Assembly: GCA_028282925.1 (NCBI GenBank)
Contig: JANQGV010000018.1
Span: forward strand, 1-52,369
DNA length: 52,369 nt
Direction of reading: 5' to 3'
DNA from: Thermodesulfobacteriota bacterium
GTDB lineage: Bacteria > Desulfobacterota > WTBG01 > CAIYCZ01 > CAIRTM01
Both the position numbers and the translations under genes were made by a program. Below are positions 1-52,369 of the stretch, one piece after another. The notes beneath the pieces were generated by a model that had not been told where the DNA came from, made no database searches, and saw only the letters and a list, made by a program, of their open reading frames with translations. Position 1 is the stretch's first letter, and each line of letters opens with the position of its first letter.

Positions 1-72
1 TTTCTTGCCTTCTTCCAGTAACCGCACTGCTTCCAGTTTGAACTCTCGTGTGAAGGACTCTCTTTTTCCCAT
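1..72 (-). CDS. IS3-family transposase OrfA-like N-terminus, truncated by window edge
   Basis: Reverse complement reads MGKRESFTREFKLEAVRLLEEGKK, a typical IS3/IS911 OrfA helix-turn-helix start, with an AAGGGAAAGGAG RBS-like stretch upstream. Confidence 0.7.
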   Translation of the reverse strand, partial: MGKRESFTREFKLEAVRLLEEGKK

Positions 73-132
73 TGGACACTCCTTTCCCTTCTATTGTATA
101 CTTTTTGAAGTGTCCGTCAATCTGGGGGAGCT
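1..132 (-). mobile_element. Terminal part of an IS3-like insertion sequence (outer end near 105-132)
   Basis: Transposase start plus GTGTCCGTCAATCTGGGGGAG tip directly adjoining a dispersed repeat. Confidence 0.5.
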
Positions 133-135
133 GCA

Positions 136-358
136 GCTTCAATATTTAAATAACTTTCGTCCAAGGGGTAATAGGTTTTTTTGAGTTGTTTCGTAATGAT
201 GTGTAGCGGAATAACCATCCCTTGGAATTTTAAATAATAATATGGCTTCGTTGCGCTCAGGGTAGATTATCGATGTTATTAAGAAAAAAAGGGCGGTCCA
301 GAATTGGAACGGCCTTTTGATTTTTGTGGCTCCCCCGCCCGGATACATCTGGGTACTG
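136..358. repeat. Dispersed ~220-bp repeat, copy 1 (partner 6854-7072)
   Basis: About 95% identical by eye to 6854-7072; ends in terminator hairpin plus degenerate tRNA-Asn 3' end. Confidence 0.9.
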
Positions 359-611
359 GGAGGAGAGGGTTCGGTTTTGATTTTGAAGTCGATATTAATT
401 AATGAATATTGTTGAATTTAATTATTATTTATATTACGTGTGTTATATTATATTCCAATATTTTTGGGCTAGTACAGATAGTTATCGCTAACATGGACTT
501 TCGGGTAATGCTGATGTGCTCAAATCATCAAGAGAACTATTGACTTTGGCAGTATTCTAGAAGCCTTTCTCTCTCTGTAGTGCGTACTTAATAGAGAATA
601 AAGGAAATCAT

Positions 612-2219
612 ATGGATCCGGTCTGGGTTGCTATAGCGTTTATTCTGGGATTTATCGTTCGGCAAATAGGCCTGCCACCCCTTGTCGGCTTTTTAGCTGC
701 TGGTTTTGTGCTTAAAAGCATGGGGATCGTGCCTGGTGATTTTCTGCAGATAATCGCCGACCTGGGTGTAACGCTCCTTCTTTTTACCATCGGCCTGAAG
801 CTCAATGTTAAAAGTCTTCTTAAACCTGAAATATGGGCAGGCGCCTCTCTGCATATGCTGGTGACTGTCGTCGTATTTGCCGCCCTTATCTCTGGGTTGG
901 CAGGTATGGGAATCAGTTTTTTTGCCGGCCTTGATCTCAAGGTTTCACTTCTCATCGCATTTGCCCTGAGCTTTTCCAGCACGGTGTTTGCCGTGAAAGT
1001 GTTTGAAGAAAAGGGAGAAATGTCCTCCCTTCACGGCAGAGTCGCCATTGGAATTTTGGTCATGCAGGATGTGCTTGCTGTTGTATTTCTTACTGCGTCT
1101 ACCGGCAAAATTCCCTCTCCCTGGGCCATTGCGGTAATTGCCGGTCTTTTTATCATCAGGCCGTTACTGTATAAAATTCTTGGCAGATGTGGTCATGGTG
1201 AGCTCACTATTCTTTATGGATTTTTTCTGGCACTCGTTGTAGGGGCGGCCAGTTTTGATATTGTCTCAATGAAAGCAGACTTAGGGGCATTGCTTCTTGG
1301 AGTGCTGATGGCAGGTCATCCGAAATCCAAGGAAGTGGCAAAAGCTCTCTTTGGTTTCAAAGAAATATTCCTGGTCGGTTTTTTCTTGAGCATCGGGCTT
1401 TCCGGTTCCCCTGGTTTGCAGGCTGTTGGTATAGCAGTATTTCTGGCCATATTAGTTCCCTTCAAAACAACTCTCTTTTTCCTGCTTCTCACCCGTTTTA
1501 AACTTCGAGCCCGTTCATCGGTTCTTGCCTCATTAGGCCTTTCAAATTACAGCGAATTTGGCCTCATAGTTGCCGCAGTAGGTGTTTCAAATAACTGGAT
1601 TGGCAGCGAATGGCTCATTGTTATCGCCATCGCTCTTTCCATTACTTTTGTATTGGCAGCGCCACTCAACACGTCAGGAAACACCATTTATCGAAAACTG
1701 TACAGTTTCCTGATCAAGTTTGAATCCGAAGAAAGGCATGCTGATGACCAGTTGTTTGACCTCGGTCCAGTAACAATGGCTGTGTTTGGAATGGGGCGGA
1801 TTGGCACCAGCGTGTATGACTCACTTCGAGAAAAGCATGGTAATACTGTTGTAGGGTTTGATTTTAACGAACATAACGTCAAAAAACATAAAAATGTCGG
1901 ACGTAATGTTCTGACCGCAGATGTTACTGACCCTGACTTCTGGGAACGACTGAAGGCTACAAAAAAGCAGGCTATTAAACCACCCCCCCTCTTTGCCGTC
2001 ATTCTAGCCATGCCCAGACACAAGGCAAATCTCTATGCCGTTGAGCAACTCAGGCTGATTGGCTTTGAGGGGACCATTTATGCAACCGCCCTGTTTGACG
2101 ACGAGGTCCAGGAACTCATGGATGCAGGTGTCCATGCAGCTTTTAATCTTTATGCTGAGGCGGGCGTTGGTTTTGCCAACCATATTGAGCAGCGGATGCA
2201 GGCCATAAATAAACAATGA
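612..2219 (+). CDS. CPA2-family cation:proton antiporter with C-terminal TrkA-N/RCK domain (KefB/YbaL-like)
   Basis: 535 aa, multiple TM helices (GFIVRQIGLPPLVGFLAAGFVLK) and a C-terminal Rossmann motif VFGMGRIGTSVYDSL. Confidence 0.9.
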   Translation: MDPVWVAIAFILGFIVRQIGLPPLVGFLAAGFVLKSMGIVPGDFLQIIADLGVTLLLFTIGLKLNVKSLLKPEIWAGASLHMLVTVVVFAALISGLAGMGISFFAGLDLKVSLLIAFALSFSSTVFAVKVFEEKGEMSSLHGRVAIGILVMQDVLAVVFLTASTGKIPSPWAIAVIAGLFIIRPLLYKILGRCGHGELTILYGFFLALVVGAASFDIVSMKADLGALLLGVLMAGHPKSKEVAKALFGFKEIFLVGFFLSIGLSGSPGLQAVGIAVFLAILVPFKTTLFFLLLTRFKLRARSSVLASLGLSNYSEFGLIVAAVGVSNNWIGSEWLIVIAIALSITFVLAAPLNTSGNTIYRKLYSFLIKFESEERHADDQLFDLGPVTMAVFGMGRIGTSVYDSLREKHGNTVVGFDFNEHNVKKHKNVGRNVLTADVTDPDFWERLKATKKQAIKPPPLFAVILAMPRHKANLYAVEQLRLIGFEGTIYATALFDDEVQELMDAGVHAAFNLYAEAGVGFANHIEQRMQAINKQ

Positions 2220-2386
2220 CATATAGGACAGTAACATAATCACGAGTACTATTGACAGGCTACAAATTCAAGGTTGTGTGCCATTATCAGGAAATCAACG
2301 AAACAAAGCCGTTATAAATTATATGTAATAATAATTTTCAGATTCCAGGAGTAGAGGGAGAGGCATCCAAAGAGACGGGTAAAGAA

Positions 2387-2419
2387 AAGGCCGCAGGATT
2401 TGATTCCTGCGGCCTTTTT
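2387..2419. terminator. Intrinsic terminator hairpin
   Basis: AAGGCCGCAGG-ATTTGATT-CCTGCGGCCTTTTT. Confidence 0.85.
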
Positions 2420-2426
2420 AATAGCC

Positions 2427-2443
2427 TGGCTCCCCAGCGCGGA
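2427..2443 (-). repeat. Partial tRNA-Asn 3' end (17/17 match to the real tRNA 3' end)
   Basis: TGGCTCCCCAGCGCGGA on + strand, identical to 8656-8672. Confidence 0.85.
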
Positions 2444-2500
2444 TACATCTGGGCACTGGTTTTCGCTTATATCATTCCCCCCTATAACATAATGTTCATT

Positions 2501-3949
2501 TTAGAACCCCAAACCACTGCAGGGACGTGTTACTTCAAGGAATTGCAAGTCGGGATATGATTCCGGATCAGCCAGTATCGATTTACATTCATCACGCGTA
2601 AATATCCCCCCGAGCCCAACAAGATTATTATGGGTACTAGAGATATTGATTAGCCCAGTCTCATCATCGTCGCTGCCCGGACCGAGAGTTGTGGTTGTAT
2701 ACAAACTCAATTTAGTGGAACCATCTAATAAAATATATTTACCAACGACATTAAACTGTTTTGAAGAATCATCATCAGGACCGTCATAATATATATGTAT
2801 ACTATCGGAACAGGACTGCTCATCAGAAAAAGGGGCTTTGGTAACAAGCGGTTCATCCCATAGGTAGCTGATATATTCTGAGGCATCACATAACGATACA
2901 GGATCTGCCACTTCTTCCTCTTCAACAGTCATTGTTGTCGTCTCCTCAGCCTCACCGGATGCGCCCGAAGCCAGGACAACGACCTCACGTGAGCCGGACA
3001 CGTCAGGCGTTATACTGAACTGGCCTTCCCAGCTATCCCACTCCACATCCTGCGGGTATGGCCCTGTTTTTGTTAACTCAGCATTTGACGCTCCCCCCAC
3101 TGACCGAAGGTCAATGCTCACTTTATCGGCTCCCTGTGTTCTGCATGCGACCGTAACCGTAGCTTCCTGGCCAACCTGCAATGTGGAAGAAGCAACGACC
3201 GTCAAATCGGCGATTTGTACCGCCGGGTCTTTTTCTTTGAGTTTAATAGTGCACATGTACCAGGGGTTCTGCCAATAGCTGTCCCAGAAGCCTAAAGCCC
3301 AGTACTCCTCCCTTATTCCATCAACCGGATAAAAGTCTGTTTCGCCTTCTCCGTAGCCGTCATGAAAAATGAGGCTGTATTTTGTATCTTCATCTTTTTC
3401 AGCTTCTTCATCGTTGTAAATAACATAGCCGATTACACATACATAGTGCTTAAAGTAAACCGAAGTAGTATTAACGATACTGGTAAGTCCTGCGATGAAG
3501 GGGCGTCCCGCGTCAATCTCGCTTTTTGCCTTGGCCCACGTGCAGAGGTGCGCGCTAGCCGTTCCGTCAACATCATAGTCTATCAGTGTTTGGCGGATAC
3601 CGCTAGCGATGTTCCAGGGCCTGGTGTTCCCACTTGATTCGGTTCCCATGTTTGTGGAGAGACTGGTCAAGAGTTCTTGGATATCTGCGGCGGAAGGGTC
3701 CGAAAGATTTGTGCTGGTCGGAAACAGATCTTTTCCTGCTCCAGTGGCCCACGCCCCGAGCACGTTAACAGCAGAGTTTGGCCCGCACCAGAAACCAGCT
3801 ACTTTTTCGTTGATTTCGTTAACATTCAGTATAACACTTATTTTGTCATCCTCCTGGGCATCTACAGTGCCAAGGCCGCAGATACATACAAGTGCTATCA
3901 ATGAATATTCAGTAGTTTGAAGAGCTTTGAACAGTTTTAGCAGATACAT
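2501..3949 (-). CDS. Secreted C39-like (papain-fold) peptidase family protein with C-terminal Ig-like region
   Basis: N-terminal signal-like segment; Cys motif FWCGPNSAVNVLG and His motif FKHYVCVIGY; long C-terminal beta-rich part. Confidence 0.6.
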   Translation of the reverse strand: MYLLKLFKALQTTEYSLIALVCICGLGTVDAQEDDKISVILNVNEINEKVAGFWCGPNSAVNVLGAWATGAGKDLFPTSTNLSDPSAADIQELLTSLSTNMGTESSGNTRPWNIASGIRQTLIDYDVDGTASAHLCTWAKAKSEIDAGRPFIAGLTSIVNTTSVYFKHYVCVIGYVIYNDEEAEKDEDTKYSLIFHDGYGEGETDFYPVDGIREEYWALGFWDSYWQNPWYMCTIKLKEKDPAVQIADLTVVASSTLQVGQEATVTVACRTQGADKVSIDLRSVGGASNAELTKTGPYPQDVEWDSWEGQFSITPDVSGSREVVVLASGASGEAEETTTMTVEEEEVADPVSLCDASEYISYLWDEPLVTKAPFSDEQSCSDSIHIYYDGPDDDSSKQFNVVGKYILLDGSTKLSLYTTTTLGPGSDDDETGLINISSTHNNLVGLGGIFTRDECKSILADPESYPDLQFLEVTRPCSGLGF

Positions 3950-4390
3950 ACGTTTCTCCTTTGCAGAGTTAGGTGGTGTGCGTTCAGCGTTCGATCGATT
4001 GTCAGCATTAGATGGTTGAATATTGTATCAAAGAACACCTTCGTTTACAATCGCATAGCAAAAGCAGCAGGCATTAAGGCACTGGTTTGAAAACCAGTTA
4101 GAAAAAAATATTGCGCAAAAATTTCGAGAGGTTCTCGACAAAAAGAAAGTTTGAAATATATGATATATAGTGGTCTGAGCTTATGTTCTAAAATTTATCG
4201 CAAATGTACACTTTGGGGGCTAAAATCCGGCCACAAAATGAGGGCTCAAATGGGCCTGTGTTAATTTTTATTTGAGCGATTTAAAGAATGATTCATTCAA
4301 CACGTATTAAATAAAGAACATCATACTATCTAACAAAGTTAGGGCCGCGCCCTTGTGAGTTCGGGCCTTATAGACAGCACTCAAAAATTA

Positions 4391-4424
4391 AAGGAGTTGC
4401 CCAACATGGGCAGCCCCTTTTTTA
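4391..4424. terminator. Intrinsic terminator hairpin
   Basis: AAAGGAGTTGCCC-AACAT-GGGCAGCCCCTTTTTT. Confidence 0.7.
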
Positions 4425-4473
4425 TTACCAAAAGCCTTCTTGGTGAACAATTGTTGAAAAAAATTTAGACATA

Positions 4474-5022
4474 TTATTGCTTTAAAATGTATGCAATAGC
4501 GTCATCAATCCCCTGAACAATTAAAGTATTGGGAGCTAACTCCGGGCGGTGTTTTTTTCCATGACCTGTCAGGACATAAATACCCTGTGCCCCAGCGCTT
4601 GTGGCACAAAGAACATCTGAGGGATGATCACCTACTACAAAAGAAGATGACAGATCAAGCTGGTAATCCTGCCTGGCTTTGTGTAAAAAATAGGGACGCG
4701 GCTTGCGGCACCCACACATGTCTTCTTTTGTATGCGGGCATACATAGACCTCCCTAATTGGAACCCCTTCTTTTTTGAGAACTTGAACCACATGACGATT
4801 AACCTGGTCAACCTGCTGCCGACTAACTGCACCTTCTGCAATACACTGCTGGTTGGTAATGATAAAAAGCAGGTAGTCATGAGCCGCTTGCCGGAGGGCC
4901 GAAAAAGTCTCATTGAAAAATGCAACTTGAGATGGTGAGCCGAGGTTTCCACGATCTTCTATAATCGTTCCGTCTCGGTCAAGAAATAGTGCTTTACGTG
5001 GGGTGGGGCCGATTTTTTCCAA
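4474..5022 (-). CDS. gmhB: HAD-IIIA phosphatase, D-glycero-D-manno-heptose-1,7-bisphosphate 7-phosphatase-like
   Basis: FLDRDGTIIED motif, Cys motif CPHTKEDMCGCRKPRP typical of GmhB, VVGDHPSDVLCA. Confidence 0.8.
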   Translation of the reverse strand: MEKIGPTPRKALFLDRDGTIIEDRGNLGSPSQVAFFNETFSALRQAAHDYLLFIITNQQCIAEGAVSRQQVDQVNRHVVQVLKKEGVPIREVYVCPHTKEDMCGCRKPRPYFLHKARQDYQLDLSSSFVVGDHPSDVLCATSAGAQGIYVLTGHGKKHRPELAPNTLIVQGIDDAIAYILKQ

Positions 5023-5061
5023 TGCTACTATATAATAGTACCTATTTCAAAATGGTTATAA

Positions 5062-6681
5062 TTATTTCTTTTCAGAATTGTTCCAACCAGGATGCAAGCG
5101 TGATTGTATTTCCCATGCATCCAGAATAACTAAAGCAGCCATATTTTCGATTACAGGAATAATCCGTGGAACAATGCACGGATCATGCCTGCCCTCAACC
5201 AGTACAGAAGCATCATCTCCGTTTATATCGATTGTTCTTTGCTGTTGAGATATTGACGGTGTCGGTTTGACCGCAACCCGAATAACAACCGGCTGTCCAG
5301 TTGAAATTCCCCCTAAAATACCACCGGCATTATTTGTTGCAAATCCATCGGCGGTCATCTGATCGTTAGCAGTGCTGCCCCGCATACGGGCCACGTCGAA
5401 TCCGGCACCGATTTCAATGCCTTTTATGGCACCAATAGTAGTAATGGCGTAAATTAAGCGGGCATTGAGCTTGGCGAAAACCGGATCACCAAGACCGGAT
5501 GGTAAGCCGTGGATCTCCAGTTGTACAATACCCCCTACCGAGTCCGACTCATCCCTGGCTGCCTCAATGGCTTTAACCATTTCACAAGCAGCCTGTGCAT
5601 CTGCGCAGCGCACTATATTACTTTCAATCTTCTGATAATCAACCTGCTGGGCTTTAACTCCACCAATTTCAATGGCATGTCCGTAAAAAGTGACTCCGCG
5701 CTCGGCAAGTACTTTTTTTGCAATGGAGCCCGCAGCAACCCGGGCAACCGTCTCTCGACCGGAAGAACGGCCGCCGCCGCGGTAGTCGCGGAAACCGAAT
5801 TTTTTATAAAAAGTAAAATCAGCATGACCGGGCCGGAAAAAATTTTTAATCTCCTCATATTTGGAAGAATCGCTGTCCTTGTTATAGATAATCATCGCCA
5901 AAGGTGTTCCGGTAGTCTGCCCATTAAACACGCCGGAGAGAATAGAGACTTTATCCGCCTCCTTGCGCGGTGTAGTAACCTTGCTCTGTCCGGGCCTACG
6001 CCGATCAAGTTCTTTCTGGATGTCGGCTTCGCTAATGGCTATCCCGGCCGGAACCCCATCCAGAATTGCCCCTAGAGCAGAACCGTGACTTTCGCCAAAG
6101 GACGTTACACGAATCAGTTCGCCAAAAGTATTAGCCGCGGTACAACGTACAGCGATTTGCTGAGCAATTGTTTCTTTGGCCTGCATTGCCGCACGTTCTG
6201 GCGTTAACGTGCCGGTATCCACGATCATATCGGCAAAATGAGCATATACATCGTTCTTAAGCGCGATATCTTCCTGATACCACTTCAAAAAAACGCTTTT
6301 GCTAATGCCTTTGCTGTCACCTGTCTGGTTCTGTACCCGCTCCATCAAAGTATCGCTGTCGCACGTACAATAAATAATCAACGCATTATTTCTCAACACC
6401 CGACGATTCTCGGCTGACATGAAAGTCGAGCCGCCCGTGATAATAACAGTCCAGTCAGTATCAGTAAGTGAGCAAACCGCATCTTCTTCACGCTTTCTGA
6501 ATGCATCTTCCCCAATGAGATCAAAGATTTCTTTGCAGGTTTTGCAATCATCAGATTCCTTTTTATAGTTCTCTTCAACCAGATCATCAATTTCCATATA
6601 TGGAATATCGAGAATTTTATGTAACTGTTTTCCAAAAGTGCTTTTGCCGCTGGCCTTCGCGCCGATTATTACAATGTTCAT
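5062..6681 (-). CDS. aroC: Fusion protein: N-terminal shikimate-kinase-like P-loop kinase + C-terminal chorismate synthase
   Basis: N-term IIGAKASGKSTFGKQL (Walker A) and FRKREE; C-term NTFGELIRVTSFGESHGSALGAILDGVPAG...RRPGQSKVTTPRKEAD...FRPGHADFTFYKKFGFRDYRGGGRSSGRETVARVAAG. Confidence 0.9.
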   Translation of the reverse strand: MNIVIIGAKASGKSTFGKQLHKILDIPYMEIDDLVEENYKKESDDCKTCKEIFDLIGEDAFRKREEDAVCSLTDTDWTVIITGGSTFMSAENRRVLRNNALIIYCTCDSDTLMERVQNQTGDSKGISKSVFLKWYQEDIALKNDVYAHFADMIVDTGTLTPERAAMQAKETIAQQIAVRCTAANTFGELIRVTSFGESHGSALGAILDGVPAGIAISEADIQKELDRRRPGQSKVTTPRKEADKVSILSGVFNGQTTGTPLAMIIYNKDSDSSKYEEIKNFFRPGHADFTFYKKFGFRDYRGGGRSSGRETVARVAAGSIAKKVLAERGVTFYGHAIEIGGVKAQQVDYQKIESNIVRCADAQAACEMVKAIEAARDESDSVGGIVQLEIHGLPSGLGDPVFAKLNARLIYAITTIGAIKGIEIGAGFDVARMRGSTANDQMTADGFATNNAGGILGGISTGQPVVIRVAVKPTPSISQQQRTIDINGDDASVLVEGRHDPCIVPRIIPVIENMAALVILDAWEIQSRLHPGWNNSEKK

Positions 6682-7000
6682 GCTTTTTTCCGTTGTGAGT
6701 TTTTAAAATTTATATAATCACCACTAGCTGTACCATACACTTATGGGTAATGCCCCCTTGTCCTGGTCACCAAATTGTAAAAAAATAAACTTATTTTACC
6801 ACATTTTATTGGTACTTACAAATCGAGTGTCGGAAATCTTGGGGACGTCCTTCAATATTTAAATAACTTTCGTCCAAGGGGTAATAGGTTTTTTTGAGTT
6901 GTTTCGTAATGATGTGTAGTGGAATAACCCTCTCTTGGAATTTTAAATAATAATATGTCTTCGTTGCGCTCAGGGTAGATTATTGATGTTATTAAGAAAA

Positions 7001-7031
7001 AAAGGCCGTTCCAGAATTGGAACGGCCTTTT
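7001..7031. terminator. Intrinsic terminator hairpin inside repeat copy 2
   Basis: AAAGGCCGTTCC-AGAATT-GGAACGGCCTTTT. Confidence 0.85.
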
Positions 7032-7039
7032 GATTTTTG

Positions 7040-7056
7040 TGGCTTCCCAGCGCGGA
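7040..7056 (-). repeat. Partial tRNA-Asn 3' end (one mismatch)
   Basis: TGGCTTCCCAGCGCGGA versus TGGCTCCCCAGCGCGGA at 8656. Confidence 0.75.
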
Positions 7057-7381
7057 TACATCTGGGCACTGGAAGGTGAAGCTTAAAGCTTTTAGTTAAG
7101 ATGAACGTGTCAATAGCCTGTTGAAATCGATTATTGTTTTCATTATATACGTATATATTAAGTCTAGAATAACCTTTTGCGGTAAATGTAGTTATCGCAC
7201 ATTTTGCATAACTACTCCGATAAATCAGACCAATATATTGACAATATTGGCATGCAAACAATTTTGCCTTCTTCTTCCTCCGCCAATTTTTTCAACTTGA
7301 CGGAAAATATTTTAGAATTAAGACATGAAAAGCATAATTACCGACTATCACATTCAAGAACAAACTTGAAAGGAGGTAAGC

Positions 7382-8305
7382 ATGAATAATAAAAAATATA
7401 ATTTTAAGCTGCTGGCATTTTTTTTATTTTTTGTGCTCATTGGTACCTCTGCAGTAAGTGCAATGGAGTTTCCAGGCCGCAAAAAATATCCGGGTGTTCC
7501 ATTTATCAGCCTTGAGGATCTGCATAAGGGTTTTGCACAACAGAGGGTGGTTATCGTTGATGTGCGCTCCAAAATGGAATTTGATACCATCCATATAAAA
7601 AACGCAAAACACATTCCATTAAACAGCAAAGACTTCATCTCGAAAATCAAGGCTCTCAGGGCGGCTAACCCCGCCAAGAAGATCGCTTTTTATTGTAATG
7701 GCGTGACGTGCTATAAATCGTATGAGGGAACAGAACTGTCAAAAGAAGGCGGGGTACGTGATGTTTATGTTTTTGATTTAGGCATTCCCGGATGGGCGGA
7801 AGCCTATCCTTCGCTCACCCTGCTTATCGACAAACCAATGAACAAGTCAAAATTGAAGTGGATACCTAAAAGCCAATTCAAAGAGCTGTGCTTGTCATGG
7901 GAAGCATTTAAGGCGGCGGCTGAAAAGACAAAAAAAGAAGGTAAGAAGCTGTATATTGTAGACTTTCGTGACAGCGTTCAAAAAGGTGATATATCAGAGG
8001 CTGAAATGAAAAGCTTACCCCCGGATAAAAAATCCGAACTGGACAAATTTCATTCTAAAAACAAAGAGGTTCTCGATGAGCTAAAAAAACATGCGGAAGT
8101 TTTGTCAATCCCATTAGATAAGTTCATTAGTGAGGTCGTAGATAATGAAAAAATGAAAGATGGTGTGATTCTGGGATTTGACCAAGTAGGCAAACAAGTC
8201 CGCTGGCTCATGTATTACTTGGAAGAATCTTTTTATACACAATACTATTTTCTAGATAAGGGGATTTCCAAAATAATCGGAATTCAAGCGTATAGTAAAA
8301 AATGA
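7382..8305 (+). CDS. Secreted rhodanese-like domain protein (probably two rhodanese folds)
   Basis: RBS AAAGGAGG; signal-like N-terminus; VVIVDVRSKMEFDTIHIKNAKHIPL and YCNGVTCYKSYEG active-site-like Cys. Confidence 0.8.
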   Translation: MNNKKYNFKLLAFFLFFVLIGTSAVSAMEFPGRKKYPGVPFISLEDLHKGFAQQRVVIVDVRSKMEFDTIHIKNAKHIPLNSKDFISKIKALRAANPAKKIAFYCNGVTCYKSYEGTELSKEGGVRDVYVFDLGIPGWAEAYPSLTLLIDKPMNKSKLKWIPKSQFKELCLSWEAFKAAAEKTKKEGKKLYIVDFRDSVQKGDISEAEMKSLPPDKKSELDKFHSKNKEVLDELKKHAEVLSIPLDKFISEVVDNEKMKDGVILGFDQVGKQVRWLMYYLEESFYTQYYFLDKGISKIIGIQAYSKK

Positions 8306-8501
8306 AATTGTCTGAATAATTAATGCAGTCATGGACAAAGCAGAACTCTGAAACATACCAAATGTTGTAATAGGCATTTCTTCATAGAAGTTCCAGATTG
8401 TGTGCCAGAATGCGAAATATTGCTGATGTTGACAAAGAGTAGTGATAATTTTTAGACCACAGGGGGGATAGGGGTAAGGGTATCATCAGTGCAGGTAAAA
8501 G

Positions 8502-8539
8502 AAAAAGGTCGCAGGAAATAACGTCTGCGGCCTTTTTAA
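8502..8539. terminator. Intrinsic terminator hairpin
   Basis: AAAAAGGTCGCAGG-AAATAACG-TCTGCGGCCTTTTT. Confidence 0.75.
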
Positions 8540-8545
8540 TAGTCA

Positions 8546-8562
8546 TGGCTCCCCAGCGCGGA
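8546..8562 (-). repeat. Partial tRNA-Asn 3' end (17/17)
   Basis: TGGCTCCCCAGCGCGGA. Confidence 0.85.
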
Positions 8563-8611
8563 CTTCCTTCGGCTGCGCTCAGGATAAACTCACCATGGTT
8601 CTCGTCAAAAT

Positions 8612-8647
8612 AAAAAGACCCGTTCCTAAAACCGGAACAGGTCTTTG
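8612..8647. terminator. Terminator hairpin downstream of tRNA-Asn
   Basis: AAAAAGACCCGTTCC-TAAAA-CCGGAACAGGTCTTTGTT. Confidence 0.6.
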
Positions 8648-8655
8648 TTATTTTC

Positions 8656-8731
<76 letters not shown>

Positions 8732-8949
8732 ACAGCGGTGTAAATACAAAAATATAAAGAAAAGTCTATTGTTTGTCAACGGTTTTTTTTGATTGGAAAG
8801 CAAATCGATACACCAGTCTCGTAATCATACCGTTCGGCTCAATTTTCTGAAGTATTTGCTTGACTCCGTTTATAAATACAGTATATAAAATAACAAATTA
8901 TTGGAATAGCTTATTAAAATACATCACATACGTTGTGGGGGATTACGCC

Positions 8950-9783
8950 ATGAAACAAATCAATGTACTGGTTGTTGATGATGACAGAGAAGTGCTGAGT
9001 ACTCTGGCCGAGATTTTATCCGAACTGAGGCTCAACCCCATAACTGCTGCCGATGGTGCCGAGGCCATAGACAAGATCAAAACCCGTAAAATTGATTTGA
9101 TCATCACCGACCTGATGATGCCCAATATCGACGGATTCGGGCTGATCGAGAAAACCAGACAGCTTAACGTAAACATCCCCATAGCGGTTATTTCCGGGCA
9201 CGGCGAGGTCAACAATGTGGTCAACGCGCTGAGCCACGGGGCCTATAATTTTATTACCAAGCCTTTTACCATTAAAGAAATCGAAAATATCGTAAAGCGG
9301 GGCCTTCGGCTGCGGGAATTTTCTTTGGGAACCCACCGGCTTCTGGAAGGCATCTCCAACTATACCGAAATGGAGATCCCCAGCTATCCGCATCTGCTGC
9401 CCTCAGCCGCGCTGTACATTGTGCGGGAGTGCCAGTGGCGCGGTGTAGAGGACGAAACGTTTTTGAGCAATATGTCGATCTGTATCGACGAACTGCTGAA
9501 CAATGCCCTGATCCACGGTAACGATCTTGACGAGACCAAAAAGATCCATGTGAAACTGGTGTTTGACCATGAGAAAATCACGGTCACCATTGAAGATGAA
9601 GGCGAAGGGTTTGAATACAACAACCTGCTGAGTGAATTTACCGAAAATTCCGAAACGCTGCCCACCAAAAGAGGCCTTTTCATTGTTAACTACCTGATGG
9701 ATGAACTTTCCTTCAATGAAAAGGGTAATAAAATAACCATGGTGAAGTACCTGAACCCTGATGTGAAGCGGGTTTTACACTAA
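8950..9783 (+). CDS. Response regulator receiver fused to HATPase_c (RsbW-like anti-sigma kinase) domain
   Basis: MKQINVLVVDDDREVLSTLAEIL...DLIITDLMMPNIDGFGL (REC) and SICIDELLNNALIHGN...VTIEDEGEGFEYN (HATPase N/G1 boxes). Confidence 0.85.
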   Translation: MKQINVLVVDDDREVLSTLAEILSELRLNPITAADGAEAIDKIKTRKIDLIITDLMMPNIDGFGLIEKTRQLNVNIPIAVISGHGEVNNVVNALSHGAYNFITKPFTIKEIENIVKRGLRLREFSLGTHRLLEGISNYTEMEIPSYPHLLPSAALYIVRECQWRGVEDETFLSNMSICIDELLNNALIHGNDLDETKKIHVKLVFDHEKITVTIEDEGEGFEYNNLLSEFTENSETLPTKRGLFIVNYLMDELSFNEKGNKITMVKYLNPDVKRVLH

Positions 9784-10175
9784 GGAGGCTGGCGGAAAAC
9801 GCCCATCTCCTGTGTTGCACGCCCCCTTCGTCACTGCGGCGTACTCATAGTCCCAAACCAAGCGAAGCATTCTGCTGCGGATGCCGCAATACCCGAGTCT
9901 ACCTGTAGTCCCTTCAGCCTCATCAACGTACAAACTAAGGAGGCTGGCGGAAAACGCCCATCTCCTGTGTTGCACAACCCCTTCGTCATTGCGACGTACA
10001 GTCAAGTACGCCAAATGATCAACAGTAAAAACAATACGCGTTTTTCCTGTTGAAGGAAACAACACACATCCGTGCTCCTAGTTTTCCACTTTCTTGGAAA
10101 ACTAGGCAACCGCTACGCGGTTGTATGTTGCCACCTCAGGGCTCGCGCGCCTTGGATCTGAACATTTTCTGCCAA
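9782..10175. repeat. Composite intergenic dispersed repeat (family R1 with nested family R2)
   Basis: AAGGAGGCTGGCGGAAAACGCCCATCTCCTGTGTTGCA occurs at 9782 and 9937; segment 9850-9930 matches 44384-44472; GCGCGCCTTGGATCTGAACATTTTC matches the 20301-20422 family. Confidence 0.75.
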
Positions 10176-10380
10176 CCTCAAAAAGTGAGGTTATTACGTC
10201 ACAATTTCGCCTATCTTCATTTAGTCGGATAGTCATTCCAAATGCCTGTAATTCGGGCTTCGCGGCCATTTTCTGCCGTAAAACAGGAAAAATAATATTT
10301 TTTGCTTGAAATACAATGGTATTTAAGTATAAATGTAATATTTTACTGTTTTTGCAGATTAAACAGCTTGAGGTTTTGAT

Positions 10381-11166
10381 ATGATTAAGATAGGCATTAT
10401 CGGTGGAACCGGGTTCGGAAGTCCGGACATTGTTGAAGATATGAAGAAAATCAAAGTGCATACGCCTTTCGGGGCACCTTCGGCATTGCCGGTAACCGGC
10501 AAAATAGCCGGGGTGGATATGGTCAGCATTGCACGGCACGGCGAGGGGCACATCCTGTATCCCTCATCGGTCAATTTCCGGGCCAATATCTGGGCCATGA
10601 AAGAGCTGGGGGTTACCCATATTTTTGCTGTTACGGCGGTTGGCTCGCTACGGGAAGAGATTGAGCCGGGCCACCTGGTGTTTCCGGACCAGTTTATCGA
10701 CCGGACCACCAAAAGAAAATCCACCTTTTTTGAAGGCCAGGAGGTGTGTCACATACCCATGGCCGAACCGTTTTGCGCACGACTGCGCGGCCTGCTGGCA
10801 GACACTGCCGAAAACCTTTCCTTAAAAAGCCACAAAGATGCAACGGTCATTACCATAGAAGGCCCCCGGTTTTCCACCCGGGCCGAGAGCAAGATGTTCA
10901 GGATGTGGGGGGCCGATATCATCAACATGAGCACGGTGCCCGAAGTGGTGCTGGCCCGTGAAGCGGGCATCTGCTATGCCACCATAGCCATGAGCACCGA
11001 TTATGACTGCTGGCATGAAAGTGAAGAACCGGTAACCTGGGAACTGATACAGAAAACCATGGATGCAAATGTGGCCAATGTGAAAAAGCTGCTGCTGGCC
11101 GCTCTTCCCGCCGTTGATTTTGAAGAATGCGCCTGCCGTAATGATACGGCCCTGTCGACCCTGTAA
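10381..11166 (+). CDS. mtnP: S-methyl-5'-thioadenosine phosphorylase (PNP/MTAP family)
   Basis: MIKIGIIGGTGF, SIARHGEGHILYPSSVNFRANIWAMKELGV, ITIEGPRFSTRAESKMFRMWGADIINMSTVPEVVLAREAGICYATIAMSTDYDCW. Confidence 0.92.
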   Translation: MIKIGIIGGTGFGSPDIVEDMKKIKVHTPFGAPSALPVTGKIAGVDMVSIARHGEGHILYPSSVNFRANIWAMKELGVTHIFAVTAVGSLREEIEPGHLVFPDQFIDRTTKRKSTFFEGQEVCHIPMAEPFCARLRGLLADTAENLSLKSHKDATVITIEGPRFSTRAESKMFRMWGADIINMSTVPEVVLAREAGICYATIAMSTDYDCWHESEEPVTWELIQKTMDANVANVKKLLLAALPAVDFEECACRNDTALSTL

Positions 11167-11227
11167 AAATGAACCGGACGTGTCCGGCAACTACGCATGT
11201 ATGGACTAATCTCATAAGGAGGATGGT

Positions 11228-11743
11228 ATGAACATTAAGGAAAAAATTCGCGAGATTCCGGATTTCCCCAAGGAGGGAATTCTGTTTCGAGATATTACAA
11301 CCCTGCTTAAGGATCCGGAGGCGTTCAGCTATGTTGCAGATGAGTTGGTGAAACGCTACAAGGACAAAGATATAGACATGATAGCCGGGATTGAATCGCG
11401 AGGCTTTCTTTTCGGGACCATCCTGGCAAACCGTTTGGGAAAAGGGTTTGTGCTGATCCGCAAGCCCGGCAAGTTGCCGGCCGAAACCGTGTCCGCCGAA
11501 TATGAGCTTGAGTATGGTACCGATAAAATTGAAATGCACGTAGACGCTCTGGACAACGGCAAAAACGTACTGCTGGTCGACGACCTGCTTGCAACCGGGG
11601 GCACCATGAAGGCGGCCTGCGAACTGGTGGAGCGGGCCGGGGGCCGGGTTGTGGAGTGCAGCTTTCTGGTTGAGCTTTCGGACCTGAAGGGCAAAGACCG
11701 ATTGAAGGGATACGATACGTTTTCAATGGTTGTGTACTCATGA
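11228..11743 (+). CDS. apt: Adenine phosphoribosyltransferase
   Basis: IREIPDFPKEGILFRDITTLLKD, GIESRGFLFG, VLLVDDLLATGGTMKAACELVE. Confidence 0.95.
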   Translation: MNIKEKIREIPDFPKEGILFRDITTLLKDPEAFSYVADELVKRYKDKDIDMIAGIESRGFLFGTILANRLGKGFVLIRKPGKLPAETVSAEYELEYGTDKIEMHVDALDNGKNVLLVDDLLATGGTMKAACELVERAGGRVVECSFLVELSDLKGKDRLKGYDTFSMVVYS

Positions 11744-11818
11744 CGACTATCCGTTTCAGTCAGTACTGAAACGGTTTCATACCATGGAGGTGCAAGGACC
11801 CTCCCGTAAAGGAACCAG

Positions 11819-12826
11819 ATGGACAAAGCACGACTTGAATCAATTCTGGAGAATTGCTCCCAAAGCAGAATCATGGTTGTGGGAGACATCATGCTGGATG
11901 AGTATCTTGAAGGAACCGTAGACCGCATTTCACCCGAAGCCCCGATCCCGGTGGTGAATATAATCAATAATAAAGAGCCCGATGTGCGGCTGGGCGGGGC
12001 GGCCAACGTGTTCAACAACCTGATATCGTTGGGGTGTAAACAGGCTTTTCTGTGCGGTGTTGTGGGCGACGATTCCAACGGCGAACTGGTTGAGAAGCAT
12101 GTGATCGGCTGCGGCATGACGGCCGACTGCCTTATAGTAGACAACGAACGGCCCACAACGGTAAAAACGCGCCTTATCGCCCATAACCAGCAGGTCATCA
12201 GGCTGGACCGGGAAGAACGGGCGCCGCTGTCGGATGAAAGCCGCAAGCGCCTGGCGGCCTGCATAGCGGAACGGCTCGACGATCTCGACGCCGTTATTTT
12301 TTCGGATTACGAAAAAGGGGTCATCACCCCGGAGTTGCTTGAGGACGTTCTGCCCCTGCTGGAGCAGAAAGATATTGTTGTGGCGGTAGATCCCAAGTTC
12401 TCAAACTTCCGGTATTTTAAGAATGTTACCATTGTTGTGCCCAACCGCAAGGAAGCCAGCGGATTTGTCCGGCATGAAATAGCCAATGAAGATGACGCGT
12501 TGACGGCGGCCCGCTATATGCTGGATACCCTGGCATGCGAGTGCGTGCTGATCAAGCTGGGAGAACACGGCATGCGTTTTGTCGACCGGAAAGGCGGCGA
12601 CGTGTCGATACATACCGCCGCCGAACAGGTCTACGATGTGACCGGGGCCGGCGATACGGTTATCAGCACCCTGGTGCTTGCAAAAACCGCAGGCGCCACC
12701 TGGGAAGAGGCCGCCAGAATCGCCAATGTTGCTGCCGGTATCGTTATACACTATATCGGGACCACCGCTATTGATGTGCAGCAGTTGGTGAGTGCTATTC
12801 TCCATAATAAATTTCCGGAACCGTGA
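11819..12826 (+). CDS. rfaE1: D-glycero-beta-D-manno-heptose-7-phosphate kinase (PfkB family)
   Basis: VVGDIMLDEYLEGTVDRISPEAPIPVV and VTGAGDTVISTLVLA. Confidence 0.92.
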   Translation: MDKARLESILENCSQSRIMVVGDIMLDEYLEGTVDRISPEAPIPVVNIINNKEPDVRLGGAANVFNNLISLGCKQAFLCGVVGDDSNGELVEKHVIGCGMTADCLIVDNERPTTVKTRLIAHNQQVIRLDREERAPLSDESRKRLAACIAERLDDLDAVIFSDYEKGVITPELLEDVLPLLEQKDIVVAVDPKFSNFRYFKNVTIVVPNRKEASGFVRHEIANEDDALTAARYMLDTLACECVLIKLGEHGMRFVDRKGGDVSIHTAAEQVYDVTGAGDTVISTLVLAKTAGATWEEAARIANVAAGIVIHYIGTTAIDVQQLVSAILHNKFPEP

Positions 12827-13365
12827 GCAGACCACACCCGCCGCAACCAGTAAAGCTTATTGCCAGCATCGTGACCGGCGAATCAGCCCTTGCCGAAACG
12901 GTGATCTCGCAACTTGTAGAGCAGTATGGAAAGACGGATTATCGTAGTCCACCACTGCCTTTTACGTATACCGACTATTATACAAAAGAGATGGGTGGAG
13001 ACTTGTTTCGGCATCTCGTAAGCTTCGAGCAGTTGATGGCACCGGACCTTCTGCCGTCGATAAAACTTTTTGCAAATGATATGGAAGATGCCTCTTTGCG
13101 TGACGACGGTACGCGGCGGATCAATATCGATCCCGGGTATATAGCATTGGAGCATTTGATCCTGGCGACCTGTAAACCGTTTACCCATCGGCCGTACCTG
13201 GCAGACGGAGTGTATGCCGATATGACCATGGTGTTTCGGCGCGGAACGTTTCGAAAGCTTGAATGGACGTTCCCCGACTACGGGTCCGATGAAATGATTG
13301 CCATTTTAAACAAAATACGCGGCATGTATCATCAACAGCGCAAAGTTTTGGAGCAGGGTGCGTGA
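12823..13365 (+). CDS. DUF4416 family protein
   Basis: PVKLIASIVTGESALAETVISQLVEQYG...INIDPGYIALEHLILATCKPFTHRPYL; neighbourhood typical. Confidence 0.8.
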   Translation: MSRPHPPQPVKLIASIVTGESALAETVISQLVEQYGKTDYRSPPLPFTYTDYYTKEMGGDLFRHLVSFEQLMAPDLLPSIKLFANDMEDASLRDDGTRRINIDPGYIALEHLILATCKPFTHRPYLADGVYADMTMVFRRGTFRKLEWTFPDYGSDEMIAILNKIRGMYHQQRKVLEQGA

Positions 13366-13421
13366 GCTGACGCATAAGGCCCGCGGGACAGTAACGATAA
13401 TTTCATTTGGGGAGAGAGCAT

Positions 13422-14303
13422 ATGTTGCGAAGCATGACCGGTTACGGGCGGGCGGAAGCCAGGATCAACGATAAAAACGTTGTGGTTGAGGTACGGTCGG
13501 TCAATCATCGATACCTGGATGTGTCTGTGCGCATTCCGCGCCTCTTTTTTGTTATCGAAAAGGACATTAAAAAACTGGTATCATCGTATACCTCGCGGGG
13601 AAAAATCGATGTTACGGTGCAGTTCGATACGACCCAGCAGAATGACACCGCCATACAGGTCAATCTCCCCCAGGTGCAGCATATTTACGGCCTGCTGGAA
13701 AGTATTAAGACACAGGTTTCCATGCCGGATGAGGTCGGCTTCGGTGAACTTCTGGCTTTTAAAGACTATATTTTCAAACCCGAGGAGGACGAGGTAGATG
13801 AGGCCACTATGTGGCAGTCCTTTCAGGAGGGGCTTACCCGGGCACTTGAGGAAATGAAGCAGATGCAGGAAGTGGAAGGCGAGGAAATTGCGGTTGATAT
13901 GCTGCAGCGGCTCAAGGAGGTTGAGAGCCTGGCCGGTACCATCGAGCAGTGCATTCCCGATTCGGTGGCAAACCGGCAGCAGAATTTGAAGGAACGGGTA
14001 AAATCCCTCAACGAAGGGCTCGAGGTTGATGAAATCCGCATGATGCAGGAAGTTGCCGTCCTGGCCGACAAGAGCGACATCACCGAGGAGGTGGTGCGTG
14101 CCAAGAGCCATATCAAGCAGTTTATGACCTGGATCAATTCAGCGGAAACCATCGGACGAAAGCTCGATTTTCTTATCCAGGAGATCAACCGCGAAATAAA
14201 TACCATCGGGGCCAAGGCATCGGATGCCGATATTTCCCTGCATGTGGTGGAAATCAAGAACGAACTGGAAAAGATTCGTGAGCAGGTGCAGAATATTATG
14301 TAA
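13422..14303 (+). CDS. yicC: YicC family protein (endoribonuclease YicC-like)
   Basis: MLRSMTGYGRAEA...NHRYLDVSVRIPR...RGKIDVTV...REINTIGAKASDADIS; ATG with GGAGAG RBS used instead of the upstream TTG at 13407. Confidence 0.93.
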   Translation: MLRSMTGYGRAEARINDKNVVVEVRSVNHRYLDVSVRIPRLFFVIEKDIKKLVSSYTSRGKIDVTVQFDTTQQNDTAIQVNLPQVQHIYGLLESIKTQVSMPDEVGFGELLAFKDYIFKPEEDEVDEATMWQSFQEGLTRALEEMKQMQEVEGEEIAVDMLQRLKEVESLAGTIEQCIPDSVANRQQNLKERVKSLNEGLEVDEIRMMQEVAVLADKSDITEEVVRAKSHIKQFMTWINSAETIGRKLDFLIQEINREINTIGAKASDADISLHVVEIKNELEKIREQVQNIM

Positions 14304-14373
14304 TGCAACCCCGCGCAGCGCAATCGGGGAACGCATGAGAAACTACGACCAGTACAGGTGACAGGAGGATGTA

Positions 14374-14637
14374 ATGAGTATACAGCTTTTAAACATCGGT
14401 TTCGGCAATTCTGTGGTTCTCTCAAAGGTGGTAGCAATCTTGACGCCGGGATCCGCGCCCATGAAACGCCTTAAAGACGACGCGAAAGCCTCGGGCAGGC
14501 TTGTTGATGCAACCCAGGGCCGGAAAACCCGGTCGATTATTATTACCGACAGCAACCATGTTATTCTGTCCGGTGTGCAGGCTGAAACCATTGCGCTACG
14601 CGCCCACAGCGACGAAATGGAAAAAACGGGGAAATGA
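14374..14637 (+). CDS. DUF370 / RemA-like protein
   Basis: [62 protein letters not shown]. Confidence 0.92.
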
Positions 14638-15275
14638 TGACGGCAAAAGAGTCAACCAGCGGCCCGCGCCTTCTTTTTGTGGTTTCGGCCCCTTCCGGGA
14701 CCGGTAAAACCTCGCTGTGCAAGAAGCTGCTCAGTGAAGTGCCGGGTCTGTCCTTTTCCATTTCACACACCACCCGGGCACCCCGGGAGGGCGAAGAGGA
14801 CGGCAAGAACTACTATTTTACCAACCGGGATGAGTTTGAGCAGGCCGTTGCCGACGGCAAGATGGCCGAATGGGCCGAAATATACGGCAACTGTTATGGA
14901 ACCGCCCGGGCCACGATACAGCAGTTCATGGACCAGGGCGTTGATGTGCTTTTTGATATCGATGAGCGCGGCGCGCAGCAGTTGCGGGAAATCTATCCCG
15001 ATCTGATAACCATTCTGATCCTGCCTCCCTCCATTGCCGATTTGCGCAAGCGGCTGACCGGGCGGGGCACCGAAACCGAAGCCGCCCTCCGGAAGCGCCT
15101 CACGCAGGCCGAGGAGGAAATAGCGCGTATGGCATGGTACCAATATGTGGTTGTCAACGACACGCTGGAGGATGCCCTGGATCAGCTTAAGGCGATTGTG
15201 CAGGCTGAGCGCTGCAAGCATAATCACGACTTTATTGAAAGGCTTCTGCAGGAAGATGACGGAATTAAAAAATAA
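14634..15275 (+). CDS. gmk: Guanylate kinase
   Basis: [42 protein letters not shown]. Confidence 0.95.
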
Positions 15276-15984
15276 GATTATTGTAGCACTCGATGTGGAA
15301 GAGCTTGCACAGGCACGGGACCTGGTGCAGTGCCTGCAGGACGAGGTCGGGGCGTTTAAAATAGGCAAGCAGATGTATACCCGCTACGGACCGGAAGTGG
15401 TGCAGATGATCCATGACCGGGGCGGGCGCGTTTTTCTTGATTTGAAATATCACGACATCCCTACGACGGTTGCCAAAGCCGCGCGGGAAGTGACCCGGCT
15501 AAACGTATTTATGTTCAATATGCACGCCCTAGGAGGGCTGCGCATGATGCAGCAGGCGGTTGAAGCCGTGCGCGAAGCCGCTGAGGGCGGGACCGGCGTT
15601 ACGCCGCTGGTGCTTGCCGTGACCGTGCTGACCAGCATGGGGCCCGAAGACCTCGAGCCGCTGGGCCTTAATGCCCCGGTTGAAGAACTGGTAACGAAGC
15701 TGGCTGCTTTGGCCAAGGCGGCCGGCATGGATGGTGTGGTTGCCTCCCCGAATGAAATACAGGCGGTGAAAGAGCGGTGCGGACGTGATTTCCTGGTGGT
15801 GACCCCCGGTATTCGCCCGGCAGCCTCGGGCAGCGACGACCAGAAACGCATCATGACCCCCGGCCGGGCGGTACAGGCCGGGGTCGATTATATTGTGGTC
15901 GGGAGGCCGATTGCCCAGGCCGCCGACCCTGCTGCTGCAGCACGTGCAATTGCCCGTGAGATGGAAGAGCACGCGGGCGGCTGA
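15256..15984 (+). CDS. pyrF: Orotidine 5'-phosphate decarboxylase
   Basis: IIVALDVEELAQARDLV, VFLDLKYHDIPTTVAKAAR, VVTPGIRP; ATG at 15256 preferred over the longer ORF from 15145. Confidence 0.95.
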   Translation: MTELKNKIIVALDVEELAQARDLVQCLQDEVGAFKIGKQMYTRYGPEVVQMIHDRGGRVFLDLKYHDIPTTVAKAAREVTRLNVFMFNMHALGGLRMMQQAVEAVREAAEGGTGVTPLVLAVTVLTSMGPEDLEPLGLNAPVEELVTKLAALAKAAGMDGVVASPNEIQAVKERCGRDFLVVTPGIRPAASGSDDQKRIMTPGRAVQAGVDYIVVGRPIAQAADPAAAARAIAREMEEHAGG

Positions 15985-16012
15985 TTGAAACATTCTATTC
16001 CAAGACTATCGC

Positions 16013-16759
16013 ATGCCGATTACGTTATATGGTATTCACCCGGTACTTGAGGCGCTGAAAAAGCGCCCGAAAGCATTTCACCGTGTTATGCTGTCGCGGC
16101 AGGAGACCGGAGGCGCTTTGCGCAACATCCGGGAACTGGCCGCACAGGCCCGCATCGAGGTCCGCCGGGAGGCGGCAAAAAACCTGTCGCATTTCTGCCG
16201 CTCGGAACATCACCAGGGGGTCGTCGCCGAAGTTGAGCCCTTTCCCCTGGTGGATGCAGTCACCCTTGTGTCCCGCTGCCGGGCACAGGGCGAAAGTGTT
16301 TTGCTGTTGGTGCTTGATTCGATCCAGGACCCTCAGAATTTCGGTGCGCTGCTGCGCAGCGCTGTGTGCAGCGGTGTGCAGGGTGTTGTATTCCCCCAGG
16401 ACCGGTCGGCAAAGCTCAGTGCAACGGTGGCAAAGGCTTCGGCCGGGGCTATCGAGCATGTGCACCTGTGCCGGGTGGTGAATATCGCCAACACCCTCGA
16501 CGGTTTAAAAAAGGAGGGTGTCTGGATAGCCGGACTGTTTCCCGGCGGCAGCAAGACGATCTATGAAATCGACTATACCCTTGACCTTGCGCTGGTGATC
16601 GGGAATGAGGAAAAGGGCATACGATCCCTGGTGGGAAAGAAGTGTGATTTTTCTCTTTCAATTCCATTGCAGGGCGGGTTTGACTCTTTAAATGCTTCTG
16701 TAGCGGGAGCGGTTGTGATGTTCGAGGCTATGCGTCAGCGACGCTACCAGGAAACGTGA
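16013..16759 (+). CDS. rlmB: 23S rRNA (guanosine-2'-O-)-methyltransferase RlmB (SpoU family)
   Basis: LYGIHPVLEALKKRP, LDSIQDPQNFGALLRSAVCSGVQGVVFP, IGNEEKGIRSL, SIPLQGGFDSLNASVAGAVVMFEA. Confidence 0.93.
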   Translation: MPITLYGIHPVLEALKKRPKAFHRVMLSRQETGGALRNIRELAAQARIEVRREAAKNLSHFCRSEHHQGVVAEVEPFPLVDAVTLVSRCRAQGESVLLLVLDSIQDPQNFGALLRSAVCSGVQGVVFPQDRSAKLSATVAKASAGAIEHVHLCRVVNIANTLDGLKKEGVWIAGLFPGGSKTIYEIDYTLDLALVIGNEEKGIRSLVGKKCDFSLSIPLQGGFDSLNASVAGAVVMFEAMRQRRYQET

Positions 16760-16823
16760 TGTTTCAGGTGTTTTGGGCGGGTATTGTTTGCCCTGTGCCG
16801 GAACAGTAGATGAGTACTATATT

Positions 16824-18068
16824 GTGAAACAACATGAAACTACCGGCACTGTAGCCGACCGGGCCGTCAGGGGCCGAATTTTTTCGGTGCTGTTTCTGGC
16901 CATCTTTACCGCCATGCTGGGACTGGGCATTATTATTCCGATTCTGCCGGTGTATGCCCGTAGCGAAAGCATCGGCGCCAGCGGGCTCTGGCTGGGAGCG
17001 ATTTTTGCGGGCTTTTCCATATCGCGCTCGGTGTTTATGCCGCTGATAGGGCGCAGTTCCGACCGGACCGGCATGCGCAAGGCGTTTATCGCCACAGGGC
17101 TTTTTCTGTATGCGGTGTCGTCGCTTGGATATATCTTCGCGTTCAATGCGGCCTCGCTTTTGTGCGTGCGGGTTATCCAGGGGTTTTGTTCGGCCATGAT
17201 CGTGCCGATTGCCATGGCATATATCGGTGAAATCTGCCCCAAAGACAAAGAAGCAACCTATATGGGTATTTTCACCATTTCCCTTTTTATGGGATTCAGT
17301 GTCGGCCCTTTTCTGGGAGGCTGTATCCAGGATTTTTACAGCGTCAACGCGGCGTTTGTTGTGATGGGGCTTTTGTGTGTCACGGCCTTCTTTTTCGTGG
17401 TATGCATGCTTCCGCCTTCGCCGGGGAAACAGAGCATCGACCGTCAGGCCCCGTCGTCGTACAGCAGCATTTTGAAAAGCCGCCAGATTCGGGGTATTGT
17501 CTGTTACCGGTTTGTGAACGCCTTTGCCCGGGCTTCGGTCCTGACCTTTCTGCCGCTGTATGCAAGCTACCGGCTGGAACTGACCGGCACCCAGATAGGG
17601 ATTATTATCTCGGCGGGGGTTTTACTCTCGTCGTTTCTGCAATATCCCTTTGGACGTCTGGCGGATGCCGTGGACCGGCGCTACCTGATAATTATCGGCA
17701 ATATACTGTATGCCGCGGCAATTGCTTTTTTTCCGTATGCCTTTTCCTTTGCGCAACTTCTGGGATTGAACCTGCTGCTGGGCGTGCTGGGAGCGGCGCC
17801 CCTGCCGGCGGCAACCGCCCTGATTGTGGAGGAGGGCAAGCAGTTCGGCATGGGCTCAACCATGGCCGTTTTCAACGTGGCGATGAGCCTGGGGTTGGGA
17901 ATGGGTCCCCTTGTAACGGGGGTTGTGCATGATGTTGTGGGTGTTAAGGCCGTTTTTTTCTTTGCGGCAGGTATCGGGGTGCTGGGCACCCTGGTCTCCG
18001 GGCATTTGTTGAGCGCTTCGCCGCCGCCTTCTGCTCCGGCCGAGCATACCATCGTTGAAGATATTTAA
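16824..18068 (+). CDS. Major facilitator superfamily transporter
   Basis: ~12 TM segments, MPLIGRSSDRTGMRK motif; GTG at 16824 likely start (track begins at TTG 16773). Confidence 0.88.
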   Translation: MKQHETTGTVADRAVRGRIFSVLFLAIFTAMLGLGIIIPILPVYARSESIGASGLWLGAIFAGFSISRSVFMPLIGRSSDRTGMRKAFIATGLFLYAVSSLGYIFAFNAASLLCVRVIQGFCSAMIVPIAMAYIGEICPKDKEATYMGIFTISLFMGFSVGPFLGGCIQDFYSVNAAFVVMGLLCVTAFFFVVCMLPPSPGKQSIDRQAPSSYSSILKSRQIRGIVCYRFVNAFARASVLTFLPLYASYRLELTGTQIGIIISAGVLLSSFLQYPFGRLADAVDRRYLIIIGNILYAAAIAFFPYAFSFAQLLGLNLLLGVLGAAPLPAATALIVEEGKQFGMGSTMAVFNVAMSLGLGMGPLVTGVVHDVVGVKAVFFFAAGIGVLGTLVSGHLLSASPPPSAPAEHTIVEDI

Positions 18069-18089
18069 AAGGACGGGTTTTGTAGAATA

Positions 18090-20285
18090 ATGAGACGACC
18101 GGATAGAACAAAACAGATTGAACCGCTGCTTGAAGCTGTTGTCAACGGCATATCCTGGGGTGATGCCGAAAACCTGCACGAACAGATCCAGGATGTGCGC
18201 ACCCTTGATTGCAGCAAGACGCGGGTGGTTATTTTCGGGGGCGGCACCGGGCTGTCAACGGTGGTCGGCGGTAACTGCCAACTTGACGAGTGGCCCGACA
18301 ACCCGTTCCTGGGCCTTAAGCAGGAGTTTCCCCATCTCGATGTTGTTGTGTGTACCACCGACGACGGCCGGTCGACCGGGCGGCTGCTACAGCATTTTCC
18401 CATGGTGGGTATCGGAGATCTGCGCAAACTGTGTCTTTCCATGATCAGGGAGGAGCATATTCAGGACAGCTACAACCTGAGCGGAAAGGAGGCCCTGCTT
18501 TTTGTTCAGTTCGTACATGCTCTGTTTAATTACCGGTTCCCCGACGGACATCACGATTTCGGGCCGGTGCTGGATCCGCTTCTGGTGGTTCCACGGCACT
18601 TGCGGTCGCACTGCCCTGAACCTTTAAAAAAGCTTTTGAGCAAGCTCGGCGCTTATTTCGTAACCCTGCAGGACAAAGTGCCGGGACTTATCACCGGCGG
18701 GCACTGCCTGGGCAACCTGTTGATCACGGCCGCAGTGTTCAGAGCAAGCGGCAAGCGCGGCCTGTCAACACCCCCCGGCCCGGAGGCCCTGCAAAAGGGG
18801 CTGGATCTGGTAGCAGGGGCCATCGGGGCAACCACCGGACGCCTGCATCCGGCCACGGCCACCCCCGGGCAACTGGTGTTCAATTACACCAACGGGGTTG
18901 CCGTGCGAGGACAGGAAAAATCGGCCCTGTCGCGCCGCGGGTTTCCGGTCAGGCAGGTAGCGGTTGATTTTTGCGGACAGCCCCGGGTCAGTCCGGAGTT
19001 GTGCAGCGCCATCAAAAGAGCCGATGTTATTATCTATGCGCCCGGCAGCCTGTATACCAGCATCATACCGATTCTGCAGCTGCAGCCCATCGCCCGGGCC
19101 ATATCCGGCAATCGCAAGGCTCTCAAGGTGCTGGCGGCCAACTTCTGGATTCAGGCGGGCGAGACCGATATTTCCCTCCGCAGCAGGCAGCGGGGATTTC
19201 GTGCATCGGAACTCGTTGATGCGTACGGTCATAATGTGCCGGGAGGCTGTTCAGGCCTGTTTGATATTGTGATAAGCGCCAACCTGCAGCATGTGCCGGG
19301 CAATATCTTCCGGAACTATGCCCTGGAAGGAAAACGGCCGATCTATTTCGATCGCGACCGGATTCTGCGAATGGGCCTGCAGCCGGTTGAGGCCACAATC
19401 TTTTCCCGGCAGCGGCTTAACTTTGCCGGGGTGATACACCACGATCCGAAAAAATTCTCCCAGGCGATCCGGACGTTGTTGTATGTGCATACGCAAAAAG
19501 ACCTGAAAAGAAAAGAGTCTGCTCCGCCCAACGTGAAGCCAGTGTCCGGCCCGCCGGTGCAGACAGCAGGGGTGCTTCCGTGCCGGTACCTGGCAGCGAT
19601 CGACCAGCGCCTGGCTGCAAAAAATATTCGCCCTAAGGCGCTGCGGGACATACTGTATGAGCTTACCTGGGAGAACCGCGATATTCATCCCGACCATCTC
19701 GACTATTTTGCAGGGGCACGCATCATTGCCGACAACAGGTGGAACCGGAGTACCGAGTGGGACAACATCCTCGGCTATTATGACCCCGAAGACCGGATGC
19801 TGAAGATTAACGCACGCTTGCGTGACGATCCTGAGCGTCTCAGGGAAAATGTGCTGATAGCCCTTGGCGAGTCGCTGCTGGGCCGCTACCTGGCGAGTCG
19901 CTGCTGGCTGCCCCGGGAGGAAAGCGGCTGGGGGGCCCGCAGCTATGAGGTGACGCTCCGGCCCGAGGCCGAGCGCGATTCGTATCTGTCACCGGAACAG
20001 TTGCGCACCTATCTTATGCTGGCCCGTATGATACCCGCCCCTGATAACCCGCGGGTATTCAGAATCACCCTCAATGACGATGAAGGTTTTTTACCGCCGG
20101 GCCTGCTGTTCGGATTGATGTATGCCTGGTATCTGAACAATGCCTACGGTGAGATTATGGAGTATGAAATGGCGCTGCTGCACTGGCCCAAAGAGAGGCT
20201 GATTCCTCATCAGCGAGAAGAGCGCCGGCGCAAGGAGGCGCTGATAGATTTTTTCCGAACGGTAGTGTTCCGACACACCCCCTGA
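18090..20285 (+). CDS. YvcK/CofD-like (gluconeogenesis factor family) protein with long extra C-terminal region
   Basis: TRVVIFGGGTGLSTVVGG, VCTTDDGRSTGRLLQHFPMVGIGDLRKLCLSM, YAPGSLYTSIIPIL; 731 aa. Confidence 0.85.
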   Translation: MRRPDRTKQIEPLLEAVVNGISWGDAENLHEQIQDVRTLDCSKTRVVIFGGGTGLSTVVGGNCQLDEWPDNPFLGLKQEFPHLDVVVCTTDDGRSTGRLLQHFPMVGIGDLRKLCLSMIREEHIQDSYNLSGKEALLFVQFVHALFNYRFPDGHHDFGPVLDPLLVVPRHLRSHCPEPLKKLLSKLGAYFVTLQDKVPGLITGGHCLGNLLITAAVFRASGKRGLSTPPGPEALQKGLDLVAGAIGATTGRLHPATATPGQLVFNYTNGVAVRGQEKSALSRRGFPVRQVAVDFCGQPRVSPELCSAIKRADVIIYAPGSLYTSIIPILQLQPIARAISGNRKALKVLAANFWIQAGETDISLRSRQRGFRASELVDAYGHNVPGGCSGLFDIVISANLQHVPGNIFRNYALEGKRPIYFDRDRILRMGLQPVEATIFSRQRLNFAGVIHHDPKKFSQAIRTLLYVHTQKDLKRKESAPPNVKPVSGPPVQTAGVLPCRYLAAIDQRLAAKNIRPKALRDILYELTWENRDIHPDHLDYFAGARIIADNRWNRSTEWDNILGYYDPEDRMLKINARLRDDPERLRENVLIALGESLLGRYLASRCWLPREESGWGARSYEVTLRPEAERDSYLSPEQLRTYLMLARMIPAPDNPRVFRITLNDDEGFLPPGLLFGLMYAWYLNNAYGEIMEYEMALLHWPKERLIPHQREERRRKEALIDFFRTVVFRHTP

Positions 20286-20300
20286 AGTGACGAGATGCGG

Positions 20301-20422
20301 CCGCTGGAAAACGCCCATCTTCTGCGTTGTGCAAATTGCTTGTCGTTGCGACGTACAACCACGTACGCCTCACTCCTCGCATCTTCGCACGCCTTGAATC
20401 TGAACATTTTCCAGCGACCTTT
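20301..20422. repeat. Dispersed intergenic repeat with imperfect terminal inverted ends (R1 family)
   Basis: GGCCGCTGGAAAACGCCC...CTGAACATTTTCCAGCGACC; related to 9782-10175. Confidence 0.75.
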
Positions 20423-20701
20423 CGGTAGGAGGTCTTTTGACAGACAATCGTGGAGGACAAAAACGTCGCTCTCATGAAGAGAATCCATGGTTTTGGAATT
20501 TTTATGTTCTTAGTATTAATTATTCTCAAAAAGACCGTAGGATTATATTAACTGGGCAACCCCTTCTTGAATTACAATGGTGTTGACAATTTGTTTATAA
20601 CGTGTTAATTTCCTATAACTTTTCTAACCATCCTGTATGAACAGTATTCCAGCATACTTACAGACCATACGGCTTTCCGGGCGCCTGGAGTGGAGGGACG
20701 A

Positions 20702-21940
20702 GTGGAGTTACAACCAAGGGCATACAAAAAAATCCAGCAGCTTGTAGGTAAGGGCGTAGATATCCCCAACCCGTTAACGCTTGATATCGGTGATGATGTC
20801 GACATTGAGCGGATTTCGTCCAGGGGGGTGAGGATATACCCGGGCTGTAGGATATACGGCGGACAGACCGTCATCAGCGAAGGCGCTCAGCTTGGCAGTG
20901 AAGGCCCCGTGACCGTCCAGAACTGCTTCATCGGGCCTGAAGTTTCACTGAAGGGCGGTTTTTTCAATAAAGCCGTGTTCCTGGAAAAAGCACATATGGG
21001 CCTCGGCGCCCATGTTCGTGAAGGCTCCATCCTGGAGGAGGAAGCCAACGGGGCTCATTGTGTGGGCCTCAAACAGACCATTCTTTTTCCGTTCGTTACC
21101 CTGGGAAGCCTGATCAATTTCTGCGACTGCCTGATGGCGGGCGGCACCAGCCGCAAAGACCACAGCGAGGTGGGCAGCTCCTATATCCATTTCAACTTCA
21201 CCCCGGACGGTAATAAGACGACCGCGTCCCTGATGGGCGATGTGCCCCGGGGGGTTATGCTGAATCAGCCCCCGATTTTTCTGGGCGGCCAGGGCGGCAT
21301 GGTGGGGCCGACGCGCATCGGGTTCGGCTGCGTGTCAGTTGCCGGTACCATTCTCCGCAAGGATACCCTGGATGACGGCAAACTGATTGTGGGCAAAACC
21401 TATCCCGAAGCGGTGATGGATGTGAGCCCCAATGCCTATGCCGGGCTTGTGCGGCTTGTCAAAAATAATGTTATCTATTTGGCAAATCTTGCGGCCCTTG
21501 ACCTGTGGTATCGTTTTGTGAGGCAGCCCTTTTTCAGCCGCCAGGAGCTGGGCGACCTCATGTATGCCGGTGCGCTCGGCAACCTGCAGGCGGCCAGAAA
21601 CGAGCGGACCAAGCGTCTCCTTGCGCTGGCGGAAAAAGTACCGGTGCGCGGGGAAGAGGGGTCCCGCAGCCGAACAGAACAGCGCCGCTACGAGGTGCAT
21701 TCCGCCATGGGTCGCGTATGCACCCTGTTTGATCAGCCGGATGAAACCGTGGCCCGGGAGAAGCGCGACGGCTTTTTAGCCGATTTTGAGGGCTGTCGGG
21801 GAGAAAACAGGTATGTAGCCGCTGTTCAGAGTATGCCGCCCGCTGTATCGGCTGCCGGTACTGCCTGGCTGCAGGATGTGGTGGATGAGTATTGCAAGCG
21901 GGCCGCGGCATTACTGCCGTCGCTTAATCTGTTTCAATAA
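20702..21940 (+). CDS. Left-handed beta-helix protein related to UDP-GlcNAc pyrophosphorylase / GlmU acyltransferase domain
   Basis: Hexapeptide-like repeats RGVRIYPGCRIYGGQTVISEGAQLGSEGPVTVQNCFIGPEV; followed by glmM; GTG start (20690 or 20702). Confidence 0.7.
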   Translation: MELQPRAYKKIQQLVGKGVDIPNPLTLDIGDDVDIERISSRGVRIYPGCRIYGGQTVISEGAQLGSEGPVTVQNCFIGPEVSLKGGFFNKAVFLEKAHMGLGAHVREGSILEEEANGAHCVGLKQTILFPFVTLGSLINFCDCLMAGGTSRKDHSEVGSSYIHFNFTPDGNKTTASLMGDVPRGVMLNQPPIFLGGQGGMVGPTRIGFGCVSVAGTILRKDTLDDGKLIVGKTYPEAVMDVSPNAYAGLVRLVKNNVIYLANLAALDLWYRFVRQPFFSRQELGDLMYAGALGNLQAARNERTKRLLALAEKVPVRGEEGSRSRTEQRRYEVHSAMGRVCTLFDQPDETVAREKRDGFLADFEGCRGENRYVAAVQSMPPAVSAAGTAWLQDVVDEYCKRAAALLPSLNLFQ

Positions 21941-21970
21941 TCAGCATATGAAATACGGGAGGGACAGTCT

Positions 21971-23323
21971 ATGGGAAAATTGTTCGGCACGGACGGTATC
22001 AGAGGCGAAGCCAACCGCTATCCGATGGATGCCATGATGGCCTTTACGGTGGGCCAGGCGGTAACCCATACCCTGAAGAAGGAGAACCACCGCACCAGGA
22101 TTATCATCGGGAAAGACACACGCATATCCGGGTATATGCTCGAGAGTGCTCTTGAGTCGGGTATAACCTCCATGGGAGGTAATCCCTACCTGGTGGGTGT
22201 GCTGCCCACCCCGGGTATCGCCTTTATCACCGAATGCATGCGCGCCGATGCCGGTATTGTTATTTCGGCTTCCCACAACCCCTACCAGGACAACGGTATC
22301 AAGCTTTTTTCGGGTACCGGCTATAAACTGTCGGACGAGCAGGAAGAAGTTATCGAAAAACTCATCATGGAAGGCAACCTGCCCGACATGGTGCCGCCGG
22401 CCCATGATATGGGTCAGGCCTTTCGGATCGATGACGTGCACGGTCGCTATATCGTTTTCCTGAAGAACACATTCCCCCGGGACCTTTCCATGGAAGGTAT
22501 GAAGATTGTTATCGATGCCTCTAACGGTGCTACTTACAAAGTTGCGCCGGAAATGTTTTTTGAGCTGGGAGCGAAGCTCGATGTTATTCATAACACCCCC
22601 GACGGCCTCAATATCAACGAAAACTGTGGTTCCCAGCACACGGTCGATCTCAGGAAGAGAGTGGTTGAGAACGGCGCTGCCGTGGGGATCGCTTTTGACG
22701 GCGACGGCGACCGGCTCATCGCGGTTGATGAAAAGGGTAATGAAATTTCCGGCGACCAGATACTGCTCATCTGCGCCAAGATGCTCAAAGACCAGAATAT
22801 GCTGCAAAACGACCTGGTGGTCAGCACTATTATGAGCAACCTCGGTTTTGTGGTGGCCTGTAAAAAATACGGCTTTACCCACCACGCCGCACAGGTCGGC
22901 GACCGTTACGTGCTGGAGGATATGCAGCGACTGGGTGGCGTTATCGGCGGGGAAGATTCGGGACATATGATTTTCCTGGATCATCATACCACCGGCGACG
23001 GTATCCTGACGGCCCTGCAGTTGATTGCAGCCATGGTCCGGTCCGGCAAACCGCTTTCCGAACTGGCGAAGCTTATGGACGTGTTTCCCCAGGAGCTTAT
23101 AAATATTGAAGTATCAAGCAAGCCCGATATCGCAACGCTTCCCTCAGTGACCGAGGCCATCCGGCAGGTTGAAGAGGAACTGGGTGAGGAGGGGCGGGTG
23201 CTGGTGCGCTATTCCGGCACCCAGAATATCTGCCGGGTTATGGTTGAGGGACCCACCGACGAAAAGACTCGCAGAAGTTGTGAGCAGATTGCCGAAGCGG
23301 TTAAGGAATCTATCGGACAATAA
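21971..23323 (+). CDS. glmM: Phosphoglucosamine mutase
   Basis: MGKLFGTDGIRGEAN, GIVISASHNPYQDNGIK, AFDGDGDRLIAVDEKG, VRYSGTQNICRVMVEG. Confidence 0.94.
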   Translation: MGKLFGTDGIRGEANRYPMDAMMAFTVGQAVTHTLKKENHRTRIIIGKDTRISGYMLESALESGITSMGGNPYLVGVLPTPGIAFITECMRADAGIVISASHNPYQDNGIKLFSGTGYKLSDEQEEVIEKLIMEGNLPDMVPPAHDMGQAFRIDDVHGRYIVFLKNTFPRDLSMEGMKIVIDASNGATYKVAPEMFFELGAKLDVIHNTPDGLNINENCGSQHTVDLRKRVVENGAAVGIAFDGDGDRLIAVDEKGNEISGDQILLICAKMLKDQNMLQNDLVVSTIMSNLGFVVACKKYGFTHHAAQVGDRYVLEDMQRLGGVIGGEDSGHMIFLDHHTTGDGILTALQLIAAMVRSGKPLSELAKLMDVFPQELINIEVSSKPDIATLPSVTEAIRQVEEELGEEGRVLVRYSGTQNICRVMVEGPTDEKTRRSCEQIAEAVKESIGQ

Positions 23324-23350
23324 TTAACTTACCGTTTTTTAATGCATTTT

Positions 23351-23381
23351 GAGCAGGGTTTTTAAAAACCCTGCTTTTTTT
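23351..23381 (+). terminator. Intrinsic terminator after glmM
   Basis: GCAGGGTTTTTAAAAACCCTGCTTTTTTT. Confidence 0.9.
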
Positions 23382-23439
23382 GTATCGATGCCCGGTATAT
23401 CTGCTTTCTCCACAATAAAAAAAATCTAAAAAACACATT

Positions 23440-23630
23440 TTCATGTAAGAAAAGCCGTACAGATTCGTATTATAGAGTAAAAGCACCGTAAAGCAGTGCT
23501 GCTCATGGCCGGTGATTTTTTGTAGTACATGGTGAGTTCTTTTGTATTGCGTAATGTGACAAAGGCGCTGAGGGGCAAGGCATGCAAATTGTTTAGCGCC
23601 TTTGTTACGTTACGTTACGTTACGTTACGT
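23440..23630 (+). ncRNA. Candidate structured leader/RNA, copy A of a two-copy family flanking the LRR-like gene
   Basis: 19-bp stem 23551-23569 / 23595-23613 with only G-U wobbles on + strand; shares TGTAAGAAAA..TTCGTATT and GCGCTGAGGGGCAA with copy B. Confidence 0.5.
23604..23630. repeat. Short tandem repeat (GTTAC)x5
   Basis: GTTACGTTACGTTACGTTACGTTACGT. Confidence 0.95.
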
Positions 23631-23861
23631 TTTTTGAGCGTGTTCTTTTTGGTATGTACATCTCTCCAGAAGGCCCCTGGTATAGTAACGGTGTTATGTG
23701 AACGTTATGCCGCGCGTATCGGTACTATGCAGCAAAAAAAGATGTCCACCTTGATGTCCGTCGGCCGCCACAGGCCCACGTCGAAAGCCACGTTATGCCC
23801 CACCTTAGCCGGTAAAACCTGAACTGTATTAAGGGTCCCGAAAAATGAATCGGCCAGCATT

Positions 23862-25025
23862 ATGAAGAGAATAAAAAGGTTTCTTTGCGCCTTTCTTACA
23901 TACACGTTGTTCTGTATTGTATATGGCGGTTTGATGAAACAGACACCGGTATGGAAGGGGGACTGCGCCATACATGGCAGCGAGGATGTTGCGGCCCTGG
24001 CCGGGTTCAGGGAAGTAACCGGTGATTTGCAGATCGGCGGTTCCGGGGCCCAAGGGTTGGAAATGTATACCACATTCGAAACGCTTGCCGGACTTGAAAC
24101 GCTTAGGAGGGTTGGGGGTAATGTCCGGATCAGCTATAACGGAGCCTTGGCCGGTTTGCGCGGCCTTGAAGGTCTCTGCAGTGTCGGCGGATATATCATG
24201 ATAAGCAATAATCCCGCCCTTGCCGGCCTGAACGGCCTTGAAAACCTCACCGGCACAGGAGGCAGTGTCTATATAAATCACAACCACGCTCTCAAAACCC
24301 TGCATGGTCTGGATAGTCTTGTGCAGGTGGACGGAAATTTGTCTATCTATAATAATGATGCTTTGACTGATTTGCACGGTCTTGAAAGTCTTACCGAGGT
24401 TGAGGGTTTTTTGACGATCAGCAATAACGATAAGCTGGTTGACCTGAAACCGCTCGCGCATCTCACCAGCGTGGGCGCTAGTGTCACCATATGCAAAAAC
24501 AATGCGTTGAAAAATCTGAAAGGCCTGGAGGACCTCACCAGGGTGTTCGGAAGCATCATCATAAGTGGTAACGCTTCGCTTGCTGGCCTGGAAGGCCTGA
24601 ACAACATACGTACCATCGACGGAAATCTTGACATAGACAACAATGACGCTTTAACCGATCTTGACGCTCTATCTTTTCTCAGGAACGTGGGTGGTAGCTT
24701 GAGCATAGAGTATAATGATGCTCTTTGTCTTCTGAAAGGCCTGGAAGGGCTTACCCGTTTGGGGAAAGAACTCCATGTGCACTACAATGGCGCCGTAACG
24801 AACCTCTGCGGGTTGTATAGTGTAACGCCCAGGGGCAGGCAGGTAAATCTGTATCACAACGATGCTCTTTCCATGGACACGGCCTATGCCCTGGAAACAC
24901 AGCTCAGAAGAAACGGGTTTGCCGGTGAAGTCGCTATCTATAACAACAACGGCTCCGGATTTGTTGCCTGCGAAACCCTGGCCGACTTGTCGCCGCTTTC
25001 TTCGTCGTCTGCAGACAAACTGTAA
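23862..25025 (+). CDS. Secreted receptor-L-domain / leucine-rich-repeat-like protein
   Basis: Signal-like N-terminus; ~11 tandem ~23-aa repeats of type GNLSIYNNDALTDLHGLESLTEV. Confidence 0.75.
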   Translation: MKRIKRFLCAFLTYTLFCIVYGGLMKQTPVWKGDCAIHGSEDVAALAGFREVTGDLQIGGSGAQGLEMYTTFETLAGLETLRRVGGNVRISYNGALAGLRGLEGLCSVGGYIMISNNPALAGLNGLENLTGTGGSVYINHNHALKTLHGLDSLVQVDGNLSIYNNDALTDLHGLESLTEVEGFLTISNNDKLVDLKPLAHLTSVGASVTICKNNALKNLKGLEDLTRVFGSIIISGNASLAGLEGLNNIRTIDGNLDIDNNDALTDLDALSFLRNVGGSLSIEYNDALCLLKGLEGLTRLGKELHVHYNGAVTNLCGLYSVTPRGRQVNLYHNDALSMDTAYALETQLRRNGFAGEVAIYNNNGSGFVACETLADLSPLSSSSADKL

Positions 25026-25069
25026 CCAGTAGGCTGTGATGGGCTTCCTAAAACATTCACAACGTGTCA

Positions 25070-25250
25070 TTTTTTTGTAAGAAAACCCGAACCTGGTTCG
25101 TATTGTATATTAAAATTGATGGTTCATACACGTATGGCCGAAGATTTTTTGTGGTGCCAGTTGGTTTTCCTATGTGTTGCTTGACGTAACAGGGGCGCTG
25201 AGGGGCAAAATGCAACAAAAAGATTGGCGTCTTTGTTGCGTCGAGCTTTC
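25070..25250 (+). ncRNA. Candidate structured leader/RNA, copy B
   Basis: 20-position stem CTTGACGTAACAGGGGCGCT / GGCGTCTTTGTTGCGTCGAG in which every non-Watson-Crick position is G-U on the + strand. Confidence 0.5.
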
Positions 25251-25319
25251 CAACCGGCCATTAGTTTTTAATGAGGGTAGTGCCTCTCCTTACTCCCCCC
25301 TGGAGAGTGACCTAGCAGT

Positions 25320-25379
25320 AGATGCGCCTTTTAGCTCGTGTACTAACCCCACACGGACCTAGAGGGCGCATCTTTTTTT
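25320..25379 (+). terminator. Branched hairpin ending in T8; terminator or small-RNA 3' end
   Basis: AGATGCGCC...CTCGTGT...ACACGGA...GGCGCATCTTTTTTTT. Confidence 0.7.
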
Positions 25380-25900
25380 TGCATATGTAGGATACCCTTT
25401 TCATGTGGATCATGTGTAAACCTGATTGTTATACATTCGTTATGTATATTTCATGAACCAGGGAATGTTTCACGCCGAGAATTAAAATAACGGTGTGCAT
25501 TTATAAAAGATTAAAAAAGCTGAACAATAAATTGATACCTAACCACTGATTGATGAGTATTTATACTTAATTTTTCAAGAAATACTTACTAATAGTTGAA
25601 TTAATTTCTTTTTTGTGCTATTTTTTATACAAATAGAAACCGCAGTTTTGCGAATCTATATGCTTTGCTGTGGTTGTGCGACATTTCTAGAGGGGCAATC
25701 ACATCTTAAAAGGTATCCTAATATTTTTTTGTGCCCTGTATATCCACGTAATCTCATAGGTGAAATTCGTTGAGAACGCACGCTTATACATTGTATGTGC
25801 GTTCCAGATGTAAGAATATACACCTGGTTGTTTTTTTGTGTTTTTGTAACTTTAAGGCGCGATGCCCATAAAACATAAGATGATCTTTTAAGGTGTTGTT

Positions 25901-26200
25901 ATGAAAGGGTTTAAAACCAAAATTTGCAGTCTGTTGGTTTTAATGGTTGTTATTTTACCGCTATCAGCATATCTATTATATTTACTGCTGATTAAAAATT
26001 TCTTTGTTGGGTTGATATTTGGGTCGATGTTTGGCTTAGGTTTTATAATATTGTTGCTGATGTGGAAACGAGGTGTCAAAGATAGAATGATTATATATAA
26101 ACTATTGCAAAGAAAAAAAATTGAAGATAGGTTTGATGTACCGGTAGACGGCAATGGATTGCCCCCTAAAACAATAATCGATGAAACGAATAATACATAA
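25901..26200 (+). CDS. Small two-TM membrane protein of unknown function
   Basis: 99 aa; hydrophobic LLVLMVVILPLSAYLLYLLLI and FFVGLIFGSMFGLGFIILLLMW then charged tail. Confidence 0.55.
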   Translation: MKGFKTKICSLLVLMVVILPLSAYLLYLLLIKNFFVGLIFGSMFGLGFIILLLMWKRGVKDRMIIYKLLQRKKIEDRFDVPVDGNGLPPKTIIDETNNT

Positions 26201-26360
26201 ACACGAGCTCTTTTTTTCCCTCTCCGAGATTTGATGTGCAGAACCGCACGACTCACAACTATGAATGGTGTCCCCATCCTGCACGGTCCGGTTAATGCCA
26301 CGGCGCGGCTGGTCTATGGGGGGTTGTCCGCTACGCTACAACAAGAATAGCATGTGTATA

Positions 26361-26393
26361 GGAGGCAGAGGCCTTTTAAGCTTCTGCCTTTTT
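26361..26393 (+). terminator. Intrinsic terminator
   Basis: AGGCAGAGGCCTTTTAAGCTTCTGCCTTTTTT. Confidence 0.7.
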
Positions 26394-26814
26394 TGCGTCT
26401 GGAAGAAATATGCACAAATTAATTGGTTTTTTATGGAGGAGACAGAAATATGTAGATTGTGGTTAAAACTCTGGGCCTAAATGGAAATTCGCTTTTTAAT
26501 CTTTCTTAGCTATTGCCTATTTTTATAAGAATGTCTGAAGCGGTTTGATTTAAAATTATAAAAATCATATGGATGAATGATGTTATCTAACACATAACCG
26601 GTAAACAATGTTTTTTCTGCAATCACCGCGTCAACACATGTGGTGCGTTTTAACAATAACTTAATGGGGGTTTAATTCCAGCTTAATGCTGTCCTCCTAC
26701 ATTGTAACAAAATACAGGTTACGACAGCACAGCATGCTACAAGATATTGGTTGGTTCGAAACCGGTAAAGCTCATTAAAAAAAATCACTGTATGAATTTT
26801 GTTTAGTTCCACCT

Positions 26815-26926
26815 ATACCATGATAAAGCCACACCTCGAGTAATCGGGGGTCGGAAAGTCACGGATCCTGTAGGTGATAAGGGATGGCCGGGCCGCCAGA
26901 GTAAACTGGGTGGCCCGGTTTTTTTA
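26815..26926 (+). promoter_or_regulatory. Candidate GEMM-like (c-di-GMP-I type) riboswitch followed by intrinsic terminator
   Basis: ATAAAGCC...CTCGAGTAATCGGGG (GNRA-type loop) GTCGGAAAGTCACGGATCC...GGGATGGCCGGGCCGCC resembles the GEMM core; CCGGGCCGCC/GGGTGGCCCGG + T7 terminator follows. Confidence 0.4.
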
Positions 26927-26938
26927 TTGAGGAAAAAA

Positions 26939-27048
26939 GTTTGATGGGGCCTGGCGCCAACCGTTCCCCATCTTACGCTGAGTCCAGCAACATGATACTG
27001 CAAAAGGTAACGTTTTTTTGTCTTCAGAATCGGGTGCGGCTTTTTTTT
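26939..27048 (+). ncRNA. Tandem structured RNA candidate, copy 1 (divergent)
   Basis: GATGGGG-CCTGGCGCCAACCGTT-CCCCATC hairpin with conserved loop, TGAGTCCAGCAACATGA, GGTAACG, ends TGCGGCTTTTTTTT. Confidence 0.6.
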
Positions 27049-27180
27049 ATGCCATCGAAACACACACCTGCACCGTGAATTGAGATATGGTTAAGATGAC
27101 AAATCGTTTTCCGTTACCTGGCGGGGGATTTCAACAGCAAGCATTATAAACGAGTAACAAATACAAAGTGTATAAAAAAA

Positions 27181-27290
27181 GTCCGATAGAACCTGGCGCC
27201 AACCGTTTCCTATCGGACCGTGAGTCCGGCACCATGAAGCCGAAACAGTAACGGCTGTTCTGTATGCGGAATCAGGCGCGGCCTTTTTTA
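27181..27290 (+). ncRNA. Tandem structured RNA candidate, copy 2
   Basis: GTCCGATAG...CTATCGGAC hairpin with loop CCTGGCGCCAACCGTT; TGAGTCCGGCACCATGA; GCCG-AAACAGTAA-CGGC; ends GCGCGGCCTTTTTT. Confidence 0.65.
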
Positions 27291-27433
27291 TTACTAGATC
27301 GAAACTTCAGGGCGGTAACTTGAATTAAGTTTTAGTTAATTTGATAAAAATGACTTCATGGGTAACCGACAAGAATTTTAGTAGACTATCAGAAGCATTA
27401 TTGTTGCAAAGGCTGTAAGGGTACATAAAAAAA

Positions 27434-27542
27434 GTCCGATAGGACCTGGCGCCAACCGTTTCCTATCGGACCGTGAGTCCGGCACCATGAAACCGAAACA
27501 GTAACGGCTGTTCTGTATGCGGAATCAGGCGCGGCCTTTTTT
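27434..27542 (+). ncRNA. Tandem structured RNA candidate, copy 3 (leader region of csgE)
   Basis: Nearly identical to copy 2; perfect 11-bp stem GTCCGATAGGA/TCCTATCGGAC; ends GCGCGGCCTTTTTT 62 bp before csgE. Confidence 0.65.
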
Positions 27543-27603
27543 ATATATAACTATTTTTTAAAATAAAATCAAGTAGATGGTGAACCTCGTGCACAGCTCC
27601 ATA

Positions 27604-28005
27604 ATGAAAATACTTGTACCGGCCATACTGCTCTGGACATGTTTCGCGCCCTGTTCAACCGTTGCATCGGATACGGAAATAGACGGGCTCGTCATCGATC
27701 AGACCCAGACCCGTATCGGATATGAGTTCTACAGCACGTTTAGCCTGCACTGGGAAGCTCCGGTTCAGAATGGTGTTGATGATTACACCATTACCGTTAT
27801 TGAACGTGCCAGTCCCCAGTGGGGAAGCTGGATATGGATAAAAATTAACGACGCTTATATGTACCGCAAGATACTGCAGCCGCGCCAGGGTGAAGTTGAA
27901 AATGAGGCCCGCAAGGCGGTGGGTACTGTAAAGAAATACCTGGTTACTGAATATCTCTACCAGAAGAAGCTGCTGGATGAAGATATGAGTGAAAGTGGTA
28001 TATAG
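27604..28005 (+). CDS. csgE: Curli assembly/transport component CsgE
   Basis: EIDGLVIDQTQTRIGYEFYSTFSLHWEAPV...DYTITVIERASPQWGSWIWIKIND matches the CsgE family. Confidence 0.9.
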   Translation: MKILVPAILLWTCFAPCSTVASDTEIDGLVIDQTQTRIGYEFYSTFSLHWEAPVQNGVDDYTITVIERASPQWGSWIWIKINDAYMYRKILQPRQGEVENEARKAVGTVKKYLVTEYLYQKKLLDEDMSESGI

Positions 28006-28038
28006 GCACCTATTTTTAAAAGGAGGAGACGGAGGAAT

Positions 28039-28461
28039 ATGAAAAAACAACTGTTGATATCATTACTTATAGCCTTTGGGGCGCTGTTGTGCACGTCGGC
28101 CTTTGCAACCGAACTGGTATACACACCGGTGAATCCCTCGTTCGGGGGCAGCCCGCTCAATGGTTCGTGGATGCTGGGACAGGCCCAGGCCCAGAACCGG
28201 TTTACCGACAGCCGGGGGCGCGGAAGCCGGGAGTCCAAGTCGTTCGGGCAGCGCCTGGCCGAAGATGTTGTACGGCGTGTAACCAATCGGACCGAGCGGG
28301 AAATTCTGGATGCCATATTCAACCAGGACTCGTCTCTCGGCTCGGCCGATTTCGGCACCTATGGCGGCGACATGTATACGGATGAAGTAACCATCAATAT
28401 TGATGTCTATCAGTATGGTGACGGCAATTCAGCAATGATCGATTCGCCGTACTCGTACTAA
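28039..28461 (+). CDS. csgF: Curli assembly protein CsgF
   Basis: TELVYTPVNPSFGGSPLNGSWMLGQAQAQN signature; RBS GGAGGAGACGGAGG. Confidence 0.9.
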   Translation: MKKQLLISLLIAFGALLCTSAFATELVYTPVNPSFGGSPLNGSWMLGQAQAQNRFTDSRGRGSRESKSFGQRLAEDVVRRVTNRTEREILDAIFNQDSSLGSADFGTYGGDMYTDEVTINIDVYQYGDGNSAMIDSPYSY

Positions 28462-28474
28462 TTGAGGAGGGATA

Positions 28475-29395
28475 ATGAGAAAACAGAAGAATATACTCAT
28501 GCTTGTATTTGTTGTTGCTATATGTTCGCTGACCGGATGCAGCGGTATAGCCAGGAAAGCGGTCATGACAACACCGGCAAAGGTGGGATATCAGACTTCG
28601 GTGCATAAAGACCTGTTGTCGCTTCCGAAGCCGAAACGAAAAATTGTTGTGGCTGTCTATAAGTTCCGGGACCAGACAGGCCAGTACAAACCCAACCCCA
28701 ACGCAACCACCTTTTCAACGGCGGTAACCCAGGGCGCAACCTCAATGCTTATCAAAGCGCTGGAAGATTCAGGCTGGTTTATCCCGGTTGAGCGGGAAGG
28801 CCTGGCCAACTTGCTCACGGAGCGAAAAATTATCCGGGGAACCCGGGAAAATCATAATGGGAAACATAAGAAAACTGAGCACATGCCGGACCTTCCGCCC
28901 CTGCTGTACGCGTCGGTCGCCCTTGAGGGCGGCGTTATTGCCTATGAAACCAATATTGTTACCGGCGGCCTGGGTGCGCGCTACTTCGGCATCGGCGGTT
29001 CCAGCCAGATCCGCAAAGATAAGGTGACCGTTTACCTGCGGTCGGTATCCATTAAAAACGGCAGCATTCTCAATACGGTCTCGACCAACAAGACAATCCT
29101 GTCGCGCGAGGTTGATTTCGGCGTATACCGCTTTATCTCCTACAAACGGTTGCTGGAAATCGAAACCGGACTCAGCACCAATGAACCGACCCAGATGTGT
29201 GTGCTGGAGGCCATTGAAAAAGCGGTTGTGGGAATGGTCATCGAGGGAATTGAAAACAAGGCCTGGGAGCTTGAAAACCCTGAGGATTTTAATTCACCGG
29301 TTATCCAGCAGTATTTGCAGGAGCGCAACGGGGTTGAAAAAGCGATACGGTTCGATCGTGACGGCAATGTAGTGCACGGCGATGATGCTGCATGA
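28475..29395 (+). CDS. csgG: Curli secretion channel lipoprotein CsgG
   Basis: Lipobox LTGC; VVAVYKFRDQTGQYKPN, WFIPVEREGLANLLTERKIIR, GGLGARYFGIGGSSQIRKDKVTVYLR. Confidence 0.95.
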   Translation: MRKQKNILMLVFVVAICSLTGCSGIARKAVMTTPAKVGYQTSVHKDLLSLPKPKRKIVVAVYKFRDQTGQYKPNPNATTFSTAVTQGATSMLIKALEDSGWFIPVEREGLANLLTERKIIRGTRENHNGKHKKTEHMPDLPPLLYASVALEGGVIAYETNIVTGGLGARYFGIGGSSQIRKDKVTVYLRSVSIKNGSILNTVSTNKTILSREVDFGVYRFISYKRLLEIETGLSTNEPTQMCVLEAIEKAVVGMVIEGIENKAWELENPEDFNSPVIQQYLQERNGVEKAIRFDRDGNVVHGDDAA

Positions 29396-29482
29396 AAAAA
29401 GAAGCGTGTAAGAGCAAAGCCGATTCTTGAGAATCGGCAGAAAATATACAACGAATCCAGAATGGAAAGGAGGTGGTAAGAA

Positions 29483-30049
29483 GTGTGTAGAATGGCCATG
29501 CCGGTTTTGCTCAGTATAATTCTGTGTATTTGTTGCCGAAGCAATCCGGTCAGTGCCGGAAGCAGTGCCGTGCAGTACCAGGACGGAAACAGCAATACAT
29601 CTGCCATTGAACAGTCGGGACGGGGGCACACCATGCGTCACATGCAGATCGGTGACGAACACCGGTCTGAACTGATTCAATCGGGAGAGCAGCACAGCAT
29701 CGACCTGGTCCAGGACGGCAGCCGGCACATTGCTGCTATTGAGCAGTGGGGCTACGGCAACACCGGCCAGCAATACCAGTACGGCATGCTGAACAGCGCC
29801 GATATATCACAGGAAGGCGATTTCAATTCGGCCCGCCAGCATCTCGATGGTGTTGAAAACAGCGCCGGAATCAGACAGTTCGGGAGCTGGAACACGGCAC
29901 AGCAAGGTCTGTATGGCCAAAACAATTATGCACACTGCGAACAAAACGGATATGGCAACACCAGCATGCAGATACACACCGGTGACCATGGCACCAGTTC
30001 GGTAGTGCAGATCGGCAACGGCAATCTAACCGTGCATGGTTATCCGTAG
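29483..30049 (+). CDS. Minor curlin / CsgB-like nucleator (curlin repeats)
   Basis: AVQYQDGNSNTSAIEQSGRGHT... repeated 11-aa curlin half-repeats; RBS AAAGGAGG; GTG 29483 or ATG 29492. Confidence 0.8.
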   Translation: MCRMAMPVLLSIILCICCRSNPVSAGSSAVQYQDGNSNTSAIEQSGRGHTMRHMQIGDEHRSELIQSGEQHSIDLVQDGSRHIAAIEQWGYGNTGQQYQYGMLNSADISQEGDFNSARQHLDGVENSAGIRQFGSWNTAQQGLYGQNNYAHCEQNGYGNTSMQIHTGDHGTSSVVQIGNGNLTVHGYP

Positions 30050-30108
30050 GTATCCGGCAAAAGAAAGAGGTTGTACCACAAGAGTAAAAACATTTAAAGG
30101 AGTCAGCT

Positions 30109-31521
30109 ATGAAAAGAACAACAAGTTTTTTATTAGCCATGCTGCTTGCGGCCGGCACGTGGGGCAGTGCTTCCGCCGAGAGCAACTTCGCACAGCAGGA
30201 CCAGGCCGGTGTGGGCAATGGAGCCTTCATTGAGCAGACCGGTATCGCAAACGAGGCCTATCAGAGCCAGCCCGGCGACTCGAATATGGCCGATATCATT
30301 CAGACCGGAGACATTAATTATGCTGATCAACTGCAGGAAGGAAACAGCAATGATGTCACGGCTGACCAGTCGGGAAGCGAGAACACAGTTTTTCAATACC
30401 AAAGCGGCGATGCAAACAGTGCCATGACTGACCAGTCCGGTGATCAGAACTATGCCGATCAGACCCAGGAGGGATCCGGGAATGATGCATATATTAATCA
30501 GCCGGGGCTGTCAAATGAAGCCTATCAGTACCAGATCGGAGACGCAAACAGCGCCGTCATTACTCAAGATGGTGAAATGAACTATGCCGACCAGATGCAG
30601 GAAGGTTCAGCAAACCAGGCAGCTATTGATCAGATTGGCATCGAAAATCAGGCATTTCAAACACAGCCCGGCACCGGAAATACCGCCGAGATTATTCAGG
30701 ATGGTGAGGACAACTATGCAGATCAACTGCAGGCAGGTGAAGGGAATACAGCCTTCATCGACCAAATCGGCATATCAAACGAAGCATACCAGACCCAGCC
30801 GGGTATGGATGGCCTGGCCGAGATTTTCCAGGACGGCAGCGAGAATTTTGCCGATCAGGTTCAGGATGGTACCGGCAACGTAGCTTATATTGAACAGGTC
30901 GGAGACCAGAATGAAGCGTTTCAGGAACAATCCGGTGAATACAACAATGCAGTCGCTCTGCAGTTCGGAAGCCTTAATGTGGCAGAACAGATCCAGGCAG
31001 GCTCAGGTAATGATGCAACAATCGAACAGACAGGGGACGCAAATCTGGCCATCCAGAATGCGCAGTCCACGAACAATCTGGCAATGATAGATCAGGACGG
31101 AAACTTAAATATCGCAGCCCAGTTGCAGGACGGAGATTCCAATATAGCACTTATTGAGCAAAGGGGAGATGAGATGCTTGCGGAACAGGAACAGTATGGA
31201 AGCAGCAACTCAGCCTATATCAACCAGTCCGGAACGGAAAACAGTGCCTATGAATTGCAGGACGGCATCGGAAACATTGCTGAAATTTTTCAGACCGGAA
31301 CCCATGCCGGCGATGTTTACGGATCTGCGTATGGCGCTGAAGTCATTCAGACCGGTGATGCAAATACCGCATCCGTTCTTCAGGACGGGTTCGACAATTA
31401 CAGCCTTGCCCAGCAGTCGGGCAACCTGAATGCAAGCACCCAGATCCAGAGCGGAACATTTAATATCAGTACCATTGCTCAGAGCGGCACCAGCAATATT
31501 GCCACCTGCATTCAGCAATAA
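30109..31521 (+). CDS. csgA: Major curlin, CsgA-like, unusually large (470 aa)
   Basis: About 39 consecutive N-x-A-x-x-x-Q-x-G-x-x half-repeats; signal peptide. Confidence 0.88.
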   Translation: MKRTTSFLLAMLLAAGTWGSASAESNFAQQDQAGVGNGAFIEQTGIANEAYQSQPGDSNMADIIQTGDINYADQLQEGNSNDVTADQSGSENTVFQYQSGDANSAMTDQSGDQNYADQTQEGSGNDAYINQPGLSNEAYQYQIGDANSAVITQDGEMNYADQMQEGSANQAAIDQIGIENQAFQTQPGTGNTAEIIQDGEDNYADQLQAGEGNTAFIDQIGISNEAYQTQPGMDGLAEIFQDGSENFADQVQDGTGNVAYIEQVGDQNEAFQEQSGEYNNAVALQFGSLNVAEQIQAGSGNDATIEQTGDANLAIQNAQSTNNLAMIDQDGNLNIAAQLQDGDSNIALIEQRGDEMLAEQEQYGSSNSAYINQSGTENSAYELQDGIGNIAEIFQTGTHAGDVYGSAYGAEVIQTGDANTASVLQDGFDNYSLAQQSGNLNASTQIQSGTFNISTIAQSGTSNIATCIQQ

Positions 31522-31598
31522 ACAGTAATTGCAATTATAACACAACGGGTTCAATAGCCCGGTTACATAAAACGCATAGTTAAAAGGAGATTTCAATC

Positions 31599-33116
31599 AT
31601 GAATCTGCAGAAACATAAAAAATGTATGGCTACCGTGATGAAAACTGCCGTAATCAGCATGCTGATTTTTTTAATGTCTGCGGCGTATGCGTACGCCGGC
31701 CAGCCGAAATATGTATTCTTTTTTATCGGTGACGGTATGGCAACCGTTCAGGTAAACGCCGCTGAGATATTTGCGTCATCAGTTATCGATCCTGACACTC
31801 GGATGCATGAAAAACTTGGTATGAGCCAGATGCCGTACCATGGTCTGGCCACAACATTTTCTGAAAATTCATACATTACCGATTCGGCGGCCGCCGGAAC
31901 GGCCCTTGCCTGTGGTTATAAAACCATGTCGGGTGTTGTTGCCATGGACGCCGATGGTACCGTTTCCTACAAAAGCATTGCAAAGGCGGCCCATGAGGCA
32001 GGTATGAAGGTTGGAATCGTTTCCAGTGTTTCCATCGATCATGCTACCCCTGCTGTATTTTATGCAAATCAGCCGAGCCGCGGTATGTATCATGAAATCG
32101 ACCATGACCTGGCCAACAGTGGTTTTGAGTATTTTGGCGGCGGTGGCCTGAAACGACCCGACGGTTCTCTGGGGAATGCATACGATGCAGCAATTGCAAA
32201 TGGTTACACCATTGTAACGGACAGAGCCGCTCTTGAAGCTCTGACGCCGGATTCCGGTAAAGTACTTGCCTACAACCATACCCTCGACGGCAGCAAAGCC
32301 CTGTACTATGAGCTTGATCGCCCGGCCGATCATATCTCTCTGGCCGAGTTTACCGCCAAAGGTATCGAACTGCTCGACAACCCGAATGGTTTTTTCATGA
32401 TGGTCGAAGGCGGCAAAATTGACTGGGCATGCCACGCAAACGATGCCCGGTCGGCAATTGAAGACACATTTGCTTTTGATAATGCCATTAAGGAAGCGAT
32501 TGATTTTTATAACGCCCACCCGACGGAAACCCTGATTGTTGTAACCGGCGACCATGAGTGCGGCGGCCTGACAATCGGATATGCCGGTACCGGCTATGGT
32601 ACGTACTATGACATCATCAACCGTCAGAACCAGTCATATATCGAATTCGGCAAAGTGCTGTCAGCCGCAATCGGCTCCGGCGAAACCTTCAATGATATCA
32701 AAGACGACATCACGACCGCTTTCGGCCTGGAATTCTTAAGCGCCTTTGAAAAACGCACACTGGAAGCGCTGGCTGATGCAGGCGACCACGAAGCTTCTGT
32801 AACGCTGCGCCTTGCCGTCGACAACTATGAACTGCAGGACCTTATGCGGGCTTTTACGCTGAGCAAGATGCCTCGCTCCAGCAGGCCGTCCGACAGGCGT
32901 ACGTATGAGCTGTACGGATCATACGATCCTCTTACGGTTACCTGTACGCATATGCTGAACAAGAAAGCCGGTATTGCCTGGACCTCATACTCACACACCG
33001 GTGTTCCAGTTCCAGTATTCGCCCAGGGCGTTACCGGTGAAGATTACGTAGGTTTTTATGACAATACCGATATCGCCAAAAAATTGGCTGCCGGTATGGG
33101 TCTCACTCTGAATTAA
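31599..33116 (+). CDS. Secreted alkaline phosphatase (PhoA superfamily)
   Basis: KYVFFFIGDGMATVQ, ITDSAAAGTALACGYKTMSGVVA, VTGDHECGGLTIG. Confidence 0.93.
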   Translation: MNLQKHKKCMATVMKTAVISMLIFLMSAAYAYAGQPKYVFFFIGDGMATVQVNAAEIFASSVIDPDTRMHEKLGMSQMPYHGLATTFSENSYITDSAAAGTALACGYKTMSGVVAMDADGTVSYKSIAKAAHEAGMKVGIVSSVSIDHATPAVFYANQPSRGMYHEIDHDLANSGFEYFGGGGLKRPDGSLGNAYDAAIANGYTIVTDRAALEALTPDSGKVLAYNHTLDGSKALYYELDRPADHISLAEFTAKGIELLDNPNGFFMMVEGGKIDWACHANDARSAIEDTFAFDNAIKEAIDFYNAHPTETLIVVTGDHECGGLTIGYAGTGYGTYYDIINRQNQSYIEFGKVLSAAIGSGETFNDIKDDITTAFGLEFLSAFEKRTLEALADAGDHEASVTLRLAVDNYELQDLMRAFTLSKMPRSSRPSDRRTYELYGSYDPLTVTCTHMLNKKAGIAWTSYSHTGVPVPVFAQGVTGEDYVGFYDNTDIAKKLAAGMGLTLN

Positions 33117-33218
33117 TAAAATTATTTGCGTTGCAGGCAGATCCGTATTGATGCGGGTTTGCCTGCACGCTTATACACTTTGCATTCGGCAGACAAGCCG
33201 ACAGGTAAGAATTATCAT

Positions 33219-34433
33219 ATGAAAGCAATGTTATCCGAAAAAGAAATGAATACGGAAAAGGTGATTTCTCTTGAATCGCCTGTAACAAATCAAACGCACA
33301 AAACTCCTGGTGCCGACAAAAAAAAGAGTCTGCTTTTTTCGGTCATCGTTTTTTTACTGTGCATTGGCCTTGTGCAGTTGCCGACCGGATATGAAAACAG
33401 AAAGTACAAGAATTCTCATCTTGCACGGGCTCGAATAGTTTCAGTTGATAATTCGGAAGTCAGTCAGCGCCTGATCGTCAAAACAGGCATGCAGTCGATG
33501 CAGGTGGAGGTGCTGAACGGCCCCTGGAAAGGCCAGCGCGTAACGGCTGTCAACCAGTTAACCGGCACAATGGAGCTGGATGAAATGTATGTTGCCGGAC
33601 AAAAGGTTCTGCTGGAATTTTCAGTTGTGGACAACAAAATACAATGGGCCCATGCCCGGGGCACCTACCGGCTGGGAATTGAAGCAGTTTTAATGGGGCT
33701 TTTCGCGCTCCTGCTCATTGCGGTTGCGGGATGGACGGGAGTCAAGGCGTTGCTCACATTTGTTTTTACGGCGTTGATGATCTGGAAAGTAATGCTGCCC
33801 TGCTTTCTTAAGGGATATGATCCCATATTAATTGCGCTGGTTGTTGTCGCGGTATTAACCGCAACAACAAGTTTTATCGTAGGAGGACTCAACCGTAAAG
33901 GGTTGGTGACGTTTTTAGGAGCATTCCTGGGTCTGGTGCTGACCTGCGTATTAGCACAGGTTTTTCAGCATGGCTTTAAGGTTCATGGAGCGGTCAGGCC
34001 TTTTGCGGAACAGTTGCTCTATTCAGGCTTTTACAGCCTTAACCTCACACGTATTTTCCTTGCCGGAATTTTTGTTGCATCCTCCGGTGCCGTGATGGAC
34101 TTGGCAATGGATATATCGGCTTCGATGCATGAGATCGCAGATCAGAAACCCGATATTTCCCGGGTGCAACTTATCGGATCGGGCATGACGGTCGGCAGAG
34201 CAGTTATAGGAACCATGACAACCACGCTCCTGCTTGCATACTCCGGAAGTTATATGACCATGTTTATGTATTTTATGGGGCAGGGTATCCCTATACAAAA
34301 TATACTTAACCTTAATTACGTAGCGGCAGAAATGCTGAATACGTTTGTCGGCAGTTTCGGACTGGTAACCGTTGCGCCGTTTACGGCTCTGATGGGTGGT
34401 CTGTTGTTTCATCGGTCCAGAACATTTGAATGA
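33219..34433 (+). CDS. YibE/F family membrane protein
   Basis: N-terminal OB-like segment then ~7 TM helices; MDLAMDISASMHEIADQKPDISRVQLIGSGMTVGRAVIGTMTTTLLLAYSGS. Confidence 0.88.
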   Translation: MKAMLSEKEMNTEKVISLESPVTNQTHKTPGADKKKSLLFSVIVFLLCIGLVQLPTGYENRKYKNSHLARARIVSVDNSEVSQRLIVKTGMQSMQVEVLNGPWKGQRVTAVNQLTGTMELDEMYVAGQKVLLEFSVVDNKIQWAHARGTYRLGIEAVLMGLFALLLIAVAGWTGVKALLTFVFTALMIWKVMLPCFLKGYDPILIALVVVAVLTATTSFIVGGLNRKGLVTFLGAFLGLVLTCVLAQVFQHGFKVHGAVRPFAEQLLYSGFYSLNLTRIFLAGIFVASSGAVMDLAMDISASMHEIADQKPDISRVQLIGSGMTVGRAVIGTMTTTLLLAYSGSYMTMFMYFMGQGIPIQNILNLNYVAAEMLNTFVGSFGLVTVAPFTALMGGLLFHRSRTFE

Positions 34434-34564
34434 TTATTACCACGCACGATTAGATGCAATAAGCGGTTTTCAAACAATGAAATAGTATGCGGAATCTGCG
34501 GGTCAAAATATATATTTCCAAGGGATGTATTCCTTTTACTAACCTGGCTTCAAAGGAGAAAAAG

Positions 34565-36196
34565 ATGCTGAAAAAACAAAACAAGATTATACTATTAGCA
34601 ATACTCGCAGTTATGCTTGTGCCGTCAATTGTATGTGCTTTGCCTGCAAAACAGACTATTGAGCTTAATTACATCGGTACCTACCGTAGCGGAATTTTTG
34701 ACGAGGGCGCAGCCGAAATAGTTGCGTATGATCCGGCAACCACGCGGCTCTTCGTCACCAATGCCGACCAGAACACAATCGATATCCTGAATATCCAGAA
34801 TCCGGTTTCGCCGGTGAAAGTGAGAACGATAGATCTCAGCCCCTACGGAGGCGGAGTAAACAGCGTTGCGACGAAGCGCGGTATTGTAGCCGCGGCTGTT
34901 GAGCACGACAACAAACAGGAACCGGGCTGCGTGGTTTTCTTTGATACCGCCGGCACGTTTCTTAACAAGGTAACCGCCGGGGCGCTGCCCGACATGGTAA
35001 CCTTTACCCCGAACGGGCGGTATGTTCTGGCAGCCAACGAGGGCGAGCCCAATGATGACTACACCGTGGACCCCGAGGGCTCGGTGACCATCATCAATAT
35101 TTCCCGGGGGGTACACGCTCCCGTAGTCCGCACGGCCGGCTTTGAAGCTTTCAACTCGGCCGCTCTTGACCCGAGTATCCGCATTTACGGGCCCGGCGCA
35201 ACCGTTGCTCAGGATCTCGAACCGGAATATATTGCCGTATCTCACGATTCGAAAACCGCGTTTGTTGCCTGCCAGGAAAACAACGCCCTGGCAATAATCG
35301 ACATCAGAAAAGCGAAAGTACAAAAGATTGTCGGCCTGGGAACAAAAGATCACAGCATTGCAGGAAACGGAATCGATGCCAGTAATAAAGACGATGCCGT
35401 AAACATCGCTACCTGGCCGGTGAAGGGCTTTTACCAGCCGGATTCCATTGCCTCCTTTCGGTATCGCGGAAAAACACTGATTGTCAGTGCCAATGAAGGC
35501 GACAGCCGCGATTATGACGGCTACAGCGAAGAGGAGCGTGTTAAATATCTGACCCTCGACCCGACGGCTTTTCCCGGTGCAGCCCTTCTGCAGGAAAACG
35601 AGCAGCTCGGAAGACTGAAAACCACCACCGCTCAGGGTGATACGGACGGCGACGGAGACTTTGATGAATTGTATTCTTACGGCGCCCGGTCGTTTTCCAT
35701 CTGGGATGCCGACGGCACCATGATTTTTGACAGCGGTGACGATTTTGAGCAGATTCTGGCGATTGAATATCCCCTTGATTTCAACTCCACCAACGATGAA
35801 AACGATTCATTCGACAGCCGCAGCGACGACAAGGGGCCTGAGCCGGAAGCCCTTACCGTTGGAACCATTAATCATTACAGCTATGCCTTTATCGGCCTGG
35901 AGCGCATGGGCGGTATTATGGTGTATGACATTACCGATCCCTACAGCCCGGTATTTGTCCAGTATATAACAACGAGGGATTTCAGCGGCGATCCGGAATC
36001 GGGAAGCGCCGGAAATCTGGCTGCTGAAGGCATGGCGTTTATACCGGCCAAGGACAGCCCCAACGGCAAGCCGCTGCTGGCGGTAAGCTACGAGGTAAGC
36101 GGGACAACGGGCATTTTTGAAATAGAGATAACCAGAAGAAACTCCCGGGACACAGGTGTTGAGCTGCCGCTGGAAGGTTTGTCTGGTGCTCATTAA
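34565..36196 (+). CDS. Secreted choice-of-anchor I family (beta-propeller) protein
   Basis: GAAEIVAYDPATTRLFVTNADQNTIDILNI, VLAANEGEPNDDYTVDPEGSVTII, LIVSANEGDSRDYDG; ATG with AAAGGAG RBS. Confidence 0.85.
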   Translation: MLKKQNKIILLAILAVMLVPSIVCALPAKQTIELNYIGTYRSGIFDEGAAEIVAYDPATTRLFVTNADQNTIDILNIQNPVSPVKVRTIDLSPYGGGVNSVATKRGIVAAAVEHDNKQEPGCVVFFDTAGTFLNKVTAGALPDMVTFTPNGRYVLAANEGEPNDDYTVDPEGSVTIINISRGVHAPVVRTAGFEAFNSAALDPSIRIYGPGATVAQDLEPEYIAVSHDSKTAFVACQENNALAIIDIRKAKVQKIVGLGTKDHSIAGNGIDASNKDDAVNIATWPVKGFYQPDSIASFRYRGKTLIVSANEGDSRDYDGYSEEERVKYLTLDPTAFPGAALLQENEQLGRLKTTTAQGDTDGDGDFDELYSYGARSFSIWDADGTMIFDSGDDFEQILAIEYPLDFNSTNDENDSFDSRSDDKGPEPEALTVGTINHYSYAFIGLERMGGIMVYDITDPYSPVFVQYITTRDFSGDPESGSAGNLAAEGMAFIPAKDSPNGKPLLAVSYEVSGTTGIFEIEITRRNSRDTGVELPLEGLSGAH

Positions 36197-36253
36197 AGTC
36201 TCATCATGCAACAGTGAAAACCTGCAATGTCATTCAAGACACAGGAGGCGGTT

Positions 36254-39154
36254 ATGAAAAAAAAGATATGTATGAGTGTTATCGGGTGTGTCTGGCTGCT
36301 GGTATTGGCAGCAGCCTCGACGGTTTGCGCCCAGGTGATTTACTCTGAAGACTTTGAAACAAACACACTCGGTGAAATGCAGCCGGTGAGTGTGACCAGC
36401 AATGCCGACTGGCACGTATATGAATATTATGGTGACCATTTTGCCCGCATCAACGGCTACGGCGCCGATACGGCCAGTAACGACTGGCTGATTACCAGGC
36501 AGTTTAATCTTGATTTTTTCACCAATGAGGTGCTCACCTTTGAAACAGCGTATAACTTTGACGGGCCGGCGTTGGAAGTGCTCATTTCAACCGACTACGA
36601 TCCGGCGGTGCATGCCGATCCCGGTACTGCTACCTGGACGAACCTGAATCCGACCCTTCCGACCACCGGCGGATATGCCTTTGTGAGCTCAGGTGCAATC
36701 GATCTTTCGGCCGTGAGCGGCGGCAGCGTCAGCATTGGGTTCCACTACGTTTCAACGGGCATCGGCGGCGGCGACGGCCGTGTGTGGGAAGTGGACAATA
36801 TCGTGCTGAGCGGAACGTATGCTCCGTCTGAGGTCCTGGAAGAGGACTTTGACAGCGGAATCGGCTCGTTTTCCGCGTTCAGCAGGGCGTCCAACAAAAA
36901 CTGGGGGCCGGACAGATGGGGCGGTCAGGACGGTGCTTTCTGCAACGGGTACGGCGCCGATGTGGCCAGTGACGACTGGCTGATATCGCCTGCCATGGCT
37001 TTGACGGCAGATGATTATGCTGTGCTCAGCTTTAAGTATTACCATTATTACAGCGGTCCGGAACTTACGGTCAAGGTGTCGACAAAATACAGCGGCACCG
37101 GCGATCCGCTTGCTCCGGGAGTCGTCTGGGATGATATCCCGGTTGATTTTTCCGGTGCTTCGGGGTCCTGGCACCCCTCAGGTGATCTCGATATCTCAGC
37201 GTATATCGGGAGTGCTGTGTATATCGCCTTTGTCTATACATCAACCGGCACCGGTTCCGGCGACGGGCGCAGCTGGGGGGTGGACACGGTTACGGTTTCG
37301 CGAAGCCTGCCGGGGACAATCTCGGTTGATTTTGTTGTCAACCCTACAACCGCTACGACCATTGAAACTATCGCTTTCGTGCCGTTCGTGAGCGGCGGTA
37401 CCGGGCCCTATACCTACCTGTGGGATTTCGGAAACGGTGACATATCAGCGGATGAGAGCCCCGTGTATACCTATCCGGCGGCAGGTGTGTATACCGTCAG
37501 CCTGACCGTTACTGATGCAGACAGTAATGAATCGGTACAGACAAAAACAGGGTATATTACCGTTAACCAGGCAACTTCAGAGCCTGTTCCGGCAAAGCTG
37601 GGCGATATCCGGGTTGCTGCCTTCAATGCCTACCTTAACCGCGGCGCCGAGGGTGATCTGGTAGCTGATCTGTCCGGAACCGATAACGAACAGGTCCGCA
37701 AAGTGGCTGAAATTATTCAGCGCGTACGGCCGGACATCGTACTGCTCAACGAGATCGACTATGTTGCCGACGGGTCCGCCATTGACCTGCTGAGAAGCAA
37801 TTACCTGGAAATCGGTCAGAACGGCGCCGATCCCATTACCTATGATTATGTATTTATTGCCGAGTCCAACACCGGTATCCCCTCTGGTTTCGACCTCAAC
37901 AACAGCGGTACCGTAGGCGGTGCCGACGATTGCTTCGGATATGGTGCTTTCTACGGACAGTATGCAATGGCGCTGCTCTCCCGGTTCCCGATTGCAGAAG
38001 ACCAGATCCGCACATTCCAGCATTTTCTCTGGCAGGATATGCCGGGAGCCATTATCCCGCCCGGATATTATACGGTGGATGAACTGGCCGTATTCCGGCT
38101 GTCTTCAAAGAGCCACTGGGATGTACCCATTGATATTGACGGTGAGATGGTTCATGTTCTTTGCAGTCATCCGACACCGCCCGTATTCGACGGCTCGGAA
38201 GACCGCAATGGAAGGCGCAACCATGATGAAATCCGGCTGTGGGCCGATTATATAACGGCTGCCGGAAGCTATATTTACGACGATGAGGGCCTAACCGGTC
38301 CGCTGGGAGACGATCAGCGGTTCGTTATCGTCGGCGACCAGAATGCCGACCCGGTGGACGGGGACAGCACGGACGACGCCATACTGCAGTTGCTGAATAA
38401 CCCTGCAGTAGATGCAACACTTGAACCGGTAAGTAACGGCGCCTGCGAACAGTCGGATGATTGCAGCGATACCGCAAGCTGGGGTCTGCGAGCAGATTAC
38501 GTACTTCCCTCTGATTTTGGGCTGCGCATTGTAGACGGGGGTGTGTACTGGCCGGTCACCACCGATGTCAATTATCACCTGGTCGACAACGATGCCAGCT
38601 CAGACCACCGGTTGGTATGGATGGACCTTGATCTTACGGCTGTGGATGTCATTATCACACCCGAGGAAGGCGGACAGGGTACACAGCTTCTTATTGAAGG
38701 ATCGGGTTTTGGTGAACGAGTGGGCCGTGTTACTATCGGTGGCCGGCACTGCAGAATCCTTTCATGGAGCGATACCTGCATCACTTGTGAAATAGGTTTC
38801 AGTTTCCCGGAAGGACTTTATGATGTCATCATTACTCCCAGAGGATTTTCCTCGGAGCCGATTGTTGTGGAAGACGGTTTTACCATTATCGAAAACCCTT
38901 TTGCCAAATTTCAGATAACCCCGGAGGCGGGAGGTCGCGGAACCGAGGTAACCATTACCGGTGAGAACTTCGGCTCTTTGACCGGCCGGGTCGTTGTCGG
39001 CGGCCGGCACTGCAGAATCCTTTCATGGAGCGATACCGTTATTCGTTTCAGGATAGGCTTCAGCCTGCCAGCAGGCGTTTATGATATTACGATTATGCCC
39101 AGAGGGCTGTTTGCAGAGCCGACCGTTCTGGCAAACGGTTTTACCATGGAGTAG
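36254..39154 (+). CDS. Large secreted endonuclease/exonuclease/phosphatase-family protein with choice-of-anchor-J-like, PKD and two IPT/TIG domains
   Basis: IRVAAFNAYLNRG...DIVLLNEIDYV (EEP), PYTYLWDFGNGDISADESPVYTYPAAGVYTVSLTVTDA (PKD), paired TIG domains at the C-terminus. Confidence 0.85.
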   Translation: MKKKICMSVIGCVWLLVLAAASTVCAQVIYSEDFETNTLGEMQPVSVTSNADWHVYEYYGDHFARINGYGADTASNDWLITRQFNLDFFTNEVLTFETAYNFDGPALEVLISTDYDPAVHADPGTATWTNLNPTLPTTGGYAFVSSGAIDLSAVSGGSVSIGFHYVSTGIGGGDGRVWEVDNIVLSGTYAPSEVLEEDFDSGIGSFSAFSRASNKNWGPDRWGGQDGAFCNGYGADVASDDWLISPAMALTADDYAVLSFKYYHYYSGPELTVKVSTKYSGTGDPLAPGVVWDDIPVDFSGASGSWHPSGDLDISAYIGSAVYIAFVYTSTGTGSGDGRSWGVDTVTVSRSLPGTISVDFVVNPTTATTIETIAFVPFVSGGTGPYTYLWDFGNGDISADESPVYTYPAAGVYTVSLTVTDADSNESVQTKTGYITVNQATSEPVPAKLGDIRVAAFNAYLNRGAEGDLVADLSGTDNEQVRKVAEIIQRVRPDIVLLNEIDYVADGSAIDLLRSNYLEIGQNGADPITYDYVFIAESNTGIPSGFDLNNSGTVGGADDCFGYGAFYGQYAMALLSRFPIAEDQIRTFQHFLWQDMPGAIIPPGYYTVDELAVFRLSSKSHWDVPIDIDGEMVHVLCSHPTPPVFDGSEDRNGRRNHDEIRLWADYITAAGSYIYDDEGLTGPLGDDQRFVIVGDQNADPVDGDSTDDAILQLLNNPAVDATLEPVSNGACEQSDDCSDTASWGLRADYVLPSDFGLRIVDGGVYWPVTTDVNYHLVDNDASSDHRLVWMDLDLTAVDVIITPEEGGQGTQLLIEGSGFGERVGRVTIGGRHCRILSWSDTCITCEIGFSFPEGLYDVIITPRGFSSEPIVVEDGFTIIENPFAKFQITPEAGGRGTEVTITGENFGSLTGRVVVGGRHCRILSWSDTVIRFRIGFSLPAGVYDITIMPRGLFAEPTVLANGFTME

Positions 39155-39196
39155 TAAAAAGTAAAAAACAAACTTTTTTGATGGAAGGGGACATCT

Positions 39197-42100
39197 ATGG
39201 AAACAATAGTTAAAAGATATTTTTTGATTATTTGTTTTATGCTGCTTGCCGGGTGGTGCATGCCTGACAGTGCGACTGCCAATATTGTTTTCGAGTACCC
39301 GGTTGCGTCAAGCACCGACGACGCCGAAGAGGGTGACGACGGGCCGGGAGCCATTGATATCGACAGCTCCGACCTGGAACTTGCCTGGGACCATAATGAT
39401 TCCACGCGGGCACAGACCATCGGCATTCGCTTTGAAAGCGTCTCAATTCCCAAGGACGCGACCATTCTTGATGCCTATATCCAGTTTGCCTGTGACGAGG
39501 GCGACAAAAACCGGAATCCCTTTGACGTGACTATTTCGGGCGAGGCTTCCGATAATGCCGCAACCTATGCGGCGGTGGGCTATAATATTTCATCGCGTGC
39601 AAAAACAGCGGCAACAGTTACCTGGCAGGACATCCCCGACTGGACGTCCGAGCACGCCATGGGCACGGACCAGCGCACCCCGGACCTTACGGAAATTATC
39701 CAGGAGATACTCTCCCGTGAGGGCTGGGTATCGGGCAACAGTATTGCATTTGTTCTTGAGGGTGCCGGCACCCGTACGGCAGAATCCTTTGACGGAGCGG
39801 CCGACCACGGCAATCCCGTGCTTGCCCCGACCCTGGTTATCGTGCTGCCCTCCGAGGAAACCTACCGGGTTTCATCAAGCACCGATGATGCCGAGGAGGG
39901 TGATGATGGTCCGGGTGCTATCGATATCGACAGCTCGGACCTGGAGCTTGCCTGGGACCATGATGACCCTGCCCGGGCACAGACCGTCGGCATTCGTTTT
40001 TCAGATGTAACCATTCCAAAAGATGCGCAGATATTGAGCGCATATGTTCAGTTCACCTGCGACGAAGACGATAAAAACCGTAATCCGCTAGCGTTGACCA
40101 TTTCAGGCGAGGCGGCCGATGATGCCGATATCTTTACCACTGACGCGTACAATGTCTCCGGGAGAACCAGAACAGCGACAACGGTTGCATGGAGCTCCCC
40201 CGCCGACTGGACGGTAGAGCATGCCGCCGGGCCCGACCAGCGCACACCCGATATTTCGCCGATTCTGCAGGAGATCATAGATCGAGACGGGTGGATGGAA
40301 GGGAACGCTCTGGCGCTGATTTTTGAGGGAATCGGGACCCGTACGGCGGAATCCTTTGACGGAGCCTCAGACCACGGTGACCCGAATCTGGCTCCCGAGC
40401 TTGTAGTGGTTTTCGATGGAATACAGGCCACTTCGTCGCCCTCTACCGGCAGATACCGCCTGGTATGGAACGATGATCCCGCTGCAACCATGATGATTGC
40501 CTGGGACCAGTTCCGCGGTTCAAACCCCGCCGTGTATTACGGTACCGACGACTTCGGACAAAACTGGGAATCCTATCCCGCTTCACAGTCCCCCACCCGG
40601 ATCGAAACATACCGGGGTATGAACAACCATTTCGCCAAGCTGAACGGCCTGCTGCCCGACACGGCATACTATTTTGTGATCAAGGACAGTGTCGGGATCA
40701 GCGAGCGGATGTGGTTCAAGACCGCGCCGGACACACCGCAACCGTTTACCTGTATTGTAGGCGGTGATAGCAAAAGCAGCGGCGCTCCCCTGGAGGCGGG
40801 GCGTAATTCCAACCGTATGGTGGCTAAGCTCAGGCCGCTGTTCGTTCAATACAACGGCGACTTCATCTCCGGCGACGGCACAAGCGATTTTGGGTGGCAG
40901 CAATGGTTTGATGACTGGGCTGCGCAGACAAAATCGTCCGACGGCCGGATGTATCCGATTGTGCCTGTGCACGGTAATCATGAAAACGGCGATTTAACGG
41001 TGCTGCACAAACTGTTTGACGTGCCGTATCAGAACGGCAATATGGCGAATAACTACTACAGCCTGAATATCGGCGGCGACTTCCTGCACCTGACCCTTCT
41101 CAATACAGAAATCGAGGAAGGCGGAGACCAAAGAACATGGCTGGAGCAGGATCTCATTGCGCACCAGGACTATACGTTCAAGTTTTCAGGGTATCACAAG
41201 CCTTTTCATCCGCATACGTCCGGCAAGGCTGAAAACGAATACCAGTATGAGCAATGGGCACAGCTTTTCTATGATTACGGCATGACCATTTCATTTGATG
41301 CCGATTCTCATATGCATAAAATTACCTTCCCGGTGCGTCCCTGTGAATCCGCTGAACCCGACTGCTTCCAGGGCTTTGTTCGTGATGATGAAAACGGTAC
41401 TCTTTTTGCGGGTGAAGGAAGCTGGGGCGCATGGTCGCGGGACGCCGACGATGATAAGCCCTGGACTCTTTCCAGTACAAAAATGCAGCAGTTTAAATGG
41501 GTGCACCTGTACCCTGCAACCGAAGGGGAACCCGACAGAATTGAAATCAGAACCGTTGTAACCGGAACGCACGGCCCCAGCGGTGAACTGATCGACCATG
41601 TCGCCATTACAGGAGAAAACACCGAAGCGGATGTTTTTGCCGTTCCCGAAAACATCACCCTTGTTGATATCCCCTTCTACGGCACGGTTGTTCATTATCC
41701 GTTTCAGGCTGTAGAAGGCAATCCTCCGGTGGTCCCGACGGGACTGAACGGTATTGCGACAAGCTATACCGATATCGAGCTTTCATGGATCTATGTGCAG
41801 GACCCCGCCTGGCCGGCATCTAAACTGGAGTTGCAGCGTAAGACCGGCGTCGACGGTGAATGGCTGGATATTTTCCGTAGTATTGCGCCGGAACAAACGT
41901 CCTTCAGTCAGGATAACCTCAATGACGGAACCGAGTATTCATACCGTATCAGAGCCCGTAACCTTTTTGGAACCTCCGACTGGTCGAATATCGCCGTGGT
42001 TGCAACCCCGCTGGACGAACGGGTACGGGCCGAATTTCAACAGGGTGTCGACGGGTATACCGGCACCACCGTGGTCGAGATCAGCGAGATGCACCCGGAT

Positions 42101-42886
42101 GTTTCAAATAACAGTTCGGACACCGTCACCGTTGACCGTAACAGTAACGACCCGAATGTCGTCGGTGACCGTTATATGGTGCTGATGCACTTCGATACTA
42201 TTTTCGGTCCCGCTGCAATACCGGCTGATGCAGAGATATCGCAGGCCTTGCTTCGGCTGCGTACCTTCAACAGCAGCAACAGCACTATCGGTTTGTACCG
42301 GATGCTCACGGGCTGGTCATCTGTTGCCACCTGGAATCTTATGATTGACGGTGTTGAAGCCGACGATGTTGAAGCGGTCGGCGTTTCCGACGATTATCTG
42401 GCTGCGCCGAAAAAGGGCAATTATCACACGCTTGACGTTACCGACTCGCTGCTCGCCTGGCAGGATGATACGCTCATGAACTTCGGATGGGTATTCATAA
42501 GCGACGGCAGCGACGGATGGGACTTTTGTACGCCTTTATGGTCCATTGAGGAACAGCGTCCCCTGTTGACCGTGTATTATGAACCGACAGAGCCTGTATG
42601 CAGTATTCTCAGGGTTTCGCCCGGCCGCGTACGGATCGGCTCCGGGGAGACCACCCTGCGGATGGTGATCTTCGGTGACGATACGGCTGCTTTTACCCAT
42701 GATTCGATTGTTGCATTCGGAACGGACAAGATTGAGGTTACATCCACCAGGGCTCTCAACAGGAAACGTCTGCAGATCAGTGTTTCAATATCTCCCGATA
42801 TCGAACCGGGCAGATACAGCCTGACCGTTGACGAATGTGTGGGTGAAGACGTGCTGGTGATTTCACAAAGGCGCGCACGGCGGTAA
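39197..42886 (+). CDS. Large secreted purple-acid-phosphatase-like metallophosphoesterase with duplicated N-terminal domain, FN3 and DNRLRE-like domains
   Basis: CIVGGDSKSSG...VQYNGDFISGDG...VPVHGNHENGDL metallophosphoesterase motifs; two ~185-aa N-terminal repeats. Confidence 0.83.
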   Translation: METIVKRYFLIICFMLLAGWCMPDSATANIVFEYPVASSTDDAEEGDDGPGAIDIDSSDLELAWDHNDSTRAQTIGIRFESVSIPKDATILDAYIQFACDEGDKNRNPFDVTISGEASDNAATYAAVGYNISSRAKTAATVTWQDIPDWTSEHAMGTDQRTPDLTEIIQEILSREGWVSGNSIAFVLEGAGTRTAESFDGAADHGNPVLAPTLVIVLPSEETYRVSSSTDDAEEGDDGPGAIDIDSSDLELAWDHDDPARAQTVGIRFSDVTIPKDAQILSAYVQFTCDEDDKNRNPLALTISGEAADDADIFTTDAYNVSGRTRTATTVAWSSPADWTVEHAAGPDQRTPDISPILQEIIDRDGWMEGNALALIFEGIGTRTAESFDGASDHGDPNLAPELVVVFDGIQATSSPSTGRYRLVWNDDPAATMMIAWDQFRGSNPAVYYGTDDFGQNWESYPASQSPTRIETYRGMNNHFAKLNGLLPDTAYYFVIKDSVGISERMWFKTAPDTPQPFTCIVGGDSKSSGAPLEAGRNSNRMVAKLRPLFVQYNGDFISGDGTSDFGWQQWFDDWAAQTKSSDGRMYPIVPVHGNHENGDLTVLHKLFDVPYQNGNMANNYYSLNIGGDFLHLTLLNTEIEEGGDQRTWLEQDLIAHQDYTFKFSGYHKPFHPHTSGKAENEYQYEQWAQLFYDYGMTISFDADSHMHKITFPVRPCESAEPDCFQGFVRDDENGTLFAGEGSWGAWSRDADDDKPWTLSSTKMQQFKWVHLYPATEGEPDRIEIRTVVTGTHGPSGELIDHVAITGENTEADVFAVPENITLVDIPFYGTVVHYPFQAVEGNPPVVPTGLNGIATSYTDIELSWIYVQDPAWPASKLELQRKTGVDGEWLDIFRSIAPEQTSFSQDNLNDGTEYSYRIRARNLFGTSDWSNIAVVATPLDERVRAEFQQGVDGYTGTTVVEISEMHPDVSNNSSDTVTVDRNSNDPNVVGDRYMVLMHFDTIFGPAAIPADAEISQALLRLRTFNSSNSTIGLYRMLTGWSSVATWNLMIDGVEADDVEAVGVSDDYLAAPKKGNYHTLDVTDSLLAWQDDTLMNFGWVFISDGSDGWDFCTPLWSIEEQRPLLTVYYEPTEPVCSILRVSPGRVRIGSGETTLRMVIFGDDTAAFTHDSIVAFGTDKIEVTSTRALNRKRLQISVSISPDIEPGRYSLTVDECVGEDVLVISQRRARR

Positions 42887-42916
42887 ACTACGCCTACTAT
42901 ACAAAAAATATCCAAG

Positions 42917-42957
42917 ACAACAAAGCAGGACTGTGTACTCAGTCCTGCTTTGTTTTT
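42917..42957 (+). terminator. Intrinsic terminator after phosphatase cluster
   Basis: AAAGCAGGACTG-TGTACT-CAGTCCTGCTTTGTTTTT. Confidence 0.9.
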
Positions 42958-43265
42958 GGTGGTAAACAGTGCGTCCGTCATGCAGTATGATGGTCAAGGT
43001 GAAGGGGGACACCTGGACACATGCGGCAGCATAGGGGAGGATTTGACGTGATACGGTGGGAACGGCCTTGGCCGCCGTAAAAATCGGTATGCCGGTATAA
43101 CGTGCTGTTCGCCCTTAAGGGTGCTCCTGCCCCGGAGTGCATGCTTACCATAGGTTGTCGTGATTTGTAAGGTGTATGACTTGAAACGCTCGACTTAAAT
43201 CCGACAGTTGTTTGGTGAAACCTTTCTAGTCTCCAGCCTTTTTGCACTGGAAAACGATGTCTCGT

Positions 43266-44219
43266 TCAGTCAATATAATGGACCGTGTGGGTTACCTTTT
43301 CCGGTGAAACGGTGACCAGAACATAATTATGCCTGCTGATTATGCCCTCACGGTTCTTTTTAAAAGCACTGTCGCAGGTGTTTCCGCCGCCTGCCTGGAT
43401 ATAGGTAACGTTTTGAAAGCAGGTTTCGCCGTACCCATGAATATGGCCGAAAAAGACGCGGGCAATGCGTTCCGCGTTTTGTGTTATCGTGTTGATGAAA
43501 TTTTCGCCGTTTCGTTTAAAACAGTAGAAATCAAAAGGAGGGACTGGCGGAGGGATATGCATGACGATAAAATTCCGTTCGCTTTGCCGGATCAGGGTTT
43601 CAATGTATGAAATCATTTGCATATCGATGCCGCGCCCGAGCCTGAAAGCATAGTCATCGCTGGGGAGTTCGGCAAGGTCGACATTGACGCTTCTCTCGAC
43701 ATTGTTCAAAAAAATAAACCGGTTTTCCTGTATATCAAAAAAGAAATTGAGCGGCCCGAACAGATGTGAAAAGCATCTGGCGCCGTAAAGCTCCATATCA
43801 TGATTGCCCGCACACACAACAAATGGGATATCGATCTCGTCAAAAAAATCGATCGTTTTTGTATACTCTTTATACCGGCCGTAATTGGTAAAATCGCCGG
43901 TGTGGACAAAAAAGGCGGGATCATGCACGCTCGCCTGCCGCACAATCTCACGCAAAACGCTGAATCGCTGGTGTGTATCGCCGATCACAGCAAAACTGAA
44001 ATGCTCTTTTCCGGCAAGTGCTTCCTGAATCTGCTGTATTGTCCTGATGTTCCGGTTGGAAGGAGCGTGTAACAGCTCATCCTTTACATGCTGGCGCTCT
44101 GCATCCTCACTCCAGGAGTCCCAGGCTTCATATCCCGCCACCAGCACTGCCGGGAATACAATGATAAGTATGAACAGAATATATGATTTAATACCGAGTT
44201 TTTTGAGAAAACCTACCAT
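43266..44219 (-). CDS. Membrane-anchored calcineurin-like metallophosphoesterase
   Basis: N-terminal TM, FAVIGDTHQRF, FFVHTGDFTNYG, CAGNHDMELYG, FGHIHGYG; start MVGFLKK with RBS AGAGGCGG. Confidence 0.88.
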   Translation of the reverse strand: MVGFLKKLGIKSYILFILIIVFPAVLVAGYEAWDSWSEDAERQHVKDELLHAPSNRNIRTIQQIQEALAGKEHFSFAVIGDTHQRFSVLREIVRQASVHDPAFFVHTGDFTNYGRYKEYTKTIDFFDEIDIPFVVCAGNHDMELYGARCFSHLFGPLNFFFDIQENRFIFLNNVERSVNVDLAELPSDDYAFRLGRGIDMQMISYIETLIRQSERNFIVMHIPPPVPPFDFYCFKRNGENFINTITQNAERIARVFFGHIHGYGETCFQNVTYIQAGGGNTCDSAFKKNREGIISRHNYVLVTVSPEKVTHTVHYID

Positions 44220-44383
44220 GTGCCGCCTCTTTTCCGTTGATTGCCGAAGGTATCGTGTGATGAACAGGAAAGGGTATTCCCCCGCATCAGCTCCGAAAGT
44301 ATTTTTACTTTTTTTGCTGTGTCCTTGTTGTATCAACAAAGAAAAAAGGGGTGATTAATGTTTGATTAAAATAGTATTAATTT

Positions 44384-44620
44384 GTAGTTCCAAAACAAGC
44401 GAAGCGTTCTGCTGAGGATGCCGTAATCCCCGAATCTACAGGCTGTACTCCCTCCAGCCTCATCAACGTACTACAAAGTACGCTTCTTCGGCTTATGGTC
44501 TGTGCAGTCTGCATCTCCCGGCATTCCAGCACCCTCACGACGAACAATCGCTTGATTAGGAACTAAACGCCTCGTTCCTAAGGGTTTCACCCGCCTGTGA
44601 GGCTTTTCCAGGCGGGAGAG
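44384..44620. repeat. Dispersed intergenic repeat (R2 family)
   Basis: CCAAAACAAGCGAAGCGTTCTGCTGAGGATGCCGTAATCCCCGAATCTACAGGCTGTACTCCCTCCAGCCTCATCAACGTAC resembles 9850-9930. Confidence 0.7.
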
Positions 44621-44651
44621 GCGGCCAAAAAAATGCGAGAATTAGGGGGTG

Positions 44652-46292
44652 CTATTTTCGGTGCTGCTTGTAGTAGTTGATCAGTCCGTTGGTTGACGGG
44701 TCGTGGGAGGAGACCTGCTGGTTATCCTCAAGTTCCGGGATAATGTTGTTTGCAAGTTGCTTGCCCAGTTCCACACCCCACTGGTCAAACGAGCAGATGT
44801 CCCAGATAATACCCTGGGTGAACACCTTGTGCTCATACATGGCGATCAGGGCCCCCAGCGTGCGGGGATCGAGCTGTTTGAACATGATGGCGTTTGAGGG
44901 GCGGTTGCCCTCGAAAACCCGGTGTGGGGCGATAGCGTCGATTTCGGTATCATCTGCCCCTTTGGCCTTCATTTCAGCCCGGACTTCATCAAGGGTTTTT
45001 CCGTTCATCAGGGCTTCGGGCTGGGCGAAAAAGTTCGCCAGGAGCAGCTTGTGATGATTGCCGATGGGGTTGTGGCTGACGGCCGGGGCCAGGAAATCGG
45101 CCGGAACGATTTTTGTGCCGTGGTGCAAGAGCTGATAGAAGGAGTGCTGTCCGTCCGTGCCCGGTTCGCCCCAGATGATGGGGCCGGTGGTGGTGTCTGC
45201 ATCGCTGCCGTCCTGCCGGACGTGCTTGCCGTTTGATTCCATGTCGAGCTGCTGCAGGTAGGCCGGGAACCGGCGCAGGTACTGGTCGTAGGGCAGGACC
45301 GCATGGGTGGGATACTCGAAGAAATTGTTATACAGCACCCCCAGCAGGGCCAGCACAACCGGTATGTTGCTCTCGAAATCGGTGGAACGGAAATGATTGT
45401 CCATGTCGTGGGCGCCTGCCAAAAATTCCGCGAACCCGTCTTTTCCAACGGCAAGCATAACCGGCAGCCCGATGGCCGACCAGACCGAATACCGGCCGCC
45501 GACCCAGTTCCAGAACCCGAACATGTTTTCGGTGTCGATGCCGAACTGCGATACCGCATCGGCATTGGTGGAGACGGCCACGAAGTGCCGGGCGATGTGT
45601 TTCTCATTTCCGGCGGCTTCCAGGAACCAGGCCCGGGCGCTACGGGCATTGGTCATGGTTTCAAGGGTGGTGAATGTTTTGGAGGCGATGATGAACAGGC
45701 TCGTTTCAGGGTTCAGCTTTTTTAGGGTCTCGGCTATGTGGGTGCCGTCGATGTTGGAAACAAAATGGAGCTGCAGATCGGGATGGGCAAAGGGGGTCAG
45801 GGCCTCGGTGACCATGGCGGGCCCCAGGTTGGAGCCGCCGATGCCGATGTTGACGATATCGGTTATGCTCTTGCCGGTGTAACCCTGCCAGGCGCCGCTG
45901 CGCACTTTGTCGGCAAAGGTTCCCATGCGGTCAAGAACGGCGTTGACGTCGGGCATAACATCCCGGTCGTCGACCATAACCGGTGTGTTGGATCTGTTGC
46001 GCAGGGCGGTATGGAGTACGGCCCTGTCTTCGGTGATGTTGATCTTGGCCCCGCTGAACATCTCTTCAATGGCCTGTGCCAGTCCGGCCTCCTGTGCCAG
46101 ACCGGTCAAAAGCGCAAGGGTTTCACCGGTGATCAGGTTCTTGGAAAAGTCGAGCAGTATGCCGCAGGCTTCCAGGTTGAAAGAGGCAAACCGTTCCGGA
46201 TCGTCTGCAAAGAGTTTTTTGAGCGTGGTTCCTTTGAGATCTGCAAGGTGCTTTTCAAGGGCCTGCCGGGCCTGGGAAGCATTTTTGTCCAT
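44652..46292 (-). CDS. pgi: Glucose-6-phosphate isomerase
   Basis: [45 protein letters not shown]. Confidence 0.96.
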
Positions 46293-46485
46293 TTCTGCGC
46301 CTTTCCTAGTATTAGTATATAATTAATAAAGGATACGTTTTTATTACAGAAAAGCACCGCCGAATACAAGGATAAACAGCATATATTCCATTATTTTTTT
46401 ATATATTTGATTACTTGACTTTGTAAGGCCAGTTGATACAATTGCAGGAAAATTTACCTATTTTTCCACACGTTAGGGTTTCTTA

Positions 46486-48201
46486 ATGGATATGAAAAGT
46501 GCTACATGGCGGATCAGTGATGCACGTCAGGATTTGTGTTCAACGATTTCCGACTCTCTTGATATTTCACCCCTGGTGTCCCGGGTGCTGGTAAACCGGG
46601 GTATTACCACTCCGGAACAGGCCGACCTGTTTCTTTCCGCCAAGCTGGGAGACCTGCATAACCCCTTTTTAATGAAAGACATGCAAAAGGCGGTTGGGCG
46701 AATAGTGCAGGCAGTTAAAAATAAAGAAAATATATGTATTTACGGTGACTACGATGTGGACGGGGTTACCTCTACCACCATCATGGTCGATTTTTTAAAG
46801 TCTGTGCAGGCCCGGGTTTCTTACTATATTCCGAGCCGCATCAGTGAAGGGTACGGCCTTACGCCCGAGGCTATCGGTAAAATACGGCAGGATCGGGTAT
46901 CGTTGATCATAACGGTGGATTGCGGGGTGTCGGACTATGAGGCGGTTACGTATGCCCAGGCAGAAGGTATAGACGTTATTGTGACCGACCACCATATGAT
47001 CCCGGAAAACCCGGCGCCGGCCTATGCCGTGCTCAACCCCAGGCAGCCCGGCTGCGAATTTCCCTTCAAAGGCCTGGCCGGGGTCGGCGTAGCGTTCAAC
47101 GTGCTGATGGCGCTTCGCAAGGCCCTGCGGGAAGAGGGTATGTGGCAGGATGACAGTGAGCCGAACCTGCGGCAGTATCTTGACCTGGTGGCCGTCGGGA
47201 CCATTGCCGACATTGCACCCATGATCGGCGAAAACCGTATCCTGGTTAAAAGCGGTCTGGAAGTGCTTGCCGAAGGTAAACGGCCGGGCATCTCTGCCCT
47301 GAAAACAGTGTGCGGATTGTCGTCGGGTGTGGTTTCCGCTTCCATGGTTGCCTACCGACTGGCGCCGCGCCTGAATGCCCCGGGCCGCATAGCCGATGCG
47401 TCCCTGTCTGTCCAACTGCTGCTGTCCGACGATGTTGAGGCGGCACGGGCACTTGCTGAACAGATTGATGAAACAAACAACCGCCGCCAGCAGGTTGAGC
47501 GTAAAATTTTGTCGGCTGCCAAGGCCCAGTTGAAGGAAGAAGAGGTGCCGGAAGCCATTGTGCTGGCATCGCCCGAGTGGCAGCCGGGTGTGGTAGGGTT
47601 GTGTGCTTCGCGGCTCAGCGAAGAGTTTTTCAGACCGGCTATACTGATTGCCGTTGATGAGGGGCGCGGAGAAGGGCGCGGGTCGGCCAGAAGCGTCGAC
47701 GGCTTTGATATCTACGATGCCATCAAACGCTGCCGGGAGAACCTGATAGCCTTCGGGGGGCATAAGGGTGCTGCGGGCCTTACGGTTGCCGCTGACCGGA
47801 TCGACGGGTTTCGGTCTGCATTCAATGCCATTGTGCGTGATGATTTTGCAGGGCAGGAGCTTACACCCACCCTTGCCATCGATGCTGAAATACCGCTCAA
47901 CCAGCTTTCCACCGGTGTTATGGAGGAAATAGAGAACCTGGAGCCGTTCGGCCCCGCCAATCCGGAGCCTGTTTTCAGCAGCTATGACATAAAGTTTTAC
48001 AGCTCGATGGTTGTGGGCAACGGTCACCTGAAGTTGAAGATCAGGGAAGAGGGGCAGTTCTACGATGCCATCGGCTTCAATATGGCTGCGCGCTATGCCC
48101 TGCAGGATGAAAAGATCAGGCTGGCGTTCGTGCCCCAGTTCAATTTTTTCAGGGGCGAAAGAACGATTCAGCTTAACCTGAAAGATATAAAAAGTATGTA
48201 A
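46486..48201 (+). CDS. recJ: Single-stranded-DNA-specific exonuclease RecJ
   Basis: CIYGDYDVDGVTSTTIM, ITVDCGVSDYEAV, VTDHHMIPE, GGHKGAAGLTV. Confidence 0.95.
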   Translation: MDMKSATWRISDARQDLCSTISDSLDISPLVSRVLVNRGITTPEQADLFLSAKLGDLHNPFLMKDMQKAVGRIVQAVKNKENICIYGDYDVDGVTSTTIMVDFLKSVQARVSYYIPSRISEGYGLTPEAIGKIRQDRVSLIITVDCGVSDYEAVTYAQAEGIDVIVTDHHMIPENPAPAYAVLNPRQPGCEFPFKGLAGVGVAFNVLMALRKALREEGMWQDDSEPNLRQYLDLVAVGTIADIAPMIGENRILVKSGLEVLAEGKRPGISALKTVCGLSSGVVSASMVAYRLAPRLNAPGRIADASLSVQLLLSDDVEAARALAEQIDETNNRRQQVERKILSAAKAQLKEEEVPEAIVLASPEWQPGVVGLCASRLSEEFFRPAILIAVDEGRGEGRGSARSVDGFDIYDAIKRCRENLIAFGGHKGAAGLTVAADRIDGFRSAFNAIVRDDFAGQELTPTLAIDAEIPLNQLSTGVMEEIENLEPFGPANPEPVFSSYDIKFYSSMVVGNGHLKLKIREEGQFYDAIGFNMAARYALQDEKIRLAFVPQFNFFRGERTIQLNLKDIKSM

Positions 48202-48342
48202 CGTTTTGCTTGTTTAAAAATCAGTTTGTATGCTGCAGGTGATGTGCTACTATGCAGGCGCATTATCTGATAGGGAAGAAAAAAATGGCCGGCATGTTCG
48301 GGAATGCTTTCCAGCCAGATAACCCTTAACCTGTGGGCATAT

Positions 48343-48960
48343 ATGAAGAGGTCCAAGGAATCCGAAAAAATTCTTTTACGCCGATGCCTCGAAGGAGACA
48401 GCGAGGCATGGCGTGATTTTGTCTCGCAGTACTCGCCCCTGATTTACTATGTGATCCAAAAGGTGTTGCGTAGTAAATGTCCGGAAATAACGCACACGGA
48501 AATCAATGATCTGCATAACGATATTTTTCTGTCGTTGATGGAAAAAAACGGCCGTAAGCTGCGTCAGTATAAGGGCAAAAACGGCTGTTCCGTGCCGACC
48601 TGGATACGGGTTATCGCCGTACGATCCACCATTGACCACCTGCGCAAAAAAAAGGACATGGTGTCTCTTTCCGATGATGAACCCCGGTATGCCGCAGAGA
48701 AGAAGACCGATCCCACAGAAACCCCGGTGCAGCTTCTGGAAAGCCGTGAAGAGCGGGAACTGCTCAAAGAGCTGATCGACGATCTTGCCCCCAAAGACCG
48801 GCTGTTTATCCGTCTGTTCTATTATGATGAAGTTCCACCGGCGGAAATAGCCAAAATTCTTAAAACAACCCCCAATGCAGTGTACAGCAGGGGTAATTAT
48901 TTACGTGAAAAGTTGAGGGACGCCCTGAAAAAGAAATTATCCAAGAAACAAAACCTGTAG
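48343..48960 (+). CDS. ECF-type RNA polymerase sigma factor
   Basis: Region 2 EINDLHNDIFLSLMEKNGRKLRQYKGKNGCSVPTWIRVIAVRSTIDHLRKKK and region 4 DRLFIRLFYYDEVPPAEIAKILKTTPNAVYSRGNYLREKLR. Confidence 0.88.
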   Translation: MKRSKESEKILLRRCLEGDSEAWRDFVSQYSPLIYYVIQKVLRSKCPEITHTEINDLHNDIFLSLMEKNGRKLRQYKGKNGCSVPTWIRVIAVRSTIDHLRKKKDMVSLSDDEPRYAAEKKTDPTETPVQLLESREERELLKELIDDLAPKDRLFIRLFYYDEVPPAEIAKILKTTPNAVYSRGNYLREKLRDALKKKLSKKQNL

Positions 48961-49020
48961 GCGTCTATTTTTGTAAAAAAATCGGCAAAAAAATTATATG
49001 CATGAGGTGAAATACCGGGA

Positions 49021-49737
49021 ATGACAGCAGATGATACTAAATTAAAATCCATCATTTCTTGGTACTTTACAAACAGGGAGCAGGATGTAGAGGTCTCAAG
49101 CTGCCCTCAGGAGGAAACCCTGTATGATTATCTCAACGGGACCCTTGAGCAGCATATCGAGCACGATGTTGAACGCCATTTGACCCAGTGTGACCAGTGT
49201 TTGCAGACTATTATCGCTATGTCGGCGTTTGCCGAAGAAGCGCCTGAACAGGAACACGTGGAGGTGCCGGACCATCTGCAGCATACGGTGCTGGGGTATG
49301 TTCAGGCCGGGAAGCAAGCGGGCCTTGAACAGTTCTTGAAATCGGCACGCGGGTCACTTGTTTCCTTGTGGGATGAGTTGCGCGGCCTTTTTTCCATGAA
49401 ACAGCCGGAGTTCGTATATGTCCGTGGTTCCCAGAAAGTAATATCCAAGAGCCTGGTGGTTCTCGAGAAAGAGTTTAAAGATGTAAAGCTTGATATCGAG
49501 ATTGAAAAAACGGGAGCCAATGCAACCGATATTAAAATAACGGCAACCGACCCCCGGACCGGCGAGCTTTTCCCCGGGGTGCGGCTTGACCTGCGTGACG
49601 GCAGCCGGGAGCTGGAGTCGTTTTCCGCCGAACACGGTGAAGCGCTTTTCGAGAATATTGTATTCGGCGAGTACACATTAATTGCTTGGGACAATAAGAA
49701 AAAGTTAGGGGAAGTGAAACTTTCTATCAAGGAGTAA
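49021..49737 (+). CDS. Soluble zf-HC2-type anti-sigma-like protein with C-terminal beta-sandwich region
   Basis: HLTQCDQC (H-x3-C-x2-C) zinc motif; immediately downstream of the sigma factor; no obvious TM; C-term GELFPGVRLDLRDGSRELESFSAEHGEALFENIVFGEYTL. Confidence 0.7.
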   Translation: MTADDTKLKSIISWYFTNREQDVEVSSCPQEETLYDYLNGTLEQHIEHDVERHLTQCDQCLQTIIAMSAFAEEAPEQEHVEVPDHLQHTVLGYVQAGKQAGLEQFLKSARGSLVSLWDELRGLFSMKQPEFVYVRGSQKVISKSLVVLEKEFKDVKLDIEIEKTGANATDIKITATDPRTGELFPGVRLDLRDGSRELESFSAEHGEALFENIVFGEYTLIAWDNKKKLGEVKLSIKE

Positions 49738-49741
49738 TAGA

Positions 49742-52369
49742 ATGGCTGAGGACAAAGAAAAGAAAGAAATGGAGGAGTCTCCCGGGGGGGGCGCCAGCAT
49801 TGAAAATTTACTCCGGGAACGCCAGAAACTTGATGAACAACTGAAGGAAAAGTTCGCCCACCATGTTACGGTAATGTTTACCGACATCAAGGGCTCTACC
49901 AACTTCTTTGAGACCTACGGTGATATCGAGGGCCGCCTGATGGTCCAGAAACACAATGAAATGTTGTTTCCCTGTGTTGAAGAACGAAACGGCCGGGTTA
50001 TCAAGACCATCGGCGATGCGATTATGGCGGCTTTTGAAGAGCCCGAAGATGCCGTGCGTGCGGCCATAGCCATGCAGGAGGTCCTGTACGAATACAACAG
50101 CGACAAAAAGGAAAAAAAGGATCAGATCCATGTTCGCATCGGAATCAACACCGGAGAGGGCCTGGTTGAAAAGAGTGATATTTTCGGCGATGTGGTCAAT
50201 GTGGCTGCCAGGGTCGAATCCCTGACCGACCCGGACGAGATTATGATTTCCGAGGCGGTGTATCAGGAAGTCCGCAAGACCGATGATATTATCTGCCGCT
50301 TTGCAAGCCAGACCAAAGTGAAGGGCAAGGAAGAGGCCATCGACGTGTACCGGGTTGTGTGGGCCGAAGAAGAGGCCATGGCGGGCCTTACCCGGGGAAC
50401 GCCGGCTGCAAAGACGGCCCGTAAGCGCCGGGCACTCAGGAAACGGCTGGAAATCGATATCAGCCGCGACCAGGACACCCTGAAAATCACCGCGGCCGAA
50501 AAGTCCGACCTGGGACAGAGCACCATACGGCCCTATGAGGAAATGCAGGTTTCGATGAGTAAAATCAGCGAGCGCTGCCAGGAGATTACGGATCTGCTCA
50601 ATCGGGCCAACACCCGCGGCAAGGTTTCCAAGGACATACTGGCCAAGATGCGCGATGTGGGGCAGGTGCTGTTTGACGATCTGCTGTCGGCATCGGCCAA
50701 GGAGACCCTGCGCAATGCAACGGTGGACGACCTTGTGTTTCATGTTGAAGACACCCTGGTGCAGATACCCTGGGAGCTGTTCTACGACGGAGAGCAGTTC
50801 CTGTGCCAAAAATTCAATATGGGTCGGCTGGTTAAAACCAAGCAGAGCATCGTTAATATCAAGCAGCGTGAGCTTTCGCGGCCGCTGAAGATGCTGATCG
50901 TTTCCGACCCGCGCGGGGATTTGGAAAATTCCTTTGCCGAAGGCCAGGCCATTCGCGAGCAACTCGACCAGAACGCGTCTTTTATCAGCGCCAACCAGAG
51001 GAGCGGGCAGATAACAGCCGACTTCATTATGGAGAAAATCCGCAATTTTGATATGGTCCACTATGCCGGGCACGCAGACTACGATATGGAAGACCCCTCA
51101 AACAGCGGCTGGCTGCTGGACGGCGGCAAGTTTACCTCGTCGGATATCATGAAGCTGGTGGGCGGCAGGCCTATGCCGGCCCTGGTGTTCTGCAATGCCT
51201 GTCAGTCCGGCCAGACTGAAGAGTGGTCGCTGGACGCAAGTTACAGCCAGGAAATTTTCGGTCTTGCCAATGCGTTCCTGCTTTCCGGAGTGCAGCACTA
51301 TGTCGGCACGTTCTGGGAAATACTGGATGAACCCGGCAAGCATTTTGCCGTGGAGTTTTACCAGGCCATGCTGGAAGGAGCAACCATAGGCGAAGCCATG
51401 CGTGAGGCCCGGATGGCCTTGGTGAAAGAATACGGTGAGGACACCATTGTCTGGGCCAGCTATATGCTTTACGGTGACCCCGGAGCAAGTTACTTCGATT
51501 TTGCCCAGGACGAAGAAGAGGACGCCCAGGCCGCGGCGCAGGCATCGCACGGATTCGGCGAAGCCGCCCAACTGCGCAGCACTGCCAGCGAAACCATCCG
51601 GTTTGAATCGGAAGCGGCCCCGGCATCGGGCAAAAAGGGGATGATTTTGGGCGCAGCAATCGCCGTGGCGGTGGTGGCCCTGCTGCTGGTCTTCTTCCGG
51701 CCGGGCATGGAGAAGGGGGTTGAGAGCGATCCCTACCTGCAGGCCTACGCCCTGCTGCACAATGATAAGATAGAAGAAGCCCGGCGCGGTTTTGAGGGGT
51801 TGGAGGCCGACGACCCCCGCAGGCTCGAGGGAATGGCCGCGGTGCTGTATGCCCAGGGAGATTATGGTACGGCACTTGACATGAGTAAGAAATGTCTTGA
51901 AATTGCACCGTATAATATGTATTCAAGTGTTATTCAGGGCCAGGTACTGCTGGCGCAGGGGAACCTTGACGGTGCTCTGGAAAACTTCCAAAAGGCCGTC
52001 GACCGCAAAGGCGGTATCAGGTGGCAAAAAGCGGAAGCCTTTAACGGTATTGCCCGGGTTCATTCATCCCGGGGCGACATGCAAAAGGCATCCGAGTACT
52101 ATGCTCGTGCAGCCGAGTCCAACCCCGAAAGCTCGGTGATCTTTGCCAACCAGGCCTATGCCATGCAGCGTATGGGAGACACCCAGGGAGCGCTGTCATC
52201 GTTTCAAAGGGCTGCCAAGGCCAATCCCGGCGACCAGTTTGCGGCTGCTTTTCTGGCCGAAGCGCTCAAGAAGCAGAAGGCCGCCGACGATCAGGCCCGG
52301 CAGGAACGGATAGACAAACTGGTGGGTGAGCTTGCAGAAGCGTTCAAGACAGGCGGGGCCGCCCCGGCT
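49742..52369 (+). CDS. Class III nucleotide cyclase - CHAT (caspase-like) protease - TM - TPR protein, 3' end beyond window
   Basis: Read directly on + strand (open to the window end, so absent from the ORF track): VMFTDIKGSTNFFE, VIKTIGDAIMAAFE, FGDVVNVAARVES; CHAT motifs VHYAGHADYD and VFCNACQSGQ; TM GMILGAAIAVAVVALLLVFF; TPR repeats after. Confidence 0.9.
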   Translation, partial: MAEDKEKKEMEESPGGGASIENLLRERQKLDEQLKEKFAHHVTVMFTDIKGSTNFFETYGDIEGRLMVQKHNEMLFPCVEERNGRVIKTIGDAIMAAFEEPEDAVRAAIAMQEVLYEYNSDKKEKKDQIHVRIGINTGEGLVEKSDIFGDVVNVAARVESLTDPDEIMISEAVYQEVRKTDDIICRFASQTKVKGKEEAIDVYRVVWAEEEAMAGLTRGTPAAKTARKRRALRKRLEIDISRDQDTLKITAAEKSDLGQSTIRPYEEMQVSMSKISERCQEITDLLNRANTRGKVSKDILAKMRDVGQVLFDDLLSASAKETLRNATVDDLVFHVEDTLVQIPWELFYDGEQFLCQKFNMGRLVKTKQSIVNIKQRELSRPLKMLIVSDPRGDLENSFAEGQAIREQLDQNASFISANQRSGQITADFIMEKIRNFDMVHYAGHADYDMEDPSNSGWLLDGGKFTSSDIMKLVGGRPMPALVFCNACQSGQTEEWSLDASYSQEIFGLANAFLLSGVQHYVGTFWEILDEPGKHFAVEFYQAMLEGATIGEAMREARMALVKEYGEDTIVWASYMLYGDPGASYFDFAQDEEEDAQAAAQASHGFGEAAQLRSTASETIRFESEAAPASGKKGMILGAAIAVAVVALLLVFFRPGMEKGVESDPYLQAYALLHNDKIEEARRGFEGLEADDPRRLEGMAAVLYAQGDYGTALDMSKKCLEIAPYNMYSSVIQGQVLLAQGNLDGALENFQKAVDRKGGIRWQKAEAFNGIARVHSSRGDMQKASEYYARAAESNPESSVIFANQAYAMQRMGDTQGALSSFQRAAKANPGDQFAAAFLAEALKKQKAADDQARQERIDKLVGELAEAFKTGGAAPA

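Follow-up and report, generated by a model that had tools for sequence, protein, structure and literature searches.

The leader region of the curli operon in the window analyzed here (52,369 nt, contig JANQGV010000018.1 of a Thermodesulfobacteriota bacterium) contains three tandem copies of an element belonging to a genuine, uncatalogued RNA family with a covarying secondary structure. The units are likely small RNA genes located on the minus strand, and we lean slightly towards a model in which they represent cis-antisense RNA genes embedded in a riboswitch-controlled csg leader.

Direct repeats of 120 nt were identified at positions 26930-27049, 27172-27291 and 27425-27544, with a start-to-start spacing of 242 and 253 bp. 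Sequence comparison thus bears out the places and spacing of the three tandem copies upstream of csgE described in an earlier note on this DNA; that observation is confirmed, and the interpretation given with it is partly supported. Identity is 98% between copies 2 and 3 and 71-77% between copy 1 and the other two. The spacers between the copies also show some mutual resemblance, and therefore the repeat unit may comprise the whole ~245 bp. The A-run, the TGAGTCC block and the 3' T-run reported for each copy are all present, as is the hairpin with a changed stem (GATGGGG/CCCCATC versus GATAGGA/TCCTATC). No further DNA-level copies were found in this genome, and none beyond short chance stretches in the relatives searched. 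The repeat had been proposed to be an undescribed structured RNA, and indeed no family of Rfam release 15, those of plasmid antisense RNAs included, matched the copies on either strand, as searches at the gathering score and at E-values up to 10 returned chance matches only. Rfam searches with homologues of the units likewise gave no family for the element itself.

Just 5' of copy 1, a c-di-GMP-I riboswitch of the GGC type followed by a terminator had been overlooked in the earlier note. The aptamer is located at 26818-26901 on the plus strand (RF01051, 49.4 bits, gathering score 35; RF03167, 58.7 bits, E 4e-13, gathering score 59). According to folding and terminator scans, an intrinsic terminator follows at 26887-26925 on the same strand, and its 5' arm overlaps the 3' strand of the aptamer. 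Because of this overlap, the ligand would free read-through, and the riboswitch probably acts as an ON switch. The ~1.8 kb upstream of the riboswitch (25026-26817) lacks a clear gene or known RNA and presumably harbors the csg promoter. Downstream of the copies, the plus strand encodes csgE, the first gene of the operon (27577-28005; PF10627, E 6e-27), csgF (28039-28461; PF10614, E 4e-22), csgG (28475-29395; PF03783, E 1e-66), a CsgB-like subunit with curlin repeats (29483-30049; PF07012; PRK10101, E 9e-18) and a curlin-repeat protein resembling the major subunit CsgA (30109-31521; PF07012, E 2e-53, nine stretches). The distance of ~62 bp given earlier between copy 3 and csgE holds for the in-frame ATG at 27604 preceding the signal peptide, whereas the open reading frame itself begins at 27577. 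The curli genes are followed by an alkaline phosphatase gene (31599-33116); a distant homologue (26% identity) in genome G003, L066:6129-7919, is accompanied by a separate copy of the new RNA.

A covariance model built from the three window copies, as the earlier note had proposed, identified homologues with strong covariation, namely four more members in G003 and one preceding csgE in G002. A second model comprising eight members yielded further copies in G000, G003, G004 and G005, and a third, minus-strand model of 15 members (R3) returned the same 15 with E-values from 1.6e-20 to 5.6e-10. The E-values of members used in building a model are not independent, so that the first finds represent the fair tests, e.g., 1.2e-8 for C112 of G003 with the first model and 1.0e-11 for C139 of G005 with the second. 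The family thus comprises 15 copies at 13 loci in five of the nine genomes of one Thermodesulfobacteriota family. Covariance searches covered 395 genomes of the phylum, and nothing else convincing was detected in the remaining ~385; the RNA family therefore appears, as far as visible, to be confined to these five genomes.

The R3 matches next in rank (E 7e-4 to 0.1) were rejected on inspection, except for a bare hairpin at L063:433-580 on the minus strand (AAAAGGCCCGATAG...CTATCGGGCC), which resembles the terminator hairpin alone and occurs on a contig that also holds a family member. Weak matches in L053, L060, L061, L062, L202, L203 and L205 turned out to be either coding sequence or coding repeats rich in lysine that precede terminators, and phylum-level matches with E-values of 0.001-0.02 were taken as chance, mostly without inspection. 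Exact-pattern scans of GTDB and IMG/VR contigs returned JANQFE010000121.1 (Thermodesulfobacteriota isolate PL23a_bin.71), G003's own contig, as the sole full member; the remaining matches were bare hairpins or chance. No match to the RNA family occurred in plasmid and phage records.

The secondary structure consists of two hairpins, the 3' one of which is the terminator on the minus strand. In the alignment of eight members, 14 of 20 pairs showed changes on both sides, and compensatory changes occurred in 18 of 24 pairs among fifteen members. Across the latter, 82% of the cells were paired; slid controls gave 36-47% and shuffles 73%, and none of 500 shuffles reached any of the five measures. 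The shuffle test is inflated by the relatedness of the members, and the slid controls retain this relatedness yet favor a structure derived from the same sequences. Most of the pairs are also kept in six members that were not used to build the second model. It is very improbable that the units lack an RNA function and are terminators for both directions or repeats at the DNA level: a terminator hairpin flanked by an A-run and a T-run would fit such elements, but the pair of covarying hairpins, the partial conservation of a loop and the promoter boxes found at one end go beyond the needs of a terminator. In addition, a mobile DNA repeat would occur as many near-identical copies at unrelated sites, whereas the copies number 1 to 6 per genome, have diverged and are linked to leaders, with none in plasmids or phages; the units are thus not a scattered mobile repeat, which the earlier note had named as a finding that would refute it.

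The copies had been taken as transcribed from the plus strand, a reading from which the signals of the family point away. On the minus strand, a U-run directly follows the hairpin in 14 of the 15 members, as in a canonical terminator, the exception being G002. On the plus strand, the T-run is less regular and set apart from the hairpin, and it is also the complement of the A-rich start of the minus-strand RNA. The minus-strand 5' end has an extended -10 motif (TGNTA) no more than 25 nt away in 9/15 members, compared to 2.0 +/- 1.3 in the null and 0/15 on the plus strand; as the motif was noticed before testing, its p-value is optimistic, and the plus strand serves as the fair control. The full promoter score reached 6.39 on the minus strand versus 4.76 +/- 0.51 in the null, with no excess on the plus strand, and the strands differed only weakly when a sigma70 scan was run without the extended -10 term. 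The best promoter of the family precedes C32 of G003 (TTGACT-17-TAAAAT, with TG in front of the -10 box).

Folding and wobble pairs point in the same direction. The mean fold z-score was -4.25 on the minus and -2.90 on the plus strand (Wilcoxon p 0.015); copy 1 folded better on the plus strand. In the plus-strand alignment, 28 A-C and 6 G-U cells were counted among the non-Watson-Crick cells; since A-C turns into G-U on the opposite strand, this wobble bias favors the minus strand. The minus-strand terminator stem contains 15 G-U and 3 A-C cells, which was matched by none of 5000 composition-matched shuffles, and across all helices the bias lies only slightly above the column-composition control. 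On the basis of terminator placement, extended -10 boxes, folding and wobble bias, we read the units as minus-strand small RNA genes. A plus-strand, tandem riboswitch-like RNA with a terminator ahead of csgE, sensing c-di-GMP or another signal, is improbable, since the strand signals all favor the minus strand; the T-run at the plus-strand 3' end and the better plus-strand folding of copy 1 would fit such an RNA.

In the window, each predicted small RNA gene on the minus strand spans ~117 nt. Copy 1 (26932-27048; R3 E 5.8e-16) would start near 27048 and end with a terminator hairpin at 26976-26939 and a U-run at 26938-26933; promoter scoring gave no clear promoter of its own. Copy 2 (27174-27290; R3 E 6.9e-20; fold z -3.6) has a predicted 5' end near 27290, a weak promoter, and a terminator hairpin at 27218-27181 preceding the U-run at 27180-27174. 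For copy 3 (27427-27543; R3 E 1.6e-20; fold z -4.7) the 5' end is placed near 27537, and its minus-strand terminator, a hairpin at 27471-27434 with the U-run at 27433-27427, was also picked up by the terminator scan. A promoter-like site of copy 3 lies at 27544-27572 on the minus strand (TTGATT at 27572-27567, 17 nt, TATATA at 27549-27544) and is not significant alone (p 0.40). Thus, an own promoter together with an intrinsic terminator is found family-wide and is weak for window copies 1 and 2, whose lack of a convincing promoter counts against the minus-strand gene model.

The proposed recognition loop, GGUUGGCGCC, is located in the terminator hairpin and holds UUGGCG; it lies at 27448-27457 on the minus strand in copy 3 and is identical in copies 1 (26953-26962) and 2 (27195-27204). 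YUNR turns accelerate the loop-loop pairing of antisense RNAs. Across the family, the loop contains YUNR in 12/15 and UUGGCG in 8/15 members. The 16-nt loop CCTGGCGCCAACCGTT that had been called invariant is accordingly common to the three window copies but varies in the wider family, where the exact TTGGCG/CGCCAA core occurs in 8/15 members. A ligand-binding role, as put forward earlier for the repeats, is disfavored by this loop variation, which leaves no invariant binding-site nucleotides, as well as by the strand signals. Also the proposed 5-bp pairing between the loop and the 3' end is not kept family-wide: the best pairing averaged 5.0 bp compared to 5.2 bp in shuffled sequences, and a long-range pseudoknot of the repeat units was rejected. 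The missing fixed binding-site sequence and pseudoknot also speak against the riboswitch-like plus-strand RNA.

Given minus-strand transcription, the family members lie opposite the leader of a gene for a secreted protein at 9 of the 11 assessable loci, where secretion was judged from N-terminal signal-like stretches and domains; of the 13 loci in total, C37 of G000 (contig end) and C77 of G003 could not be assessed. The leader genes encode CsgE (twice), an Exo_endo_phos protein with Big_5, a DUF11/HYR protein, a CARDB protein, an alkaline phosphatase, a Laminin_G_3 protein, a Peptidase_M64 protein, the signal peptide and domain of which are in different frames, and a Metallophos protein with dockerin. 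The order of riboswitch, terminator, RNA gene(s) and csgE is common to this genome and to G002, which belongs to a different genus. Two members are free-standing, C139 of G005 between convergent genes and C273 of G000 between two genes on its own strand; as they lie outside leaders, a pure cis model leaves them unexplained.

These free-standing members would fit the possible, though less probable, alternative, also named in the earlier note, that the same minus-strand genes give rise to multicopy trans-acting small RNAs, which target distant mRNAs or a protein and whose siting reflects co-regulation. Several copies per genome with a common structure point in the same direction, as does the FopS family of Bacteroides, whose members are partly intergenic and partly antisense and which works in trans (PMC11697453). 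However, the placement of the family is strongly linked to leaders, and loops diverge among the loci of one genome: inside the csg array the loops are shared, with 16-20 nt identical, and between the loci of G003 they are mostly different, as expected of cis action. Outside the array, all exact matches to the decamer GGCGCCAACC, the complement of the csg loop, that a search of this genome located fall inside long open frames, and therefore no set of trans targets is apparent.

Most c-di-GMP-I riboswitches of these genomes likewise stand before genes for such secreted proteins. Nine c-di-GMP-I-GGC riboswitches occur in this genome, and GGDEF proteins were found in all nine genomes of the taxonomic family. 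The new RNA is present at 2 of 30 riboswitch loci scanned, which are only the csg ones. In G000, a c-di-GMP-I switch precedes a CARDB-type gene whose homologue in G003 (42% identity over 164 aa) has the new RNA there instead, and these homologues (L065:5599 onward and L149, G000 C148) represent a natural swap of leader elements. Both this swap and the shared gene kinds, together with the sense orientation of the plus strand to the downstream gene at the 9/11 assessable loci, would be expected of the plus-strand riboswitch-like RNA, against which the T-run set apart from the hairpin, also explained as the complement of the minus-strand start, has to be weighed. Little support exists for the idea that, in addition to the antisense genes, the sense strand forms a new c-di-GMP-responsive class replacing c-di-GMP-I switches in sister genomes.

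Several further elements were observed in these leaders. Three loci of the new RNA in G003 have a shared extra element in front of them (L064:5820-5970, plus; L110:1881-2030, minus; L116:1274-1420, minus) of the form AAAGCCATACGT ... GCATTA..T..TGGTGCAT ... followed by a terminator. It lacks an Rfam match, resembles a shortened c-di-GMP-I aptamer and may represent a riboswitch that has been reduced or altered. Leaders frequently contain an extended and very strong Shine-Dalgarno sequence, GAAAGGRGGTGA, followed by a tiny reading frame, ahead of the ribosome site of the real gene (L063 near 5890, L064 near 6120, L066 near 6120, and L112; in c-di-GMP-I leaders, L155, L163, L168 and L170), and these frames are possible leader peptides or standby sites. 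In G001 and G007 (L156, L157, L159, L160, L175), several c-di-GMP-I riboswitches are located before small response-regulator genes instead of genes for secreted proteins.

In the cis-antisense model that we favor by a narrow degree, each unit would produce a small RNA of ~105-115 nt from the strand opposite to csg, ending at an intrinsic terminator and, for most members, starting from an extended -10 promoter. The terminator hairpin would expose a G-rich loop (GGUUGGCGCC in csg) with the YUNR/UUGGCG motif of fast-pairing antisense RNAs. A riboswitch-bearing csg transcript must start left of 26818 and cross the three genes, and the small RNAs would therefore be fully complementary to the leader. 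They may first form a kissing contact with the nascent csg leader, then pair with it and reduce expression by termination, by cleavage through RNase III or by blocking the csgE start, so that basal leak past the riboswitch would be silenced. At high c-di-GMP levels, read-through would outpace the antisense supply and overrun the antisense promoters, resulting in a threshold, which the three copies would raise. The analysis establishes the family with its structure, the strand signals and the siting within the leader, and we infer transcription, pairing and threshold; that the effect on csg is repression is suggested by analogy to described antisense RNAs. More tentatively, and with considerable doubt, the leader might constitute a two-layer curli switch, in which read-through is set by the c-di-GMP riboswitch and a titration threshold by three antisense RNAs that share one loop and are encoded inside the leader of that riboswitch, leading to an all-or-none decision on fibre formation.

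If true, c-di-GMP sensing, antisense RNA and the export of amyloid fibres would be joined in one leader, and the family would provide natural antisense regulators with diverging loops that are open to orthogonality tests. The apparent confinement to one little-studied Thermodesulfobacteriota family limits the reach of these findings. They also illustrate that strand choice from sequence alone can make an antisense RNA gene look like a riboswitch.

With regard to known systems, the c-di-GMP-I-GGC riboswitch (RF03167), directly upstream on the plus strand, is distinct from the repeats themselves. The FopS RNAs of Bacteroides, 14 paralogous sRNAs (RF04319) with outer-membrane gene targets, act in trans via their 5' end (PMC11697453). 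They resemble the new RNAs in being paralogous sRNAs, some intergenic and some antisense, but differ in this 5'-end mode of action, and the window copies are without an Rfam match. The Inc RNA, or RNAI, of I-complex plasmids is associated with a 5'-rUUGGCG-3' loop, according to a title (Asano 1998) cited in PMC10724649. To the extent conveyed by that title, it shares with the new family a UUGGCG loop in a hairpin antisense RNA (8/15 exact), and kissing with a leader hairpin is likewise proposed here. In contrast, the new RNAs are chromosomal, have two hairpins and neighbor csg and other secreted-protein genes instead of controlling a plasmid rep gene, the leader pseudoknot of those plasmids, between the target loop and a downstream complement, is not kept here (5.0 bp versus 5.2 bp in shuffles), and no plasmid sequence matches. 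The DonS RNAs of Bacteroides are cis-antisense RNAs of 78-128 nt that are divergent to susC genes and lower susC expression (PMC7366714). They belong to another phylum, and the comparison drawn here is by description; in addition, the csg leader carries three tandem copies, and a c-di-GMP riboswitch in the same leader is not described for DonS. Length, antisense position on the 5' side of operons for envelope or secretion functions and the occurrence of several members per genome are shared, and by this analogy DonS may be regarded as the nearest described kind and as a working precedent for the proposed action.
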